Positions 1-64,000 of a stretch of 64,000 nt of DNA are shown piece after piece. A program made the position numbers and the translations under genes. Where the stretch lies: the NCBI RefSeq assembly GCF_000230735.2, contig NC_019962.1, positions 2,232,001-2,296,000 on the forward strand. Reading direction: 5' to 3'. Position 1 is the first letter of the stretch. Each line of letters opens with the position of its first letter. Under the pieces are notes generated by a model that saw nothing but the letters and a program-made list of their open reading frames with translations, had not been told where the DNA came from and ran no database searches. This DNA is from Natrinema pellirubrum DSM 15624. GTDB taxonomy: Archaea; Halobacteriota; Halobacteria; Halobacteriales; Natrialbaceae.

Positions 1-350
1 TTCGCTCCTACGGGATGCGCTGGCGCATCGAGACGTTCTTCGAGGACTCGAAGCAGGATCTCGGCTTGGGAGACTGCGAGCTGCAGACTGACGGAGGTGC
101 CAGTCGCCACTGGCACCTCCTGATGGCTGCCTACAGTCTCGTTCGTCTTGATCCCGATTCGAGCGCCTTGGGAACGGTTCGCTCGAAGGCGTCATCGCTT
201 CGAGCGAACCTCGAACACTCCCTGAAGGAAGCCGTCTACAACCTTCTCTCGTGGGTTCGAGACAATGATGACCGCGGTGTTGATGACCTTATGACCGAGA
301 TCGATCATCTCTTCGTTCACTCAACAACCGAGGCTAGCGTGCAAAGCTGA
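1..350 (+). pseudogene. Transposase, C-terminal end (cut by window edge)
   Basis: The reading frame is already open at the window edge and stops at 350, so only about the last 115 residues are visible. The segment RWRIETFFEDSKQDLGLG resembles the conserved C-terminal stretch around the catalytic Glu of IS4/IS701-type DDE transposases, which is followed by a helical tail. What is seen is a clean C-terminal end with a normal stop. Whether the rest of the element is intact lies outside the window. No terminal inverted repeat was recognised between the stop and the next gene. It may be a complete insertion sequence or a remnant. Confidence 0.7.
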
Positions 351-616
351 GTAATAGCTAGAGTAGGTGTCCTGAAACGGCAACTGGTCTGGCTCGAGCC
401 ACCACACGACAGCCGGTCGCGGCCAGTCACGAACGGACTCCTTTTTGCGGTCCCGACCACTACTCCGGCTATGAACCCACGTCTCGCTTCCGTCGCGTCG
501 GTCGCATCCGTCCCGTCCGGCGGTTTCGGAACGGAGTTACCATCGAACTCGACGACAGCACTCCTCCGACGAGGCATCGAACGATTTCGCGTCTCGGTCG
601 TCAGCTTTCCGAACCG
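351..616. other. Intergenic stretch, no gene seen
   Basis: This 266-base stretch lies between the transposase end and the tRNA methyltransferase. Open frames here are antisense extensions without recognisable protein features. It would be the place for the right end of the insertion sequence, but I could not identify an inverted repeat without the left end. Confidence 0.5.
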
Positions 617-1378
617 ATGAGTGAGGATGTCCCACCTACCGCGGACGCGACGGCGCGAACCGTGCCTGCCGTCGCCGTCGTCGACGCCCAGTCCCCGGGG
701 AACGTTGGCACGATCGCCCGCTCGATGAAGAACTTCGGCTTCGAGGAGTTGCTGTTGATCGACCCGCCCGAACTCGATCCCGACGGCGAGGCCTACGGCT
801 ACGCGGGCCACGCTCGAGAGGACGTCCTACCCGAAGCCGAGGAGATCACGTTCGATCACCTCGTCGAGAACTACCACACGATCGGCTGTACGGCGGTGAC
901 CAACGAGGACGATCGCAGCCACACGCGATTTCCCTACTCGACCCCCGCGGAGTTGGCCGACCGACTGCCGACCGTCGAGGCACCGACCGCACTCGTGTTC
1001 GGCCGCGAGCGCGTCGGGCTGACCAACGAGGAACTCGCCCGGATCGACGAGATCTGTTCGATCCCCGCGAGCGCGGCCTACCCCGTCCTCAACCTCGGGC
1101 AGGCCGCGACCGTCACGCTCTACGAACTTCGGTCGCTCGCGCTCGAGAAAACACAGTTACCGGACGTCGAACGGGTTCGTGCCCCCGAGGCAACCGTCGA
1201 CCGGCTCTATGGCCAGTGGGATGACCTGCTGACCGAGATCAACCACCCCGACGAGAAACGCGACAAGACGATGCGGATGCTCAGACGGGTGTTCGGTCGG
1301 GCGGACCTGACCGAACGCGAGGCCAACACCCTGCTCGGTCTCCTCCGGCGTGCGACCGAGCGGCCGGCCGAGGACTGA
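617..1378 (+). CDS. trmJ: TrmJ-type tRNA 2'-O-methyltransferase (SPOUT)
   Basis: Predicted SAM-dependent 2'-O-methyltransferase of the SpoU/TrmH class, most like TrmJ, which methylates position 32 in the tRNA anticodon loop. The three SPOUT motifs are visible: SPGNVGTIARS at about residues 26-36, TALVFGRERVGLTNEE at about 124-139, and PVLNLGQAATVTLYE at about 156-170. These form the trefoil knot and cofactor pocket. The C-terminal 80 residues are helical, as in archaeal TrmJ. At 253 aa the length is normal. The ATG at 617 fits the start of the conserved region. It stands alone between a transposase and a lipoprotein. The exact target nucleotide is inferred from family resemblance. Confidence 0.85.
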   Translation: MSEDVPPTADATARTVPAVAVVDAQSPGNVGTIARSMKNFGFEELLLIDPPELDPDGEAYGYAGHAREDVLPEAEEITFDHLVENYHTIGCTAVTNEDDRSHTRFPYSTPAELADRLPTVEAPTALVFGRERVGLTNEELARIDEICSIPASAAYPVLNLGQAATVTLYELRSLALEKTQLPDVERVRAPEATVDRLYGQWDDLLTEINHPDEKRDKTMRMLRRVFGRADLTEREANTLLGLLRRATERPAED

Positions 1379-1469
1379 CCGTTGAGGTGGCGCTCGGGCT
1401 GTCAACGCTGCTAAATATCGGCGATAACGGCCGGTACAATAATACGGTTTCAGTGACCATCACCTGACC

Positions 1470-2507
1470 ATGACTACCTATCGCCGACGAGCGACGCTGG
1501 GACTACTTGGAACGGGGATGGCGTTGCTGGCCGGTTGTTCCGGATCGTCCGACGACGGTAACGGCTCCGACGACGACACCGAAGACGAGTCCGACGAATC
1601 GGCCGGTGACGCGGATATCGACGGTGAAAACGGTGACCTTCCCGCCTACGCCTCGATTCTCCCACAGAGCGACGACCCGTCGTACTTCTACGGTGCGATC
1701 GACGGCGCGACGCTCGATACCCTGCTCAACGACGAGGGTGCAGCCGAAGGCAACGAGCCGACGGATCCCCTGCTCGGGAACCCCGTCGTCATGGCAGTTC
1801 TGTTCAGCAACTTCGGCAGTCGCGCCTCCCGCCAGGCCTACGTGAACAACGACCAGACGGCTGCCGACGAGGGCGTGCTGGTCGACGCCAACGGCGTCTA
1901 CGCCGTCAAGGGCCAGTACGATCGGGACGGGCTCGCCGCTGACCTCGAGTCGGCCGGCTACTCCGTCGAGACCGAAACCGACGCGTACGCCCTCTACAGC
2001 GACGGCGAGTCCGGCGAAGCCGTCGGCGTCTCCGAGGAAGTGTTCGCGGTCACCTCGCCGAACCCGAACGACGACGGGTTCGAGCCAGTCGCCGCCGTCG
2101 AACGCGTCCTCGAGACGGCCGTCGGCGAGCGGGAGCCGAAACACGCCGTCGACGAGGACTTCGAGTGGCTCCTTCGTGCCAGTTCGACCGACGGCATGGC
2201 GCTCTGTCGGTACACGGAAACCGAGGCGTTCGATCCCGCGACCCTCGGCAACGAACAGGTGTCCTCGGACAGCCTCGAGTTCGCCTTTGGCGCGTTCGAG
2301 GGGGCAAACGGCGTCCACCAACAGCTCTCGCTCGGCGACGGCGACGCGACCGCAAGCGCCGTCGTCACCTACGCCGACGAGGCCAGCGTCGACCGCGACC
2401 GCCTCGAGTCGGCGCTGGGAACCGACGCCGATGCGGTGACGTTCGAACAGGACGGACCGGCCGTCGCGGTCGACGCCGAGTACAGCGGCGACCTGGTCGA
2501 GGAGTAA
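1470..2507 (+). CDS. Tat-exported lipoprotein, uncharacterised
   Basis: A 345-aa secreted lipoprotein of unknown function. The N-terminus has a twin-arginine-like RRR run, a hydrophobic segment and the lipobox LLAGC near residue 22. A very acidic Ser/Asp/Gly linker (about residues 24-48) follows, typical of haloarchaeal surface lipoproteins. The remaining 290 residues contain no cysteine and no enzyme motif that I recognise. The protein probably sits on the outer face of the membrane. An AT-rich box (ctaaatatcg, then acaataata) lies 30-60 bases upstream. Neighbours give no functional clue. Confidence 0.75.
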   Translation: MTTYRRRATLGLLGTGMALLAGCSGSSDDGNGSDDDTEDESDESAGDADIDGENGDLPAYASILPQSDDPSYFYGAIDGATLDTLLNDEGAAEGNEPTDPLLGNPVVMAVLFSNFGSRASRQAYVNNDQTAADEGVLVDANGVYAVKGQYDRDGLAADLESAGYSVETETDAYALYSDGESGEAVGVSEEVFAVTSPNPNDDGFEPVAAVERVLETAVGEREPKHAVDEDFEWLLRASSTDGMALCRYTETEAFDPATLGNEQVSSDSLEFAFGAFEGANGVHQQLSLGDGDATASAVVTYADEASVDRDRLESALGTDADAVTFEQDGPAVAVDAEYSGDLVEE

Positions 2508-2609
2508 ACCTGCGAACGCGCCGGCGAGACGGCGGCGGATCCGTCGCGTTCGCGACCAAAACGGAGTCGTCGAGGGTACTGTGACTACGGGGCACGTGAC
2601 TACGGGCCC

Positions 2610-3284
2610 CTATGACTGCGGCGGCGTCTGCTCTTCCGCCGCCGTCTTGGACGCCGTCACCTGGGCGACGTACCGCCCGGAGTCGGTCACCTGCCCGACC
2701 CAGCCGCAGTCGCCACAGGCAAACAGTCCCTGGCCGTCGATCAACTCCCCGCCGCAGTCGGGACACGGGTCCGAGATCGTCCCATCCGGCACACCGTCGG
2801 CGTCGGTCGCTGCTCCGGCATCGACCGGCTCGAGCGGGGTCGGCACCGCGCCGGTCCGAAGCGTCGCGATCGCCTCGTCGGTGGTGTAGGTCTCCTCGGT
2901 CCGCTCGTCGGTGTGCGGGAAGACCCCGACCAGATCGTCGTCCTCGTAGATCTCGAGACACAAAAGCGGCGTCACGAGCCGCTCGCGGGTCTCGCCGGTG
3001 ATCTGTGAGGTCGTTTCCCGCTCCCGAAACGGCGGGCGGACGCTCACGCCGCGGCGATCGGCCCACTGCTCGAACCGTTCGTAGTTCTCGAGGACCGCCT
3101 GATGGGGGCTCTCTTCGGAGAGCGCGACCTCCTTGGGCCAACTCCGCAACAGCAGGTCGTCGATCGCTCCCTCGTCCTCGCAGGCTTGTAGCGTCTCGAT
3201 CTGCTCGTCGATCGGCTCGAGAAGCAGGGGTGCGCGCACGTGACACACCACAGTACGGTCCGTATGGTCGGTTTTGCGCTGCAT
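2610..3284 (-). CDS. HTH-like protein with C-terminal zinc ribbon
   Basis: A 224-aa soluble protein of a haloarchaeal family often annotated as 'HTH domain' protein. The first 140 residues form a mixed alpha/beta domain. The C-terminus has a four-cysteine zinc ribbon, CPDCGG at about 174-179 and CGDCGW at about 190-195, suited to nucleic-acid or protein binding. There is no membrane segment or catalytic motif. It lies tail to tail with the preceding lipoprotein gene and upstream of the EamA transporter on the same strand, about 140 bases away. A regulatory role is inferred only from the fold. Confidence 0.65.
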   Translation of the reverse strand: MQRKTDHTDRTVVCHVRAPLLLEPIDEQIETLQACEDEGAIDDLLLRSWPKEVALSEESPHQAVLENYERFEQWADRRGVSVRPPFRERETTSQITGETRERLVTPLLCLEIYEDDDLVGVFPHTDERTEETYTTDEAIATLRTGAVPTPLEPVDAGAATDADGVPDGTISDPCPDCGGELIDGQGLFACGDCGWVGQVTDSGRYVAQVTASKTAAEEQTPPQS

Positions 3285-3423
3285 CGTTCTCAGTCAGGTT
3301 GTCGGGCAACGTGCGTGCTAATAACTGTTTCCGACGGTGCAGATACGGCCAGGACCCGATCGACCCGACGGGGCCGTCCGTGCGGTGGCAAACCGGTTAG
3401 TGCCTGCCTCGAGATTTGTCCGA

Positions 3424-4374
3424 TCACGGAGTCGTGGAAGACGCTCCGTCGAGCGCCGAGCGAAGCACGGACCGCAGCGCCTTGCGTTTGATCATGACGA
3501 AGCCCGCGAGGATCGTCACGAGGCCGACGAGCGTGAGCGAGTCGACGAGATAGCCCAGCGCGACCCAGCTTACCCCCATCGCAACTACCGGCTCGGCGTA
3601 GCTGACCAGGATAACCTGCGTCGCACCGGTTCGCTCGAGCAGTTCGAAGTAGAGGAAGAACGCGAACACGCCGGAGACGAGCGTCAGGTAGCTAAACGAG
3701 AGGACCGTCGCCGACGTCAGTTCGATCGCTGCGACCGACTCCCCGCGCAGGAACGCCCAGCCGAGCAACACGCCGGCCCCGATGAGCATCGCCCACGCCT
3801 GGAGCGTCTCGATCGGGAGCGCCGAGTCGATCGGGCGCACGAGGACGCTCCCGAGCGCGAACGCGACGGCCGAGCCGAACACGAGGACAGCGCCGACGGT
3901 CACGTCGCTCCCGAGCGCGGCCGACGACGGCTGGACGACGGCGATCACGCCCACCAGACCGAGGACGAAGCCTGCGATCCCTGCAGGTGCCAGCCGCTCC
4001 TCCGGGAGTACCACGCCGGCGAACCCTGCCGTCAGGATCGGTGCCGTGCTAACGATCGTTGCCGCGACCGCGCCCGACACGTACAGTTCGCCGAGATACA
4101 ACAGGCCGTGATAGAGCGCGATGACGAACGTGCCGGCGACGGTAACTGCCGCCCATTCCCCTCGGCCCGCGGGTCGAACCCGATCGTTCATCACGGCCGC
4201 GTATGCGAAGACGATCGTGCCCGCGATCGCGTAGCGAAGGCCGGCGAACAGGAGCGGCGGAACGTACTCGAGTCCGATCTCGATCGCGACGAACGAACTG
4301 CCCCAGCATAGCGCAAGTATCGAAAAGAGTGCCGCATCACGGCACCCATCTGGAATCCAATCGATTTTACTCAT
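3424..4374 (-). CDS. EamA/DMT-family transporter
   Basis: An integral membrane protein of the drug/metabolite transporter superfamily, 316 aa with about ten hydrophobic helices in two homologous halves. The N-terminal LALCWGSSFVAIEIGL is the typical first-helix signature of EamA exporters (PecM/RhaT-like). The substrate is unknown and may be an amino acid or metabolite. I chose the ATG at 4374 over a GTG at 4392, because the TATA-like tctaaatac around 4397-4405 sits about 28 bases before 4374, which fits leaderless initiation. The divergent neighbour is an Lrp/AsnC regulator, so control by that regulator is plausible. Confidence 0.85.
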   Translation of the reverse strand: MSKIDWIPDGCRDAALFSILALCWGSSFVAIEIGLEYVPPLLFAGLRYAIAGTIVFAYAAVMNDRVRPAGRGEWAAVTVAGTFVIALYHGLLYLGELYVSGAVAATIVSTAPILTAGFAGVVLPEERLAPAGIAGFVLGLVGVIAVVQPSSAALGSDVTVGAVLVFGSAVAFALGSVLVRPIDSALPIETLQAWAMLIGAGVLLGWAFLRGESVAAIELTSATVLSFSYLTLVSGVFAFFLYFELLERTGATQVILVSYAEPVVAMGVSWVALGYLVDSLTLVGLVTILAGFVMIKRKALRSVLRSALDGASSTTP

Positions 4375-4555
4375 ATCCTCTTCGAAAATCACGGTCGTAT
4401 TTAGACCCTTCTACAATCGAGCGGTGTTTTGAGAATCAAGAACCACACATATGAATTCATTTCGAGTTGGACGCCGATAATCGTCCAGTAGTTGAAGAAA
4501 TATACAATTACATAAGCCGGAAAACACATGTTGGTCGGGGCCGAACCTCGTCCAC
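4375..4555. promoter_or_regulatory. Divergent promoter region, EamA transporter / Lrp regulator
   Basis: This 181-base AT-richer region separates two divergent genes. On the minus strand tctaaatac (about 4397-4405) is a likely TATA box for the transporter. On the plus strand gaaatatacaattacata (about 4496-4514) is a candidate TATA region for the regulator. Lrp-type proteins usually bind their own promoters, so an operator is expected here. I did not find a convincing long palindrome. Confidence 0.5.
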
Positions 4556-5038
4556 ATGGACGAACGCGACGTGCGCCTCCTCAAGGCGATCGCCGAACTC
4601 GAGACGGGAAGTCCCGAACGGCTCCACGAGGCAACCGATATTCCGATCTCGACGATCCACTACCGTCTCAACAACCTCCGAGAGGAGGGCATCATCGAGA
4701 ACGACCGCTACGACATCGATCTCGAGGCACTCGGACTGGGCGTCACCGTCCTGATCGAGGTTCACGCGGACTATCGGGGCTCCTACGAGACGTTCGCGGA
4801 TCGGCTCCTGACCGTCGAGGGGGTCACGAACGTCTACTTCACGATGGGAGAGACGGACTTCATCGTCGTCGCACGCCTGAGCGACAGCGGCATGGTCGAA
4901 CGCCTGATCGCCGAGTTCGAACAACTCGAGGGCGTCGAACGAACCGACTCGACGTTCGTCATCTCGGCGATCGAAGAACGGGACGCGCTCCAGAGTTACG
5001 AGTTAGAGACGCTGCTCGAGGAACTCGTCGACGAGTGA
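4556..5038 (+). CDS. Lrp/AsnC-family transcriptional regulator
   Basis: A 160-aa regulator with an N-terminal winged HTH (about residues 3-50; the segment ISTIHYRLNNLREEGII is the recognition helix and wing) and a C-terminal RAM/AsnC ligand-binding domain (about 60-145). Family members form dimers or octamers and sense amino acids or other small metabolites. The divergent EamA transporter is the most likely target, by position. A near-neighbour arrangement of a regulator and an amino-acid-type exporter is common, but the effector is not evident from the sequence. Confidence 0.85.
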   Translation: MDERDVRLLKAIAELETGSPERLHEATDIPISTIHYRLNNLREEGIIENDRYDIDLEALGLGVTVLIEVHADYRGSYETFADRLLTVEGVTNVYFTMGETDFIVVARLSDSGMVERLIAEFEQLEGVERTDSTFVISAIEERDALQSYELETLLEELVDE

Positions 5039-5074
5039 GAACCGCGGCGTCGGTAGCACTGCGCCTCGAGCGAG

Positions 5075-6943
5075 TTACGCTCGTTTCTGAATCTCCTCGC
5101 GCAGGAGTTCGCTCACGAGGTCACCGTCGGCCTTCCCGCGGAGCGCGCCCATGCACTCGCCCATGAGTCCGGAGAAGGCCTGCATGCCCTCCTCCTCGAC
5201 TTGGCCCGCGTTGCGTTCGACGACCTCGACGACGGCCTCGCGGACTTCGTCCTCCTCTGCTCCGCCGAGTCCGGCGTCCTCGGCCGCTTCCTCGGCCGTC
5301 CGGTCCGGCTCCTCGGCCAGCGCCGCGAGCAGATCCGGGACGCCCTCGTTCGGCAGGTCGCCGTCCTCGACCAGCCGGAGAACGCCCTCGAGGTGGTCGC
5401 GGGTCAGGTTCTCGACGGCCGCGCCGTCACGGCGGACTTCGGTCAGCGTCGACTCGAGCGTCGTCGCGGCCAGCGTGGGATTGATCCCGTCGGCGACGAC
5501 ATCCTCGAACAGCGGCATATACTCGCCGTAGGCGACCTGTTCGGCCAGCCCCTCGCCGAGGTCGTACTCGTCCTGATACCGCTCGACCTTCTCGGTCAAC
5601 AGTTCGGGCTCGGGCACCTCGCTCGGGTCGGGTTCGACCGGCGGCACGTCCGTCTCGGGGTACATCCGCGCCGCACCCGGCAGGGGGCGGAGATAGCGGG
5701 TCGTCCCGTCGTCGTTCGCGCCGCGGGTCTCCTCGGGGACGCCCTCGAGCGCGGTCTCGGCACGCTCGGCGGCGGCTTCGATCGCCGATTCCGCGATCTC
5801 GGTGTCGGCGGCGACGATGGCGACGGCGTCCTCGGGGCCGGCACCGACGGCAGCACGCAGGTCGGTGACCTCGTCCTCGGTGACGCCGTACGCCGGCAGT
5901 TCGTCGGTGTGGAAGATCCCGCCCGCGCCGTGGCGCTTGGCGTGATCGGAGAGTTCGGTCCCGAGCCGGCGGTCGGGGGCGATCTCGCGGCCGACGATCC
6001 CGTCGAAGCCGTAGAGCGGGACCGCCGTGACGGCACCGCCGGAGTTCAGCGCGCCCGAAATGACGCCGCTGTCGGTGTCCTCGAAGACCTCGGTCACGTC
6101 CTGCACCTCGCCGACCGACGCCTCACGCTCCTCCAGTTCGGCCGCGATCTCGACGAGTTCGGCCTGGCGGGCCACCTCGTTGCGGACGATGTCGTCGATG
6201 TCGTCGAGACTCTGGACGCCCTTGATCTCGACGCGGGCACCCTCCTCGATGGAGACGTTGACGTCCTGGCGGATCGTCCCCAGGCCGCGCTTGACCTTCC
6301 CGGTCGAGCGAAGCAGCATGCCGATCCGTTCGGCGGCCTCGAGGGCCTGCTCCGGCGTCGAGATGTCGGGACTCGTCCCGATCTCGACCAGCGGGATCCC
6401 GAGCCGGTCGAGGCTGTAGCGGACGCCGTCGTCGGTCTCCTCGACGCGCTGGGCGCTTTCCTCCTCGAGCATGAGGTCTTCGATGCCGACCGCTCCCGCA
6501 CTGGTCTCGATCGCGCCGCCGGTGGCGATCAGCGACGAGCGCTGGAAGCCCGTCGTGTTCGAGCCGTCGACGACGATCTTGCGCATGACGTGGGCCTGGT
6601 CGACTGGACTCATGTCCATGAGCTGGGCGATCTCGAGGACGGTCTCGAGGGCTTCCTCGTCCAACTCGTGGGGCGGCTCGTCGTCCTCCTCGACGAGACA
6701 GGTCGTGTCGTAGGCGAGGTACTCGAACTCGCGGTCGACCATGCTCTCCTCGACAGCGGCGTCGTCGAGTTCGCCCAGTTCGCTCCGGGTGGGGTGGAGA
6801 TAGCGCGAAAACGTTCGCGTCGACGCCTCGGGCTCGCGAAGCTCGGTCGGACACTGACAGAACAGCTTCGTCGCCGTGTCGAGTTGCTGGTGGATCTCCA
6901 GCCCGGCGACGAGTCCGAGCTCGTCGTAGTCGTACTCGGTCAT
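5075..6943 (-). CDS. gatE: Glutamyl-tRNA(Gln) amidotransferase subunit E
   Basis: The archaeal-specific GatE subunit (622 aa). With GatD it converts Glu-tRNA(Gln) to Gln-tRNA(Gln) in the cytoplasm, since archaea generally lack GlnRS. The N-terminus GLVAGLEIHQQLDTATKLFC is the diagnostic GatB/GatE start. It is followed by the cradle domain, an AspRS-like insertion in the middle and a helical YqeY-like tail after about residue 480. The length matches the family. No gatD is adjacent, which is normal in haloarchaea. The long antisense open frame here is a GC artefact. Confidence 0.97.
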   Translation of the reverse strand: MTEYDYDELGLVAGLEIHQQLDTATKLFCQCPTELREPEASTRTFSRYLHPTRSELGELDDAAVEESMVDREFEYLAYDTTCLVEEDDEPPHELDEEALETVLEIAQLMDMSPVDQAHVMRKIVVDGSNTTGFQRSSLIATGGAIETSAGAVGIEDLMLEEESAQRVEETDDGVRYSLDRLGIPLVEIGTSPDISTPEQALEAAERIGMLLRSTGKVKRGLGTIRQDVNVSIEEGARVEIKGVQSLDDIDDIVRNEVARQAELVEIAAELEEREASVGEVQDVTEVFEDTDSGVISGALNSGGAVTAVPLYGFDGIVGREIAPDRRLGTELSDHAKRHGAGGIFHTDELPAYGVTEDEVTDLRAAVGAGPEDAVAIVAADTEIAESAIEAAAERAETALEGVPEETRGANDDGTTRYLRPLPGAARMYPETDVPPVEPDPSEVPEPELLTEKVERYQDEYDLGEGLAEQVAYGEYMPLFEDVVADGINPTLAATTLESTLTEVRRDGAAVENLTRDHLEGVLRLVEDGDLPNEGVPDLLAALAEEPDRTAEEAAEDAGLGGAEEDEVREAVVEVVERNAGQVEEEGMQAFSGLMGECMGALRGKADGDLVSELLREEIQKRA

Positions 6944-7023
6944 TGGCGGCCACTCGGTGGCGGAGGGGTAAAAAACCGTCCAGTCCGCGCCGCCAGCCCG
7001 TCCACTCGGTGCCGGTGTCGCCG

Positions 7024-8379
7024 TCAGTCGTCGGGGGACTCCGCCGAGTCGGCCGGGGGCGACGACCGCGATCGTGACCGGTCCGACCCGACCGTCGACA
7101 CCGCCTCGAGGACGCGACTGCCCGGCACCTCGAGCCCGCGTTCACGATACCGTTCGTAGCGCTCTCGCGCTTCGCCGCCGGCGAAGTTCCGATCGGCGAA
7201 CGGCCGCGTCTCCACCAGCACGAGCGAGTCCGTCTCGTCGAGTGGGTCGAGCAGCGACTGGGTTCCAGCCCCGACGACGAAATCCGCGAGAACTGCCGTC
7301 CCGGCTGCCCGAATCAGCGACTCGACGCTCTCTAACTCCGCGCTACTCGGCCGGGCGAACGGCTCGGTCTCGACGGTTTTGACGCCGAGCGAGTGGGCAG
7401 TCTCCGCCGCCGCGTCGCCGCTCGAGACCGGGCCGACCGAGACGCCGACGCCTGCGGCCTCGAGGCGGGCGATGACACCGGCCGCGGCGGTGCCGGCTCC
7501 CAAGACGTGGACCCGGTCCGGCAGCGGCCCCGCCTCGCGGTCGGCCGCGAACGCGGTCACCGTCTCGGTCCCGGTCACCGGACTCGGCGTCACGACCGCG
7601 TTCGCGTCGAACGAATCCGCGAGCGCCTCCCGCGTCAACACGCTCGAGGGCGGGCCGTCCGCCGCGACCTGTCCGTCCGCGAGCAACACGAGCCGATCGC
7701 AGTAGCGGGCCGCCAGCTCGAGGTCGTGGATCGCCGCGACGACCGTTCGACCGCCCTCGACCAGCTCCCGGACCAACTCGAGCGTCTCGACCTGGTGGTT
7801 CACGTCGAGGCTCGCGGTCGGCTCATCCAACAGCATGACCGGGGTCTCCTGTGCGATCGCCCGCGCCAGCACGACTCGCTGGCGCTGGCCGCCGCTGACC
7901 TCGTCGATCGGTCGGTCGGCCAGTTCGGCGGTCCGGGTCCGCTCGAGGGCGCGCTCGACCGCGGCGCGGTCGTCGGGCGTCGCGGAGGAGAACCGGGAGC
8001 GATGTGGATGTCGGCCCATCTCGACGACATCCCGCACCGGGAACGAAAACGACAGCGTCGTGTCCTGTGGTACGACCGAGACGAGCCGGCTCGAGGCCCG
8101 CGAGGAGAGCCCGTGAACGTCGGTTCCGTCGACCTCGATCGAGCCCGAATCGGGCTCGAGCGCGCCGCTGATCAGCCGCAAAAGCGTGGTCTTGCCGGCC
8201 CCGTTGGGACCGACGAAGCCGACGAACTCGCCGGGCTCGATCGTCAGTGAGATGTCCTCGAGGACCTCGAGGTCGCCGAACGACAGCGAACAGTTCGCGA
8301 TCGAGATCGACGCCGGCTCGAGGTCGGCTTCACGGGCGGGGTCGCGGTCGGCACCGGACCCGCGGTCGGCTGACGTCAT
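7024..8379 (-). CDS. btuD: Cobalamin ABC transporter ATP-binding protein with C-terminal extension
   Basis: ATPase of a FecCD/BtuC-type importer. Walker A is GPNGAGKTT (57-65), the signature is VSGGQRQRV (161-169) and Walker B is VMLLDEPTASLD (181-192). Beyond the usual ~255-residue ATPase there are about 190 further residues, starting near VHVLGAGTAAAG. They look like a separate alpha/beta domain found in haloarchaeal BtuD proteins. The ATG at 8379 overlaps the btuC stop by 4 bases (ATGA), which decides the start and implies translational coupling. Specificity for B12 is inferred from the resemblance of this three-gene set to the haloarchaeal btuFCD locus; haem or siderophore cannot be excluded. 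Confidence 0.85.
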   Translation of the reverse strand: MTSADRGSGADRDPAREADLEPASISIANCSLSFGDLEVLEDISLTIEPGEFVGFVGPNGAGKTTLLRLISGALEPDSGSIEVDGTDVHGLSSRASSRLVSVVPQDTTLSFSFPVRDVVEMGRHPHRSRFSSATPDDRAAVERALERTRTAELADRPIDEVSGGQRQRVVLARAIAQETPVMLLDEPTASLDVNHQVETLELVRELVEGGRTVVAAIHDLELAARYCDRLVLLADGQVAADGPPSSVLTREALADSFDANAVVTPSPVTGTETVTAFAADREAGPLPDRVHVLGAGTAAAGVIARLEAAGVGVSVGPVSSGDAAAETAHSLGVKTVETEPFARPSSAELESVESLIRAAGTAVLADFVVGAGTQSLLDPLDETDSLVLVETRPFADRNFAGGEARERYERYRERGLEVPGSRVLEAVSTVGSDRSRSRSSPPADSAESPDD

Positions 8380-9479
8380 ACCGAGTACACCTCCCGACGC
8401 GTGAGCAGGAACAGGAAGAAGGGGGCACCGAGCGCCGCCGTGACGATGCCGACCGGGACCTCGGTCGGGCCGGCCGGCCACCGCGCGATCGTGTCCGTGA
8501 CGACCAGAAACGACGCGCCGGCGAGCGCGCTCGTCGGGAACAGGATCCGGTGGTCCGGGCCGACGAGCAGCCGCATGATGTGGGGGACGACCAGCCCGAC
8601 GAACCCGATAACGCCCGTGACGGCGACCCCCGCCGCGGTGACGACGCTCGCGAGCGCGAGTAGAACGAGTTTGGTCCGCTCGACCTCGACCCCGAGGTGG
8701 TGGGCGTCCTCCTCGCCGAGCAGGAGGACGTTCAGTTCCCGCGCGTACGTCGCCAGCACGAGCGCGCCGGCGAGCGACACCGGGAGTGCGAACGCGACGT
8801 CGTTCCAGCCCCGGTTCGCCAGGCTCCCCATCAACCAGACGACGGCTTCCCTGAGGCCGTCACCGCTGTGAATGAGCATGTACGAGATCATCGCGCCGAG
8901 AAAGGCCTGCACGGCGACGCCGGCGAGCAACAGTGTCGCGACCGGCGTCCGTCCGCCCTCGGTCGCGATCGCGTAGACGAGAAACGCCGTCGCGAGTGCG
9001 CCGACGAACGCGGCCAGATGGAGGCTGCCGAACGGGACGAGCGCGGGAAAGGCGATGGCCGCGACCGCGCCGGCCGCACCGCCCGAGGAGACGCCGATGA
9101 TCGACGGATCAGCGAGCGGGTTCCGGAAGAACCCCTGCATCACCGTCCCCGCGGCGGCGAGCGCGAACCCGACCGTCGCGGCGAGGACGATCCGCGGCAG
9201 TCGCAATTGCACGACGATGTACTCGTGGGTCTCCTCGACGGGAAACGAGAACGCGGACGAAAACTCGAGAGCCGGCACCGGCACGGGCCATCCGAGCAGT
9301 GGTAGCGTCGTTGTTCCGGCCTCGATCCCGGACGGGACGGCGACGCCGTTGAGGATCGCCATCGCGACGGTCGCCGGCTCGATCCGGACCGGTCCGAGGG
9401 CGGCGCTGACGACGACGACGGTGACGAGCAACCCGCTCAGTCCTGCCGACCAGACCATCGTTCGGACCGATCGCTGCAT
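8376..9479 (-). CDS. btuC: Cobalamin ABC transporter permease
   Basis: A FecCD-family permease of 367 aa with about ten membrane helices. LPRIVLAATVGFALAAAGTV and the stretch GFFRNPLADPSIIGVSSGGA are the classic FecCD signatures of the first half and the cytoplasmic coupling loop. It forms the membrane channel for BtuD, and its substrate is delivered by BtuF, whose gene is divergent. I chose the ATG at 9479; the longer frame begins with TTG at 9488. Its last 4 bases overlap btuD. Confidence 0.88.
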   Translation of the reverse strand: MQRSVRTMVWSAGLSGLLVTVVVVSAALGPVRIEPATVAMAILNGVAVPSGIEAGTTTLPLLGWPVPVPALEFSSAFSFPVEETHEYIVVQLRLPRIVLAATVGFALAAAGTVMQGFFRNPLADPSIIGVSSGGAAGAVAAIAFPALVPFGSLHLAAFVGALATAFLVYAIATEGGRTPVATLLLAGVAVQAFLGAMISYMLIHSGDGLREAVVWLMGSLANRGWNDVAFALPVSLAGALVLATYARELNVLLLGEEDAHHLGVEVERTKLVLLALASVVTAAGVAVTGVIGFVGLVVPHIMRLLVGPDHRILFPTSALAGASFLVVTDTIARWPAGPTEVPVGIVTAALGAPFFLFLLTRREVYSV

Positions 9480-9539
9480 CGGTCTCAACCTCGCTTGCAG
9501 TAGGCAAATATTTGTTGAAGTGGGGAGGACGTACTGAGG
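9480..9539. promoter_or_regulatory. Shared btuC/btuF promoter with CAAATATTTG palindrome
   Basis: The 60-base divergent intergenic region contains the perfect palindrome CAAATATTTG at 9505-9514. It lies about 26-35 bases from both start codons, so one box could serve as TATA for both directions, or be an operator over both. A strong Shine-Dalgarno-like GGGGAGG (about 9522-9528) precedes btuF. Confidence 0.6.
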
Positions 9540-10655
9540 ATGCGACGACAGCTAGCCGTCATCCTGACAGTTCTCCTCACTGTTTCGGCGATCGGGCCCG
9601 CCGTGGCCGGCGCCGGAACCGGGACTGGAGCAGCCGTACAAGACGCCGAGGTACAGTGTGACTATCCACGCACGATGACCGACGCGACCGGCGAGGACGT
9701 GACGATCGAGGACGAACCCGAGTCGGTCGTCACGCTCTATCCGGGCGACGCACAACTCGCCTACTCGATCGGTGCCGAGGACACGGTCATCGGGATGCCA
9801 GTCAGCCAGTACACCGAGTCGCTCGAGGCCGGCGACAGGACCGACATCACCGGCGACGACGGCTTGACTCCCGTCGCCGAGGAGATCATCAACCTGAACC
9901 CCGATGTCGTCCTCGCCGCAAATATCGCCCTGGGCAATGCTGACCTCCGCGAGCAACTCGAGGACGCCGGGATCACGGTCGTCGTCCTCGACCGGGCGAC
10001 CTCGCTCGAGGACGTTCGCGAGAACGTCCGCGTGACCGGGCAGGTGACCGGCGAGTGCGACGGTGCCGAGGAGACGCTCCAGTGGATGAACGAGCGCCTC
10101 GAGATCTACGAGAACGCGCTCGAAAACGAGTCCGCACCGCTCGCGTACTACGACGGCGGCGAGAGCGGCGACACCCACGGCACGGAGACGTTCCAGCACG
10201 ACGTGATGACGACGGCCGGTCTCACCAACCTGGCGGCCGAAACGGGTCAGGAAGGGTGGGGGCAGATGAACTCCGAGGTCGTCGTCGACGCGAACCCCGA
10301 GTGGATCGTCTACCCCGACCGGACGGAGTCGCCGCCATCGGCGGACGCCCTTCAGGGGACGACCGCCGTCAGTGAGGGCAAGGTCGTCGCCGTCGACGAC
10401 AACGCGATGAGCCAACCCGGCCCCAACGTCGTCTACGCGATCGACACGCTCATCGAGGCGGTCCACCCCGAGGTGTACGACGATATCGAAGGCGACCTCG
10501 AGGCGGTCGACGGGGAGTACCGAGACGATGGCAACGAGTCGGACGGCGGATCGGAGAGCGACGGGGATAACGAGAGCGCTATCCCCGGTTTCGGCACTGC
10601 CGCCGCGCTGATCGCCCTGCTGGCCGCCGCCGGCTTCGTTGCCCGGCGACGATAG
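9540..10655 (+). CDS. btuF: Cobalamin ABC transporter substrate-binding protein, PGF-CTERM
   Basis: A 371-aa secreted solute-binding protein. It has an N-terminal Sec signal (about residues 5-24, ending near AGAGTG), a class III periplasmic-binding fold with the motif [12 protein letters not shown], and an acidic linker. The C-terminal tail [20 protein letters not shown] followed by RRR is a PGF-CTERM sorting signal, so archaeosortase-type processing and lipid anchoring are expected. It delivers the corrinoid (or related ligand) to BtuCD, whose genes are divergent. Confidence 0.88.
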
Positions 10656-10758
10656 CGTCTCGGGTCCTTTCTCTCTCTCCCGTTCGATTCGCCGCGTCCC
10701 GCTGCGCCGACGTATCGTTTTGAAAAGGGTTTACTCGCCGGGCCGCACAGAAACGCCC

Positions 10759-11040
10759 ATGGTCGAGAACGTCATCTGGCCCGCCTATCTCGATGCGGCC
10801 CTCTCGCGGGCCGAGGGACGGCGCGTGGCCGAGGATCTGGCGGTCGAGGAACCGACGGTCGACGAGATCGCGAAGGCCGTCCAGCAGATCGGGTACGACG
10901 CCACGATCGAGCGGGACAAGGCCTACTCGCGGGAACACTGGGCTGACCGGGGCCGGGTCGTCGTCCGTGGGGCCGACGACTCGACGAAGAACGACCTCGT
11001 TCAAGCCGTCGCGGCGTACGTCGTCGCGATGCGCGAGTGA
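10759..11040 (+). CDS. srp19: Signal recognition particle 19 kDa protein
   Basis: A 93-aa basic/acidic RNA-binding protein that binds helices 6 and 8 of 7S RNA and prepares it for SRP54 binding. The start [19 protein letters not shown] and the middle [20 protein letters not shown] are characteristic of archaeal SRP19. The ATG at 10759 is chosen because the conserved region begins there; a 40-residue upstream extension of the frame is unlikely to be coding. Its stop (TGA at 11038-11040) is separated by one base from the gar1 start, so the two are co-translated. Confidence 0.93.
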
Positions 11041-11041
11041 G

Positions 11042-11281
11042 ATGCGCCGGGTTGGAAGCGTCGTCCGCACCGCACAGGGCCTCGCGGTCCTCCGGGCGGA
11101 CGAAACGGACGGCGACGCCCACCGCGACGAGATCGGGACGACGGTCCTCGACGACGACCTCGAGGCGATCGGCCGCGTGGTCGACGTCTTCGGCCCGGTC
11201 TCGCGGCCGTATCTGGCGGTGACGCCCGACGACGGCGTCCACTTGCCCGCACTGGTCGGGTCGACGCTGTACGCGCGGTAG
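11042..11281 (+). CDS. gar1: H/ACA RNP protein Gar1
   Basis: A 79-aa beta-barrel protein of the H/ACA box guide complex (with Cbf5, Nop10 and L7Ae) that supports RNA-guided pseudouridylation. The motif RVVDVFGPVSRPYLAV, after an internal IGTTVLDDDLEAIG, is the Gar1 core. It follows srp19 by a single base, a pairing seen in many haloarchaea. It is too short and in too different a frame to be separated from the longer overlapping open frame without the start motif MRRVGSVV. Confidence 0.92.
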   Translation: MRRVGSVVRTAQGLAVLRADETDGDAHRDEIGTTVLDDDLEAIGRVVDVFGPVSRPYLAVTPDDGVHLPALVGSTLYAR

Positions 11282-11343
11282 CGGTCGCTTTTCTCGGAAA
11301 CTCCTCGTCACCACCAGCCCCTCGAGTGAAAAAGCCGATATAA

Positions 11344-11361
11344 GCGGGGTTCGAACCCCGC
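11344..11361. repeat. Perfect 18-bp palindrome before the presenilin-like gene
   Basis: GCGGGGTTCGAACCCCGC reads the same on both strands and ends three bases before the ATG at 11365. A TATA-like gatataag lies directly upstream (about 11337-11344). The position between TATA box and start codon suggests an operator or a 5' hairpin. It resembles a tRNA T-arm, but the stem geometry does not fit one. Confidence 0.6.
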
Positions 11362-11364
11362 CGC

Positions 11365-12426
11365 ATGAACGATCGGAGCCGGATCCTCGCGGCCGTCGGC
11401 GCGACGGTCCTGCTGTTCGTCGCCGTCCAGATCGGTGCCCTGGCACTGGTCGAACCGTTCGACCAGTCGGGACGACAGGCCGTCGAGAACCCGCAGGATC
11501 CGACCAACAGCATCTTTTACGTCGGTATCATGCTCGTCGCAACCGCGCTGATGCTCGCCGCCTTCCGGTACGACCTCGAGGGGCTGATCAGACTCCTGCT
11601 GGTCGGTGTCAGCGTGACGATCTCGTGGTACGTCTTCGCCGAACTCGTGCCCGCCCTCGTCGAGCCGATCGCCCCGGCGGGCGTCGCGGACGCCCTCGCC
11701 GTCCTCGCCTCGCTGGCTGTCGGTGCCGCCCTGCTGTGGTATCCCGAGTGGTACGTCATCGACGGCGCGGGGATCGTGATGGGAGCCGGTGCCGCCGCCC
11801 TCTTCGGGATCAGCTTCGGGCTCCTGCCGGCCCTATTGTTGCTCTCGGTGCTGGCCGTCTACGACGCCATCAGCGTCTACGGCACCGAACACATGCTCGA
11901 TCTCGCCGAGGGCGTGATGGACCTCAAGATTCCGGTCGTCCTCGTCGTGCCGACAACGCTGTCGTACTCCTATCTCGCGGCCGGCAGTGCCGAGGACGCC
12001 CTCGAGGACGAAAGCGCCGCCGACGGCGGCCAGCCGGTCGCCGAACCCGAGGACGCGGGGGGCGACGAAGCAGCTACCGTCGACGACGATGGGACAGCCA
12101 CGACCGACGAGGCGGCCGGGGACGACGTCCTCGAGCGTGACGCCTTCTTCATCGGACTGGGCGACGCCGTCATCCCGACAGTGCTGGTCGCCAGCGCCGC
12201 GTCGTTCCTCGAGGCCGGGGCGATCGCGGTGCCGGGGCTCGCGCTGAACCTGGCGGCGCTTGGCGCGTCGCTGGGGACGATCGCCGGCTTGCTCGTCCTC
12301 ATGTACATGGTGATCGAGGGGCGGGCCCACGCCGGCCTCCCGCTGTTGAACGGCGGGGCGATCGGGGGCTATCTGCTCGGCGCGCTCGCCAGCGGCGTCT
12401 CGATCGCGACTGCGGTCGGGTTCTGA
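11365..12426 (+). CDS. Presenilin-like A22 intramembrane aspartyl protease
   Basis: A 353-aa polytopic membrane protein of the archaeal presenilin/signal-peptide-peptidase homologue family. The catalytic aspartates are visible as YD at 166-167 (in VYDAISVYGTEHM) and GLGD at 264-267 (in FFIGLGDAVIP). A LPLLNGG stretch near 325-331 stands where the PAL motif is expected. Nine helices can be drawn. A Glu/Asp/Ala-rich cytoplasmic loop (about 208-255) separates the two catalytic helices. It lies 83 bases downstream of gar1 on the same strand, possibly with its own promoter. Substrates are unknown. Confidence 0.85.
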   Translation: MNDRSRILAAVGATVLLFVAVQIGALALVEPFDQSGRQAVENPQDPTNSIFYVGIMLVATALMLAAFRYDLEGLIRLLLVGVSVTISWYVFAELVPALVEPIAPAGVADALAVLASLAVGAALLWYPEWYVIDGAGIVMGAGAAALFGISFGLLPALLLLSVLAVYDAISVYGTEHMLDLAEGVMDLKIPVVLVVPTTLSYSYLAAGSAEDALEDESAADGGQPVAEPEDAGGDEAATVDDDGTATTDEAAGDDVLERDAFFIGLGDAVIPTVLVASAASFLEAGAIAVPGLALNLAALGASLGTIAGLLVLMYMVIEGRAHAGLPLLNGGAIGGYLLGALASGVSIATAVGF

Positions 12427-12444
12427 CCCCAGCCGTCCCACGAC

Positions 12445-13674
12445 CTATCGGTCGACGACGGTGACGCCGCGAACCTCGAACCGAGCCCCGCCGTTTCGTC
12501 CCGACGTGACCCTGATCGACCAGCCGTGGGCGTCGACCACGTCGCTGACGATCGCCAACCCGAAACCCGAGCCGCCGGCGCTCGAGTAGCCACTCTCGAA
12601 GATCCGCTCGCGCTCGTCGGGCGGGATTCCGGGACCGTCGTCTTCGACGTAAAACCCGTCGTAGTCGGCCGCTTCGCCCGACCAGTCCGTGGGCCGCGTT
12701 CCGTCCTCGACCGCTTTCGCCGCCTCGTCGTCGCGGTCCCCGTCGGCGGCCGTCGACTCGAGGGCCCCGATCTCGATACGGGGGCCGTCTCCCCCGTGTT
12801 CGACGGCGTTCTGCTGAGCGTGCGAAGCAGGGTTCGTCGAGCCATGCTCGACGGCGTCCTGACGAGTGTGCGAGTCAGGGCTTGTCGAACCGTGTTCGAC
12901 AGCGTTTCGAAACAGGTTCTCGAAGAGGTGGGCCAGAAGCGACGGATCGGCACGGATCACGACGTCGTCGACGACGTCGACGCTCGCGCCGTCCGTGCGG
13001 ACGGTGGTCCAGGCAGTCTCGACGGCCCGCGAGAGCGCCAGGAGTTCGGTCTCCTCGACCGTATCGATCGTCGCGAGGAGCAACGCCTCGTTGATGATCG
13101 ACTCCATGCGCTCGAGCGAGGCGCGCAACGGGTTTTCGTCGCTGTCGTCGCCGAGGTCGACGCCGTCGTCCAACTCGAGCATCTCCGCGTGTGCCAGCGC
13201 AACGGACAGCGGGTTCCGGAGGTCGTGAGAGAGCAGTGTGGCGAACGATTCCATCCGCTCGGCCTGTTCTCGCGTCCGCCGCTCGAGGAGTTTGCGCTCG
13301 GTGATGTCGACGTGCATGACGAGGACGAACCGCTCGCCGCCGTGGTCGTACGGTCTGGCATCCAGCAGGTACCAGCCGTCCTCGCCCGGCGTGTGGCAGG
13401 GGTACTCGAGGCGGAACGACTCGCTGTCGCCGGCGGCGATCGCGCGGATCCCGCGTGCAGTTTCGACTGCATCGGGATCGTCGCTCGCCTCACAGACCGC
13501 GAGGTAGTTACTCCCGACGCCACCCGCGCTCCGTGCTAGTCCCTGTTCCTCGCCGAACGATTCCCAGGACTCGTTCGTGTCGACGATCGTCCCCGACGCG
13601 TCGAGGATCGCGACGCGTGCGGGCAACGCGTCGAAGCCGGCCGCGACCAACGCATCCGTGCTTGGGCCACTCAT
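12445..13674 (-). CDS. PAS-domain sensor histidine kinase with expanded N box
   Basis: A soluble haloarchaeal histidine kinase of 409 aa. A PAS domain (about residues 10-135) precedes the HisKA phosphoacceptor motif SHDLRNPLSVALAHAEML and a HATPase domain with G boxes ending SGFGLAIVSDVVDAHGW. Directly after the N box (LFRNAVEHG) a 16-residue unit is repeated (AVEHGSTSPDSHTRQD, AVEHGSTNPASHAQQN, then AVEHGG), inserting about 32 residues into the ATP-binding domain. The ATG at 13674 is chosen over an upstream GTG. No response regulator is adjacent, and the signal is unknown. Confidence 0.85.
   Translation of the reverse strand: MSGPSTDALVAAGFDALPARVAILDASGTIVDTNESWESFGEEQGLARSAGGVGSNYLAVCEASDDPDAVETARGIRAIAAGDSESFRLEYPCHTPGEDGWYLLDARPYDHGGERFVLVMHVDITERKLLERRTREQAERMESFATLLSHDLRNPLSVALAHAEMLELDDGVDLGDDSDENPLRASLERMESIINEALLLATIDTVEETELLALSRAVETAWTTVRTDGASVDVVDDVVIRADPSLLAHLFENLFRNAVEHGSTSPDSHTRQDAVEHGSTNPASHAQQNAVEHGGDGPRIEIGALESTAADGDRDDEAAKAVEDGTRPTDWSGEAADYDGFYVEDDGPGIPPDERERIFESGYSSAGGSGFGLAIVSDVVDAHGWSIRVTSGRNGGARFEVRGVTVVDR
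12796..12900 (-). repeat. 48-bp tandem repeat inside the histidine-kinase gene
   Basis: Units begin at 12796, 12844 and 12892, a spacing of exactly 48 bp, giving a little over two copies. Each encodes 16 residues starting AVEHG and preserves the reading frame. The units differ at scattered positions, so the expansion is not very recent. Confidence 0.85.
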
Positions 13675-13781
13675 ACTGTCCACTGGACCGCGACCTACTT
13701 GAGCGGTGTTGCTAGTCGCCACTGGAAGTCGGTGCTGTAACGCCACCCGGACCGAGAACGGAGCAGCTCGTCCCCGTTGGC

Positions 13782-15281
<1,500 letters not shown>

Positions 15282-15372
15282 TGGGCTCACTTCCCCCGGA
15301 CGACAGTTAAACGGTGTGATGCACCGCGAACGCGGCGGTTACCCGGGATCGAACTGTCGAGTCGGACAGGCG

Positions 15373-15993
15373 TCAATCGAGGTACTCGAGGTCACCGAAG
15401 CGCTCGCGGTTCATCGTCGTGACGACGAACCGGCGTAGCGTCTCGATCAGTTCCGCTTCCGTCTCGTAGGTCTCGATGCGCAGGTCCCATCGAGTCCGTG
15501 CCGACCGGATCATCTCGCTGGTCACGTTCGCCTCGCGAACGAAGACGATTCGGTCGCTTCCCGTCTCCGCGACGGCCTCGAGAATGCTCCCCGCCTCCTC
15601 GCCGACGCCGAAGTTGTGGCCGAGAAACGGCAGGACGAACGCGGTCGCGTTCGCACACCGCGTGTACTCGATGCTCTGGGTCACCGCATCGACCTCGTCC
15701 GTATCGATATCGACGTCGACCGCGAGGAACGCGTTCACCCCCGGATCCGCCCGGAGCGATCCCTGGACTCGACGCAGGAGCGCCTTCGCCTCGTCGATCT
15801 CGTCCTCGTTCCGGAAGAGCCGTTCAAAGGGGCTGGGCAGGTCTTCGACCGCCACGTCTTGCAGTTCCTCGTCGGTCAACACGTAGTTCAGGTTGAACGA
15901 TTTGTACGGCCCCATCAGATAGCACAGAAACCGGTCGTACCCGACGGTTCCGAGCCGATCGGCGATGAGATCCCGGGTGATCTCCCGAGTCAT
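15373..15993 (-). CDS. Haloarchaeal conserved protein, unknown function
   Basis: A 206-aa soluble protein with no recognised catalytic motif. The sequence suggests an alpha/beta fold resembling nucleotide-deoxyribosyltransferase or TIR-like 'DUF7509' proteins: YDRFLCYLMGPYKSFN at the start and TAFVLPFLGHNFGVGEEAGS in the middle, with acidic residues after strands. The family name is recalled, not checked. The ATG at 15993 is supported by a TATATAAATA box 24-33 bases upstream. It is divergent from an ArsR-type regulator, which may control it. Confidence 0.7.
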   Translation of the reverse strand: MTREITRDLIADRLGTVGYDRFLCYLMGPYKSFNLNYVLTDEELQDVAVEDLPSPFERLFRNEDEIDEAKALLRRVQGSLRADPGVNAFLAVDVDIDTDEVDAVTQSIEYTRCANATAFVLPFLGHNFGVGEEAGSILEAVAETGSDRIVFVREANVTSEMIRSARTRWDLRIETYETEAELIETLRRFVVTTMNRERFGDLEYLD

Positions 15994-16091
15994 ACCTCGA
16001 GCGACTCGCGGGTAGTATATAAATAAGGGTGTTTTCAGCGAACGTTGGCTTGACAAAGACTAAAAACGGAGAGCGAGTAGGTCTCGGTACG
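15994..16091. promoter_or_regulatory. Divergent promoter pair
   Basis: A strong minus-strand TATA box (complement of TATATAAATA, 16017-16026) lies 24-33 bases from the ATG at 15993. A plus-strand ctaaaaac box (16060-16067) lies about 28 bases from the ATG at 16092. Both distances fit leaderless haloarchaeal promoters and support the start choices on both sides. Confidence 0.65.
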
Positions 16092-16496
16092 ATGGGGACG
16101 AAACACACTCGAGTCGACGACGCCCCGGACGATCCGGACGATCTCCTCCCGGAGCGAAGCGTCCTCTCCCTCGAGGAGTACCTCGAGATGCAGGCCGCGG
16201 TCGGGAACCGAACCCGGTTCGAGATCCTCTACCGACTCTCCCACGCGGACGAACTGACGCCGACGGAACTCGATTCGGTCATGGACGTCGACGACAGCAC
16301 GCTCCACTACCACCTCGAGAAACTCCGGGACGTCGGTCTTATCGAGAAACGCGTTCGGACGGAACGGGACAGTAACGGTCTCTATACCTACTACAGGCCG
16401 ACGGTCCTCGGCGAGGTCATTCTCGAACACGGGGTCGAAGAACTCCTCCGGCGCGAGTGGGACTTCGGCGAGGCCTACGACAGCAGCGCGGCCTGA
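16092..16496 (+). CDS. ArsR-type winged-helix regulator
   Basis: A 134-aa DNA-binding protein with a single winged HTH (about residues 30-100). VGNRTRFEILYRLSHADELT leads into the recognition helix DDSTLHYHLEKLRDVGLIEK, the ArsR/HTH_20 pattern. No metal-binding cysteines are present, so sensing of metals is unlikely. The start at 16092 is set by the promoter box described upstream; the longer frame would run through that box. The divergent gene at 15373-15993 is the obvious candidate target. Confidence 0.85.
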   Translation: MGTKHTRVDDAPDDPDDLLPERSVLSLEEYLEMQAAVGNRTRFEILYRLSHADELTPTELDSVMDVDDSTLHYHLEKLRDVGLIEKRVRTERDSNGLYTYYRPTVLGEVILEHGVEELLRREWDFGEAYDSSAA

Positions 16497-16517
16497 CTCC
16501 GGACTGTCGGGACCCGG

Positions 16518-17021
16518 TCAATCGGCCCGGACGTCGACTCGATCGAGCGCGTCTTCGACCGCCCGTAGCGCCGTCGCCCCCGCGCGTCGATCGACGACGA
16601 GGATCATCGTTCCGTCGGCGACGGCCGCGGCGTCCGGCGCGATCCCCTCGACGTCGAGTCGCTCGAGGGCGGCCCCTGTGGCGGCCGCGTCGACCTCGCC
16701 CGTCGCGACGATGGCCGTCGAATCGCCGCCGCAGGGGCCAAAGGCCGCGTCGCCGACGGTTACGAGCGCGTCGTCGCGGTCGGCCCCCTCCTCGAGTCGC
16801 CCAACGCCGCTTTCCATCCGCACGCGAACGTCGCGGGAGTCGGTCTCGTGGGCGGGCAACTCGTCGGCGTACCGGCGCAGCGCCGTCGCGATCGCGTCGG
16901 CTTCGCCCTCGATCGGAAGCGAGCGGGCCGCGGCGGTGTAGTTGACGACGCCGGCCCGCAGGGCGGTCCGGAGGAACGGACGGCGATCGACCGTCCGTCG
17001 CGTCTCGGCTGCCAGTGACAT
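16518..17021 (-). CDS. Uncharacterised haloarchaeal protein
   Basis: A 167-aa soluble protein of unknown function. It begins MSLAAETRRTVDRRPFLRTA and has two alpha/beta halves; the second half (GDAAFGPCGGDSTAIVATGE) looks like a small ligand-binding domain similar in outline to ACT folds. That resemblance is only visual. The start at 17021 is preferred because TTTATGA (about 17045-17051) lies 27 bases upstream. An alternative ATG at 17048 would add nine residues. It lies tail to tail with the ArsR-type gene. Confidence 0.6.
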   Translation of the reverse strand: MSLAAETRRTVDRRPFLRTALRAGVVNYTAAARSLPIEGEADAIATALRRYADELPAHETDSRDVRVRMESGVGRLEEGADRDDALVTVGDAAFGPCGGDSTAIVATGEVDAAATGAALERLDVEGIAPDAAAVADGTMILVVDRRAGATALRAVEDALDRVDVRAD

Positions 17022-17153
17022 AGCGAGGACGGCGTCGCGAGCGATCATAAAGTCGCCGCCATCGCCGCTCGGACGGCTCGAGGCCGTTCCCCCAGTTTCG
17101 GGGAGAATCGATTCGTCCGACAGTATATACCGTTCCGGTCCCTTGGCTCTCCC

Positions 17154-17477
17154 ATGAGCGAGTCCGAACCGGCTCAGTCCCCGGCCGACGCCGTCCGCGA
17201 AGACGTGTCGCTGTTCCTCCGCCGGAACTTCCCCCAGATCGAGGCCCACGGCGGCGAGTCCGCGATCACCGAGGTCGACCTCGAGGCGGGGCGCGTCTCG
17301 ATCGCCCTGACCGGGGCCTGTAGCGGCTGTGGCGTCAGTTCGATGACGACGCAGGCGATCAAGCAACGACTGCCGGCCGAGATCGACGCGATCGACTACG
17401 TCGACGTCAGCACCGGGTTCGACGGCATGGCCAGTGGATCGTCGGGGCCCGACGTGCCCGACGACGTGCCGTTCTGA
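17154..17477 (+). CDS. NifU-like C-terminal domain Fe-S scaffold protein
   Basis: A 107-aa protein consisting of the NifU C-terminal (NFU) domain. LRRNFPQIEAHGGE leads to the cluster-binding motif GACSGCGVSSMT with Cys56 and Cys59. Such proteins carry or transfer [4Fe-4S] clusters. The C-terminal Gly/Ser/Pro/Asp tail is a haloarchaeal extension. It sits next to a BolA-like gene, and BolA proteins act in Fe-S trafficking, so a joint role is plausible. The preceding sequence has tatata at about 17124, a likely promoter. Confidence 0.88.
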   Translation: MSESEPAQSPADAVREDVSLFLRRNFPQIEAHGGESAITEVDLEAGRVSIALTGACSGCGVSSMTTQAIKQRLPAEIDAIDYVDVSTGFDGMASGSSGPDVPDDVPF

Positions 17478-17537
17478 ACCGGCCGCGCCACCGATCGCGA
17501 CCGCGGCGCTTTTGCCGCGAGCGACCAACCCTCTCCT

Positions 17538-17795
17538 ATGAAGCCAGCAGCCGTCGAGGACGTCATCGAATCGAACCTCGAGGACGCCGACGCCACGGTC
17601 ACACACGCACGAGACGAGGGCGACGAGGACCACCTCGCCGCGACGGTCGTCTCGCCGGTCTTCGACGGGCTCCCGCTCGTCCAGCAACATCAGGAGGTCT
17701 ACGACGCGCTGGGCGATCACATGACCACCGACATCCACGCCCTCGAACTGTCGACGTACACCCCGGAGGAGTACGACGACCTCGAGGGCGAATAG
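17538..17795 (+). CDS. BolA-family protein
   Basis: An 85-aa protein with the BolA/IbaG fold. The conserved segment LPLVQQHQEVYDALGDHMTT carries the family's helix-turn region. In other organisms BolA partners with monothiol glutaredoxins in Fe-S cluster handling. The NifU-like gene lies only 60 bases upstream on the same strand, consistent with a short Fe-S unit. No glutaredoxin is adjacent. Confidence 0.88.
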   Translation: MKPAAVEDVIESNLEDADATVTHARDEGDEDHLAATVVSPVFDGLPLVQQHQEVYDALGDHMTTDIHALELSTYTPEEYDDLEGE

Positions 17796-17986
17796 AGCGA
17801 CCGACGCCTGTGCCGTCGTTCGACACGGCCTCGAACGGGCTCGCTGCAGGCACGCAGTCGAAGCCGACGGCTTTCACTCCGTGAAACGACTGCACGGGCC
17901 GATCCGGAAACGCGGATTGAAAACATCGGTCGGGGACGAATTATTTTCTGGACAATTATATCGTTCCACGCCGGTTATCGTGGGGT

Positions 17987-18484
17987 ATGGCATCGACGAT
18001 GGGCGAAACGGACGAATCGGTCACGATCGACGAACCGGACCTCGCGGGCGAAGCGCCGACCGAGGCGGGGTTCGGTCGCGTCCTCGTCGCGGTCGACGGC
18101 GAGACGCCCGCTGCGGTCGGGCGGGTCGCGATCGCGGAGGCCGCCCGACACGGCGCTCGAGTCGACGCGCTGTCGATCGTCCGCATGACCGCGTCCGTCG
18201 ACGGCTGGGACATGCTTGTCGAGCGGCGGGAAGACAGCGCCGAGACGGCGCTCGAGGCGGTCGAGGACGTGTCCGTCGGCACCGATGTCACGGTCTCGAA
18301 ACGGCTTCGATACGGCGATCCGGCCGAGGAGATCGCCCGCTACGCTGCCCACAACGACATCGATCTCGTTGTGATCGGCGAACCGACCCGGACCGGCCTC
18401 CGACGCTATCTCTCGCCGACCAGCGTCACCGACCGCGTCCGTCGGGCCTCGTCCGTTCCAGTGCTGACGGTCCCCGACGACTGA
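17987..18484 (+). CDS. Universal stress protein (UspA family)
   Basis: A 165-aa single-domain Usp. The strand VLVAVDGETP begins the domain, and the C-terminal part has NDIDLVVIGEPTRTGLRRYL and SVTDRVRRASSVPVLTVP. The ATP-binding G-2x-G-9x-G(S/T) pattern is only partly kept: the usual GxxGxxGxxxxxxGS is here GEPTRTGLRRYLSPTS, so ATP binding is doubtful. The start at 17987 fits a TATA-like ATTATA (17956-17961), 26-31 bases upstream; an alternative ATG lies 12 bases further on. Confidence 0.85.
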   Translation: MASTMGETDESVTIDEPDLAGEAPTEAGFGRVLVAVDGETPAAVGRVAIAEAARHGARVDALSIVRMTASVDGWDMLVERREDSAETALEAVEDVSVGTDVTVSKRLRYGDPAEEIARYAAHNDIDLVVIGEPTRTGLRRYLSPTSVTDRVRRASSVPVLTVPDD

Positions 18485-18598
18485 CCGTTCCGCGTCTCCG
18501 CCGCTTCCATCCCCGCGCCGGCGTCCGTCGATTCGACCGCCTGCCGGTCACGCCCGTTGACCCGTGGATTTATTTCATCTCGGTGACGCTTCCATCAT

Positions 18599-19060
18599 AT
18601 GGAGACGCTTCATCCCCGCATCAGGCTTATCTGGATCGCCCGCGGCGCGATCGCGGCGGTCGTCCTCGCCGTCGCCCTCGTCGCCCTCGATCAGTGGCGA
18701 GTTACCGTCCCGCCGCTCGCGATCGCGGCCGTCGTCGCCGTTGCACTGGTTCTCGCCGTCGGCTACGCCGTCCGCCTCTACCAGGTCTGGCGGTTCGAAC
18801 TGCAGGACGATGCCCTCTACCTCGAGCGCGGCGTCGTCACGTTCGTCGAGACCGCCGTTCCGTTCGTCCGCGTCCAGCACGTTGACACCCAGTTCGGTCC
18901 CGTCGAGCGGGCACTCGGCCTCTCGAGCGTCGTGGTCTATACCGCCGGCTCCCGGAACGCCGACGTTCGGATTCCGGGCCTGACGCCGGACCGGGCCCGC
19001 AGCCTACAGGAGACCCTCCGCGAACTGGCTATCGAGAGTGAGGGCGACGATGCCGTCTGA
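18599..19060 (+). CDS. bPH2-domain membrane protein (YdbS-like), copy 1
   Basis: A 153-aa protein with two N-terminal membrane helices (about 12-30 and 38-58) and one bacterial PH domain of the bPH2 (YdbS/DUF304) type, in which VWRFELQDDALYLERGVV is the conserved entry. Its gene overlaps the larger partner by 11 bases (the partner starts at 19050), so the two are translationally coupled. Bacterial YdbS/YdbT pairs have been linked to secreted-peptide resistance and envelope functions; the archaeal role is unknown. A paralogous pair lies at 25206-27259. Confidence 0.85.
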   Translation: METLHPRIRLIWIARGAIAAVVLAVALVALDQWRVTVPPLAIAAVVAVALVLAVGYAVRLYQVWRFELQDDALYLERGVVTFVETAVPFVRVQHVDTQFGPVERALGLSSVVVYTAGSRNADVRIPGLTPDRARSLQETLRELAIESEGDDAV

Positions 19061-20663
19061 AACGAACCGACTACATCCCCTCAGCGCCGTGATGCTGGCG
19101 CTCCAGCACGGAGCAACCGGCTTCTCGGTCCCGGTCCTGCTCGTGGGGCTGGGCCCCAGCGTTCTCGATATCGATATCGGACCGCTACTGGCGTTGGTCC
19201 CGATCGGTCTCGTCGCCGGCGTCGGCTACGGCATCGCGTACTACTACCGATACACGTACGAAGTCACCGCGAGTACGTTCGACGTCTCCTCGGGTGTGTT
19301 CGCGCGCCGCTCCCGTGAGATCCCCTACCGGCGGATCCAGAACGTCGATAGCTCCCAGGGCCTCTTCCAGCGACTGTTCGGCCTCGCCGTCGTCTCGATC
19401 GAGACCGCCGGCGGCGGCGACACCGAAGCGACGCTCCGGTTCGTCAGCGAGGACGAGGCGGAGCGGCTCCGGTCGGAAATCCGCCGGCTGACGGCCGCCA
19501 CGGGGGAGTCGACCGCCGACTCCGACCCCGACCCCGATCGGTCGGCATCGGACGAGCCGACCCCGTCCGAACGAACGCGCGAAAACCACTCATCAGGCGG
19601 TGGCGCACCGACGCTGTTATTCGACCTCGAGGTCCGGGACCTCCTGCTCTACGCGGTGACCTCGTTCCGGTGGGGTGCGGCCGTCTTTCCGATCGCGATA
19701 CTCGTCTTCCTCGGCGGTGCCGACTCCGGATCGGGGCTCGTGCCCGCGTTCGTCATCGACGCCGCTCGTCCCTTCGGCGGGCCGGACACGCTCGAGGGCG
19801 CGGCGGTCGGCCCGCTTTTGATGTTGGCCGCGGTCACCGCCGTCCAGTGGTCGGTGTTCACCTACGTCTCGAGCGCGATCTATACGGTCGCGAACTACTA
19901 CGGGTTCCGCCTCGGCCACGCGGGCGAAGACTTCGTCTACGAGCGCGGGTTGGTCCAGCGCTACAGCGGCTCGATCCCCGTCGAGAAGGTCCAGTCGGTT
20001 TCGGTCACCGAGAATCCGCTCCAGCGACTGGTCGGCTACGCCGGTCTCCGGGTCGAAACGGCGGGGTACGGCCCCGACAGCGGGAGCAGTAATCAGTCGG
20101 CCGTCCCGCTTGCCGGGACCGACCGCGTCTACCGCTTCGCCGAGACCCTCACCGGCGTCGAGACACCCGATTTCCGGAGTCCGCCGCGGCTGGCTCGTCG
20201 CCGATACTTCGTTCGGTATTCGATCGTCGCGGCCGTGATCGTCGCCGCCGCGATCGGTCTCTCACGGGTCTCGACGTTCGACCGCTGGTATCTCACCGCC
20301 GTCGTCTTCGTTGCTGTCCCGCCCGCCGCACACCTGAAATACGTCAATCTTGGCTACTTCGTGGGTGCGGACCACCTCGTGATCCGGAGCGGGTTCTGGA
20401 ACCGCCAGACGACCGTGATCCCCTACTACCGGATTCAGACGGTCTCGACCCGGCGCTCGGTCTTCCAGCGTCGGCTCGGGCTCGCGTCGCTGGCCGTCGA
20501 TACCGCCAGTTCGCGCACCTTCTCGTGGGGGTCGCCGACGATCTATGACATCGACCTCGAGACGGCCCGCGAGATCCACGACACCGGCCGGGAACGGCTC
20601 CAGTCGGCGCTACGCGAGCGCGCCCGCACGGACGACCTCGGCCTTTCGGTGGATTTTACGTGA
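19050..20663 (+). CDS. bPH2-domain membrane protein (YdbT-like), copy 1
   Basis: A 537-aa membrane protein with three bPH2 domains separated by pairs of membrane helices. The three are recognisable by repeated phrases: SREIPYRRIQNVDSSQGLFQ, then YSGSIPVEKVQSVSVTENPL, then TTVIPYYRIQTVSTRRSVFQ. An acidic linker (about 155-190) follows the first domain. The start ATG at 19050 overlaps the end of the YdbS-like gene. Together they probably form a membrane complex. The copy at 25691 has the same architecture. Confidence 0.85.
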   Translation: MPSETNRLHPLSAVMLALQHGATGFSVPVLLVGLGPSVLDIDIGPLLALVPIGLVAGVGYGIAYYYRYTYEVTASTFDVSSGVFARRSREIPYRRIQNVDSSQGLFQRLFGLAVVSIETAGGGDTEATLRFVSEDEAERLRSEIRRLTAATGESTADSDPDPDRSASDEPTPSERTRENHSSGGGAPTLLFDLEVRDLLLYAVTSFRWGAAVFPIAILVFLGGADSGSGLVPAFVIDAARPFGGPDTLEGAAVGPLLMLAAVTAVQWSVFTYVSSAIYTVANYYGFRLGHAGEDFVYERGLVQRYSGSIPVEKVQSVSVTENPLQRLVGYAGLRVETAGYGPDSGSSNQSAVPLAGTDRVYRFAETLTGVETPDFRSPPRLARRRYFVRYSIVAAVIVAAAIGLSRVSTFDRWYLTAVVFVAVPPAAHLKYVNLGYFVGADHLVIRSGFWNRQTTVIPYYRIQTVSTRRSVFQRRLGLASLAVDTASSRTFSWGSPTIYDIDLETAREIHDTGRERLQSALRERARTDDLGLSVDFT

Positions 20664-20683
20664 CTCGAGCCGACCCCTCGCGT

Positions 20684-22099
20684 ATGGCAGACGGAGACGA
20701 TTACCGAATCGAGGAGGACAGTCTCGGCGAGATGCAGGTGCCCGCGGACGCCTACTGGGGGGCACAGACCCAACGTGCGATCCAGAACTTCCCCATCTCG
20801 GGGATCACCTTCAGCCGGCGGTTCGTCCGCGGGCTCGGCGTCGTCAAGAAGGCCGCCGCACAGGCCAACCGCGACCTCGGGCTCGTCGACGACGACGTCG
20901 CCGAGGCGATCATCAAGGCCGCCGACGAGGTCATCGCCGGCGAACACGACGACCAGTTCCCGGTCGACATCTTCCAGACCGGTTCCGGCACGTCCTCGAA
21001 CATGAACGCCAACGAGGTCATCGCCAACCGCGCCGCCGAGATCATGGGCTCGGAGATCGGCGACCGCGTCGTCCACCCCAACGACCACGTCAACTACGGC
21101 CAGTCGAGCAACGACGTCATCCCGACCGCGATGCACGTCGCCTCGCTCGAGGCAGTGGAGAAAGACGTCATTCCGGCACTGGACACGCTTCGTGAAGCGC
21201 TCGAGGAGAAAGAGGAGGAGTTCGACGACGTGATCAAGACCGGCCGCACGCACCTGCAGGACGCGACGCCGGTCACGCTCGGTCAGGAGTTTTCGGGCTA
21301 CCGCACGCAGGTCGAGAAGGGGCTGGCCCGCGTCGACCAGGTCCGAGACCACCTCGGCGAACTGGCCCTCGGCGGGACCGCGACCGGGACCGGGCTCAAC
21401 ACGCACGAGGAGTTCCCCGGCCGCGCGGCCGAGTACATCACGAAAGAGACCGGCGTCCAGTTCCGCGAGGCCGACAACCACTTCGAGGCCCAGGCCGCCC
21501 ACGACGCGATGAGCGAGGCCCACGGCGCGCTCCGGACCGTCGCCGGCTCGCTGAACAAGATCGCAAACGACCTCCGCCTGCTCGCGTCGGGTCCCCGTAA
21601 CGGACTCGGCGAGATCGAACAGCCGGAGAACCAGCCAGGCTCCTCGATCATGCCCGGCAAGATCAACCCGGTCGTCGCCGAGGCCGTCAACCAGGTCCAC
21701 AAGCAGGTCGTCGGCAACGACGCCGCCGTCTCCGCCGGCGCGGCCGAGGGCCAGATCGATCTGAACCTCTACAAGCCCGTGCTGGCCCACAACTTCCTCG
21801 AGTCGGCGGAACTCATCTCGAACGCGAGCCAGGTCTTCGGCGAGCGGTTCGTCCGCGAACTCGAGGCCAACGAAGAGTACTGCGAAGAGCGCGTCGAGCA
21901 GTCGATGGCGATGGCAACCTCGCTGAACGTCCACATCGGCTACGACAAGGCAAGCGAGGTCGCCAAGACCGCGCTCAAGGAGGACAAGACCGTTCGAGAA
22001 GTGGTCCTCGAGAAGGGGTATCTCGACGAGGAGGAAGCCGACGAAGTCCTCGACCCACGCAAGATGGCCGAGCGCGGTATTCTCGGGCAGGACGACTGA
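20684..22099 (+). CDS. fumC: Fumarate hydratase class II
   Basis: TCA-cycle enzyme interconverting fumarate and malate; 471 aa, homotetrameric in the family. The three conserved regions of the fumarase/aspartase superfamily are present: TGSGTSSNMNANEV (99-112), GRTHLQDATPVTLGQE (187-202) and the signature GSSIMPGKINPV (319-330), whose serine loop closes the active site. FumC rather than aspartase is supported by the start DSLGEMQVPADAYWGAQTQR. The ATG at 20684 begins the conserved region. It follows the PH-domain gene by 20 bases but is functionally unrelated. Confidence 0.95.
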   Translation: MADGDDYRIEEDSLGEMQVPADAYWGAQTQRAIQNFPISGITFSRRFVRGLGVVKKAAAQANRDLGLVDDDVAEAIIKAADEVIAGEHDDQFPVDIFQTGSGTSSNMNANEVIANRAAEIMGSEIGDRVVHPNDHVNYGQSSNDVIPTAMHVASLEAVEKDVIPALDTLREALEEKEEEFDDVIKTGRTHLQDATPVTLGQEFSGYRTQVEKGLARVDQVRDHLGELALGGTATGTGLNTHEEFPGRAAEYITKETGVQFREADNHFEAQAAHDAMSEAHGALRTVAGSLNKIANDLRLLASGPRNGLGEIEQPENQPGSSIMPGKINPVVAEAVNQVHKQVVGNDAAVSAGAAEGQIDLNLYKPVLAHNFLESAELISNASQVFGERFVRELEANEEYCEERVEQSMAMATSLNVHIGYDKASEVAKTALKEDKTVREVVLEKGYLDEEEADEVLDPRKMAERGILGQDD

Positions 22100-22118
22100 A
22101 CCGACAGTACGCTTTCGG

Positions 22119-23195
22119 TCAGTGATCGACCGGCTCGAGGTGGCCCTGATCGAGGGGGTCTTCGATGTCGCCCATCACCGCCTCGAGCAGGTCGGTCACG
22201 GTCACGAGGCCGACGACCTCGCCGTCTTCGATGACTAGAGCGAGTTCCTGATTCTCGGCCTGAAACTGGTCGACCGCGTCGCTGACGTCCGCGTCGGGCG
22301 AGAGCGTCATCGGCGGCGCTGCAAGCTCCTCGAAGTCGACGGTGCCGTCGGCCAGTTCCTCGCGGTGTCTGACGAAAACCGGCGTGTAGACGATCCCACG
22401 GAAGTCGGTCAGTTCCTCACCGACTAGGGGATACCGCGTCTGCGGTCGCTCCTCCATCTTTCGGAAGTTCTCCTCGGGTTCGTCTTCGGTCGACAGCACG
22501 ACGATCTCCTCGGGGGGCACGAGCAGTTCGCCGATCGACTGCTCGCCGATCCGGAGCGCGTTCATCACCTCCTCGCGACGTTCCTCGGAGAGATCGCCCT
22601 CCTGCAGGATCGAGCCCAGCCGGTTTCGCAGGTCGGCGCGGGACTCGATGACGTCCTCCTCGGTCTCGAGCCACGCACCTGTCATCTCGATGCCGAAGAG
22701 TTTGAGCGTCAGCTTCGCGATCCCGTCGCCGATCGAGATGACCGGCGAGATGATGCGATAAAACCAGTACAGCGGCGTCGCGCCGTACCGACAGACCATC
22801 CGCGAGCGCTCGACGCCGAGATACGTCGGCGTCTGTTCGCCGTGGGTCAGGTGGACGAGGTTGATGATGAGGAAGGCGAGGATCGCCCCGCTGCCGACCG
22901 TCGCCAGTACCGTGTTCTCGAACAGCGGCTCGAAGATCGCAGCTAGCGCGGGTTCGGCGACGATCCCGACCGCGATACTCGAGGCAGTAATCCCGACCTG
23001 ACACGTGGTGAGATAGAGTTCGAGGTCGTCGGTCATCGCCCACGCCCGCTCGAGTTTGGGGTCGTCACCGACGAACTCCTCCTCCGTGAACTGTCTCGCT
23101 CGAGTCAGTCCGAACTCGATGGCGACGAAGAAGGCGTTGGCCAGGATGAGCAAGACGCCTGCGAACAGTCGCCCACCGATGACGAACGAGTTCAT
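22119..23195 (-). CDS. CNNM/HlyC-type membrane protein with CBS pair
   Basis: A 358-aa protein of the CNNM/CorC family. The N-terminal DUF21 transmembrane domain (about 1-190; ILANAFFVAIEFGLTRAR and TCQVGITASSIAVGIV are typical) is followed by two CBS domains (about 210-345; LALVIEDGEVVGLVTVTDLL is the second). Relatives take part in Mg2+/Co2+ efflux or Na+/Mg2+ exchange, and the CBS pair senses adenine nucleotides. It lacks the CorC_HlyC C-terminal domain. The ATG at 23195 directly precedes the first membrane helix, so the long upstream frame is ignored. It is convergent with fumC. Confidence 0.85.
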   Translation of the reverse strand: MNSFVIGGRLFAGVLLILANAFFVAIEFGLTRARQFTEEEFVGDDPKLERAWAMTDDLELYLTTCQVGITASSIAVGIVAEPALAAIFEPLFENTVLATVGSGAILAFLIINLVHLTHGEQTPTYLGVERSRMVCRYGATPLYWFYRIISPVISIGDGIAKLTLKLFGIEMTGAWLETEEDVIESRADLRNRLGSILQEGDLSEERREEVMNALRIGEQSIGELLVPPEEIVVLSTEDEPEENFRKMEERPQTRYPLVGEELTDFRGIVYTPVFVRHREELADGTVDFEELAAPPMTLSPDADVSDAVDQFQAENQELALVIEDGEVVGLVTVTDLLEAVMGDIEDPLDQGHLEPVDH

Positions 23196-23513
23196 CACCG
23201 CAGTGTTGGATCGCCGGACACAAATCCGTCGGGGAGAATCACCGTCCCGTCCTACCACGAGGCCGGTTCGAGGGCGATCCCGCCCCTCGTGATCGGTTAC
23301 CAGCCGGGACGCGAGTGAGCCGTCGGTCCACACTGTTCCCCGCGTCGAGCTACCAGCGACCGGAACACTCGATGCCGAGTAAACACGGATTCCGACCGTT
23401 CTTTCTTCCCGACCAGTCGACCCCAAATCGGGATAGAGAGGCCGAATCAGGGCCGTCTCCGCCGGAATAAAAGAACCCAAGCAGTTTTTGCGGAGGCTCG
23501 CATCAGGAAAAAT
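23196..23513. other. Intergenic region, no gene seen
   Basis: A 318-base stretch between two divergent genes. The last 60 bases become AT-rich (ggaataaaagaacc, then ggaaaaatatgcac) and carry the promoter of the zinc-finger gene. No RNA gene or repeat was recognised. Confidence 0.5.
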
Positions 23514-23747
23514 ATGCACACCTGTCGAAACTGTAATCAGTCGTTCCAGACCGAGCTTGCCCTCGAGTTACACCGGGATACGTGCGAAGATGGCCAGCTC
23601 CTCTGTGAGGTATGCGGGGAGCGATTCCAGGAGGGGTCGGCGACCCAGGACGGCTGGCACTACGAGTGCCCTAACGAGGACTGTGACGGCGACGGACTAC
23701 AAGAGGACCTCTATCGCGTCGACGACGTCCGAGCCGCGACCCACTGA
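23514..23747 (+). CDS. Small zinc-finger protein (HVO_2901-like)
   Basis: A 77-aa haloarchaeal protein with two metal sites. A C2HC finger uses Cys4, Cys7, His20 and Cys24 (CRNCNQSF, then LELHRDTC), and a second site uses Cys31, Cys34, Cys52 and Cys57. The first finger resembles a C2H2 DNA-binding finger. Such small zinc proteins are numerous in haloarchaea, and some affect motility or biofilm formation, but no role can be assigned to this one. The family link is from recall. Confidence 0.8.
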   Translation: MHTCRNCNQSFQTELALELHRDTCEDGQLLCEVCGERFQEGSATQDGWHYECPNEDCDGDGLQEDLYRVDDVRAATH

Positions 23748-23845
23748 TACCGACTCACGTCTCGTCTACTGACGGCGGGGGCGACCACGGACTCTGCCCC
23801 CGATACGTCACCCTTGTTCTTCGCAGTTGCTCTCCCCTCTCGCCC

Positions 23846-24577
23846 CTACGCGTCGTAGCTCGTTTCGAGGTAGTCGATCAGTTCGCGAACGATCGACGGT
23901 TCGAACGTCCAGAAGCCGGCGTACTCGCCGGGGTCGCGTTCTTCGGCGACCAGGGCACCGCAGTGCCTGCCGTCCTCGCCGCCGTCGAAGACGACGAACC
24001 AGAACGCGCCGAGTTCCCCGCCGGAGCCGGTGACGACCGAGACGCCCTCGAGCGGCGTCGACCACTCCCCCGCCAGAAACACCGTCACGTCGATCGAATC
24101 GCGGGCACCGAACCGCTCGTAGACCCCCGTCTGGGCCCGCAACGCCGCCGGCCGCTGGAAGCCAGCGTACAGCCGGCCGGCACCGACCCGCCACGCCCGC
24201 TCTTCGATCTCGCGGGAGGTCGCGAGCAACTGGTCGCGGGTCGCGGACGCAAACAGCGTGTTCTCGAGGAAGTCGAACAGGTAAGCGGGATCGGGCCCGG
24301 CGTCGGCCAACTCCCACGGCGGATGGTCCGTCGGCGAGAGGATCGCCTCGAACCCCTCGAGCCCCAGCGCGCCCCGAAACGCGCCCTCGGCGTCCCGGAC
24401 GATCACGAAGCCGGTCCCGTCGAGTAGCCCCAGCGGGCGATGTGTCACCTCGGCGGTTCGCGTCTCGAACCCGCGACGGAGCGCCGTCACGACCGACTCG
24501 TCGTCGGTGTAGATCTCGAGGGTCTTGTACCGTTGATTCACCGCCTCGAAGGCGTCTCGGAGCGACCGCATCGTCAT
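23846..24577 (-). CDS. DICT sensory-domain protein
   Basis: A 243-aa soluble protein with a DICT domain, a sensory module often tied to light or diguanylate-cyclase signalling in bacteria and common in haloarchaea. The N-terminus MRSLRDAFEAVNQRYKTLEI and the segment LFDFLENTLFASATRDQLL match the usual form. There is no attached output domain. The gene is downstream of a winged-helix gene, overlapping by one base in a TGATG junction, which fixes the ATG at 24577 (a GTG at 24580 is the alternative). The two proteins may act as sensor and DNA-binding partner. Confidence 0.8.
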   Translation of the reverse strand: MTMRSLRDAFEAVNQRYKTLEIYTDDESVVTALRRGFETRTAEVTHRPLGLLDGTGFVIVRDAEGAFRGALGLEGFEAILSPTDHPPWELADAGPDPAYLFDFLENTLFASATRDQLLATSREIEERAWRVGAGRLYAGFQRPAALRAQTGVYERFGARDSIDVTVFLAGEWSTPLEGVSVVTGSGGELGAFWFVVFDGGEDGRHCGALVAEERDPGEYAGFWTFEPSIVRELIDYLETSYDA

Positions 24578-24939
24578 CACTCGACGGCCCGGAGACAGTC
24601 GAGGATCGACTCCGGGATCGACGTCTCGGTGACGTCGCCGGACTCCCTGTCGAACGCGAGCAGGCCCATGTCCTCGAGCCGCGGTAGCGTCTCGTGGTAC
24701 AACTGGATCCTGATCCGGTCGCGATCGGCCGGCGACGCGATCGTCCCGTCGGCGCTGGCGGCCACGCCGGCGATCACGTCCGCGAGTTCCTCGACCGCTG
24801 GCGATGGCTGCTGGTGGCAGTAGACGATCGTCGCTCGAGCGGTCGGGGACGCAAGCAGCCGGAACACGTCATCGACCGGTCGGTCGTCGACCGCCGAACT
24901 GAGCGCAAACGGATCGAGTTCGGCACGGTCGCCACCCAT
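24577..24939 (-). CDS. Winged-helix protein (DUF7344-like)
   Basis: A 120-aa single-domain protein of the haloarchaeal winged-helix family with the pattern DDVFRLLASPTARATIVYCH near the start and LYHETLPRLEDMGLLAFDRE in the recognition-wing region. It is likely to bind DNA. Its stop overlaps the start of the DICT gene, so the two are co-translated. A minus-strand TATA-like box (aagtatatga, about 24968-24977) lies 30-38 bases upstream. The second protein of the same family in the window is the double version at 38603-39349. Confidence 0.8.
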   Translation of the reverse strand: MGGDRAELDPFALSSAVDDRPVDDVFRLLASPTARATIVYCHQQPSPAVEELADVIAGVAASADGTIASPADRDRIRIQLYHETLPRLEDMGLLAFDRESGDVTETSIPESILDCLRAVE

Positions 24940-25205
24940 CGTTCTATGTGATCTATGTTAACGTCGGTCATATACTTATCCCTCGTGAGCCCCGTTACTC
25001 GGGCCCGATCTCCTCGCCCGTGCGGACGATCTCCGTTGCAGTTCCGTTCCCGACTATGGCCTCGAGGAAGAGAACGTACGCGTCGCGGCGATGCCGAACT
25101 GCACTTCGGGCAGCGACAGCGTCGTCCTCTCGCCGACGCTCTCGGTCGTTGCAAACTCACCGCCGCTTTCCCATGTTTTAATCGGGTCGTCCCCTCAGGA
25201 TAGGT

Positions 25206-25694
25206 ATGGAACGGCTCACGCCGCGAGTGCGGGTCGTCTGGCTGGCCCTTGCGCTGGTTCGGGCCGCGATCTTCGGTGGGATCGTCGTCGGTGCCGCGAT
25301 CGGGGTCACCCGGACCGATCTCTGGGCGGGCGCGCCGGACGTCCTCGTGCCGGCCGCCGTCGCGATCGCCGTCGTCCTCGCTGTCCTCCGGGTCGTCGTC
25401 GCCTGGCTTCGCTACGGTGTCTGGCGGTTCGAACTCCGGGACGACGACCTCTACATCGAGCGCGGCGTCTTTACACGCGTCAGAACCGTCGTCCCCTACG
25501 TCCGGGTCCAGCACGTCGACTCCCGGCGCTCGCCGCTCGAGCGGACGACCGGGCTCGCGACGGTCGTGGTCTACACGGCCGGCTCCCGGAGTTCGGACGT
25601 CGCGATCCCCGGGCTGACGCCGGCCCGTGCGGAATCGCTTCAGGAGTCGCTTCGGGGTCTCGCGATCGAGAGCGAGGGTGAAGACGCCGTATGA
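25206..25694 (+). CDS. bPH2-domain membrane protein (YdbS-like), copy 2
   Basis: A 162-aa paralogue of the protein at 18599-19060, with the same two helices followed by one bPH2 domain. The phrases [40 protein letters not shown] and [10 protein letters not shown] correspond almost word for word to copy 1. The gene ends in an ATGA overlap with the YdbT-like partner. The pair arose by duplication of the operon, or by acquisition of a second one. Confidence 0.85.
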
Positions 25695-27259
25695 GATCGC
25701 TGCATCCCGCGTCGATCGCCGTCCGCTCGCTGTCGCGGAGTCTCAACACTGGCTTCCTGTTTTTCGTCGTGGGAGTCGTCGTCTCGCCCGGCGGGAACGG
25801 GATCGATCTCCTGTCGGTGTTCGGTCTCGTCGCGGTCGGGATCGTCGTCGGCATCGTCTACGAGTTCGCCTACTACCAGCGGTTCCGGTACGACCTGACC
25901 GACGATACGTTCGACGTCACCTCCGGCGTCCTCGCGCGTCGGGACCGCGAACTCCCGCTCGGTCGGATCCAGAACGTCGACATCAGACAGAACGTCCTCG
26001 GTCGCGTCCTCGGCATCGCCGCCGTCCACATCGAGACCGCCGGCGGCGGTCAGACCGAAGTCAGCCTCGAGTACGTCTCGGAGGACGAGGCCCATCGGCT
26101 CAGGCGACAGCTCCGGCGTGGCGCGAGCGGGGGCAAACCGGCCGATGACGGCCTCGAGGCGGGCGAACTCCCCACAGCGGCCGACTCCGGCCCTGCCGAC
26201 GAAGAACTCCTGTTCGAGATTCGCCCGCGGGAACTCGTGATTCTGAGCGTCTTCACCATCGACCCCGGGGCGAGTCTGCTCGGCGGTATCGCGCTGTCTT
26301 TTGCCAGCGGGTTCGATCCCGCGACGCTGATACCCGGGGATCGCATCGGCTGGCTTCCGGGCCCCGAAACGGGTCCGCTCGTCCTCGTGTGGGGCCTCCT
26401 CCTGTTCCTGCTCGCCGCCTGGGTCGTCAGCGCGGTGCTGACGTTCACCCGATACTACGGGTTCCGGCTCACCCGCGCCGACGACGAACTCTACTACGAG
26501 CGCGGACTCTTGCAGCGCTACAGCGGGACGATCCCGCTCGAGAAGGTCCAGGCGCTGACGATTTCAAAGTCGATTCCGTTCCGCTGGTTCGGGTATGCCG
26601 CCCTCAGCGTCGAGACGGCCGGCTACGCGCCCGGTCAGTCCGACTCCCGGGGCACCGAGTCCGCGATCCCGCTTGCCGATGCCGACCGGGTGAACGAACT
26701 CGCACGCGCGATCGAACCTTTCGGCCCGGTCGACCTCGAGTCGCCGCCCCGCCGTGCGCGCGAGCGGTACGCGATCCGGTACCTGCTCGTCGTCGCCGCC
26801 GTCGTCGCGATTGCGGCGCTGGTGGCGCGGTACACGGGAGTCCTCGGCCGGTGGTACCTGCTGGCCGCCCTCGCCGTCCTCGTCCCGCCCGCCGCACACC
26901 TGAAGTGGACCAGCCGGGGCTACCAGGTCGACGACCGATATTTCCTCACACGAACCGGCTTCTGGCGGCGCACCACCAAGGTCGTCCCCTACTACCGAGT
27001 ACAGGCCGTCCTCCACCAGGCGACGATCTTCCAGCGCCGGCGGAACCTCGCCAGCGTCACCGCCGACACCGCGAGTTCAGCCTCGTTGCTCGGCCGGGCC
27101 GCGACCGCCCACGACATCGACGACCAACGGGGCCTCGAGCTACAGGCCGACCTCGAGGAACGACTCCAGGAACGACTGCGGGAACGCAAACGCCAGCGGA
27201 CGGTCGGCCAGTGGTTCCGAGAGGCCGACGACGGGGACTCGAGCGACGAAGACAGCTGA
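25691..27259 (+). CDS. bPH2-domain membrane protein (YdbT-like), copy 2
   Basis: A 522-aa membrane protein with three bPH2 domains, paralogous to 19050-20663. Diagnostic phrases are [40 protein letters not shown] and [20 protein letters not shown]. The N-terminal half is close to copy 1, while linkers and the C-terminal tail (a basic/acidic helix of about 45 residues) differ. The ATG at 25691 overlaps the preceding stop by 4 bases. It forms the right border of the normal-GC region before the recombinase island. Confidence 0.85.
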
Positions 27260-27358
27260 AGCGTCTGAAAACAGAGTGTGGTGAGTTGCGATATCTGATA
27301 GCGTAGGCGTTGGAAATCGATATTCCACTTGGACCACTTTGCTAGGTTTGTATCGCGG

Positions 27359-27382
27359 TATTCAGTTTATTCTATTTGAATA
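27359..27382. repeat. Inverted repeat TATTCA-N12-TGAATA upstream of the HNH gene
   Basis: Six-base perfect arms separated by 12 bases, about 86-109 bases before the start codon at 27468, in AT-rich DNA. It might be an operator or a nuclease/recombinase site. The short arms make chance occurrence quite possible. Confidence 0.35.
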
Positions 27383-27467
27383 ATTGTTGTGGGCTTGCCT
27401 AATTACCAGCAGTACCGTTACGTACCCATATCTAAAAACATAAATGAAGGGGAAAGATAAATAAATC

Positions 27468-28325
27468 ATGGGAGAGCGCCTTCACGGGAACGAATGGTTC
27501 GAGATCCGTGAGCAGGTATTGGAGCGCGATAACTGGACCTGTAGAAACTGCAGTGATGAGAGTAATTTAGTTGTCCACCATGTGGTCCCGATTAGTGACC
27601 GGGGTACGAATCGATTACAGAACCTCGTTACACTCTGTAGGGAGTGTCATCGCGCAGCCCACGGTCACCAGCAAAATACTACCGCGACTGGAAAAACTCG
27701 TTCGCCGACTCGGAGGGTGTTTTCCACCGATGAACTGTCCGACCTTTGCCGAACTATCTCACATCCACTTTCTATGGCAGTCGTCGCAACGATCTCGAAA
27801 ACCGGAATTGGTATTGGCGAACTCTGCAACGTCGATATGGGCGATATAGACTTTGCCAGCGATTCAGGCATCACCACTCCGTTTGCTGGTCCGGGGATCC
27901 GAGTTCGGTATGGTGGAGATATTCCGTACAATAACCGGCGAGAACGGAGCCATGAAACAGTGGTTCCGATCGATACCGAATTAGAAGTACTTCTCCGACG
28001 CTGGATCGCGATCCGTCCTGACCCCGACCAGACGGACGCCCTCTTTCTCGAGACGAAAGGGAACTGGGGAAATCGAATCCAACCCTCGACTGTCCGGTAT
28101 ATATTCGAGAAAATAGGGCGAGAAAACGGCTGCTATTCTCAAAATGACCAACTGGAGAACTTCACTCCAGTTGCGTTGCGGTATTTCTTCGAAGAGCGCT
28201 TTCAGGGCCGACCACAGCATCGTGACTACATTCTCGGTCGACTTGATCGTTCGGAGATCGATCTTTCCACTCTCGAGAACGATTACCGGGCGTCTATCTT
28301 TCGACTATTCAGCGATGGTCCGTGA
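27468..28325 (+). CDS. HNH endonuclease fused to a catalytically dead tyrosine-recombinase domain
   Basis: A 285-aa two-domain protein. Residues 10-66 form a complete HNH nuclease: zinc cysteines Cys25/Cys28 and Cys57/Cys60, the HH pair His37-His38, Asn52 and His61/His65. Residues 88-285 align with the catalytic domain of the adjacent recombinases (ISKTGIGIGELCNVDMGD, ETVVPIDTELEVLLRRWIAIRP, TPVALRYFF). The catalytic Arg of the TGIR motif is Gly115, the catalytic Lys region is changed to ERSHE, and the HxxR His is Val235. Only Arg238 remains, and the YTH nucleophile motif is lost. The usual N-terminal core-binding domain is replaced by HNH. GC is about 50% in sampled lines, below its neighbours. 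The 3' end overlaps the convergent intA by 17 bases. A plausible role is site-directed nicking or cutting; unproven. Confidence 0.85.
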   Translation: MGERLHGNEWFEIREQVLERDNWTCRNCSDESNLVVHHVVPISDRGTNRLQNLVTLCRECHRAAHGHQQNTTATGKTRSPTRRVFSTDELSDLCRTISHPLSMAVVATISKTGIGIGELCNVDMGDIDFASDSGITTPFAGPGIRVRYGGDIPYNNRRERSHETVVPIDTELEVLLRRWIAIRPDPDQTDALFLETKGNWGNRIQPSTVRYIFEKIGRENGCYSQNDQLENFTPVALRYFFEERFQGRPQHRDYILGRLDRSEIDLSTLENDYRASIFRLFSDGP

Positions 28326-29325
28326 GCGAATAAATTCGATCGAGATACGTTTCGCGAACCCGATCCCCCCAGTTGTGGGTGTAGGTGTCGATTATGTCAC
28401 TCGCAACGTCCCCGCGTAGATATTTAACTATCCCACGGTCACCGGTCCGGTCCCGCAGATGAGTGGTGAAGAAGTGCCGGAAATAATGCGGTGTCACGTT
28501 TTCTGCTGCCCCACCACCGGTACGGAACCAGCCGTAGTCCCTTGTATACTGTTCGACGATATGATGGACCGTATCGATCGTGAGCCGCTTGCCCCATCGT
28601 TCGACGGTTCCGACGAACAGCGGTTCACTTCGAGACATCGCTTCCGGTCGGATAGCGAGCCATCGAACCAGCGCAGTTTCGAGTTCGGAGTCGATCGGAA
28701 TGATCGTTTCTCGTTTACGCTTATTTGATGCTTTCCGGATTATTCCTCCGGATTCTTGAGCGTACGTGTGTTCAGCGGAGATATACAGTGAATTCGATTC
28801 ATCACTGATCTGTGCCCGTGGATTCCATGATCTCGCCTCGTGGTTGAGATGCAAATCGATCAGATCGATGTTACAGAGTTCGCCGGATCGGATCCCCGTT
28901 TTTAGCATCGTCAGTATGACCGCTCGATGCAGCGGATGGCGAACGGTTGCGACGAAATTACGCATCTCTTCGAGTGAAACGTCCCGACGGGAGGGGTTCG
29001 ATTCGATCGATTCGGACATCTCCTCTAGTACAAGCTCCATCGGGTTCTCATCGTGTCGTCCAACCCGTACTAGATAGCTGTAGAACCGGTTCAGGTACGA
29101 CGCATAGCTTGCAACGGTGCTTTCGGCATATTCCGAACGCAGTTCGTGTGTGAAGGCCATACAGTCCCTGTAGCTCGCCTCAGCCGGTGCTTTGCCGAAC
29201 CGCTCGTCGAGAAACTCATCGAATTCGAAGAGGACGCGCCGATAGGCTGCGGCGGTCCGCTCGTTACGACCGTGGTGTTCGATATCCTCGAGGAAATACT
29301 CGATCGGTTCGGATCCGTCAGTCAT
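28309..29325 (-). CDS. Tyrosine recombinase/integrase, lower-GC copy (intA)
   Basis: A 338-aa XerC/D-like recombinase. The core-binding domain (about 1-110) is followed by the catalytic domain with Arg146 (KTGIRSGEL), Lys204 (NKRKRETIIP), His280 and Arg283 (TPHYFRHFF) and nucleophile Tyr315 (DTYTHNWG). In the place of the second His/Trp (LGH in XerD) the protein has LRGD with Asp306. All other catalytic residues are present, so it should be active. The ATG at 29325 overlaps the upstream regulator stop by 8 bases (ATGACTGA), indicating coupling. intB (30152-31219) is a close relative with much higher GC. Confidence 0.92.
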   Translation of the reverse strand: MTDGSEPIEYFLEDIEHHGRNERTAAAYRRVLFEFDEFLDERFGKAPAEASYRDCMAFTHELRSEYAESTVASYASYLNRFYSYLVRVGRHDENPMELVLEEMSESIESNPSRRDVSLEEMRNFVATVRHPLHRAVILTMLKTGIRSGELCNIDLIDLHLNHEARSWNPRAQISDESNSLYISAEHTYAQESGGIIRKASNKRKRETIIPIDSELETALVRWLAIRPEAMSRSEPLFVGTVERWGKRLTIDTVHHIVEQYTRDYGWFRTGGGAAENVTPHYFRHFFTTHLRDRTGDRGIVKYLRGDVASDIIDTYTHNWGDRVRETYLDRIYSLTDHR

Positions 29326-29719
29326 TGGTAGCCCGAACGTAACCGCCATCCCGTCCGCTGTACCGGATGAGGTTTTCGTCCTGAAGTTCGCCTAATGCAG
29401 TATCGACTTCGTTCTCGATATCGTCGATCAGTTCATCTACTAACTCGTCCCAGTCGAGGACGGCTTCCCGTTCGATCGCTTCGAGGATTCGTTCCTGCAG
29501 ATCGTCGGTATCCGTCTGTGTTCGGGTACGGTCCCCTGCTTCCGTCTCGGTATCGATACCATTCAGCGACGGAATATCGAAATCGCGCCGACCCGCTTGC
29601 ACCATCGTCCGGACGAATTCACTTTGACTCATGTCGAGTTCGTCAGCGTGGTCGGCCCATTCCTCCTTTTGGTATCGTGGAACGTACGTTTTCACTGCAG
29701 TTCGATCGTCGTCTGCCAT
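29318..29719 (-). CDS. Ribbon-helix-helix plus winged-helix protein (DUF5805-like), partner of intA
   Basis: A 133-aa protein. The N-terminal RHH domain (about 6-46; TAVKTYVPRYQKEEWADHAD, then MSQSEFVRTMVQAGRRDF) is joined by an acidic/Thr linker to a C-terminal winged helix (about 72-130; LDWDELVDELIDDIENEVD, LIRYSGRDGGYV). It is likely a DNA-binding accessory factor or autoregulator of the recombinase operon. The family name is from recall. The gene overlaps intA, and a perfect 24-bp palindrome sits 44-67 bases upstream, just beyond the probable TATA box. The equivalent gene of the second module is broken. Confidence 0.85.
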   Translation of the reverse strand: MADDDRTAVKTYVPRYQKEEWADHADELDMSQSEFVRTMVQAGRRDFDIPSLNGIDTETEAGDRTRTQTDTDDLQERILEAIEREAVLDWDELVDELIDDIENEVDTALGELQDENLIRYSGRDGGYVRATND

Positions 29720-29762
29720 ACGCTCGAGATCGAATCGCTGTCACTTCAATCTATCCTATATT

Positions 29763-29786
29763 CACAAATAAGGATATTTATTTGTG
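29763..29786. promoter_or_regulatory. Perfect 9-6-9 palindrome in the int intergenic region
   Basis: CACAAATAA (29763-29771), GGATAT (29772-29777), TTATTTGTG (29778-29786). The arms are perfect inverted repeats. The layout resembles an RHH operator, and also a Xer-type recombination site with a 6-bp centre. A further exact CACAAATAA copy lies at 29869-29877, near the start of the broken partner of intB. Confidence 0.7.
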
Positions 29787-29868
29787 TGTCTGCTACCGTC
29801 AAAGCGCCGCCCTCTCGAGATTAGTTGTCTATATGGGACTACTCTCGGACAGTGAATAGTAATAGATA

Positions 29869-29880
29869 CACAAATAATAT
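29869..29880. repeat. Third CACAAATAA copy, before the intB module
   Basis: The nine-base arm of the palindrome at 29763-29786 recurs here exactly in the plus orientation, followed by TATTT. It lies about 60 bases upstream of the ATG at 29938. It fits a second half-site for the same protein. Confidence 0.5.
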
Positions 29881-29937
29881 TTACCGAGGGTCGGATCGAC
29901 TCCAGTGGTCAGCAGCAAAGTCATCGGAACCACAACC

Positions 29938-30162
29938 ATGTTTCTCAGCTCTGACCCTGGGGGTAACGCCCTCGAAACACAGGTCCTCGAATTACTGGAA
30001 TCCGACACGTACTCCTGAGACGAACTCCTCGAGGCGGTCGCCGACGACATCGAGTCGCGACTGGACGAGACCCTCGAGGAGTTACAGGCGGCCAACCGGA
30101 TTCGATACAGCGGTCGCCACGGCGGATACACGGTCGTCGACGGTGATGGCGATGGCGACTGA
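29938..30162 (+). pseudogene. Broken winged-helix partner gene of intB (in-frame TGA)
   Basis: In this frame the sequence reads ALETQVLELLESDTYS, then a TGA stop, then DELLEAVADDIESRLDETLE and ANRIRYSGRHGGYTVVDGD. It aligns with the C-terminal winged helix of the intA partner (VLDWDELVDELIDDIENEVD, LIRYSGRDGGYV). The stop stands exactly where that protein has Trp, so a single TGG-to-TGA change explains it. No RHH domain is present upstream. The remaining frame runs to a stop overlapping the intB start by 11 bases, as in the intact pair. A sequencing error is possible, but the missing N-terminus favours real decay. Confidence 0.75.
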
Positions 30163-31219
30163 ACCGACCGCCGAGGCCCCCGAGGACGTGACCGACCCCA
30201 TCGCGTACTTCCTCGACGACCAACGGTACCACGGCAAGAGCGAGCGCACCCTCGAGGCCTACGACCGGGTGTTGCGCCGGTTCGAGTCCTTTCTCCTCGA
30301 GCGGTTCGATACCGATGCGACCGGCGCGGCGGGGCGTCGGGAGTGTATGGCCTGGATTCACTCGCTGCGCGGCGAGTTCGAATCCAGTACGATCGCGACC
30401 TACGCCTCCTATCTCAACCGGTTTTACGAGTACATGACCCGCGTCGGTGTCTTCGACGACAACCCGATGGCACTGGTCATGGAGGAGTTGTCCGAGTCGA
30501 TCGAGACGAACCCCACGCGGCGGGACATTTCGATCGCCGAAATGCGGTCGTTCGTCGACGGGATCGCCCACCCGCTCGAGCGGGCCGTCGTCGTCACCCT
30601 CTTGAAGACCGGGATGCGGGTCGGCGAACTGTGTAACCTCGATCTGCGGGATCTCCACCTCGAGACGCCCCCAGTCGACCTCGAGTGGACCCCGCGGGTC
30701 GGCCTCGAGCAGCGGCCGGCGTCGCTGTTCGTGTCGTCGGAGCCGGCCCGCGGCACCACAGTCAACGGCGAGGAGCGGACGGCCTCGAACAAGCGAAAGC
30801 GCGAGACGGTCGTCCCCGTCGACGAGGAACTTCGCCGGGTCCTGTGTGAGTGGCTGGCGATCCGACCGGACGCAGTCTCGCCGGCGCGACTGCTCTTTCT
30901 CGACACTCGCGATTCCTGGGGCCAGCGGCTCACGCCGTCGGACGTCCGCTATATCGTCGAGAAACACGCTCGAGAACGGGGCTGGTACCGAACCGGCGGC
31001 GGGACCGAGGAGAACGTGACGCCACACTACTTCCGGCATTTCTTCACCACCCATCTGCGGGACCGAACCGGCGATCGCGGGATCGTCCAGTATCTCCGGG
31101 GCGACGTCGCTGGCGACGTGATCGACACCTACACCCACAACTGGGGCGATCGAGTCCGCGAGACGTATCTCGACAGTATCTATTCCGTCACTGGTCGAGA
31201 GTCGAGTGCCGGCGTATGA
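30152..31219 (+). CDS. Tyrosine recombinase/integrase, high-GC copy (intB)
   Basis: A 355-aa XerC/D-like recombinase, closely related to intA: DPIAYFLDDQRYHGKSERTL in the core-binding domain, KTGMRVGEL with the catalytic Arg, NKRKRETVVP with the Lys, TPHYFRHFFTTHLRDRTGDR with His and Arg, and IDTYTHNWGDRVRETYL with the Tyr. As in intA, LRGD replaces LGH. GC is high (60-78% in sampled lines), as in the host chromosome. The ATG at 30152 is chosen because ATGGCGACTGA overlaps the partner's stop, mirroring the intA junction; ATG at 30146 is an alternative. It is probably functional, although its partner gene is broken. Confidence 0.92.
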   Translation: MATEPTAEAPEDVTDPIAYFLDDQRYHGKSERTLEAYDRVLRRFESFLLERFDTDATGAAGRRECMAWIHSLRGEFESSTIATYASYLNRFYEYMTRVGVFDDNPMALVMEELSESIETNPTRRDISIAEMRSFVDGIAHPLERAVVVTLLKTGMRVGELCNLDLRDLHLETPPVDLEWTPRVGLEQRPASLFVSSEPARGTTVNGEERTASNKRKRETVVPVDEELRRVLCEWLAIRPDAVSPARLLFLDTRDSWGQRLTPSDVRYIVEKHARERGWYRTGGGTEENVTPHYFRHFFTTHLRDRTGDRGIVQYLRGDVAGDVIDTYTHNWGDRVRETYLDSIYSVTGRESSAGV

Positions 31220-31525
31220 GTGATCGGCAAATCCGTTTTAGTCGCTCATATCGCTGGATATCGGCATTTCGGCGTTACAAGTCTTGACTTGATCGGGACT
31301 CTAAGTCGAATAACAACTACTGTAGTACTCAAATAGCCTGGTTCGAACCAGTCATGTATATCGTATATCGCTATACTGATTTGCCACCCTCGGTGGGACC
31401 ATCGTGTCCCGCGGTTTGGTCACGAGAAGGGATCGTCTCATTGCTTCAGTAGCCGTTTCCGACGCTCGAGTCACCCCGGCCGAAAATGAGGTGATTATTT
31501 CACCCTCGCTAACACGACGACTGGT
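31220..31525. promoter_or_regulatory. Intergenic region with palindromes and promoter of the secreted protein
   Basis: This 306-base stretch holds no gene. Visible are the palindrome CTGGTTCGAACCAG (31338-31351), a small hairpin CCACC-CTC-GGTGG (about 31386), and GGTGA-TTATT-TCACC (31490-31504). The last one encloses a TATA-like box about 28 bases before the ATG at 31526, the position of a repressor site. Confidence 0.5.
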
Positions 31526-32044
31526 ATGGCCCGCCGACGGACGATTGCCCTCCTTGCCGGCCTGGTCCTCCTCAGTGGACTCTCCGTGGTCGGCGGTGCG
31601 ATGATCGACGCACCGCCGACGCTGACGGTCGAGAACGATGACAATACGACGTATCGAGTGACCGCCTACACTGCCGAGAACAGAGAGACGGCGTTGCTCA
31701 TGAACTTCGCAGTCACTACCGAGGACGGCGAGCGACGGCTCACGATGCTCTCCCAGTTAGTCTGGCCAGAGGGGTTCCGAAACGCGACGCTGGTCGACGA
31801 CGGCATTCCGACGCAGCAAATCACCGTCGAGCCGGGTGACGAGGTGACGACGACCGTCGACGGATGGACGCCGGGCAACGTCACGGTCTACCTCGTCGAA
31901 GACCTCGACGATAACGAGACGCACGTCCAGACGACCATCAAAAGCTGTACTCGGCGACAACAGGAACACAGTCTGACGCTCGAGGAAGACGGTGCCGCCG
32001 GCTCCTCGACCTGCGCATCCAACATCGGCTTGTTGCTTCCCTGA
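31526..32044 (+). CDS. Secreted protein, unknown function
   Basis: A 172-aa protein with an N-terminal signal or anchor helix (about 5-25, ALLAGLVLLSGLSVVGGAM) followed by an extracytoplasmic beta-rich domain with repeated Thr/Val strands and N-glycosylation-type Asn-x-Thr sites (for example NNT and NVT). Two cysteines near the end (CTRRQ and TCASN) could form a disulfide. No family was recognised. It is convergent with the membrane-protein gene that follows. The candidate operator over its TATA box suggests regulated expression. Confidence 0.65.
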   Translation: MARRRTIALLAGLVLLSGLSVVGGAMIDAPPTLTVENDDNTTYRVTAYTAENRETALLMNFAVTTEDGERRLTMLSQLVWPEGFRNATLVDDGIPTQQITVEPGDEVTTTVDGWTPGNVTVYLVEDLDDNETHVQTTIKSCTRRQQEHSLTLEEDGAAGSSTCASNIGLLLP

Positions 32045-32139
32045 TCGAATCGGCCGAGAGTGTCCGGGTTCGTCGCTGGAGAACGAATCGAACTGCACGC
32101 CTCGAACGGCCGCAGTGTGTACGAAGCCCACCTGATAGC

Positions 32140-32952
32140 TTACTCGCCGTGTCGACTGGCCGTTGCCGCGTTCCCCGCGTTACCGATCAGAACGGCGATC
32201 GAGACGGCTTGCACGGGTGCGACGACAGCGGTACTCAGGAATCCGCCCGCAACCGGGACCTGTGCGAGCGCCCAGGACGTGAATCCGAACAGGACGATGA
32301 GCAGGAGGACGGGCCATCGACGACCTCGAGGTTCCCGTACGCTCTTGCCGAGCGCTGTCGCGAGCGACTGGCCGACCACCAAAAAGCCGGGGAAGAGAAA
32401 GAGGTGGATTCCGACGAGGGCAGCGACGACGATCGCTAGCGCACCGAGGGGAAGACTCCCGATCTCGAGGGATGGAGACCCGAACAGCTGTGGGAGAAGC
32501 GAGATCACCAAGAGGAGTCCGAGATACCGAGCGAGCGAATCGAGACGCCGTTCAGCGTTCAGAGCGCGCGTAATCGTCACCCAGCCGGCGATACCGAGCG
32601 CCAGTACGACGAGCAATTCGAGGGCGACAGCGCCGACGAGATACGGCAACTGGAAGTCGATGAACGCACCAATACGTCTGATCGTTCGGGGGGTTCCTTG
32701 CGGGATGATCGAATACTGGACGCTGATCATCTGTCCGAGCGAGTCCGGCGTCGTTGCCGGAAGGGGGTCCCACTGACGGAGCAAGTCGGCGAGCGCGACG
32801 AGTACGCCGGCGACCGCGTACGGGACGACGAGTACCGGATCGCGGCGGATGCGGACAATCGTTGCTCGCAAGATGGCTCCGGCCCGTAGTCCGGGTGGTT
32901 TCGTCGACGCCGAGGGGTCGGCGGTCGGATCGTCGCCCGGTTCGACAGTCAT
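32140..32952 (-). CDS. Polytopic membrane protein, unknown function
   Basis: A 270-aa protein with about six hydrophobic helices in three pairs, preceded by a 25-residue acidic cytoplasmic tail and a basic stretch RATIVRIRRDP typical of haloarchaeal DUF-type membrane proteins that resemble glycerophosphoryl diester phosphodiesterase membrane domains. No catalytic residues are recognised. Its start overlaps the end of the PQQ-propeller gene by 4 bases (ATGA), so the two are co-translated and may work at the same place in the envelope. Confidence 0.7.
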   Translation of the reverse strand: MTVEPGDDPTADPSASTKPPGLRAGAILRATIVRIRRDPVLVVPYAVAGVLVALADLLRQWDPLPATTPDSLGQMISVQYSIIPQGTPRTIRRIGAFIDFQLPYLVGAVALELLVVLALGIAGWVTITRALNAERRLDSLARYLGLLLVISLLPQLFGSPSLEIGSLPLGALAIVVAALVGIHLFLFPGFLVVGQSLATALGKSVREPRGRRWPVLLLIVLFGFTSWALAQVPVAGGFLSTAVVAPVQAVSIAVLIGNAGNAATASRHGE

Positions 32953-34163
32953 GTCGCTTCCTCCAAGGCGATGACCCGCTTCCGATTGGCAGCGTAGAGA
33001 ACGCCGTCACCGACGATCGGGGTCGAAAGCGGAACTTGCGACGGCTGGTACTCGAACCGCTGCTCGCCGGAGGCGGCGTCGATGGCGACCAGCGAAAACC
33101 CCGACTGGACCGCGTACACGACGCCGTCAGCTACGACCGGCGATGTCTTCCCGTCGAACGGTGCTGTCCACAACGGCTCCCCCGTCTCGAGGTCGTATGC
33201 GTGCATCGACCCCTGTTCGTCGGCGAAGAAGACGGTCTCGTCGGCCACCGCCGGTACGCTCTCGGTGATGTTTCCGTCGTGGGTCCGCTTCCACAGGCGA
33301 TCCCCGCTGGTCGCGTCGAGCAACCGGATATCGTTGCGAGTTGGGACGACGATTCCCGAATCGGTCGCTACGGGTGCGAGAACCGTTTGTTCGTCGAGTT
33401 TTCGCTGCCAGCGCGTTGCTCCCGTTTCGGCGTCGTAAGCGGTCACCTGCCAGGGCCAGTTCGTCACGAAGACGAGCCCATCCATCACGGCGGGCCTGTT
33501 GAACGCGGCGCTCACCTTGTCGTCCTCGTGATGAGTGTTGCGCCACAGAACTCGGCCGTCGTCCGGATCGAGCGCCGCGATCGAATTCGTTCCGGGGATC
33601 GGGGTGTAGATCGTCCCGTCGGCGGCGACCGGGGTTGCCGGATCGGCGGGGCCGAAGAAGCCAGGACCGGGCGACTGCGGCCCCGCCCATCGCTCGGTGC
33701 CGACCGATCGATTCAGCAACGGAACGTCCAGGCCACCTCCGGCGTTCATCCCGAAGACGCCGGAGGGTGCGGTCACTGCGAGCGTATCGGTGTCGTAGAC
33801 CGACGTTCGGGCACGGGCGAGACTCGACTGATACGGACCGGGCTCGCCGAACCGCCGGGCTCCCGTGTCGGCGTCCAGCGCGAGCAGGCCGTTCCCCGCG
33901 GCGTAGATCGTATCGTCCCGACGAATCGGCGGGGCCGTCCCGCGAAACCAGTCGGTCGTGTCGTGTTCCCAACCGACCTCGACACCGTCTTTCGGTCCGA
34001 CTGCAGCGGGATTGTGTCCGGTTCCGGCGGAGTCGTACCGGTTCATCGGCCACTCGACAGTGGCCGCCGAATCGGACTCCCTGCCGCTGGTACCGAACGC
34101 GACGATCGAACCGGCGACCGTGAGTCCGACCGCTTCGAGAACCCGGCGTCTAGAGGGGACCAT
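32949..34163 (-). CDS. PQQ-like beta-propeller protein with Tat signal
   Basis: A 404-aa exported protein. It begins VPSRRRVLEAVGLTVAGSI, a twin-arginine signal, followed by a mature part made of PQQ-type repeats: GDRLWKRTHDGNITESVPAV, TGEPLWTAPFDGKTSPVVAD and SGEQRFEYQPSQVPLSTPIV are successive blades. Each repeat has the tryptophan-docking pattern. Such proteins act as scaffolds or assembly factors (BamB-like); enzyme activity is unlikely because no PQQ-dehydrogenase residues are seen. It is co-transcribed with the downstream membrane protein. Confidence 0.82.
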   Translation of the reverse strand: MVPSRRRVLEAVGLTVAGSIVAFGTSGRESDSAATVEWPMNRYDSAGTGHNPAAVGPKDGVEVGWEHDTTDWFRGTAPPIRRDDTIYAAGNGLLALDADTGARRFGEPGPYQSSLARARTSVYDTDTLAVTAPSGVFGMNAGGGLDVPLLNRSVGTERWAGPQSPGPGFFGPADPATPVAADGTIYTPIPGTNSIAALDPDDGRVLWRNTHHEDDKVSAAFNRPAVMDGLVFVTNWPWQVTAYDAETGATRWQRKLDEQTVLAPVATDSGIVVPTRNDIRLLDATSGDRLWKRTHDGNITESVPAVADETVFFADEQGSMHAYDLETGEPLWTAPFDGKTSPVVADGVVYAVQSGFSLVAIDAASGEQRFEYQPSQVPLSTPIVGDGVLYAANRKRVIALEEAT

Positions 34164-34322
34164 TACGACGACCCTTCGGCGGGGCGTGTATAATTCTTGA
34201 CGGTATCCGTTCGAAAAGACCGGCGGAACGGATCTATCGCTTTGCTCGACCCCACGCCGAACGCGAGACGGTTCGCTTGGACCGATGCTGAACGAGGCGG
34301 CCGAGCGGCACCTCCCCGGACG

Positions 34323-35249
34323 CTACTGACCGACAGCGAGTTCGGTCTCGAGATCCTTTCCGTTCAACAACGAGCGGACGAACGCGACCGTCTCGGTCGT
34401 CTCGGCGGTGTTTTCCAGCAACACGGTTTCGCTGGGGAACAGTTGCTCGCCGAGCAGGAGGCCGTGATCGCGTGCGGTCGAGCCGGTCACGGTCAGGTAG
34501 ACACCGAGGCCCGTCTCCGCGATCGCTGCCTCCTCTTCGCGACCCTCCTCGGGGTAGCGAAACTCGATGCCCTCGAGCGCTCGGGTTCCAAGCACTGCCT
34601 GGACGAGCCGTTCGTATCGCGGTTCGATACAGAGGGGTCCTTCGTACGCCTCGAGGAAGTCCCGATCGAGCGAGCCGGAAGAGGGTGCGACATCGGGCGT
34701 CGCCAGCAGCGTGTGATAGACGGTATCGCCCATTCCGGTGACGACCTGCACGTCGGTATCCGCGGGGTTGATCCGGGCGTTGATGTCGGCGATCCGGTTC
34801 AGCGGCTCCGCTCGGAGTTCGACGACCTCCTCGAGAACCAGATCGGCACTGTCGAACCCGAGGGCGAACTCGTGAGTCCGGAGCGACCGGAACGGTTCCT
34901 CGCGACCCACGAGTTGGATCGCCGCGCCGTCGGGTGCGCTCTCGACGTGGGAAAGCGGGATCGTGACGCTATCGAAGACGATCCGACGGGGCTTGCCGGC
35001 ACGGTCGTCACGCAAGAGCGTGTATTCGGGCGCGGTCGGATCGTCGACGGTGCTGTAGGCGGCGAGACGATGGTAAACGTCCTCCTCGTCGGGGTCGATC
35101 GTCCCCTTCGTGAGCGCCTTTTCGTGGCGAAGCGTCGACGTGATATCGTCCGCGAGGTCGGGAACGTCGAGCCGGTCGGCCAGTCGATCCAGTACCGACT
35201 CGAGCGGTCGTCCCTTTCGCGGCACAGCGATCGGTATCGTCTCGCCCAT
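34323..35249 (-). CDS. Uncharacterised haloarchaeal protein
   Basis: A 308-aa soluble protein. The start IPIAVPRKGRPLESVLDRLA is reminiscent of ATP phosphoribosyltransferase (HisG, which has ALPNKGR), and HEFALGFDSADLVLEEVVEL might correspond to a ligand-binding-fold segment. The rest does not match HisG clearly, so I do not assign that function. A related periplasmic-binding-like fold is a reasonable guess. The flanking genes are a propeller protein and the long acidic protein, neither informative. Confidence 0.55.
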   Translation of the reverse strand: MGETIPIAVPRKGRPLESVLDRLADRLDVPDLADDITSTLRHEKALTKGTIDPDEEDVYHRLAAYSTVDDPTAPEYTLLRDDRAGKPRRIVFDSVTIPLSHVESAPDGAAIQLVGREEPFRSLRTHEFALGFDSADLVLEEVVELRAEPLNRIADINARINPADTDVQVVTGMGDTVYHTLLATPDVAPSSGSLDRDFLEAYEGPLCIEPRYERLVQAVLGTRALEGIEFRYPEEGREEEAAIAETGLGVYLTVTGSTARDHGLLLGEQLFPSETVLLENTAETTETVAFVRSLLNGKDLETELAVGQ

Positions 35250-35306
35250 CGAGCGACTGTCGACCGGCGACGGATAAACGAGTTGTGTTTCCGAGGCGAG
35301 ACGCCG

Positions 35307-37478
35307 TCAGTCCGAGAACATCGACCCGAGCTGGTCGCGCCACTCCTGAATGTCGGTCACGTCCGCACGCACCGTCTCGACGTCGTCCGCGAGGTCCTCG
35401 ATATCGTCCTCGAGATCCTCGACGTCGTCTTCGACGGACTCCACGTCATCCTCGACCTCGTCGACATCGTCTTCGATGGAGTCCACGTCGTCCTCCACGG
35501 CTTCGAGACCGTCCGCAACCGTCTCGACCTCGTCGTCGACGGACTCGATCTCGGCTTCCACGTCCGCGAGGTCGGCCTCGAGGTCCTCGACGTCGTCGTC
35601 GACGGCGTTTACCTCGGACTGGAGATCGCCGTTCCAGTCGCTGAGATCGTCGACATCTGCAGCGACCTCGTCGACCCGCGAGGTGGTCCCCTCGAGTCGG
35701 TCGTCGACGGACTCGATCTCGGCTTCCAGCGCTTCGAGATCGGACTGGAGGTCCTCGATGAGCTGTGCCCCCGTCCCGTTCTCCTCGAGGAACGTCTCGA
35801 GGGCGTCGGTGTAGGCGGCCACTTCCTCGACACGGGACTGGAGGTGATCGACTTTCGCGATCTCGGCACCCGTGGGCTCGACGTCGAGTTCGGTACGGAT
35901 CGCCTCGAGATCGTCGTCGTCGACGGTGCCCTCGCGGATCTCGGTCGCGAGCCGGGTGGCGACGGAGCCGGTGAACTCCGGTGCCGGATTCGGGGCGGCG
36001 TCGGCCGTCGCGGCGGCGTCCTCGACCGGTGGCTCGTCTTCGATCCCGGCCGTCACACCGGTCTCGTCGGCTGTCGAGTCGGCGTCGCCCTCGGGCTCGG
36101 ATTCGGTGGCCGGCTGTGTCTCGGGCTCCGGCTGGGACTCCGCCTCGAGATCGGTGTCGTCGGTCGCTTCGCCGTCGGGTTCCTCATCCGTGTCCGCCTC
36201 GAGGTCACTGTCGGCAGTGGTTTCAGCGTCGGACTCAGCAACGGATTCGTCATCGGCCGCGTCGGAGTCCGGTTCCGCGTCGGCTTCCGCCGATGCCTCG
36301 ATCGCGTCGTCGGATTCCTCTGCCGCCGTGGCTTCGTCGACGTCGTCACCCGCCGTCTCGTCGGCCTCGGTCGCAGCGTCGGACTCGGACGGGGCAGCAT
36401 CGTCCGCCGCCAGATCGATTTCGGGCGCGTCGCCGGCATCGTCTTCCTCGGCCACATCGTCAGCATCGCCTTCGTCGGCATCGTCGTCGATGTCGAGTTC
36501 GATCGCGGCGTCGTCGTCGGCTGCCGTCTTGTCGTCGGCTTCGGCAGCCGCTTCGGTCGCGGTGTCGGCCGCAGGGCTCGAGTCGTCGGCCTCGTCGCCG
36601 AGATCGAGATCGACGCTGGGCTCGTCCGATCCGTCCGCCGCCGCATCGTCTTCGTCCGCCTCGCTGTCGATCTCGAGGTCCTCGTCGGTCCCTAACTCGA
36701 TCCCGCCCTCGTCGGCCCCGATCGAAAGGCCGGCATCGTCGTCAGCAGCCGTGTCCTCGTCGGGCTCGGGGATCTCCTCGTCGTCGAAGCCGAGATCGAT
36801 ATCCGGCGTTTCCTCCGTCTCCTCGTCATCGTCCGTATCGGCCGTCTCCGGCTCGGGATCGACGTTCTCGAGGTCGAGGTCTAGCCCCGCCGACTCGTCG
36901 TCCTCCGCCTCGGCGTCGGCGGATTCGGCGTCGGTTTCGGCGGCCGTTGTGGTCGTCTCGTCGGCCACGTTCTCCTCTTCGTCCTCGAGTCCCGGTACCG
37001 AGTCGGAGTCGCCGGAGATCATGTCCTTGACGGCCTGATTGCGGTCCTCCGAGACGATGTTGCCGATGACTTCGTCGTCGACCTCGTCGGCCGTGTCGGC
37101 GGCGTCGTCGCGGGCGCTGAGATCGGCGATCGCGGGCTCCCCGAGAAACGCCGTCGCGCGACTCTCGTCCTCGAGTTGGATACCGTAGACAGTCAGGAGC
37201 GTCTCGTCGGGCTCGAGGGTGGCCGTGAACTCGACGTGGTGGTCCTGATAGGCGGTCCACTCGTCGCTGTGGTAGTCGGGATGGAACCCGACCTTGTCCA
37301 TCGGGAACGATTCGGGGATGTCCTCGGAGAGTTGGAACGTGACCGGCTCGTCGCGGTCCGATTCGATCTCGAACCGGATCGCGGGGACGGGGAACTCGTC
37401 CGCTGCGAACGTCTTCCGGACGGTTACCCCATCGGCACTGACCTCGATCACGTCGTCCGTATCGGCGGTGCTACTCAT
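35307..37478 (-). CDS. Large acidic protein with long coiled coil
   Basis: A 723-aa protein in three parts. Residues 1-115 form a compact beta-rich domain (VRKTFAADEFPVPAIRFEIE, FHPDYHSDEWTAYQDHHVEF). Residues about 120-510 are low complexity, almost all Asp, Glu, Ala, Ser and Thr, and should be disordered. Residues about 540-715 are a coiled coil with a near-perfect seven-residue rhythm of the type VEDDVES/VEDDVED. The C-terminus is short and globular (IQEWRDQLGSMFSD). No membrane segment or catalytic site is seen. It may be a structural or chromosome-associated protein; function is unknown. The long serine-rich antisense frames are composition artefacts. Confidence 0.8.
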   Translation of the reverse strand: MSSTADTDDVIEVSADGVTVRKTFAADEFPVPAIRFEIESDRDEPVTFQLSEDIPESFPMDKVGFHPDYHSDEWTAYQDHHVEFTATLEPDETLLTVYGIQLEDESRATAFLGEPAIADLSARDDAADTADEVDDEVIGNIVSEDRNQAVKDMISGDSDSVPGLEDEEENVADETTTTAAETDAESADAEAEDDESAGLDLDLENVDPEPETADTDDDEETEETPDIDLGFDDEEIPEPDEDTAADDDAGLSIGADEGGIELGTDEDLEIDSEADEDDAAADGSDEPSVDLDLGDEADDSSPAADTATEAAAEADDKTAADDDAAIELDIDDDADEGDADDVAEEDDAGDAPEIDLAADDAAPSESDAATEADETAGDDVDEATAAEESDDAIEASAEADAEPDSDAADDESVAESDAETTADSDLEADTDEEPDGEATDDTDLEAESQPEPETQPATESEPEGDADSTADETGVTAGIEDEPPVEDAAATADAAPNPAPEFTGSVATRLATEIREGTVDDDDLEAIRTELDVEPTGAEIAKVDHLQSRVEEVAAYTDALETFLEENGTGAQLIEDLQSDLEALEAEIESVDDRLEGTTSRVDEVAADVDDLSDWNGDLQSEVNAVDDDVEDLEADLADVEAEIESVDDEVETVADGLEAVEDDVDSIEDDVDEVEDDVESVEDDVEDLEDDIEDLADDVETVRADVTDIQEWRDQLGSMFSD

Positions 37479-37628
37479 ATGGGACCAACGTTACCATACC
37501 ATTATTATAAAACGTGCGGACGGTCCGGCGGCCGGTTCCGCCGGCTCATACGGTCTGCTGTCAGTCGCTTCCAGTGCGACCGCGATACGGCCTGTGGTCA
37601 CACCGGGACATCGTTACGGCAAACCGTC

Positions 37629-38462
37629 TCAGAGGTCGACGCGATCGCCGATCTCGACGATCTCGAGGTCCCGCGGGGAGTCGAAGCTTCGGGCGTGGTG
37701 GTGCAGCGTCGTCGGGTCGGCGGTCAGCCCCTTCCACATGTCCCAGTGGCTGGGGAGCAGTCGGTCGGCGTCGATGGCGGCGGCGCATTCGATGAGTTGG
37801 TTCTCGTCGTTGTACCAGCGGGTCCGTTTCGGCTCGCGGGTCTGCTTGTCGGGGATCTGCCCGACGGTGCCGAAGGCGAGCGCCGCGAGATCGATCTCGT
37901 ACTCGTCGCCGACCCGTTCGAACTCGTCGGTCGGTTTCGTATCGCCGCCGTGGAAGAAGGTGCCCGCGTCGTGGTCGATCACGTAGCTCACGGGGTGGGT
38001 CGCGTCGGGGTCGTTTGCCACCTCGACGTGGACGGTGAACTCGCCGATCTCGAGCGTGTCGCCCTCGGCGACCTCGGTCAGTTGCTCGTCCGAAACGTCC
38101 CACTCGTCCGTCCAGGCCTCCTCCTCGCGAGCGACGGCGACGCTGTCGTCGGGTCCGTAGAAGGTCGCGCCCGTGGTCTCGAGGATCGGGGCCTGGCTCG
38201 GTCCGTGGACGTGGTCGGTGTGTTCGTGGGTCGCGAGGACGGCGTCAGCGGCCGCGACGTCCGCGGGGTCGAACGGGACCGGAATCATCCGGATCGTCCG
38301 CGGCGGATCGCCCAGGCCGAGGTAGGGGTCGATGAAGACCGTCGTTCCCTCGCTGCCTTTCAGAACGAAGCCGTTACAGCCGAGATACCAGATCGCCACG
38401 CCGTCGGGGGTTGCGTCCGCGACGTCGCGAACGAGCCAGTCGTCCCAGTCGCTTTCGATCAT
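37629..38462 (-). CDS. Metallo-beta-lactamase-fold hydrolase (UlaG-like)
   Basis: A 277-aa MBL-superfamily hydrolase. The metal motif is THEHTDH (78-84); the other ligands are likely in FFHGGDTKPTDEF and LLPSHWDMWKG near the end. The N-terminal GVAIWYLGCNGFVLKGSEGT and FIDPYLGLG match the UlaG/L-ascorbate-6-phosphate lactonase-like branch. In family members the substrate is a lactone or phosphodiester; it cannot be assigned here. Two metal ions are expected. The gene is monocistronic with a stand-alone start 37 bases before the divergent small-regulator region. Confidence 0.82.
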   Translation of the reverse strand: MIESDWDDWLVRDVADATPDGVAIWYLGCNGFVLKGSEGTTVFIDPYLGLGDPPRTIRMIPVPFDPADVAAADAVLATHEHTDHVHGPSQAPILETTGATFYGPDDSVAVAREEEAWTDEWDVSDEQLTEVAEGDTLEIGEFTVHVEVANDPDATHPVSYVIDHDAGTFFHGGDTKPTDEFERVGDEYEIDLAALAFGTVGQIPDKQTREPKRTRWYNDENQLIECAAAIDADRLLPSHWDMWKGLTADPTTLHHHARSFDSPRDLEIVEIGDRVDL

Positions 38463-38602
38463 ACTCGAGGATGCGGACAGCGACCCGGTAAGTGTTGTCG
38501 TCTCGGCCGATGGAGCGTCCGCTATCGGATCGGGTTCAACGAGCGCGAGACACAGTTAGAGAGACGGACGGGCGGGGTATCGGCGGACGTGATCGGACAC
38601 GG

Positions 38603-39349
38603 TTAGAGCGGGAACGGCGAGCGGCGGGCGTCCGGCGCCGCATCGGCGTCGGTACTCGCGGTCTCGATCGCCGGCGCCCCGTCGGTGGATCGAATCCACT
38701 CGGTGCGAACGCGCGGATGGCCCTCGTAGGAGACCCGACCCGACTCGTCGTCGTAGCCGATCAGCGTGGCCTCGTGCAACAGCGGCAGGTGGACGTGAAC
38801 GAGGGCGGCGCGGACCTCGTCGACGCGGTCCTGTGTTACCTCGTGCCCGACTGCGTCGGCCTCCGCGGCCGCCACGGCTCGAGCGATCGCCGCCGTCGTG
38901 GTGGGTTGGTCTCGACTGCCGAGTACCGCGAGGATTCGTCGCCTGCGTTCGTCGGCGAGAGCCTCGAAGAGGGCGTCGAGGGTGGTCGCCTCGAGGTCGC
39001 GGTTCGAGCCCGAGAGCGCTTCCGCGAACACGGTGTCGTCCAGCGGTTGCTCGTCGGGGACCCGAACGACGTCGTCGTCCGTCTCGAGCAGTCCCGCGTC
39101 CGTCAGCCGCGGGAGCAGCTTGTGGTGGAGTTCGACGAGCGCCCGCTGCTGGTGGTCCGCCGAGACGTCGTGGCGGCGTGTATCCGCTGTTACCGCCGCG
39201 AACTCGGCCGCAAGATCGTCTTTCCCGATCCCGTCCGGCGATCGCTCGTGGACGAGCCGGAGGAGCGTTCGTCGACGAGCGTCGGCGAGGGCGGCGAAAC
39301 GATCGGTGTGATCGGCGGCCGCGGATCCGATCGAGGCTGAGTTACTCAT
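38603..39349 (-). CDS. Double winged-helix protein (two DUF7344-like domains)
   Basis: A 248-aa protein with two homologous winged helices in tandem. The first (about 14-110) has DRFAALADARRRTLLRLVHE and LHHKLLPRLTDAGLLETDDD; the second (about 120-225) has DALFEALADERRRRILAVLG and HVHLPLLHEATLIGYDDESG. The tandem arrangement may let one polypeptide imitate a dimer on DNA. A perfect inverted repeat TTCCAAA-CAGA-TTTGGAA (39386-39403) lies 37-54 bases upstream, a candidate autoregulatory site. Targets are unknown. Confidence 0.82.
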   Translation of the reverse strand: MSNSASIGSAAADHTDRFAALADARRRTLLRLVHERSPDGIGKDDLAAEFAAVTADTRRHDVSADHQQRALVELHHKLLPRLTDAGLLETDDDVVRVPDEQPLDDTVFAEALSGSNRDLEATTLDALFEALADERRRRILAVLGSRDQPTTTAAIARAVAAAEADAVGHEVTQDRVDEVRAALVHVHLPLLHEATLIGYDDESGRVSYEGHPRVRTEWIRSTDGAPAIETASTDADAAPDARRSPFPL

Positions 39350-39385
39350 CGACTACTGGTCGGGGACTAACGGGCAAAAGGGTGC

Positions 39386-39403
39386 TTCCAAACAGATTTG
39401 GAA
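39386..39403. promoter_or_regulatory. Inverted repeat TTCCAAA-N4-TTTGGAA
   Basis: Seven-base perfect arms with a 4-base spacer, just upstream of the likely promoter of the double winged-helix gene. Position and symmetry fit an operator bound by a dimer or by a protein with two HTH domains. Confidence 0.55.
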
Positions 39404-39570
39404 TCAGTCCCCCATTATGGCCACTTTGCTTTACATTCCACCAGATACTGCTATGTAGGGCTGTACGTAGCGAACTCTTTCGGGGATAGCAAAACGAATG
39501 TCTATCACACAATATTGTCAGACGAGCCTGAAACACGCCGACGCTGTACGAAGACAGAGGAGAAAAAGCG

Positions 39571-40620
39571 TTACCAGGTGCCGTGGAACGTGTCGAAGGA
39601 GAGTTCGTCCAGGGGCTTGTTGCCGACCGCGATCTCGTACTCGCCGGGCGTGAGCATCGGCTTGTGGAACTGTGGCCCGTCGTCGGTCGTGATCCGCGGA
39701 CAGCCGGTGTTGACGAACGCGTCCATGTCGAAGTTCCGCAGGCGGTCCGGCGTCACCTCGTCCATCGTGATGAGGTAGGCGTCGTCGTTATCCTCGAGGA
39801 TCTCTTGGGCCTGCTCCCAGCGGCCCTGGCCGATCTTGGTACAGAAGATGACGCCCCACTTCTCGGCATCCATCGCGCGGTGGACGGCGCCGTAGCGCTG
39901 TTTCATGAACTTCTCCGTGTCGGCGACGGTGACGACGTTGTTGACGGGGTCGGCGATGACGACGTGCTTGTCGGGATACTCCATCGCCAGCCCCAGCGGG
40001 TGGAACTTGCCGCCGCCGACGTAGAGGACCTGATCCGCAGGGACGTCCGCGCTCGCGTAGTTACAGCCCAGGACCTGTCCCTCGTGGGTCAGCCGGTCGT
40101 CGCCGCGGCGGCTGTGGACCTCGTAGCCCCGCTCCTCGAGGAAGGCAGCCATCTCCTCGTAGCGGTTCATGTGCTGGGCGGTCGTCACGAGACCGACGTC
40201 TTCGGTCTCTTCGGGCGGCTCGAGGGTCTCGAGCGCGTCCTCCATGATCGGCGTGACCTCGACGTTCGAGAACAGCGGCACGTAGATCACCTTGTCCGTG
40301 TCCTTCATCGGCGAGTGGCCGAAGTGAACGAACACGTCGGTGCGTTTCATCAGATAGGTGTCGAGGTCGCAGGCACCGTAACAGGGCTGGCCCGAGAGCA
40401 TGAACGTCACGTCGTCGTCGGCCAGTTCCCGGAGGTCGTCGGCGACGGACGGACCTCGTCGTTTCAGTCCCTCGGGGAACTGCAGGCCGACCTTCGTGGC
40501 GTCTCGCTCCTCGATCGCGTCGACGATCGTCTCGAGTTCGTAGTCCCACTCCCGGTCGTGCTTGAGCTGCATTCCGGTGTTCCGGAGGTCCCCCTCGGTG
40601 TATTCCGACTCCTGACTCAT
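39571..40620 (-). CDS. dph2: Diphthamide biosynthesis enzyme Dph2
   Basis: A radical-SAM-like enzyme that starts diphthamide formation on elongation factor 2 by transferring the 3-amino-3-carboxypropyl group of SAM to a histidine. In archaea it is a homodimer with a non-canonical [4Fe-4S] cluster held by three cysteines, here Cys84 (GQPCYGACDL), Cys186 (VLGCNYAS) and Cys307 (VNTGCPRIT). The length is 349 aa from the ATG at 40620; the longer frame upstream has no family similarity. The catalytic cysteines are all present. Confidence 0.95.
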   Translation of the reverse strand: MSQESEYTEGDLRNTGMQLKHDREWDYELETIVDAIEERDATKVGLQFPEGLKRRGPSVADDLRELADDDVTFMLSGQPCYGACDLDTYLMKRTDVFVHFGHSPMKDTDKVIYVPLFSNVEVTPIMEDALETLEPPEETEDVGLVTTAQHMNRYEEMAAFLEERGYEVHSRRGDDRLTHEGQVLGCNYASADVPADQVLYVGGGKFHPLGLAMEYPDKHVVIADPVNNVVTVADTEKFMKQRYGAVHRAMDAEKWGVIFCTKIGQGRWEQAQEILEDNDDAYLITMDEVTPDRLRNFDMDAFVNTGCPRITTDDGPQFHKPMLTPGEYEIAVGNKPLDELSFDTFHGTW

Positions 40621-40673
40621 TAGCACTGCTTGCGCCCACGAACGTATAACGCCGACGCTTCTGGTGGACAGGC

Positions 40674-41252
40674 TTACGACCGCTCGCGGACCCCCTCGAC
40701 TCGAGTGGACTCGCCGTACGTGCAGGTCCCGAACGCGGCCCGGAAGTCCTCGCCGTCGAAGCCATCGAGCAACGCGTCCACCGTCCCGAGCAGTTCCTCG
40801 AGACGGTCCCCTTCCAATGTGTCGCGGTCGGTGTCGGTCTCGGCATTCTCGGGAGCGTCGCCGGCCGCGAGAGCCGCGCATTCGTCGATCAGCTCGTCAT
40901 AGCGGACCCGACACAGCAGTCGATCGACGGTCTCACACAGTGTGGCGTTCGAAACCGGTTCGGTGAGTTTGACGGCCACCGTGCGGTCGCGGTCGGGCTC
41001 GTCGTCCCCGCGAAGTACCGCCATCGCGTGTCCCGCGCCTCTGCGTTCGACGGCTCGCGCGACGACGGTTCCGTCGGCCGTTCGCAGACCCCGTCCGATC
41101 AGGGCCACGTCGACGGCCTCGAGTCGCGCGAGCGCGTCGGTCCCATCGGTCGTCGTCTCGACCCGGTACGCCCCCGTGAGCCACGAGCGGTACTCGGCGA
41201 CCGCGTCGGGGTCGGTGGCCGCGACGAGAACGGTTCGCTGTGCGTCAATCAT
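40674..41252 (-). CDS. HalX protein with degenerate receiver domain
   Basis: A 192-aa protein built as a receiver-like domain (about 5-110) followed by the HalX helical domain (about 110-190; DRLLCRVRYDELIDECAAL is its start). The receiver keeps the fold but has lost its switch residues. Where the phospho-acceptor Asp is expected after the third strand the sequence is VDVALIGRGLRTADG, with Gly in place of Asp, and the conserved Lys is replaced in VAVKLTEPVS (E before P). It is unlikely to be phosphorylated and may act as a constitutive or protein-sensing switch. Confidence 0.8.
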   Translation of the reverse strand: MIDAQRTVLVAATDPDAVAEYRSWLTGAYRVETTTDGTDALARLEAVDVALIGRGLRTADGTVVARAVERRGAGHAMAVLRGDDEPDRDRTVAVKLTEPVSNATLCETVDRLLCRVRYDELIDECAALAAGDAPENAETDTDRDTLEGDRLEELLGTVDALLDGFDGEDFRAAFGTCTYGESTRVEGVRERS

Positions 41253-41443
41253 TACTCTCGTTCTCTGCTGTCGGCTTGGATATCAAACTATGGACAAAAC
41301 TAATACTATTTACATGTGCCGACGTGTATCCAACCGGGACGCCCTCGAGAGCGATCGTGTCGGCCGATCGGCCGGGATAACGGTCCTGCCGACTTCGTTT
41401 TGCGTCCCAACAGTCATAGTACTGGAGCGTAAACAGGGAGTTA

Positions 41444-42364
41444 ATGGCAGCGGAACAGGCCACAGACGGCTATCTCTTCGACCTCTATCGTCGATACATC
41501 GGTGAACCGGAGGACCGGACCGACGTTTACGTTGGGTTCGGATTGTTCCTCGGTGGGATCGGACTCGCACTCGTCGGACTGCTGCTTTTCCTGTGGGGGA
41601 ACACCTACGACGCCCGCACCGCGGGTTACGTCGCGTGGGTCGGCCCCGCGTACGCGCTCGCGATGACGGCTCTTCCCGTGACGATGCTCGGAATCGTCGT
41701 CCTGTTACCCTCGGAGCGGCGGATGCAGTACGCCTCTATCGCCGGCGTCGCCGTGACCATCGCAGCGATAATCGGCTTCCTCGTGGCCTACCCCGGCGAC
41801 TGGAACGGGTACGGCAACGACTACACCGTCCCGATCATCGCCACCTACGCCGTCGGGCTGGCTGCGATCACCGCCTCGACCGGGGCGGCCCTGATCGCCC
41901 ACTACCTCGATATGGCACAGCAGGCCGACGCCGTCGCGGTCGAGGCCGACGACGACGATGAACCGGAACTGACCGACGACGAGATCCAGCAGGACATCGA
42001 CGACGCGATGGAGGGCGTCGAACTCTCGTGGGGCGGTGTCGAGAAGACCGAACACAAGCGATTGAACTTCTCGAGCGACGATCTCGGCGATGTCGAGATC
42101 GACACCGACGCCGGGACCACGACGACCCGCTCCTCGGGCGTCGACCAGCAAGTCGCCGGCCTCAAGGGGCTGAAAGGCGGCGAAACGAAACAGACCACCT
42201 CGAGTTCGACGGTCGACGACCAGACGGCGAAACTCAAGGAACTGCGCGAACAGCAACGCGCGGAGGAACTCGCGACGGCCGACGAGGAAAGCGCCACCGA
42301 ACGCGTCACAAAGCCCTTCGAAGGGTTGCTGAATCGGGTTCGTTCGCTGGTAAAACGGGATTAA
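41444..42364 (+). CDS. Four-helix membrane protein with acidic cytoplasmic tail, upstream of actin gene
   Basis: A 306-aa protein with about four helices (residues 30-160) and a 140-residue hydrophilic C-terminal tail rich in Asp, Glu, Thr and Lys with predicted helices (LTDDEIQQDIDDAMEGVEL, KLKELREQQRAEELATADEE). The family is conserved in haloarchaea, and I recall it annotated as a DUF7139-type protein. It lies directly upstream of the actin gene, with a 97-base gap containing a promoter. A membrane partner for the actin is an appealing but unsupported idea. Confidence 0.75.
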   Translation: MAAEQATDGYLFDLYRRYIGEPEDRTDVYVGFGLFLGGIGLALVGLLLFLWGNTYDARTAGYVAWVGPAYALAMTALPVTMLGIVVLLPSERRMQYASIAGVAVTIAAIIGFLVAYPGDWNGYGNDYTVPIIATYAVGLAAITASTGAALIAHYLDMAQQADAVAVEADDDDEPELTDDEIQQDIDDAMEGVELSWGGVEKTEHKRLNFSSDDLGDVEIDTDAGTTTTRSSGVDQQVAGLKGLKGGETKQTTSSSTVDDQTAKLKELREQQRAEELATADEESATERVTKPFEGLLNRVRSLVKRD

Positions 42365-42382
42365 CGCGACCGTGCGGCAGTA

Positions 42383-42422
42383 ATTAATTCTTACTTCGGC
42401 GCCGGTAAAGAGAGGAATTAAT
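42383..42422. repeat. Inverted repeat ATTAATTC ... GAATTAAT before the actin gene
   Basis: Eight-base perfect arms at 42383-42390 and 42415-42422, with CGGCGCCG (42397-42404) between them. The repeat ends 10 bases before the TTTATAAT box, so it can be a terminator of the upstream gene, an operator, or both. Confidence 0.5.
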
Positions 42423-42431
42423 GCACATAGA

Positions 42432-42439
42432 TTTATAAT
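42432..42439 (+). promoter_or_regulatory. TATA box of the actin gene
   Basis: TTTATAAT lies 23-30 bases before the ATG at 42462, the typical spacing for a leaderless haloarchaeal transcript. Confidence 0.65.
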
Positions 42440-42461
42440 CCGTCGGTGGTCTTCCCCACAC

Positions 42462-43496
42462 ATGGCCAAAGGCCTGGACGTCGGTACGATGAACATCCTG
42501 TCAGCACAACAGGATGGGAACGACACGGTTTTCGTGCAACAGCGTAACTCCTTCGTCGAGATCGAGTACTCGGACATGGCCGAGCAGATGCTCTCGCGAA
42601 GCGAAGTCCTCCACATTCGCAAGGACGACAAGGTCTACGTCGTCGGCGACGACGCCCTGAACTTCGCGAACATCTTCAACAAGGAGACCCGTCGGCCGAT
42701 GAAACACGGGATCCTCTCGAACGACGAGCAGAGCGCGATCCCGATGATGAAACTCATCATCGAGCAGGTCGTCGGCGAGCCCGCGTATCCGGACGAGAAG
42801 CTCTACTTCTCGACGCCCGCGGACCCGATCGACTCGGACCTCTCGACGCTGTACCACCAGAAGACGATCGAATCCTTCCTCGACGACATGGGCTACGACG
42901 CCGAGCCCATCAACGAGGGGATGTCCGTCATCTACTCCGAACTCGCGGACAACAACTTCACCGGTCTCGGGATCTCGTTCGGTGCCGGGATGACGAACGT
43001 CTGTCTGGCCTACTACGCAGTGCCAGTCATGAAGTTCTCGGTGGCCCGCGGTGGCGACTGGGTCGACGAGCAGGCCGCCCGCGCGACGGGCACGCCCGTA
43101 GACAAGGTCACTTCGATCAAGGAAGACGACTTCGAACTCGACTTCACGACCGACGTCGGTGGCGTCGAGGGGGCACTCTCGATTTACTACGAGAACCTGC
43201 TCGACTACGTCATCGAGAACATCGTCAAGGAAGTCGACGAGGAAGACGTCGAGGAAGGGCTCGACGTTCCCGTCGTCGTCACCGGCGGGACCTCCAGCCC
43301 GAGCGGCTTCGAGGCCCTGTTCAAGGACCACCTCGAGGAGGCGAACATTCCGTTCTCGATCAGCGGCGTGACCCACGCGAACGAACCGCTGTACAGCGTC
43401 GCTCGCGGTGGTCTGGTCGCGGCCCGTTCCGACGAGGACGTCGATCACGACGACGGCGGCAACGAGGAAGCGGAAGCGGCCGCTGCGAACGAATAG
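42462..43496 (+). CDS. Salactin-type archaeal actin homologue
   Basis: A 344-aa actin/MreB-superfamily ATPase related to salactin of Halobacterium, a polymer-forming actin that shows dynamic instability and helps share out DNA at low phosphate. Seen here are the phosphate-1 region [14 protein letters not shown], the phosphate-2 region [15 protein letters not shown], and the adenosine-binding [20 protein letters not shown]. The C-terminus is an acidic/Ala tail. The protein is expected to be cytoplasmic and filament-forming. A strong leaderless promoter suggests substantial expression. Confidence 0.85.
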
Positions 43497-43555
43497 CGAC
43501 ACTTCGGACGTTCCGTTTTTTCGGCGACACGGTCGAGGGGTCCCGACTCGAGTCG

Positions 43556-43726
43556 CTACTCCTCGTAGAAGCGGTTGAACGCGTCCCGCCAGGATTCGGG
43601 GTCCTCGCCGACCGGTTGGTGTTCGACGGGAACGTCGGCGAACCCACAGTGGGGACACGTGACCGTAGACGCGTCGCCGAGTGAGAGTTCCTCGATCGCT
43701 CCCCCACACCGTGGACAGTCGTCCAT
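43556..43726 (-). CDS. Small zinc-ribbon protein
   Basis: A 56-aa protein with two CxxC knuckles, CPRC (4-7) and CPHC (24-27), forming one zinc ribbon, followed by an acidic tail ending DAFNRFYEE. The ATG at 43726 immediately precedes the first knuckle; an upstream GTG would add five residues. Function unknown; such micro-proteins are abundant in haloarchaea. It is convergent with the actin gene. Confidence 0.7.
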   Translation of the reverse strand: MDDCPRCGGAIEELSLGDASTVTCPHCGFADVPVEHQPVGEDPESWRDAFNRFYEE

Positions 43727-43915
43727 ACCTGATACTTTCACGGGCCTGTCTTAACTCTATTCGAACCTCTCGCGAAACGGAGATGTCGAGGTGCCCGCTG
43801 GACAAAGCGGCCGCGGCCGTCGTCACACTGTGACGATACTGGGCCAGTCCGCGACCGTGTATTACTACTACGTATCCAGAAAGCTTTTTGTATGCAGTCT
43901 ATGTATTAGTGTGTA

Positions 43916-44308
43916 ATGAGTACGACGTCCCCAAACCCCGCAGTCGAACGCTGTCAACCCGCCGATGCGACTCCCGTCTCCCTCGAGGCCGCGACCCTCG
44001 AGTCGACCGCTCCCGAGTACCTCCGCGATCTCAAGGCCGATCTGACCGCCGAGGGGATGGTGCCGGCCGAACTGATCGTCGAGGCGTGTTTCGACGCGGA
44101 CTGCTCGCTGGCGACCCAGGAGGAGGTGGATCGGATCCGAGGCTACGTCCGGGCTGGGTCCTTCCTCGGCGTCGGCACGGTGACCGTCAGCGTCGGCGAC
44201 GTCGCCGACCCGGAGAAGGTCCGTCCCGCGCTCGCAGCCTGTGCCGAACGCGCCGAGCGAGAGGGGCTCGCCTTCGATCTCGAGGGCTCGCTCTCGCTCG
44301 CGGAATAA
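43916..44308 (+). CDS. Conserved haloarchaeal protein upstream of a METTL5-like gene
   Basis: A 130-aa soluble protein. A polar N-terminus (1-30) is followed by an alpha/beta domain with ECCF-like features (VEACFDADCSLATQEEVDRI) and SFLGVGTVTVSVGDVADPEK. No known domain was identified. The stop (TAA at 44306-44308) is immediately followed by the ATG of the methyltransferase, so the two are co-translated and may act together, perhaps in RNA modification. Confidence 0.7.
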   Translation: MSTTSPNPAVERCQPADATPVSLEAATLESTAPEYLRDLKADLTAEGMVPAELIVEACFDADCSLATQEEVDRIRGYVRAGSFLGVGTVTVSVGDVADPEKVRPALAACAERAEREGLAFDLEGSLSLAE

Positions 44309-44965
44309 ATGGCCGGCCCGTCACGGCGGACCCTCGCCCGTCGGCTCGAGTCGCTCGCGGACTTCGCCGACCCTTCGCCGGCCCTCGAGCAGTATCTCAC
44401 CCCGGCGGAGCTGGCTGCCCACCTCTGCCATCTGGCCGGGCTCCAGAACGACCTCGAGCGGCGGGTGATCGATCTGGGGACCGGGACCGGAATGCTCGCG
44501 ATCGCGGCGTCGCTGGCCGGTGCCGACCGGGTCGCGGGGATCGACGTCGACCCGGACGCGCTCGCGCTGGCACGGGAGAACGAACGGACCGCGCTCGAAG
44601 GAGAGAGTCACGCCGACGGCAGCGATCGAGCCATCGAGTGGCTCCGGGGGGACGTGAGCCGGCATCCGTTCGCGACGACCGAGGCGACGGTCCTCTCGAA
44701 TCCGCCCTTCGGTGCCCAGCGGGGCAACCGCCACGCCGACCGGGCGTTCCTCGAGGCGGCGAGCGAGATCGCCGCGGTCTCGTATACGATCCACAACGAA
44801 GGGAGCCAGGAGTTCGTCGAGTCCTACACCGCGGACGCCGGCGGCGAGGTGACCCATGCCTTCCGGGCCGAGTTCCCGATTTCGAATCAGTTCGAGTTCC
44901 ACACCGAGGCCGAGGCGACGCTCGAGGCCGAAGTCTTCCGGATCGAGTGGTCGCCTCGAGCGTAA
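44309..44965 (+). CDS. METTL5-like RNA N6-adenine methyltransferase
   Basis: A 218-aa Rossmann-fold methyltransferase. SAM-binding motif DLGTGTGML (55-63), acidic motif [16 protein letters not shown] (78-93) and catalytic NPPFGAQ (131-137) define the amino-methyltransferase class. Order and length match the METTL5 family, whose eukaryotic member modifies A1832 of 18S rRNA; an archaeal rRNA target is inferred. The N-terminal [20 protein letters not shown] is typical. It directly follows the conserved gene at 43916 without a gap. Confidence 0.88.
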
Positions 44966-45312
44966 TCGGTCGCCGCGGCTGCAGTCATCGCTGCCGCGAA
45001 AGGGAAACGAACTGTCGTTCGGTCGGCGGATACCGAACCCGAACGGGCACCGCTCTCATACTGGCAACACGGAATTTCCACGCCCTCCCCAGCCGATTTC
45101 TACTCACGGCGGCGAAGCCGCCGTTCGTATGGGTCGCGGAACCGTCGGTTCCGCGCTACCCTCGCTCCGTTCGTCGCTCGTTCATCCACCGGAAGACGCG
45201 AGCGTCTTCCGAGCCATTCGCTCACTACGTTCGTGAAGACCTCGCACAGTTCGACCCGCGATCCACCGGTGGTTCACCGCGGGACAGCGCGCGCCACCGC
45301 GCGGTGGACCGG
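44966..45312. repeat. Cluster of perfect GC-rich hairpins (non-coding)
   Basis: This 347-base gap contains at least three perfect hairpins: ACGGCGGC-GAA-GCCGCCGT (45106-45124), CGCGGAACC-GTC-GGTTCCGCG (45135-45155) and CGGAAGACGC-GA-GCGTCTTCCG (45190-45211). A further CCACCGGTGG palindrome lies near 45263, and a GCGCG-rich run ends at the rhomboid stop. The hairpins are spaced 10-35 bases apart. I believe similar sequence occurs elsewhere in haloarchaeal genomes. It could be a dispersed repeat, a terminator array, or a structured RNA. Confidence 0.65.
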
Positions 45313-47166
45313 TCAATAGCCGTTGTACGTCTCCTCGCTGGCGACGGCGACCCGCGTTCCGTCAGCGGCCGCGTAGATCGTCTCGTTCTCGCGTTCGAAC
45401 GTTAGCCCGCCCGCCGTCGCCGTCTCGTTCGCAGCCGGGATCGCCGTCGTGGCGGGCTCCGTTCCGTCCGCGGTCACCTCGAGGACGAACTCGCCGCCGT
45501 CCGAGCCGATCGTCACGTTTCGGTCGGCGATCCGGGCTTCGGCCCGCGACTTGTTGGACTCGTGGGCAAGCCGTCGGTCCCCGCCGTCGGGCCGGAGCCA
45601 GACCTGATAGACGGTGTCGTTACCGACCGGTTCCCAGCCGGTCCGTTCGACGTGGACCGCTTTCCGCCAGCCGGCCCCGCCGACGGAGACGGTCTCCTCG
45701 CCGGTAACGGAGAGCCGCTGGGCGCTGACCGCCTCGAGCCACACCTGGCGGCGCTCGCTGGCGACGATCACCCCGCTCGACTCGAGGCCCTCGTCGCTCT
45801 CGATGGCCTCGATACCGATCCCCGAGACGAGCCCGTTGGGAACGCCCTCGACGTACTCGATCGTGTAGTCCTCGATCTGCACCGCGGTCTCCGTGGACGC
45901 GCTCGCATCCTCGACGACGAGGAAATTGGCGGGGACGGCGACGCCGGCCAGCAGCGCGAGGACGCCGATCACCGCGAGGAAGGCGACCTGCTTTCGAGTC
46001 AGCGCCGCCAGGGTACCCCCGTCCGCGGCCCGGTCCCGGGCCCCGCCTGCGAGTTCGCGGACCCGCTTGAGGCGGTCGCTGACGGACGGATCATCGCCGT
46101 CGTCGGTGCGGGCTAACTCGAGCGGCCGATCGATCGCGCGGTCGCCGTCCGCCGTCACGGTCGCCCCCCTCGAGTCGGAGAGTAGCCCTGCGAGGCGCTC
46201 CGGGACCGCCGGCCGCTCGGAGGCGGTGACCGCCAGGGTAACGACCAGTGCGAGGACGGCCACGACAACGACGCCCGGACCCTGATAGAGGAGATATGTG
46301 TTCTCACCGCCGAACCAGTAGATCGCCCACAGTCCCTTCGCAAACCCGAACAGGAGGATGGCCAGCCAGAGCCGCAGCGGGTCCGGCCGCCGTCCCCGTC
46401 GCTCGAGCAGGACGATCCCGAGGACGAACCCGATGAAAAGCCCCAGTGCGTGGCCCTGAATCGCGATGCCGGCCCACGACGGTGCCGACGGCGGACTGGG
46501 TTGTGCGGTGTAGACGTAGATCGGGTTCTGCAGTGCGGAGTACAGGCGCAAAATTGCACCCTGAACGCCGAGCGTGGCGACGATCGTCACGATCGGGTAG
46601 TGAACGATAGCGAAGCCGGCGAAGGCAAAGACCACGCCCGAGAAGCCGATCACGGGGCCGAGCGCGAACAGGCTCGTCACCAATCCGACCGCAATGACGG
46701 CCAGCGGAAAGCAGACGAAGGCCCGGAATCGCGGGTTCCCGTATAGCGAGCCGACCCACCCCGTGTCACCCTTAGTCGCCCTCTCGCCGTCGGTCGGATA
46801 GTGGCCCCAGGCGTACTCGGCAAGCGGTGCGACGACGACCGTCCCGGCCAGATTGCCAATCAAGTGACTCGGCCCCGCGTGGGAGAACGACGCCGTTGCC
46901 ATCCCGAGCGGGTAGAAATACGACCACGTCCGGAAGGGGATCGTCACCGGGTCGTCGAAGTCCGTGATCCCGTCTTGGACGAACAGATAGACCGCGAGAA
47001 CGACGGCGATCACGAGCAGCGAACCCCACGGCACGCCGAGGACGAACCGCGACCGGAGGCGGTCGCGCCAGCGTCGCGCCGGCCGGTGGAGTCGCCTGAC
47101 GACCGCGATCGACCCGAGCAGCGTCGCGGCGACGAGGACCATCAACAGGGCCGCAACCGAAACCAT
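45313..47166 (-). CDS. Rhomboid-family intramembrane serine protease with C-terminal exterior domain
   Basis: A 617-aa membrane protein. Residues 50-270 form the rhomboid domain with catalytic Ser176 (GFSG), catalytic His239 ([12 protein letters not shown]) and oxyanion residues His101 and Asn105 (SHLIGNLAG). Residues about 280-325 add further helices. An acidic linker (about 330-395) and another helix (about 396-415, [20 protein letters not shown]) precede an approximately 200-residue Thr/Val-rich domain probably outside the cell. The extra domain may hold the protease near a surface substrate. It is convergent with the METTL5-like gene across the hairpin cluster. Confidence 0.85.
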
Positions 47167-47331
47167 GTCGCGTGGTTCGAACGGGGGCGTATAGTGATTT
47201 GCCTTCGGCGAACCGCCGCCGGGACCGCATCGTCCGGTGCTGACCTCGAGGCGGCGTCGCGGGAACCACGACCGAGCGCCCGAACGCCCGCTTCGAAAGG
47301 TACAAGCGGTCGACGGCCGGACCTATACAGC

Positions 47332-47616
47332 ATGGAACTGCGGGTCACCGAGAGTACCGACGACGAACTCTCGATCGAGATCGCCGGCGAGGATCACACC
47401 TTCATGAACGTACTCAAGGGCGCGCTGCTCGAACACGACGACGTGAGCGCGGCGACCTACGACGTCAACCCCGAACAGTCGGGCGGCCAGACCGAGCCGA
47501 TCCTGACGATCAAGACCGAGGGCGGGGCCGACCCGCTCGAGTGTCTCGAGGACGCGGCGGTCACCGTCCGCGAGAAGGCGACGTCGTTCCGCGACGCGTT
47601 CGAGGCGGCGGCCTGA
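47332..47616 (+). CDS. rpoL: RNA polymerase subunit L
   Basis: A 94-aa subunit that forms the Rpo3/Rpo11 (alpha-like) platform of archaeal RNA polymerase. The motif [20 protein letters not shown] and the ending [14 protein letters not shown] are characteristic of Rpo11. The ATG at 47332 starts the conserved part; the open frame continues far upstream without similarity. It is divergent from the rhomboid gene with a 165-base gap. Confidence 0.94.
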
Positions 47617-47691
47617 AGCGGGTCGAGGACTCGATCGAACAGTCGTCACGGCCGCGTTTTTCGCCCGTTCTCTCAACGACCGAGCCCGAAC

Positions 47692-48564
47692 TCAACACGC
47701 CGCGTAGAAGACGTACACGTCGCCGTTGGGCGCGACGTGGACGTCCAGCCCCTCGGCGTCGTATCCGGAACGGATATCGTCACCGAACCGCGAGGAGAGC
47801 AGTCCGTCGGCGACGTCGGCGGCGAACGCCGACTCGTTATCGTACGCCGTCAGCGAGCGATCGGAAAGGACGAGCGGTGCGCCGACGACGCGAGCGTCGC
47901 CGCAGTCGTGGCCGAAGTCGTCGGGCTCGGCCGCGTCGGGCTCCCTGTCGTCGAACTCGACGGCGACGAGCCCGCGGTTCTGATGCTCCGCGTAGGCCGC
48001 GAGCCCGTCGTCGTACCGCCGCGTGTCGGAACCGGTGCGCTCGCCCTCGAGCCGGTCGTGGACCGCGGCCTCGGTCGTCTCGAAATCGAGCCCGGCCTGT
48101 TCGGAAGCGTTACCCGGTGCGTCCGGCGGCGACGGCGGGCCGATCCCGGGAAGGACCGACGGGGGGACGATCCCCGTCGCGAACAGCGCGACGACGACGC
48201 CGATGACGGCGAAGATCGGCAGATAGGGCTTGGCGACCTCGAACCAGCTCGGGGTATCGAGGTCCCGTTCGACGTCCTCGTAGGTCCGCTCGACCCGCTC
48301 GAGGTCGGGGTTGCCACAGCGGGAACACGGCGGGGTGTTCCGGACGTGTTCCCGGCCGCAGTTGGTGCAGGCCCAGACGTACTCCGGCCCGGTTTCGACG
48401 GTGCCCGAGGGGATCGGCTCGCTGCCGCTCCGTTCGCCGCTGCTACCGTCGTCGGTGTCGTCGACCCGGACGATCGCCTTCTCGAAGGCGTTGTGGCCGC
48501 ACTCGTCACAGGGCGGGTCGTTCGACGCGTGCGGTTTGCCACACCGCGTACACCGCCATTTCAC
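47692..48564 (-). CDS. Membrane protein with two zinc ribbons and an exterior domain
   Basis: A 290-aa protein. Two zinc ribbons occupy residues 5-23 (CTRCG, CDECGH) and about 69-87 (CTNCG, CSRCG). A transmembrane helix follows (about 114-135, LPIFAVIGVVVALFATGIVP), then a 150-residue exterior part. The start of that part (TEAAVHDRLEGERTG, YDDGLAAYAEHQNRG) faintly recalls a CAP/SCP domain but lacks its full set of histidines, so this is only suggested. One disulfide may be formed by HDCGD and the C-terminal YAAC. Function unknown. Confidence 0.7.
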   Translation of the reverse strand: MKWRCTRCGKPHASNDPPCDECGHNAFEKAIVRVDDTDDGSSGERSGSEPIPSGTVETGPEYVWACTNCGREHVRNTPPCSRCGNPDLERVERTYEDVERDLDTPSWFEVAKPYLPIFAVIGVVVALFATGIVPPSVLPGIGPPSPPDAPGNASEQAGLDFETTEAAVHDRLEGERTGSDTRRYDDGLAAYAEHQNRGLVAVEFDDREPDAAEPDDFGHDCGDARVVGAPLVLSDRSLTAYDNESAFAADVADGLLSSRFGDDIRSGYDAEGLDVHVAPNGDVYVFYAAC

Positions 48565-48651
48565 TACCGGAACGGAGGACCGGGGCGGAATAAACGTACT
48601 GGATGCCCGATCGAATCGCCGGGGTCGGGAACGCGGGACTCGAGAACGGTC

Positions 48652-49467
48652 TCAGCGGCGGACGGGGACGCCGCGCTCGTCGAGGTAGGCCTTCGTCTCC
48701 TCGATGGAGTACTCGTCGAAGTGGAAGATCGAGGCCGCGAGCCCGGCGTCGGCCCCGGCCTCGGTGAAGACGTCGTACATGTCCTCGGGACCGCCACAGC
48801 CCGAGGACGCGATCACGGGCGTGTCGACGGCGTCACAGACGGCCTTCGTCAGCGGGAGGTCGTAACCGTCCTTGGTGCCGTCCTTGTCGATCGAGTTGAC
48901 GAACAGTTCGCCCGCGCCGCGGGACTCGGCCTCGGCGGCCCACTCGAGGACGTCGATCCCGGTCCCCTCGCGGCCGCCCTTCTTCGTACACTCGAACCAG
49001 CAGGACTCGCCGTCGACCTCGACGTAGTGTTCGCCCCCCGCGTCGAAGCGCCGTCTGGCGTCGACGCTGATGACGATACACTGACTGCCGAAGGCCCGCG
49101 CCCCCTCGTTGATCAGTTCGGGCCGCTCGAGCGCGCCAGTGGTGATCGAGACCTTGTCCGCGCCGGCCCGCAGGGTCTCCTTGATGTCGTCGGTGGTGCG
49201 GATCCCCCCGCCGACGGTGAGCGGGATGAAAACCTCGTCGGCGACGCGTTCGACGACCTCGAGCATCGTCTCGCGGCCTTCGGCGGAGGCGGTGATGTCG
49301 AGGAAGACGAACTCGTCCGCCCCCGCGCGGTTGTACGCGCGGGCCATCTCGACCGGGTCGCCGGTGTATTGCAGGTCCTCGAAGTTGACGCCGGTGTAGA
49401 CCGCCGGGTTCCCGTCCTCGTCGAGGTCCACGTCGATACACGGGATGACGCGTTTTGTCAGTGTCAT
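48652..49467 (-). CDS. hisF: Imidazole glycerol phosphate synthase cyclase subunit
   Basis: HisF (271 aa), the (beta/alpha)8 cyclase that with HisH makes imidazole glycerol phosphate and AICAR in histidine synthesis. The start [20 protein letters not shown] carries the catalytic Asp in [27 protein letters not shown] and the late [15 protein letters not shown] with the second catalytic Asp are all present. No other his gene is adjacent, as is usual in haloarchaea. Confidence 0.96.
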
Positions 49468-49609
49468 GTGGTCGTTACCGGATCGTTCGCGCCCGGGATA
49501 GTAAAGGGGTCTGGATCGGGCGAATTCCGTTCACGGCGGGCCGTCGGCGGCGCGGCCGCTCGAGACCCGTGTCGGTGATCTTAAGCGGTCGAGCCGAGAA
49601 CACGCGGGT

Positions 49610-49798
49610 ATGACGGACGACAGCGACACCGCAACGGAGGACGACACGGGAGCCGATGTCGGTCACGACCTCGCGGCCGACCGGACGACCGCACCGATGA
49701 GCGACTTTTCGGCGGGAGCGGCGCTGACCGGTGCGCTCGTCGCGCTGGTCGGCGTCGCGATCGCGTTCGGAATCCCGCTGCTCGCGTTCGGTATCTAG
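49610..49798 (+). CDS. Small single-helix membrane protein
   Basis: A 62-aa protein. An acidic N-terminal half (DDSDTATEDDTGADVGHDL) is followed by one membrane helix (GAALTGALVALVGVAIAFGI). I recall similar short proteins under a DUF7550-type name. Function unknown. It is tail to tail with the next gene, the two stops being one base apart. Confidence 0.65.
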   Translation: MTDDSDTATEDDTGADVGHDLAADRTTAPMSDFSAGAALTGALVALVGVAIAFGIPLLAFGI

Positions 49799-49799
49799 G

Positions 49800-50030
49800 T
49801 TAGAAGACGTACTCGTCGTCGTGGCCCATCATCCCGTCGTCTTCGAAGCCGGTACCGCCGGTTCCAGCTCCCTCCTCTTCGTCCGATGGGCCGCTGGTCT
49901 TGTACGCCTTGATGCCCGTCGATAGGAGGTCCTCGATCGCCTCCTCGCGGTTGACGAACTCGCCGCGCTCGACCATCTGGGCGATCTGCATCTCGAGGTG
50001 TTCCGGTATGGTGATCTCTACTTTCGGCAT
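49800..50030 (-). CDS. Ribbon-helix-helix protein
   Basis: A 76-aa protein. The N-terminal 48 residues (VEITIPEHLEMQIAQMVERG, then NREEAIEDLLSTGIKAY) form an RHH DNA-binding fold. The C-terminus is a flexible acidic, Gly-rich tail with Met-Met and His near the end. A DNA-binding role is likely; the target is unknown, and autoregulation is common in such proteins. Confidence 0.78.
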   Translation of the reverse strand: MPKVEITIPEHLEMQIAQMVERGEFVNREEAIEDLLSTGIKAYKTSGPSDEEEGAGTGGTGFEDDGMMGHDDEYVF

Positions 50031-50213
50031 CTGATTCGGCTTTCGGCGAGGGGGTATTTAGGTTTGACGGGGACTACACACCGGGCGAAAGCGACCGGTC
50101 ACGCAGCCGAAACGAGACCGCTCGTCGGGCCGAATCGAAAACTGAGGGCGCGCGGATCGGCAAGTCGACGGCAGTGGGATGGCACCGCCGCAGTGGGGGT
50201 CGAGACGATCGGC

Positions 50214-50513
50214 TCAGCGATTGCCCATCATCGAGTCGAACGCGTTCTTCAGGGTCGTCCCGGGTTGGGTCAGCGTCTCCAGTTGCTGGCGCATCTTGCG
50301 CTGGTTGAAGTAGCTCGCGAACGCGAGGATCGTCGGGGGCCAGAGGCCGACGAACGCCCCGAGTTCGCGTTCCCCGCGGATGAAGAAGTAATACAGCGAG
50401 AGCCCGACCGATGCGGCCGACGCGACGAACGCCGGCCCCATGGCTTGCTCGCCCATCTCTTCCGGTTCGGTGTCTGTCAGTTCTCGTTCCGTTAACTGTT
50501 GTCTACTCGCCAT
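50214..50513 (-). CDS. Two-helix membrane protein, unknown function
   Basis: A 99-aa protein with two membrane helices (about 27-45 and 53-68), an acidic N-terminus beginning ASRQQLTERELTDTEPEEMG and a cytoplasmic helix QRKMRQQLETLTQPG. No family was recognised. It starts at 50513 because the open frame upstream is of improbable composition. Confidence 0.65.
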   Translation of the reverse strand: MASRQQLTERELTDTEPEEMGEQAMGPAFVASAASVGLSLYYFFIRGERELGAFVGLWPPTILAFASYFNQRKMRQQLETLTQPGTTLKNAFDSMMGNR

Positions 50514-50810
50514 GCGATCGTACCCTCGGCGAGACCGTACTAAGGGATGGCGAGGGTTTCGACGGAAACTACCGAGTTGTGGCCGCGACGCGACCGTTTC
50601 AATCAGTTTCGTCCCCGATCCCGTCCCGTGAATATTGCCTTTTTCGGCGACAGTCCGTCGGCTCCGGACCGGTCTCGAATCGAGGCTCGAGTCACCGATC
50701 GACGACGGATCGGTGACCGGCCGACGCTGTCCAGCGCAGCCGCGACGGTCATCCGCGGGGACGGCGATCGATGGCGTCACATCTACGTCCGTTCGACCGT
50801 ACGGACGGAT

Positions 50811-51407
50811 ATGGACGCGACCGACGTCACGGATCTCTATCAGGAATTCGGCGACGAACGGCTGCCGCCGGGACAGCGCGAAACGACCGCCTTCCCGGTC
50901 CTCTCGAAGAGCGGGACGCCCGACTGGGACCCGGAGACCTGGGAGTTCACCGTCACCGGCGCAGTCGAGGAGGAACTAACCTTCTCGTGGGAGGAGTTTC
51001 GCGAACTGCCGTCGGTCACACAGCGTCAGGACTTCCACTGCGTGACCGGCTGGAGCAAGTTCGACTGTTCGTTCACCGGCGTTTCCTTCCCCGAACTCGC
51101 CGAGCGGGCCGGCGTCGACCCGGAAGCCGTCCACGCGATGTTCTCCGGGCTGGACGGCTACACCACGGATCTGCCCCTCGAGGACTGTCTACGCGAGGAG
51201 GTCCTGTTCGCGTGGGCGTTCGACGGCGAGGCCCTGCCCGAGGACCACGGCGGTCCGCTTCGAGTCGTGACGCCCCACAAGTACGCCTACAAGGGTGCCA
51301 AGTGGGTCGACGGCATCGAGTTCCTCACCGAGCCCCAGCGGGGGTACTGGGAGCGGCGTGGCTACTCCCAGACCGCGAACCCGTGGGAGGAGCAGCGATA
51401 TAGCTGA
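50811..51407 (+). CDS. Molybdopterin-dependent oxidoreductase (sulfite oxidase/MsrP-like)
   Basis: A 198-aa protein that is just the molybdopterin-binding fold of the sulfite oxidase family. The Mo-ligating cysteine is Cys77 in DFHCVTGWSKFD, followed by the GVSFPEL and the late VTPHKYAYKGAKWVDGIEF segments, which close the cofactor pocket. No signal peptide is visible from the ATG at 50811, so it appears cytoplasmic, unlike bacterial MsrP (YedY). The substrate is unknown; reduction of sulfoxides or N-oxides is possible. The frame continues upstream without similarity. Confidence 0.85.
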   Translation: MDATDVTDLYQEFGDERLPPGQRETTAFPVLSKSGTPDWDPETWEFTVTGAVEEELTFSWEEFRELPSVTQRQDFHCVTGWSKFDCSFTGVSFPELAERAGVDPEAVHAMFSGLDGYTTDLPLEDCLREEVLFAWAFDGEALPEDHGGPLRVVTPHKYAYKGAKWVDGIEFLTEPQRGYWERRGYSQTANPWEEQRYS

Positions 51408-51458
51408 TCGATTCGCCAATAGTCAGGCTGAAGTCCGGCCGGTCCTGACGTGCGATCG

Positions 51459-52802
51459 ATGGATCGATCGTCGGGCGACAGTCGACTGGCGGGCGGGACG
51501 AACGGGGCCGACGGCGCTGCCGATCTCGTCAGTCGGAGCCGCGAACTCGAGGGGGTCGCTGCGGACGCGATCCTCGACGGCAGCGCCGCCGCCCGCGTCC
51601 AGTGGGCCACGCCCGACGGGCTGGAACTGGTCGGGCGAGGGATCGCAGCCGAGTTCACCGCCGGCGGAACCGGCCGCTTCGACCGACTTCGAGACCGGGC
51701 GAACCGGGTGTTTTCCGGGCTCGTTCACGACGGACCGGATCCGGCCCGTCCGCGGGCCGTCGGCGGTGTCGCCTTCCATGACGGCCACGAGCCGACGCCG
51801 CCCTGGACTGGGTTCCCGGCAGCGTCGTTTATCCTGCCGCGAGTGCAGGTCGTGCGGACCGACGACGGCACCTGGCTCACGGCCGTCGGTGACCGGGCCG
51901 GCGAGGCTGACGACCGACTCGAGCGCTGGCACGACCGCCTGACAGTCTCGCCGGGGACGGGGCCGAGGGGCTCGACGCCCGGCGTCGCCGCGACCCGGCG
52001 GACGACCTCGCCAGCCGAGTGGACGACGCAGGTCGAAACCGCCCTCGAGCGGATCGCTGACGGCAGACTGCGGAAGGTCGTTCTCGCACAGGCACTATCG
52101 GTCGAACTCGAGGGCCCGATCGACGTCGCGGCGACCCTCGAGCGGTTGGGCCGACAGTATCCGAACTGCTATCGATTTTCGGTCGACCACGGTACCGGCG
52201 GTACCTTCTTTGGCGCGCCGCCGGAGCGGCTGGTCTCGAAACGCGGCCAGCGCGTCGAGACCGAGGCGCTCGCCGGCTCAGTACCCCGCGGCGAGACGCC
52301 GGCCGAGGACGAGGATCACGTCGAGCGCATGCGCGGTGACGAGAAGTTCCAGCATGAACACGGGCTCGTCGTCGACGCGATCCGCGAACAGCTCGCGCCG
52401 CTTGCCCGCGACCTTACGGTCAGCGAGCAGACGATCCGCCGGCTGGCGACGATTCAGCACCTGCAAACGCCGATCGAGGCGACGCTCTCGGGCGATCGAC
52501 ACGTCCTCGAGATCGTCGAGGCGCTCCATCCGACCCCCGCGGTCGGCGGCGTCCCGCCGGACGCGGCCTGGGAGACGATCCGCGAGACGGAGTCGTTCGA
52601 CCGGGGCTGGTACGCTGCCCCGGTGGGCTGGTTCGACGCCGACGGCGACGGCGAGTTCGCGGTCGGACTCCGCTCGGGCGTCGCGACCGACGAGCAGGTC
52701 ACCCTCTTTGCGGGCAGCGGAATCGTCGCCGACAGCGATTCCGACGAGGAGTGGGACGAGGTACAGTTGAAGTTCCGACCGGTCCTCGACGAACTCAAAT
52801 AG
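51459..52802 (+). CDS. menF: Isochorismate synthase
   Basis: A 447-aa chorismate-binding enzyme converting chorismate to isochorismate, the first dedicated menaquinone step. The catalytic part (about 190-445) has KVVLAQALSVELEGP, FFGAPPERLVSKRGQRVETE, and GSVPRGETPAEDEDHV followed by HPTPAVGGVPPDAAW. The end matches the MenF/EntC pattern, with Lys and Glu in the Mg2+ site. I chose the ATG at 51459; a GTG at 51450 is equally open. The menD start lies 4 bases after the stop, so the genes form one operon. Confidence 0.92.
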   Translation: MDRSSGDSRLAGGTNGADGAADLVSRSRELEGVAADAILDGSAAARVQWATPDGLELVGRGIAAEFTAGGTGRFDRLRDRANRVFSGLVHDGPDPARPRAVGGVAFHDGHEPTPPWTGFPAASFILPRVQVVRTDDGTWLTAVGDRAGEADDRLERWHDRLTVSPGTGPRGSTPGVAATRRTTSPAEWTTQVETALERIADGRLRKVVLAQALSVELEGPIDVAATLERLGRQYPNCYRFSVDHGTGGTFFGAPPERLVSKRGQRVETEALAGSVPRGETPAEDEDHVERMRGDEKFQHEHGLVVDAIREQLAPLARDLTVSEQTIRRLATIQHLQTPIEATLSGDRHVLEIVEALHPTPAVGGVPPDAAWETIRETESFDRGWYAAPVGWFDADGDGEFAVGLRSGVATDEQVTLFAGSGIVADSDSDEEWDEVQLKFRPVLDELK

Positions 52803-52806
52803 ACCG

Positions 52807-54624
52807 ATGACGGCACCGAACCGCGCGACCCTGTGGGGCCGCGTGCTGGCCGACGAGCTCGCCAAAAGCGGCCTCGAGGCCGTCTGTCTCGCGCCCGGGA
52901 GCCGCTCGACGCCGCTGACGGTCGCCTTCGCGGAACACGACGGAATCGACGTCTACTCGCATCTCGACGAGCGCTCGGCGGCCTTCTTCGCGCTCGGGCG
53001 TGCGCGACGCACCGGCGAGCCGACGGCGCTGGTCTGCACCTCGGGCACGGCCGCGGCGAACTTCCACCCAGCCGTCATGGAGGCCGATCGGGCCCGCGTT
53101 CCCCTGCTCGTACTGACGGCCGACAGGCCCTCGGAACTCAGAGACAGCGGCGCGAACCAGACCGTCGACCAGGTCAAGCTCTACGGCGACGCGGTCCGAT
53201 GGTATACCGAACTCCCCGAACCGGAGGCCGACGAGCGGAAAGTCAGGAGTCTCCGGACCACTGCGGCCCGCGCGCTCGCCGAGACCGGCGGCGTTCCGCC
53301 CGGACCCGTCCACGTCAACTGTCCGTTCCGCAAGCCCCTCGAGCCGATCGAGGTGCCCGGCGACGTACCGGACGACTTCACCGAGACGACGGCCGGCCAG
53401 GGGCGTGACGGGCCGTTCGTAGAAACCGCGAGCGGCCGGCAGACCCCCGCCGAGGCAGATCGCGACCGGCTAGCGGCGGCACTTGCAGACGCCGACCGCC
53501 CGCTGCTCGTCGCGGGGCCGGCCGATCCGACGACGCTCGCCGACCTCGAGCCCGCTGCCGTCGCCGAACTCGCGGAGCGGCTCGACGCCCCAATCATGGC
53601 GGACCCGCTCTCGGGGCTGCGCTTTGGCCCGCACGTCGACCGTGAAAACGAGAACTCGCTACCGCGAACGATCTACGGCGGCTACGACACCTACGTCGGA
53701 CAACTGCCGCCGCCGGACGTCGTCCTCCGGTTCGGTGCCTCCCCCACCTCGAAGCCGCTTCGCCACTGGCTGCGCGACGCCGATGCCCGCCAGTTCCTCG
53801 TCGATCCCCCCGGCGAGTGGCGCGAGGCCACGTTCACCGCGACCGACCTGCTGGCAGCCGACCCCACCGCCGTCGTCGACGGACTGCTCGAGGCGCTCCC
53901 CGACGGGGACGGCCGTTCCGAAACCGACCGCAGCTGGCGCGAGCGCGTCGAGGCGGCGGAACGCCGCCACTGGGCCATCCGCGACGAGGCGCTCGCCGCG
54001 GACGCGCTCGAGACCGACCCCTTCGAGGGGGCGGTCCTCACCGAGGTGTTCGCGAACGCGCCGGATCTGGCGACGGTGTTCGTCTCGAACAGCATGCCGA
54101 TCCGGGACGCCGACCGGTTCGCCCGGCCGCGGGCGGCCGAGCTGACGGTACTGGCCAACCGCGGAGCCAGCGGGATCGACGGGATCACGAGTACGGCGCT
54201 GGGCGCCGGCAGTACGACCGACGAGCCGCTGGTGCTGGTGACCGGCGACCTCGCCTTCTATCACGATTCGAACGGCCTGTTGGCGCTCGAGCGCTGTGGC
54301 GTCGACGCCACGATCGTCTTGCTGGACAACGACGGCGGCGGCATCTTCCACGAACTGCCGATCGAGGAGTTCGAGCCACCATTCACGGACCAGTTCAAGA
54401 CGCCCCACGGCCTCGACTTTTCCGCGCTCGAGGACGTATACGACCTCGCGTTCGAACGCGTCGCGCCGGCGGACTTTGCCGCGGCCTATCGCCGCTCGCT
54501 CGAGACGCCGGGCACGCAGGTCCTCTCGGTCGGGTTCGATTCCGAGGCGAGTCATCGGCGACGTGACGAACTCGCGGACCGCGTCACTGACGCGGTCGCG
54601 ACCGACCTCGAGTACGACGCGTAA
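52807..54624 (+). CDS. menD: SEPHCHC synthase (menaquinone synthesis)
   Basis: A 605-aa thiamine-diphosphate enzyme joining isochorismate and 2-oxoglutarate to SEPHCHC. The N-terminal pyrimidine domain begins RATLWGRVLADELAKSGLEA and has CLAPGSRSTPLT. The C-terminal pyrophosphate domain has the GDLAF(x)-(x)NDGGG-type thiamine motif (VTGDLAFYHDSNGLLALE and LLDNDGGGIFHELPIEEF). Length and arrangement are normal. It follows menF by 4 bases. The next men gene seen is menB, about 7.5 kb away, so the pathway genes are scattered. Confidence 0.94.
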   Translation: MTAPNRATLWGRVLADELAKSGLEAVCLAPGSRSTPLTVAFAEHDGIDVYSHLDERSAAFFALGRARRTGEPTALVCTSGTAAANFHPAVMEADRARVPLLVLTADRPSELRDSGANQTVDQVKLYGDAVRWYTELPEPEADERKVRSLRTTAARALAETGGVPPGPVHVNCPFRKPLEPIEVPGDVPDDFTETTAGQGRDGPFVETASGRQTPAEADRDRLAAALADADRPLLVAGPADPTTLADLEPAAVAELAERLDAPIMADPLSGLRFGPHVDRENENSLPRTIYGGYDTYVGQLPPPDVVLRFGASPTSKPLRHWLRDADARQFLVDPPGEWREATFTATDLLAADPTAVVDGLLEALPDGDGRSETDRSWRERVEAAERRHWAIRDEALAADALETDPFEGAVLTEVFANAPDLATVFVSNSMPIRDADRFARPRAAELTVLANRGASGIDGITSTALGAGSTTDEPLVLVTGDLAFYHDSNGLLALERCGVDATIVLLDNDGGGIFHELPIEEFEPPFTDQFKTPHGLDFSALEDVYDLAFERVAPADFAAAYRRSLETPGTQVLSVGFDSEASHRRRDELADRVTDAVATDLEYDA

Positions 54625-54650
54625 CTCCCGTTTTCCCCTTATTCCGTTCG

Positions 54651-55661
54651 TTACGGCTGCAGGACCCACCACAGCACGACGGCGTAGCCCAGCGGAATCC
54701 AGACGAACCCGAGCGCGAACAGGCCGAACAGCGAACCGAGCCCGACCGGCGACAGCACCGCGATTCCGAGCGGGAACAGAACGCTCCACCCGCCGAAGAC
54801 GCCGATCGCCAGCCGCGGCATCGTCAACAGATACCCCACCAGCGCGAGCGTACAGCCGGCGAGGACGGCGTTGACCGGCAGCGAAAAGAACGGGGTGAGA
54901 CTTGCCCAGACGAGCAGCGGGTACAACACGGCGACGGCGCCGACCGACGTCGCCGTCGACCCGTCGATCCGCCGGCTCTCCCACTCGAGGTCGATCTCGT
55001 CGTCCCAACCGTGAACGGAGTAACTGAAGCCGTCATCCGCCGTCGCGTCGTCGCTCTCGGTCGAACCTGCCGACTCGTTCGACTCCGCTTCATCGTCCGC
55101 GCCGAAGGGCCAGTCGCCGGTCGCCTGCCGCGTGGCCCGTTGCTGGCGGCGTCGCGACCGCTGGCGGGCGTGATGGCTCGAGGTGCGATCCGTCGTTCCG
55201 TCCGCGGTCGTCGTGTTAGCGGACCCTCGAGCGCGGTCGGTCCGGCGACTCGTTCGTCGGCCCGTCGTCGCGCCGCCGGCTCCCGTTCCCGTCGTCGCCC
55301 TTCCGTCTCCGTTGGCCGTCCCCGTCGCGTTCGTCCGGCCGCCCGTTGCGTGCGAACGACGTCGATCACTGTTCCGGCCCGAACCGTCGGTATCGGCAGT
55401 CTCGCCGGCCGCGTCGTCGGTTGCGGTGCCGTCGGCGAGTCGGACGTAGGCCTCGTGGCCGAGCCGGTCGTAGCGGGCCCGTTCGTCCCCGTCGGTCAAC
55501 ACCGACCTGGCGGTCTGGACCCGCTGGAACCGCTCGGCAGCATCGGGGGCGTCGGAGTGGTCCGGATGGGTCTCGAGGACGCGATCGCGGTAGGCAGACT
55601 CGATCTCGTCGGCAGTGGCGTCCGGGTCGACCTCCAAGACCTCGTAGTAGGTCTCCCCCAT
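54651..55661 (-). CDS. J-domain membrane protein
   Basis: A 336-aa protein. The N-terminal J domain (about 3-70) has the HPD motif at 32-34 (in ETHPDHSD). An Arg/Thr/Gly-rich hydrophilic region (about 80-225) follows, then about four membrane helices (about 235-335). It probably recruits DnaK to the membrane. The low-complexity middle is unusual in its many Arg and Thr residues. It is convergent with menD. The ATG at 55661 is chosen over a TTG three bases upstream. Confidence 0.82.
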   Translation of the reverse strand: MGETYYEVLEVDPDATADEIESAYRDRVLETHPDHSDAPDAAERFQRVQTARSVLTDGDERARYDRLGHEAYVRLADGTATDDAAGETADTDGSGRNSDRRRSHATGGRTNATGTANGDGRATTGTGAGGATTGRRTSRRTDRARGSANTTTADGTTDRTSSHHARQRSRRRQQRATRQATGDWPFGADDEAESNESAGSTESDDATADDGFSYSVHGWDDEIDLEWESRRIDGSTATSVGAVAVLYPLLVWASLTPFFSLPVNAVLAGCTLALVGYLLTMPRLAIGVFGGWSVLFPLGIAVLSPVGLGSLFGLFALGFVWIPLGYAVVLWWVLQP

Positions 55662-56470
55662 CAAGTAGCCGATCGGTCGGACGAGTGAAAAATAACTCGG
55701 CCTCGTTGACGTGTTCGGGGCCTCGTTGTCCGGCGAACGGGCGACCCGAACCGGTGGCTCTCGAGCAAATGAATCGTATGTCGGTATACAAAATACGTCG
55801 GACGATCCCGAACACAGATCCTGCGTTTGGTTTCCTACAAACCATTAATCAAGCAACAATTCTCATAGACTCTAAATTAATTCAGTGCCTTGTAAGATCT
55901 GGTCAACACCCAGTACTCAAGAGTAAATAGAGCGAATATCGGGTTCTTGGTCCGCTTTGCAGAGAAATATGGTTTTGAACTGAGCTGTTCTCACCACACC
56001 ATCACGGAGGATCGGGTTTGAGTCGTGGCTTACTTGCAGGGTTGCGAGAAGCGAATCGCCTGATCAGTAGAACTGTGAACTGACCTTGAGACACCTACCA
56101 ATTGTAGCTGGTATCCATATCATCTTGCAAGGGATTATTCGCAGATCTTCCAGACCAAAGTTATATCCATAACAACATATTTTCTACATGGTAGAGACAC
56201 TGAACAACCTGCAGATCACAGATTACCACACCCATGACATCCGCCTCAGTTCCGCCCGTACTCAAACGGCAGTGTCTCGACCGTCGAATCTACCCCGCAG
56301 TGACCCTCTAGTCGGTGGTCGCTGCATGACAAGATCACCACAATGCGGCTGACTGACTCACCAGCTGGTAGTTCACCACCAATGATGCACGAATCAAACT
56401 ATGCCGACTGTATCCGGTCGAAATTGAAATCGAAGGGCTGACGATTAAACTTCCCACAGATAGTGAATCT
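55662..56470. other. Long AT-richer intergenic region, no gene seen
   Basis: About 800 bases without a convincing gene, clearly poorer in GC than its surroundings (for example taaattaattcagtg near 55875 and tatccataacaacatat near 56165). Several short open frames exist but none has a recognisable family. It may be eroded mobile DNA, since a truncated transposase lies 1.5 kb downstream. I saw no tRNA, CRISPR or clear inverted repeat. Confidence 0.5.
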
Positions 56471-57865
56471 ATGAAGCCACCGTCGAACGATTCATCTACC
56501 GTGTTTCTGGTGACAGTCGCGGCGAACATCGTCCCGCTGGTCGGCGTGGTCCACCTCGGGTGGAGCGCACAGACGTTCGCGGTCATCTACGCGATGGAAC
56601 TGGTTGTCGCTGTCCCGTTCGCCGGGTTGAAGGCATTATTCGCGCGCCGCCCGCCGAACTACGACGAGCTGGAGCGCCCACAGGAGGATAACCCGCTCAA
56701 GTCCGACGAGTTAGGCGGGGTCTCCGTCGGACCGAGCGACCTCAACCGCCGGCGTGGGAGCGTCACGGTCGTCGACTCCCTTCCGCTGATCTACCCCCGG
56801 AACTTCCCGTTCGTCTCGCGAGCGTTCGGGGCTGCTGTGGCGCTCCTCGGGATATATCTCGCCGTACTGAGCCGTTTCATCGACGTGCCGGCGACGCTCG
56901 CCGATCCGATGGTGGCGGCGAGCGCCGCCTCCCTGATCGTCTCTCAAGTCGGCGTCATCAACCGCGAGTACTTCCGCAAGCGGCGCCACGAGACGAGTAC
57001 CCCTCGAGACGTGATCAGAAGCGCGAAGAACGAGGCTGGGGTAGCTATGGTGGTACTCTGGTTCGCGGCCGCCGGTGGTCCGACCGGCGCGCTGGTCGCG
57101 TTCGTCACGGTGAAGCTATTCGCGGAGTGGGGGGACTACCGCGCCGGGCAGTCGTCCACCACCGACAAGGGGGTGGGGACGCTCCCGCCTGTAGCGGCTC
57201 CGGATGCGTCGCCGACGGCTGAGGTCCGTCCGGACCGGCGCGCCGTCCGCGGTACCGCGCTCTGGCAGGGTGCGAAGTCCGCAATCGGCAGCGGCCCGGT
57301 GTACCTCTTCGCGTGGGTTGGGCTCACCAGCGGATCGACAGGGCCGGTCGCTGCCACGGTGGTCTGTTTCGGCCTCCTGCCGGCCGGCATCGGCGGGCTG
57401 AAGGCCGTCGAGTACGCCCTCACTCACGGTACACTGGCGTACCAGCGTCGCGACGACACGGTGGTCGCGTACGACGACCTTACCGATACTGTCCAGTGGG
57501 CGATCCCCGTCGACGACATCCGGGACGCCGAATTGTGCGAGGGGGAGTTCGTCGACCGCGCCTGCGACACCCGAACGTTCTCGCTCATGCCGTCAGCGGG
57601 GGAGTACGAACTCAGTGTCGCGCACCTCCGGGAGTATGGCCGGGCCGTTGAGGTGTTCGAACTTCCGGCCGAGACGACGGAGTTCGGCTCACTCGACCGA
57701 CGCGTGGCCGGGGTGGCGGCCGCAGTCGGAGCCTGTAGCATCGCCGTCGTGGCGGGCCTCGCCTACTCCGCTCCCACCATCGCGGCGGTCGCCGCCGGGT
57801 GGGGCGGTCCGTTCGGCGTCGTCGCCCTCAGGTGGGCGTGGCAGTGGGCGCTCCCGGCCGCCTGA
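56471..57865 (+). CDS. Haloarchaeal membrane protein (DUF6498-like)
   Basis: A 464-aa protein with about eight hydrophobic segments in two groups, around 10-60 and 115-225, and further helices at 270-310 and the end (410-460). The start FLVTVAANIVPLVGVVHLGW and the stretch WFAAAGGPTGALVAFVTVKL match the DUF6498 pattern as I recall it. A hydrophilic region of about 90 residues (about 310-400) may be a PH-like cytoplasmic domain (YQRRDDTVVAYDDLTDTVQW). Transport or signalling function is unknown. It lies in an accessory patch next to a truncated transposase. Confidence 0.65.
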   Translation: MKPPSNDSSTVFLVTVAANIVPLVGVVHLGWSAQTFAVIYAMELVVAVPFAGLKALFARRPPNYDELERPQEDNPLKSDELGGVSVGPSDLNRRRGSVTVVDSLPLIYPRNFPFVSRAFGAAVALLGIYLAVLSRFIDVPATLADPMVAASAASLIVSQVGVINREYFRKRRHETSTPRDVIRSAKNEAGVAMVVLWFAAAGGPTGALVAFVTVKLFAEWGDYRAGQSSTTDKGVGTLPPVAAPDASPTAEVRPDRRAVRGTALWQGAKSAIGSGPVYLFAWVGLTSGSTGPVAATVVCFGLLPAGIGGLKAVEYALTHGTLAYQRRDDTVVAYDDLTDTVQWAIPVDDIRDAELCEGEFVDRACDTRTFSLMPSAGEYELSVAHLREYGRAVEVFELPAETTEFGSLDRRVAGVAAAVGACSIAVVAGLAYSAPTIAAVAAGWGGPFGVVALRWAWQWALPAA

Positions 57866-57929
57866 GCCGACATCGACGGCGGGCGGAGCGGGCGCGTCGC
57901 GGCCGGTCACTGCGACCAGCCTTCCCGTG

Positions 57930-58376
57930 TATCGGGATCAGGGCTTCGATAGATCCGAGGCGGGCGACCCCTTCGATTCTCGTGAGACCGTTGCAGCGAT
58001 CGACATCACCCACGAGCAGTTCCACGTCTGGCCGTGGGAGGACAAGGAAGCAGGTATCGCGAAGCCAGACTACCCGAAGATGGTGAGCGGGTACAAGAAA
58101 GACGGCGAGTACAAACGTGGGTACAAGTACGCTACCATCACGCTAGTTGGTGACCACGCACCGATCGTCCTCGGTATTGAGCCGGTCGAAGAGGACTCTG
58201 CATGGGAGCCCGACGACTCTCCATCGTACTCGAAAGCCGATTTAGTGAGTCGATTGCTCGACCGGGCAGAGCAGTTCGTTGATCTGGATATGGTGATGTT
58301 CGACCGTGGATTGTTCGTAGTTGCTAATCCGATATCGTCCGATTTTCGCACCGAATTGGGAGTCACCAGCTCGTGA
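57930..58376 (+). pseudogene. Truncated transposase (N- and C-terminal parts missing)
   Basis: A fragment of about 148 residues. It reads YRDQGFDRSEAGDPFDSRET, then AAIDITHEQFHVWPWEDKE, with the first catalytic Asp, then MVSGYKKDGEYKRGYKYATI and VDLDMVMFDRG, with the second catalytic Asp. It ends shortly after that in unrelated sequence (LFVVANPISSDFRTELGVTS). The N-terminal HTH and the last third, including the catalytic Glu, are absent. The resemblance is to haloarchaeal DDE transposases of the ISH families. It cannot be active. The exact 5' limit is uncertain because the frame continues into non-homologous sequence. Confidence 0.75.
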
Positions 58377-58564
58377 GTTTTCCAGTTTCATTTGTAGGTT
58401 TATAAGCATGCGAAGAATGTGTCCCGAACCGACCTCCGTCGATATCGGGTCGGCGTGAATCGATCGGCCGAAGCGGACCGTCGGCTCCTCGCATCCCGTT
58501 CGACGCGGAGACGACGTACTCGTCCCGCGGTCTCGAGGAGTGGCCGGCCGACTGCTCCGTTCGG

Positions 58565-59323
58565 TCAGGCGTTGCGGTCCGTTCCGGACTCGATGCCGGA
58601 CTGCATGAACTGCGCCAGAATGCGGCCGATGCTGCTGCCGGCCGTCCACATCGCCTCCTCGTCGACCGCCTCGTCGTCGGTCGCGACCGATAGCAACACC
58701 GTCCCCTCGTCGATCATCAGGGCTCGGCCGGCGAAGTCGGCGGGGTTGTCCTCGCCCATCACGATTACCCGGATCGGGCGCTCGGCGAAGCGTTCGCGGA
58801 GCGCCTTTTCGGCGGTGACGACGGTGACGGCGACCCCCTGTGTCGCTCGTTCTCGCAACGCCGTTTCGATCCCCTCGGTCAGCGACTGCTTCGAGGGCGC
58901 AGTGAAGACGACGGCCGCCGCCGCTTCGCCGATCAACTCCGCGATCCGATCATCGATCGGTTGGCGGCCCCGGAGAGTCGATACCGAGCCGTCATCCGGG
59001 CGGTCCGGCGTCGCGGTCCGGAGTTCCGCGAGGTTTGCGAACGCCCGCTCGCGCTCGCGCTCGAGGCGGTTCGTCAACTGCTCGCGGGCGGCGCCGAGAC
59101 TCACCGGCCGGTACCGTTTCGGCGACGACTCGGTCAGTTCGACGAGTCCGCGCTCGAGGAGGTCGTCGGCCGCACCGTAGACCTGCGATCGGGGGACCTC
59201 CGAGACCTCGCTGATCTCCTGGGCGGTCCCCGTCCCCAGTTCCTGGAGGGCGACGAAGACGCGGGCCTGATAGTTCGGCAGGCCGAGCCGTTTCAGCGCC
59301 GCGACTGCATCTCGTGTACTCAT
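58565..59323 (-). CDS. TrmB-family transcriptional regulator
   Basis: A 252-aa regulator with an N-terminal winged HTH (about 1-75; LKRLGLPNYQARVFVALQEL, PRSQVYGAADDLLERGLVEL) and a C-terminal TrmB effector-like domain (about 110-245; phospholipase-D-like fold without catalytic motifs). It lies divergent from an MMPL exporter, with a palindrome in between, an arrangement common in haloarchaea. It most likely represses or senses substrates of that exporter. The ligand is not evident. Confidence 0.88.
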   Translation of the reverse strand: MSTRDAVAALKRLGLPNYQARVFVALQELGTGTAQEISEVSEVPRSQVYGAADDLLERGLVELTESSPKRYRPVSLGAAREQLTNRLERERERAFANLAELRTATPDRPDDGSVSTLRGRQPIDDRIAELIGEAAAAVVFTAPSKQSLTEGIETALRERATQGVAVTVVTAEKALRERFAERPIRVIVMGEDNPADFAGRALMIDEGTVLLSVATDDEAVDEEAMWTAGSSIGRILAQFMQSGIESGTDRNA

Positions 59324-59399
59324 GAATACCTGCGGGTCGGTCGCTCGAGGGTTCGCGCGTCGGGCCTATCAGTAGCGGGGTTCCCCGATTGGATATATT

Positions 59400-59415
59400 T
59401 TGTAGTATCCTACAA
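59400..59415. promoter_or_regulatory. TrmB-type operator candidate TTGTAG-TATC-CTACAA
   Basis: Perfect 6-base inverted arms with a 4-base spacer in the 125-base gap between the TrmB-like gene and the MMPL exporter. It lies 34-49 bases before the exporter start (59449), immediately after a TATA-like ggatatattt (59391-59400). Binding there would block transcription. Confidence 0.65.
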
Positions 59416-59448
59416 TACTTATGTTCCCGGGTGGGGAAACGGCTGGTA

Positions 59449-62043
59449 ATGGATCCGGCCGATCGGTACGCGGCGTTCGTGACCGCACACAGCAAGGCGA
59501 TCATCGCGGTCGTGCTGATCGCGACGTTGCTCGTCGCCAGCGGGGCGGGTAGCGTCGACTCGGAGCTGACGATCGCGAACTTCGAGAGCGACTCGACGGA
59601 GGCCGAGAAGTACGACCAACTCCGGTCCGACTTCGCGACCGAGGGGGAGAACACGACCGTCGTCCAGGTCGTCGTCCGCGACGAGAACGCCCTGTCGAAG
59701 GACTCGCTGCTCGAGGGGCTGACCCTCCAACGCGCCATCGCCGACGACGGCGACGTGAACGCGACGCTACGGGACCGGCAGCCGATGGTCGGGCTCTCGA
59801 ACGTCGTCGCGACCGCGGCGATTCGGGAGGCCGAGGCCGGCAACGGGACTCCCAATGGGTCCGCCGGCGCGGCCAACGGTTCGGCACCGCCGCCGCTCGA
59901 GGCCCAGATCGCGCAACTGGAGTCGATGTCGGAAAGCGAGGTCGAGGCGACCGTCGAACGGGTGCTGGCACCGGAGTCGGCAGCCGCGGGCGCGGTCGAT
60001 CCCTACTCACTGCTGCCGACCGATTACGAGCCGGGCGCGACGACGACCGACGGCCGCGTCCTCTACGTCTTTCAGGACACGAGCGGCGCGAGCGGCGACG
60101 ATCTCCCCGCGGACGTGGCCGACGCCCAGCTCGAGATCCGGGAGCTGTCGGCGTCGACGTTGACGTCCGGGGAGAGCTTCGTCTTCGGGAGTGCCGTCGT
60201 CGACGCCGAGAGTACGCAGGCGACCGGCGAGAGCTTCGCGATCATCTCGCCGATCGCGTTGCTGATCATCGTCCTCGCGCTGGGGATCGCCTACCGCGAC
60301 GTCTTCGACATCGGGCTCGGGCTCGCCGGGATCGCGCTCGTCCTCGCGTGGATGGCCGGCTTCATGGGGTGGGCCGGGATCGGCGTGACGCAGATCCTGA
60401 TCGCCGTTCCGTTCCTGCTGATCGGGCTCTCGATCGACTACGCATTACACGTCGTGATGCGCTATCGGGAGGCAAGTGCCGACGATCCCGAGGCGACGCC
60501 GCGGACGGCGATGCGCCGGGGGCTGGCCGGGGTCGTCGTCGCCATCGGTGCCGCCACGTTCACGACCGCCGTCGGGTTCCTCTCGAACGTCGTCAGCCCG
60601 CTGGCCTCGATCAGGGAGTTCGGTATCGTCAGCGCCGTCGGCATCGTGTCGGCGTTTCTCGTCTTCGGCCTGCTGCTGCCCGCGCTGAAACTCGAACTCG
60701 ACGGCGGGCTCGAGCGACTCGGCCTGTCGCGTCGCCGGCCGGCGTTCGGTCGCGGCGGCGTCGCCAGCCGGATCCTCAGCGTCGGTGCCGAGATCGCCGA
60801 CCGGGGGCCGGCCGTCGTCATCGCCATCGCGCTCGTCCTGAGCGCGGCTGGGGGCGCGGCCGCGACGGACATCGACACGTCGATCGAGCAAACGGACTTC
60901 CTCCCGCGGGACTCACCGGCCTGGATGGACTCGCTGCCCGGTTCGTTGCAGCCCAGCGACTACCAACTGCGCGAGCAGGCGCTGTATCTGAACGACCGGT
61001 TCGCCCAGTCGCGCGACCAGTCGAGAGCGGAGTTACTGATCGAGGGGCCGGTCACCGACCCCGACACGCTCGAGCGGGTCGCGGCCGGCAGGGACCGGGC
61101 GGCAAACGCCTCGTCCGCACAGACGCTGGCCAACGGCCGGCTACAGGCGACGGGGCCGCTCGAGACCATCGAGTCGGTCGCCGCGGACAACGAAACGGTC
61201 GCCGCCGTGGTCGACGACGCCGACACCGACGGCGACGGCGTGCCGGATGAGAACCTCGCGGCGGTCTACGACGCGGTCTACGCCGCCGATCCGTCGGCGG
61301 CCGCCGAGACGATCCATCGCACGGACGGCGAGTATCGGTCGCTCCGGCTCTCGATCGGCCTCTCCGGCGGGGCAAATACCGCGACGATCACCGAGGAGAT
61401 GCGAGCGGTCGCGACGACCATCGAGGGCGACTCCGGGCTGACAGTGACGGCGACCGGCCAGCCGATCGTCGAGGAACTCGTCCAGAAGGGGCTACTCGAG
61501 ACGCTCGTGCAGGGCTTCGCGATCACGTTCGCCGTCATCCTCGCGTTCCTGACGGCGACGTTCTGGGCTCGCTACCGCACGCTCTCGCTGGGTGCGGTCG
61601 TCATCGCCCCGGTCCTGTTCGCGCAGGCATGGCTGTTCGGGACGATGTACCTCGCGGGGATCCCCTTTACCTCCGAGACGGCCATCATCGCGGCGATCGG
61701 TATCGGGATCGGCGTCGACTACGCGATCCACGTCGGCGAGCGGTTCCTCGAGGAGGAGCGAGCGCGGGGTGACCCCATCGCGTCGCTCCGGCGAACGGTC
61801 CGGGGAACCGGCGGTGCGTTGCTCGCCAGCGCCGTCACCACCGCCGCGGGCTTTGGCGTCCTCGTCTTCGCGCTCGTGCCGTCGCTGCGGCGCTTTGGCT
61901 TCGTCACGAGCGTCGCGATCGCGTACGCATTCCTCGCGAGCATCGTCGTCCTGCCGAGCCTGCTCGCGGTCTGGGCACGGTACACCGACTACGACGGGAC
62001 CGACGACGCCGCCACTGACGACCTCGCTGACACGACCGGCTGA
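59449..62043 (+). CDS. MMPL/RND-family membrane exporter
   Basis: An 864-aa RND-superfamily transporter with two MMPL halves. Each half has an extracytoplasmic loop followed by five to six helices (about 265-425 and 680-850). IDYALHVVMRYREA and VDYAIHVGERFLEEERA are the repeated proton-relay and cytoplasmic motifs. The first helix is at about residues 12-32. Likely substrates are lipids, isoprenoids or hydrophobic compounds. The start at 59449 is chosen because the longer frame would include the operator. It is controlled by the divergent TrmB-type regulator. Confidence 0.9.
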   Translation: MDPADRYAAFVTAHSKAIIAVVLIATLLVASGAGSVDSELTIANFESDSTEAEKYDQLRSDFATEGENTTVVQVVVRDENALSKDSLLEGLTLQRAIADDGDVNATLRDRQPMVGLSNVVATAAIREAEAGNGTPNGSAGAANGSAPPPLEAQIAQLESMSESEVEATVERVLAPESAAAGAVDPYSLLPTDYEPGATTTDGRVLYVFQDTSGASGDDLPADVADAQLEIRELSASTLTSGESFVFGSAVVDAESTQATGESFAIISPIALLIIVLALGIAYRDVFDIGLGLAGIALVLAWMAGFMGWAGIGVTQILIAVPFLLIGLSIDYALHVVMRYREASADDPEATPRTAMRRGLAGVVVAIGAATFTTAVGFLSNVVSPLASIREFGIVSAVGIVSAFLVFGLLLPALKLELDGGLERLGLSRRRPAFGRGGVASRILSVGAEIADRGPAVVIAIALVLSAAGGAAATDIDTSIEQTDFLPRDSPAWMDSLPGSLQPSDYQLREQALYLNDRFAQSRDQSRAELLIEGPVTDPDTLERVAAGRDRAANASSAQTLANGRLQATGPLETIESVAADNETVAAVVDDADTDGDGVPDENLAAVYDAVYAADPSAAAETIHRTDGEYRSLRLSIGLSGGANTATITEEMRAVATTIEGDSGLTVTATGQPIVEELVQKGLLETLVQGFAITFAVILAFLTATFWARYRTLSLGAVVIAPVLFAQAWLFGTMYLAGIPFTSETAIIAAIGIGIGVDYAIHVGERFLEEERARGDPIASLRRTVRGTGGALLASAVTTAAGFGVLVFALVPSLRRFGFVTSVAIAYAFLASIVVLPSLLAVWARYTDYDGTDDAATDDLADTTG

Positions 62044-62134
62044 CCCCGGCCGGCAGTCGACCTCGAGCGGGGAGTCGACGACGACCCGGCCGAGACGCGA
62101 ATCTATTTCAGCCGTCGCCCGCCACACTCGAGCA

Positions 62135-63025
62135 ATGGTTTCGGAACGCTTCGATCCCGAGCAGTGGGAGCCTGCGGCACTGAACGACGAGTTCAGGGAC
62201 ATCACCTACCACCGCGCGGTCGACTCCGGGACGGTCCGGATCGCGTTCGACCGGCCCGACGTCCGCAACGCCTTCCGGCCGGGGACCGTCGACGAACTCT
62301 ACGACGCGCTGGACCACGCCAAGCGCCAGACCGACGTCGGCTGTATCCTGCTGACCGGGAACGGGCCGTCCTCGAAGGACGGCGGCTGGGCCTTCTGTTC
62401 CGGCGGCGATCAGACGATCCGGGGCGAGGACGGCTACCAGTACGAGGGCGACGAGGAACGAGCGTCGGAACAGGGCCGGCTCCACATCCTCGAGGTCCAG
62501 CGCCTCATTCGGCACATTCCGAAGGTCGTCGTCGCCGTCGTGCCGGGCTGGGCCGTCGGCGGCGGCCACTCGCTGCACGTCGTCTGTGACCTGACCCTCG
62601 CGAGCGAAGACCACGCGAAGTTCCTCCAGACCGATCCCGACGTGGCAAGCTACGACGCCGGCTTCGGCTCCGCGTACTTGGCCAAACAGATCGGCCAGAA
62701 GAAGGCCCGCGAGGTGTTCTTCCTCGGGAAGACCTACGACGCCGAAGAGGCCGCGGAGATGGGCATGGTCAACGAGGCGGTTCCCCACGAGGAGTTAGAG
62801 GAGACCGCCCTCGAGTGGGGCGAGCGCATCAACTCGAAGAGCCCGACGGCGATGCGGATGCTCAAGTACGCGTTCAACATGACCGACGACGGGATGGTCG
62901 GTCAGCAGGTCTTCGCCGGCGAGGCGACGCGGCTGGGCTACATGACCGACGAAGCGAAGGAGGGTCGAGACGCGTTCGTCGAAGGTCGCGATCCGGACTT
63001 CGACGACTTCCCGTGGCACTACTAA
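62135..63025 (+). CDS. menB: 1,4-dihydroxy-2-naphthoyl-CoA synthase
   Basis: A 296-aa crotonase-family enzyme cyclising o-succinylbenzoyl-CoA in menaquinone synthesis. IAFDRPDVRNAFRPGTVDEL, CSGGDQTIRG with the oxyanion glycine pair, and VPGWAVGGGHSLHVVCDLTL are all present. The MenB-specific Asp region appears as TDPDVASYDAGFGSAYLA. The end, GRDPDFDDFPWHY, is the usual C-terminus. Its start ATG is at 62135, 91 bases after the MMPL stop. menF and menD lie about 7.5 kb upstream. Confidence 0.95.
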   Translation: MVSERFDPEQWEPAALNDEFRDITYHRAVDSGTVRIAFDRPDVRNAFRPGTVDELYDALDHAKRQTDVGCILLTGNGPSSKDGGWAFCSGGDQTIRGEDGYQYEGDEERASEQGRLHILEVQRLIRHIPKVVVAVVPGWAVGGGHSLHVVCDLTLASEDHAKFLQTDPDVASYDAGFGSAYLAKQIGQKKAREVFFLGKTYDAEEAAEMGMVNEAVPHEELEETALEWGERINSKSPTAMRMLKYAFNMTDDGMVGQQVFAGEATRLGYMTDEAKEGRDAFVEGRDPDFDDFPWHY

Positions 63026-63048
63026 TCTAAGGCCCGTATATCGAACCG

Positions 63049-64000
63049 ATGCACCGACGAACGCTCCTCCGGCGGACGACGCTGCCGGCCGCGCTCGCGC
63101 TCGCAGGCTGTACCGCGCCCAGCGACGAGCCCGATGGGGAGGCCGACGCCGGGGGCGGAAGCGACGGCTCCGAGGGCGTCTCGGGAACCCCGCCGATCCC
63201 GATGCTCGAGGACCCGCCGGAGGCGGTCTATCTACCCGGCCACCGGAAGTCGATGCGCGTTCTCGAGCCGGTCGCTGCCGGCGAGTACGCGCTGACCCCG
63301 ATGCTGTCGTACCCCCATCCGTTCTGGATCGTCACGGCGAACTACCGCGAGTTCGTCGAACCCGCGGCCGGCCGTGGGGTCCACCTGATGGTCGTCGTCT
63401 GGGACCGGGAGACGGGACGGGTCTTGCCCGGTGCCGAGCCGAGGGCAACGGTCTCCCGCGACGGGCGCGAGATCGATTCGCGGGCGCTGTGGCCGATGCT
63501 CTCCCAGGAGATGGGCCTCCACGTCGGCGACAACGTCGCCCTCCCGGCGGACGGGACCTACACCGTCGACGTCGACCTCCCACCGCTTTCGATCCGTCGG
63601 ACCGGCTCGCTCGCGGGCAGATTCACCGACGGGGCGACCGCGACCTTCGAGTTCACGTACGATCAGGCCTTCCGCGAGGCCGTCGTCGAGGGGATCGAAC
63701 TGCTGGACCGGGACCGGTGGGGCCAGCGGGGTGCGCTCGAGCCGATGACGGAGCGCGGGGCCGCCGGTGACGAGGACGGTGGAGAGAGCGCCGGCGACGA
63801 CGCGACCGGTGTGGGGAACGGGGAACCGGACCCTGGAGCCCCCTACTCGCGGGTGCCGCCGGCCGACGCCTATCCCGGGACGCGGCTGGTCGAGTCGGTT
63901 GCCGGTTCCGAGACGAACGGCACGGCCGGCGATGGTGTCCCAAGGAGCGGCGATGCGGCGGTCGTCGTCGCGCTGCTTGAGCCCGAATCGCGACTCGCCG
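63049..64000 (+). CDS. Tat lipoprotein, P19/DUF7350-like (cut by window edge)
   Basis: An incomplete protein of at least 317 aa. The N-terminus has RRTLLRRTTLP followed by a hydrophobic stretch and the lipobox ALAGC, so it is a Tat-exported lipoprotein. An acidic linker (about 24-45) follows. The segment VYLPGHRKSMRVLEPVAAGE and SYPHPFWIVTANYREFVEP resembles haloarchaeal proteins annotated as iron-transport (P19/Tp34)-like, DUF7350; this is from recall. Histidines and Met residues (GHRKSM, SYPHPF, MGLHVG) could bind metal. The gene starts 23 bases after menB. Confidence 0.7.
   Translation, partial: MHRRTLLRRTTLPAALALAGCTAPSDEPDGEADAGGGSDGSEGVSGTPPIPMLEDPPEAVYLPGHRKSMRVLEPVAAGEYALTPMLSYPHPFWIVTANYREFVEPAAGRGVHLMVVVWDRETGRVLPGAEPRATVSRDGREIDSRALWPMLSQEMGLHVGDNVALPADGTYTVDVDLPPLSIRRTGSLAGRFTDGATATFEFTYDQAFREAVVEGIELLDRDRWGQRGALEPMTERGAAGDEDGGESAGDDATGVGNGEPDPGAPYSRVPPADAYPGTRLVESVAGSETNGTAGDGVPRSGDAAVVVALLEPESRLA

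What the first reader, a model, noticed from the sequence alone, without database searches (positions are those of the whole stretch)
27468..28325. HNH nuclease fused to a catalytically dead tyrosine-recombinase domain
The HNH domain is complete, while the recombinase part has lost the catalytic Arg (Gly115), Lys region (ERSHE), HxxR His (Val235) and the YTH nucleophile. The fold clearly derives from the same family as the two neighbouring recombinases, whose N-terminal core-binding domain is here replaced by HNH. This looks like a nuclease that borrows a recombinase for target recognition. A natural reading is a homing-type or defence-type enzyme acting on the site used by intA/intB, or a replication/resolution factor. 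I know of no described system with this architecture beside a duplicated int module.
Basis: partly seen in the sequence, partly recalled or inferred. Interest (0 to 1): 0.85.

Follow-up and report, generated by a model that had tools for sequence, protein, structure and literature searches.

The report
Nuclease steered by a dead recombinase
In salt-loving archaea and some of their viruses, a DNA-cutting HNH enzyme has been fused to a recombinase that lost the residues needed to recombine DNA, and its gene usually sits beside what looks like the chromosome-resolution (dif) site of the cell, so it is probably a selfish nuclease aimed at that site.

Summary
ORF 27468-28325 (285 aa) joins a complete HNH domain to a tyrosine-recombinase catalytic domain of XerA type; the core-binding domain is absent. 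It is not local decay. In 13 readable copies from Halobacteria and one virus-like contig, catalytic Arg-I is Gly, the HxxR His is lost and the Tyr segment is deleted in every copy, while 60 of 60 related recombinases keep all of these. The ten full-length copies keep every HNH and zinc residue, and the dead domain is under purifying selection (dN/dS 0.12). AlphaFold plus Foldseek gives archaeal XerA as the best match.

New here: the neighbouring RHH-recombinase operon is the core XerA-like locus of haloarchaea. A 28-bp dif-like site (11+6+11) lies 66-87 bp before RHH in nearly all loci, with repeats upstream. In one genome an element is integrated exactly there. Twelve of 16 HNH-Int genes or remnants lie beside this locus, in at least three families, with at least two separate arrivals; two others are on virus-like contigs. 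They are AT-rich, patchy and often broken.

Best reading: a homing-type, selfish nuclease that uses a dead Xer domain to reach dif. Site recognition and cleavage are inferred, not shown.

The parts
27468..27698 (+). HNH nuclease domain and linker of HNH-Int (residues 1-77; HNH proper 25-65)
   Evidence: Pfam PF01844 E 6e-11; HNH and four zinc Cys invariant in 10 full-length copies
27699..28325 (+). Dead XerA-type catalytic domain of HNH-Int (residues 78-285 and stop): Gly115 for Arg-I, Glu159 for Lys, Val235 for His, Tyr segment deleted, Arg238 kept
   Evidence: Pfam PF00589; NCBIfam XerA_Arch E 4e-14, below cut-off; catalytic table; Foldseek XerA
28309..29349 (-). IntA, intact XerA-like recombinase of the acquired module; convergent with HNH-Int, 17-bp overlap
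   Evidence: Pfam and NCBIfam; own clade with support 95/100
29318..29719 (-). RHH-A, ribbon-helix-helix + DUF5805 protein, operon partner of IntA
   Evidence: DUF5805 E 1e-24; precedes the recombinase in the core loci fetched
29761..29788 (.). dif-like site TTCACAAATAA-GGATAT-TTATTTGTGTG (11+6+11), the only perfect match to CACAAATAA-N6-TTATTTGTG in the genome
   Evidence: rank 1 of 63973 positions in the window
29971..30129 (+). RHH-B remnant (DUF5805 part only, in-frame TGA 30016-30018), disrupted resident partner of IntB
   Evidence: tblastn 48% to RHH-A residues 74-127; sequence
30141..31219 (+). IntB, intact resident XerA-like recombinase, vertically inherited across haloarchaea

Best explanation
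HNH-Int is a site-specific nuclease made by replacing the core-binding domain of an XerA-type recombinase with an HNH nuclease and discarding recombinase catalysis. SHOWN: the architecture, family-wide fixed loss of Arg-I, His and Tyr, an intact HNH, purifying selection, one origin, patchy AT-rich distribution with many broken copies, and a position beside the dif-like site of the haloarchaeal RHH-Xer locus in most genomes that have it. INFERRED: the dead domain still binds dif-type arms (it keeps Arg-II and the RP and WG motifs shared with the active paralogues), places HNH next to dif and nicks or cuts there; repair from an HNH-Int-bearing copy then installs the gene beside dif. In the window the travelling unit is HNH-Int + IntA + RHH-A with its own dif variant (ACAAATAA arms instead of GAGATAA), which has displaced the resident dif and the 5' half of RHH-B and might itself escape cutting. 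So: a homing-type, selfish dif-targeting nuclease.
For: Architecture and losses. Fold. Selection: closest pair L008/L038, dN/dS 0.25 (HNH), 0.12 (dead Int), 0.05 (IntA). Single HNH-Int clade 95/100, separate from resident recombinases, with Natrialbaceae members in two strongly separated branches. Genes or remnants at the RHH-Xer/dif locus: window, N. hispanicum, G302, G064, G297, G192 (remnant), G131 (truncated), G410, G060, G073, G303, G339. Dif-like sites at fixed distance in about 65 loci; shuffled best scores mean 0.4, max 18.4, most real sites above 20. Element integrated at dif in G163 with identical spacers at both ends. GC 52% against 66% for the window; lower than its surroundings in all nine other copies measured, though only slightly in the viral one. 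Copies on virus-like contigs L083 and G307 C6, the latter with portal and ParA genes. Six of 15 genomic copies broken.
Against: No binding or cleavage data. The two viral copies and G030 show no convincing dif nearby; the site at the 3' end of the G307 gene is probably a coding coincidence. No clean empty/occupied site pair could be assembled, because gene content upstream of dif differs between congeners. Same-side, same-orientation placement could partly be vertical inheritance with losses. The window module could have entered by ordinary recombination.
Confidence: 0.5

Rival explanations
1. Guard of dif: a host- or virus-carried nuclease that destroys DNA molecules carrying foreign dif-type sites, thus blocking elements that integrate at dif.
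For: Elements do integrate at haloarchaeal dif (G163); the gene is under purifying selection; viral copies exist, fitting exclusion of competitors.
Against: Very patchy and often broken; no recognisable protection gene; PADLOC gives only generic HNH hits; its own chromosomal dif would be at risk unless its arms differ.
Confidence: 0.17
2. Accessory factor of the Xer/dif system: binds dif or forms mixed complexes with XerA to regulate or resolve recombination intermediates, the HNH nicking junctions.
For: Derived from the partner recombinase, beside dif and RHH-Xer; G030 has RHH directly upstream of HNH-Int in the place of an Int.
Against: Most haloarchaea have RHH-Xer and dif without it; viral and unlinked copies; low GC and several lineages.
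Confidence: 0.15
3. A viral HNH nuclease (packaging or mobile) whose dead recombinase half recognises some other site; its position beside dif follows from virus integration at dif.
For: Branch L043/L164/L044/L083 contains virus-like contigs; a 13-kb element sits in dif in G163.
Against: HNH-Int at the core locus is not flanked by two dif copies and no viral genes were evident upstream; the window clade travels with its own RHH-IntA and dif.
Confidence: 0.13
4. A decaying integrase pseudogene with a chance HNH fusion (local decay).
For: Loss of catalytic residues; several copies broken.
Against: Same losses fixed in all 13 copies, intact HNH, one clade, dN/dS well below 1.
Confidence: 0.02

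Closest known systems
Archaeal XerA / dif (Pyrococcus abyssi XerA 4a8e, Thermoplasma acidophilum XerA 5hxy; PMC2958812, PMC3646895)
   Same: C-terminal half has the XerA catalytic-domain fold and sequence; a dif-like 11+6+11 site lies nearby
   Different: No Arg-I, His or Tyr, no core-binding domain, HNH instead; should not recombine. The gene is beside dif, whereas Thermococcales dif is not next to xerA (PMC2958812)
Free-standing HNH homing endonucleases of phages and introns (own knowledge)
   Same: HNH nuclease with a separate DNA-binding module, patchy, mobile, decay-prone, found in viruses and next to a presumed target
   Different: The DNA-binding module is a dead tyrosine recombinase; the target would be the chromosome-resolution site
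IscB and 5h0m-type HNH nucleases
   Same: Closest sequence matches of the HNH half with zinc Cys pairs
   Different: Only the HNH segment matches; no RNA guide evidence; score far below the IscB cut-off (60.9 against 175)
Elements exploiting Xer (IMEX), e.g. LME-1 of Legionella (PMC9765430)
   Same: Mobile DNA associated with dif and Xer
   Different: HNH-Int is not flanked by dif repeats; it would enter by break repair, not by Xer recombination

Membership tests
Tyrosine recombinase (functional Xer/XerA) | R-K-H-R-Y catalytic residues | tested here: not met
   Arg-I G 13/13, HxxR His lost 13/13, Tyr deleted 13/13, Lys lost 11/13; Arg-II kept 11/13
Tyrosine recombinase (functional Xer/XerA) | Catalytic-domain fold | tested here: met
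   AF2 pLDDT 79; Foldseek best hits XerA 5hxy and 4a8e, probability 1.00, TM 0.45-0.52 over the whole chain
Tyrosine recombinase (functional Xer/XerA) | N-terminal core-binding (SAM-like) domain | tested here: not met
   No Phage_int_SAM hit; HNH in its place
HNH nuclease | beta-beta-alpha metal motif with H-N-H and flanking CxxC pairs | tested here: met
   PF01844 E 6e-11; residues invariant in 10 copies
HNH nuclease | Cuts or nicks DNA | not testable with these tools
   needs enzyme assay
Homing endonuclease | Sporadic distribution, horizontal spread, decay | tested here: met
   about 15 haloarchaeal genomes of several hundred searched, 6 of 15 broken, low GC, two Natrialbaceae branches
Homing endonuclease | Gene lies at its own recognition site, empty alleles carry the intact site | tested here: inconclusive
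   12 of 16 beside dif, and relatives without the gene have dif; that dif is the recognition site is not shown
Homing endonuclease | Super-Mendelian inheritance through cut-and-repair | not testable with these tools
   needs mating experiment
IscB (RNA-guided) | RuvC, PLMP domain and omegaRNA | tested here: not met
   only the HNH segment matches, 60.9 bits against cut-off 175; omegaRNA itself was not searched for
Known anti-phage defence protein | Match to a defence model beyond the generic HNH domain | tested here: not met
   PADLOC hits confined to residues 7-70

The most novel reading that the evidence does not exclude
A selfish nuclease system that re-uses an inactivated chromosome-resolution recombinase as its guide to dif, and in its fullest form (this window) travels as a cassette (HNH-Int + RHH + IntA + variant dif) that cuts resident dif alleles and replaces the host's whole Xer/dif system by its own.
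Probability: 0.3. Interest if true: 0.88.

Novelty: new variant of a known kind. Interest (0 to 1): 0.73.

Why it matters
If true, a recombinase turned into an address label would be a new way for nucleases to acquire specificity, and the chromosome-resolution site would be a target of selfish DNA in archaea. Independently, the analysis yields a candidate haloarchaeal dif site with accessory repeats and an RHH partner beside an XerA-like gene; a 2020 review still left the role of the many XerC/D genes of Haloferax volcanii in replication termination undetermined (PMC7776575). Both are directly testable in existing haloarchaeal laboratory strains.

Tried and rejected
Local decay: rejected. Decayed HNH-Int behind the long non-coding stretch upstream of dif in genomes without the gene: no remnants found by profile search of 59 loci apart from the known copies. 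HNH-Int as an element flanked by two dif copies: only one dif per locus. A dif site at the 3' end of the G307 copy (21 bits, rank 1): set aside as a probable coding coincidence, since the viral copy L083 has related sequence at the same codons. RNA-guided IscB relative: only the HNH segment matches. Defence system: only generic HNH hits. Plasmid and phage collections: no full-length relative. A second viral scan with the viral branch found no further full-length copy. Literature: no HNH-recombinase fusion, haloarchaeal dif or dif-homing nuclease found in the held library. The direct-repeat finder did not reveal the upstream repeats; a position-weight scan did.

Full report
WHAT IS THERE. The frame 27468-28325 (+) encodes 285 aa. 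Residues 25-65 are an HNH nuclease (PF01844, E 6e-11) and 104-238 a tyrosine-recombinase catalytic domain (PF00589, E 1e-7); the core-binding domain found in IntA and IntB is missing. In its own genome the C-terminal half matches IntA and IntB next door (36% and 46%). The NCBIfam archaeal XerA model matches HNH-Int (E 4e-14), IntA (2e-31) and IntB (1e-33), all below its cut-off, so these are XerA-like but not in that equivalog.

NOT DECAY. Relatives were found in Natrinema hispanicum (60%), in haloarchaeal genomes of several families and in an IMG/VR contig (33% over residues 3-280). In the 13 rows with a readable recombinase half (the window's included), Arg-I is Gly 13/13, the HxxR His is lost 13/13, the Tyr position is deleted 13/13 and Lys is replaced 11/13, with Arg-II kept 11/13; the 60 resident and IntA recombinases are R-K-H-R-Y 60/60. 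One of the 13 (G131) is truncated, so its Tyr loss is uninformative. All HNH and zinc residues are invariant in the ten full-length copies. For the closest pair (L008/L038; other pairs are near or at saturation in dS), dN/dS is 0.25 for HNH, 0.12 for the dead domain and 0.05 for IntA. The maximum-likelihood tree puts all HNH-Int rows on one branch (95/100), apart from every active recombinase; long branches mean that its exact root is unsure. The AlphaFold model (pLDDT 79, ten sequences) has archaeal XerA 5hxy and 4a8e among its best Foldseek matches.

THE SURROUNDINGS. Strong matches to the recombinase half occur in 376 of 391 haloarchaeal genomes, and an RHH/DUF5805 gene precedes the recombinase in the core loci fetched. 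About 66-87 bp before the RHH start nearly all of some 65 loci carry an 11+6+11 dif-like palindrome, e.g. AATCGAGATAA-GGTCTT-TTATCTCGAAT; a few divergent loci score low or have none recognised. Typically three direct 20-bp repeats (TATCTcaAnTngTaGnaC) lie just upstream (mean 2.2 per locus against 0.15 in shuffled sequence and 0.05 on the other strand). In G163 a 13-kb element sits exactly at this site, with hybrid sites carrying the same spacer ACTCAC at both ends (L178 520-547 and 13609-13636), so the site is used by a recombinase. These features fit a Xer/dif module. The held literature describes dif in Thermococcales and Sulfolobales (PMC2958812), and leaves the role of Haloferax XerC/D genes in termination open (PMC7776575); I found no haloarchaeal dif site described.

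WHERE HNH-INT SITS. Twelve of 16 genes or remnants lie beside this locus. In G060, G073, G303, G339 and G410 the gene is upstream of resident dif-RHH-Xer, same orientation, ending about 150-270 bp before RHH where this could be measured. In the window, N. hispanicum, G302, G064 and G297 the order is HNH-Int, IntA (reversed), RHH-A (reversed), dif, then a remnant of RHH-B and IntB; the remnant starts at about RHH residue 72-90 in all five, so this arrangement has one origin, and IntB is broken in G064 and G297. IntA forms its own clade and has its own dif arm type (ACAAATAA/TTATTTGT) against the resident GAGATAA type. HNH-Int (52% GC), IntA (54%) and RHH-A (54%) are AT-rich in a 66% GC window, while IntB is 65%; nine other HNH-Int genes are also AT-richer than their loci, the viral one only slightly. 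In the tree G410 groups with G307, G030 and the viral copy, far from the other Natrialbaceae, so at least two arrivals at dif in one family are needed. Exceptions: G307 (a 56-kb contig with portal and ParA genes, hence virus-like), the IMG/VR contig (tail-spike genes), G030 (its own RHH directly upstream) and G208 (pseudogene, followed by ATAAGAACGC, the same spacer as its resident dif). Six of 15 genomic copies are broken.

MECHANISM. Shown: fusion, inactivation, conservation, mobility signs, linkage to dif. Inferred: the dead domain binds dif-type arms and HNH cuts nearby. The most economical account is a homing-type nuclease: cutting beside dif would draw in the gene by break repair, explaining repeated arrival at one place, the patchy distribution and the decay. 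The window version would be a cassette that brings its own recombinase and dif and so replaces the target. Rivals (guard against dif-integrating elements, Xer accessory factor, viral nuclease with another target) remain open and are separable by the experiments listed.

LIMITS. No biochemical data; no clean empty/occupied pair, since gene content upstream of dif varies between congeners; scores of XerA membership are below the curated threshold; the genome sample is one per species; that the RHH-recombinase operon really resolves chromosome dimers is inferred from the site, its conservation and the G163 insertion; the literature search covers open-licence papers only.

Noticed in passing
about 65 haloarchaeal loci, e.g. 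L019, L068, L171; window 29761-29788: Candidate haloarchaeal dif site (11+6+11) at a fixed distance before an RHH/DUF5805-XerA-like operon, with typically three phased 20-bp repeats upstream; apparently an undescribed Xer/dif module.
   Followed up: partly
L178 520-13636 (G163:C16): A 13-kb mobile element is integrated exactly at dif, flanked by hybrid dif sites with identical spacer ACTCAC; an integrase-like ORF lies near one end (12447-13055), though Pfam gave no match to it.
   Followed up: partly
G307:C6 (L181, L180, L043): A 56-kb virus-like contig with portal protein and ParA carries an HNH-Int gene directly after parA.
   Followed up: partly
window 29971-30129: RHH-B is a remnant (RHH part lost, in-frame TGA); a similar truncation is seen in four related genomes, and in two of them IntB is also broken.
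   Followed up: yes
G000:C1:2986574-2986783 (L005): Another HNH domain 44% identical to that of HNH-Int, in a 333-aa frame of unknown C-terminal part.
   Followed up: no
L044 11442-11852: A second, separate HNH gene 1.4 kb downstream of the RHH-HNH-Int pair of G030.
   Followed up: no
L172/L173, between the PH-domain gene and dif: About 1.5 kb without a convincing gene upstream of dif in genomes that lack HNH-Int, long for a haloarchaeon.
   Followed up: partly
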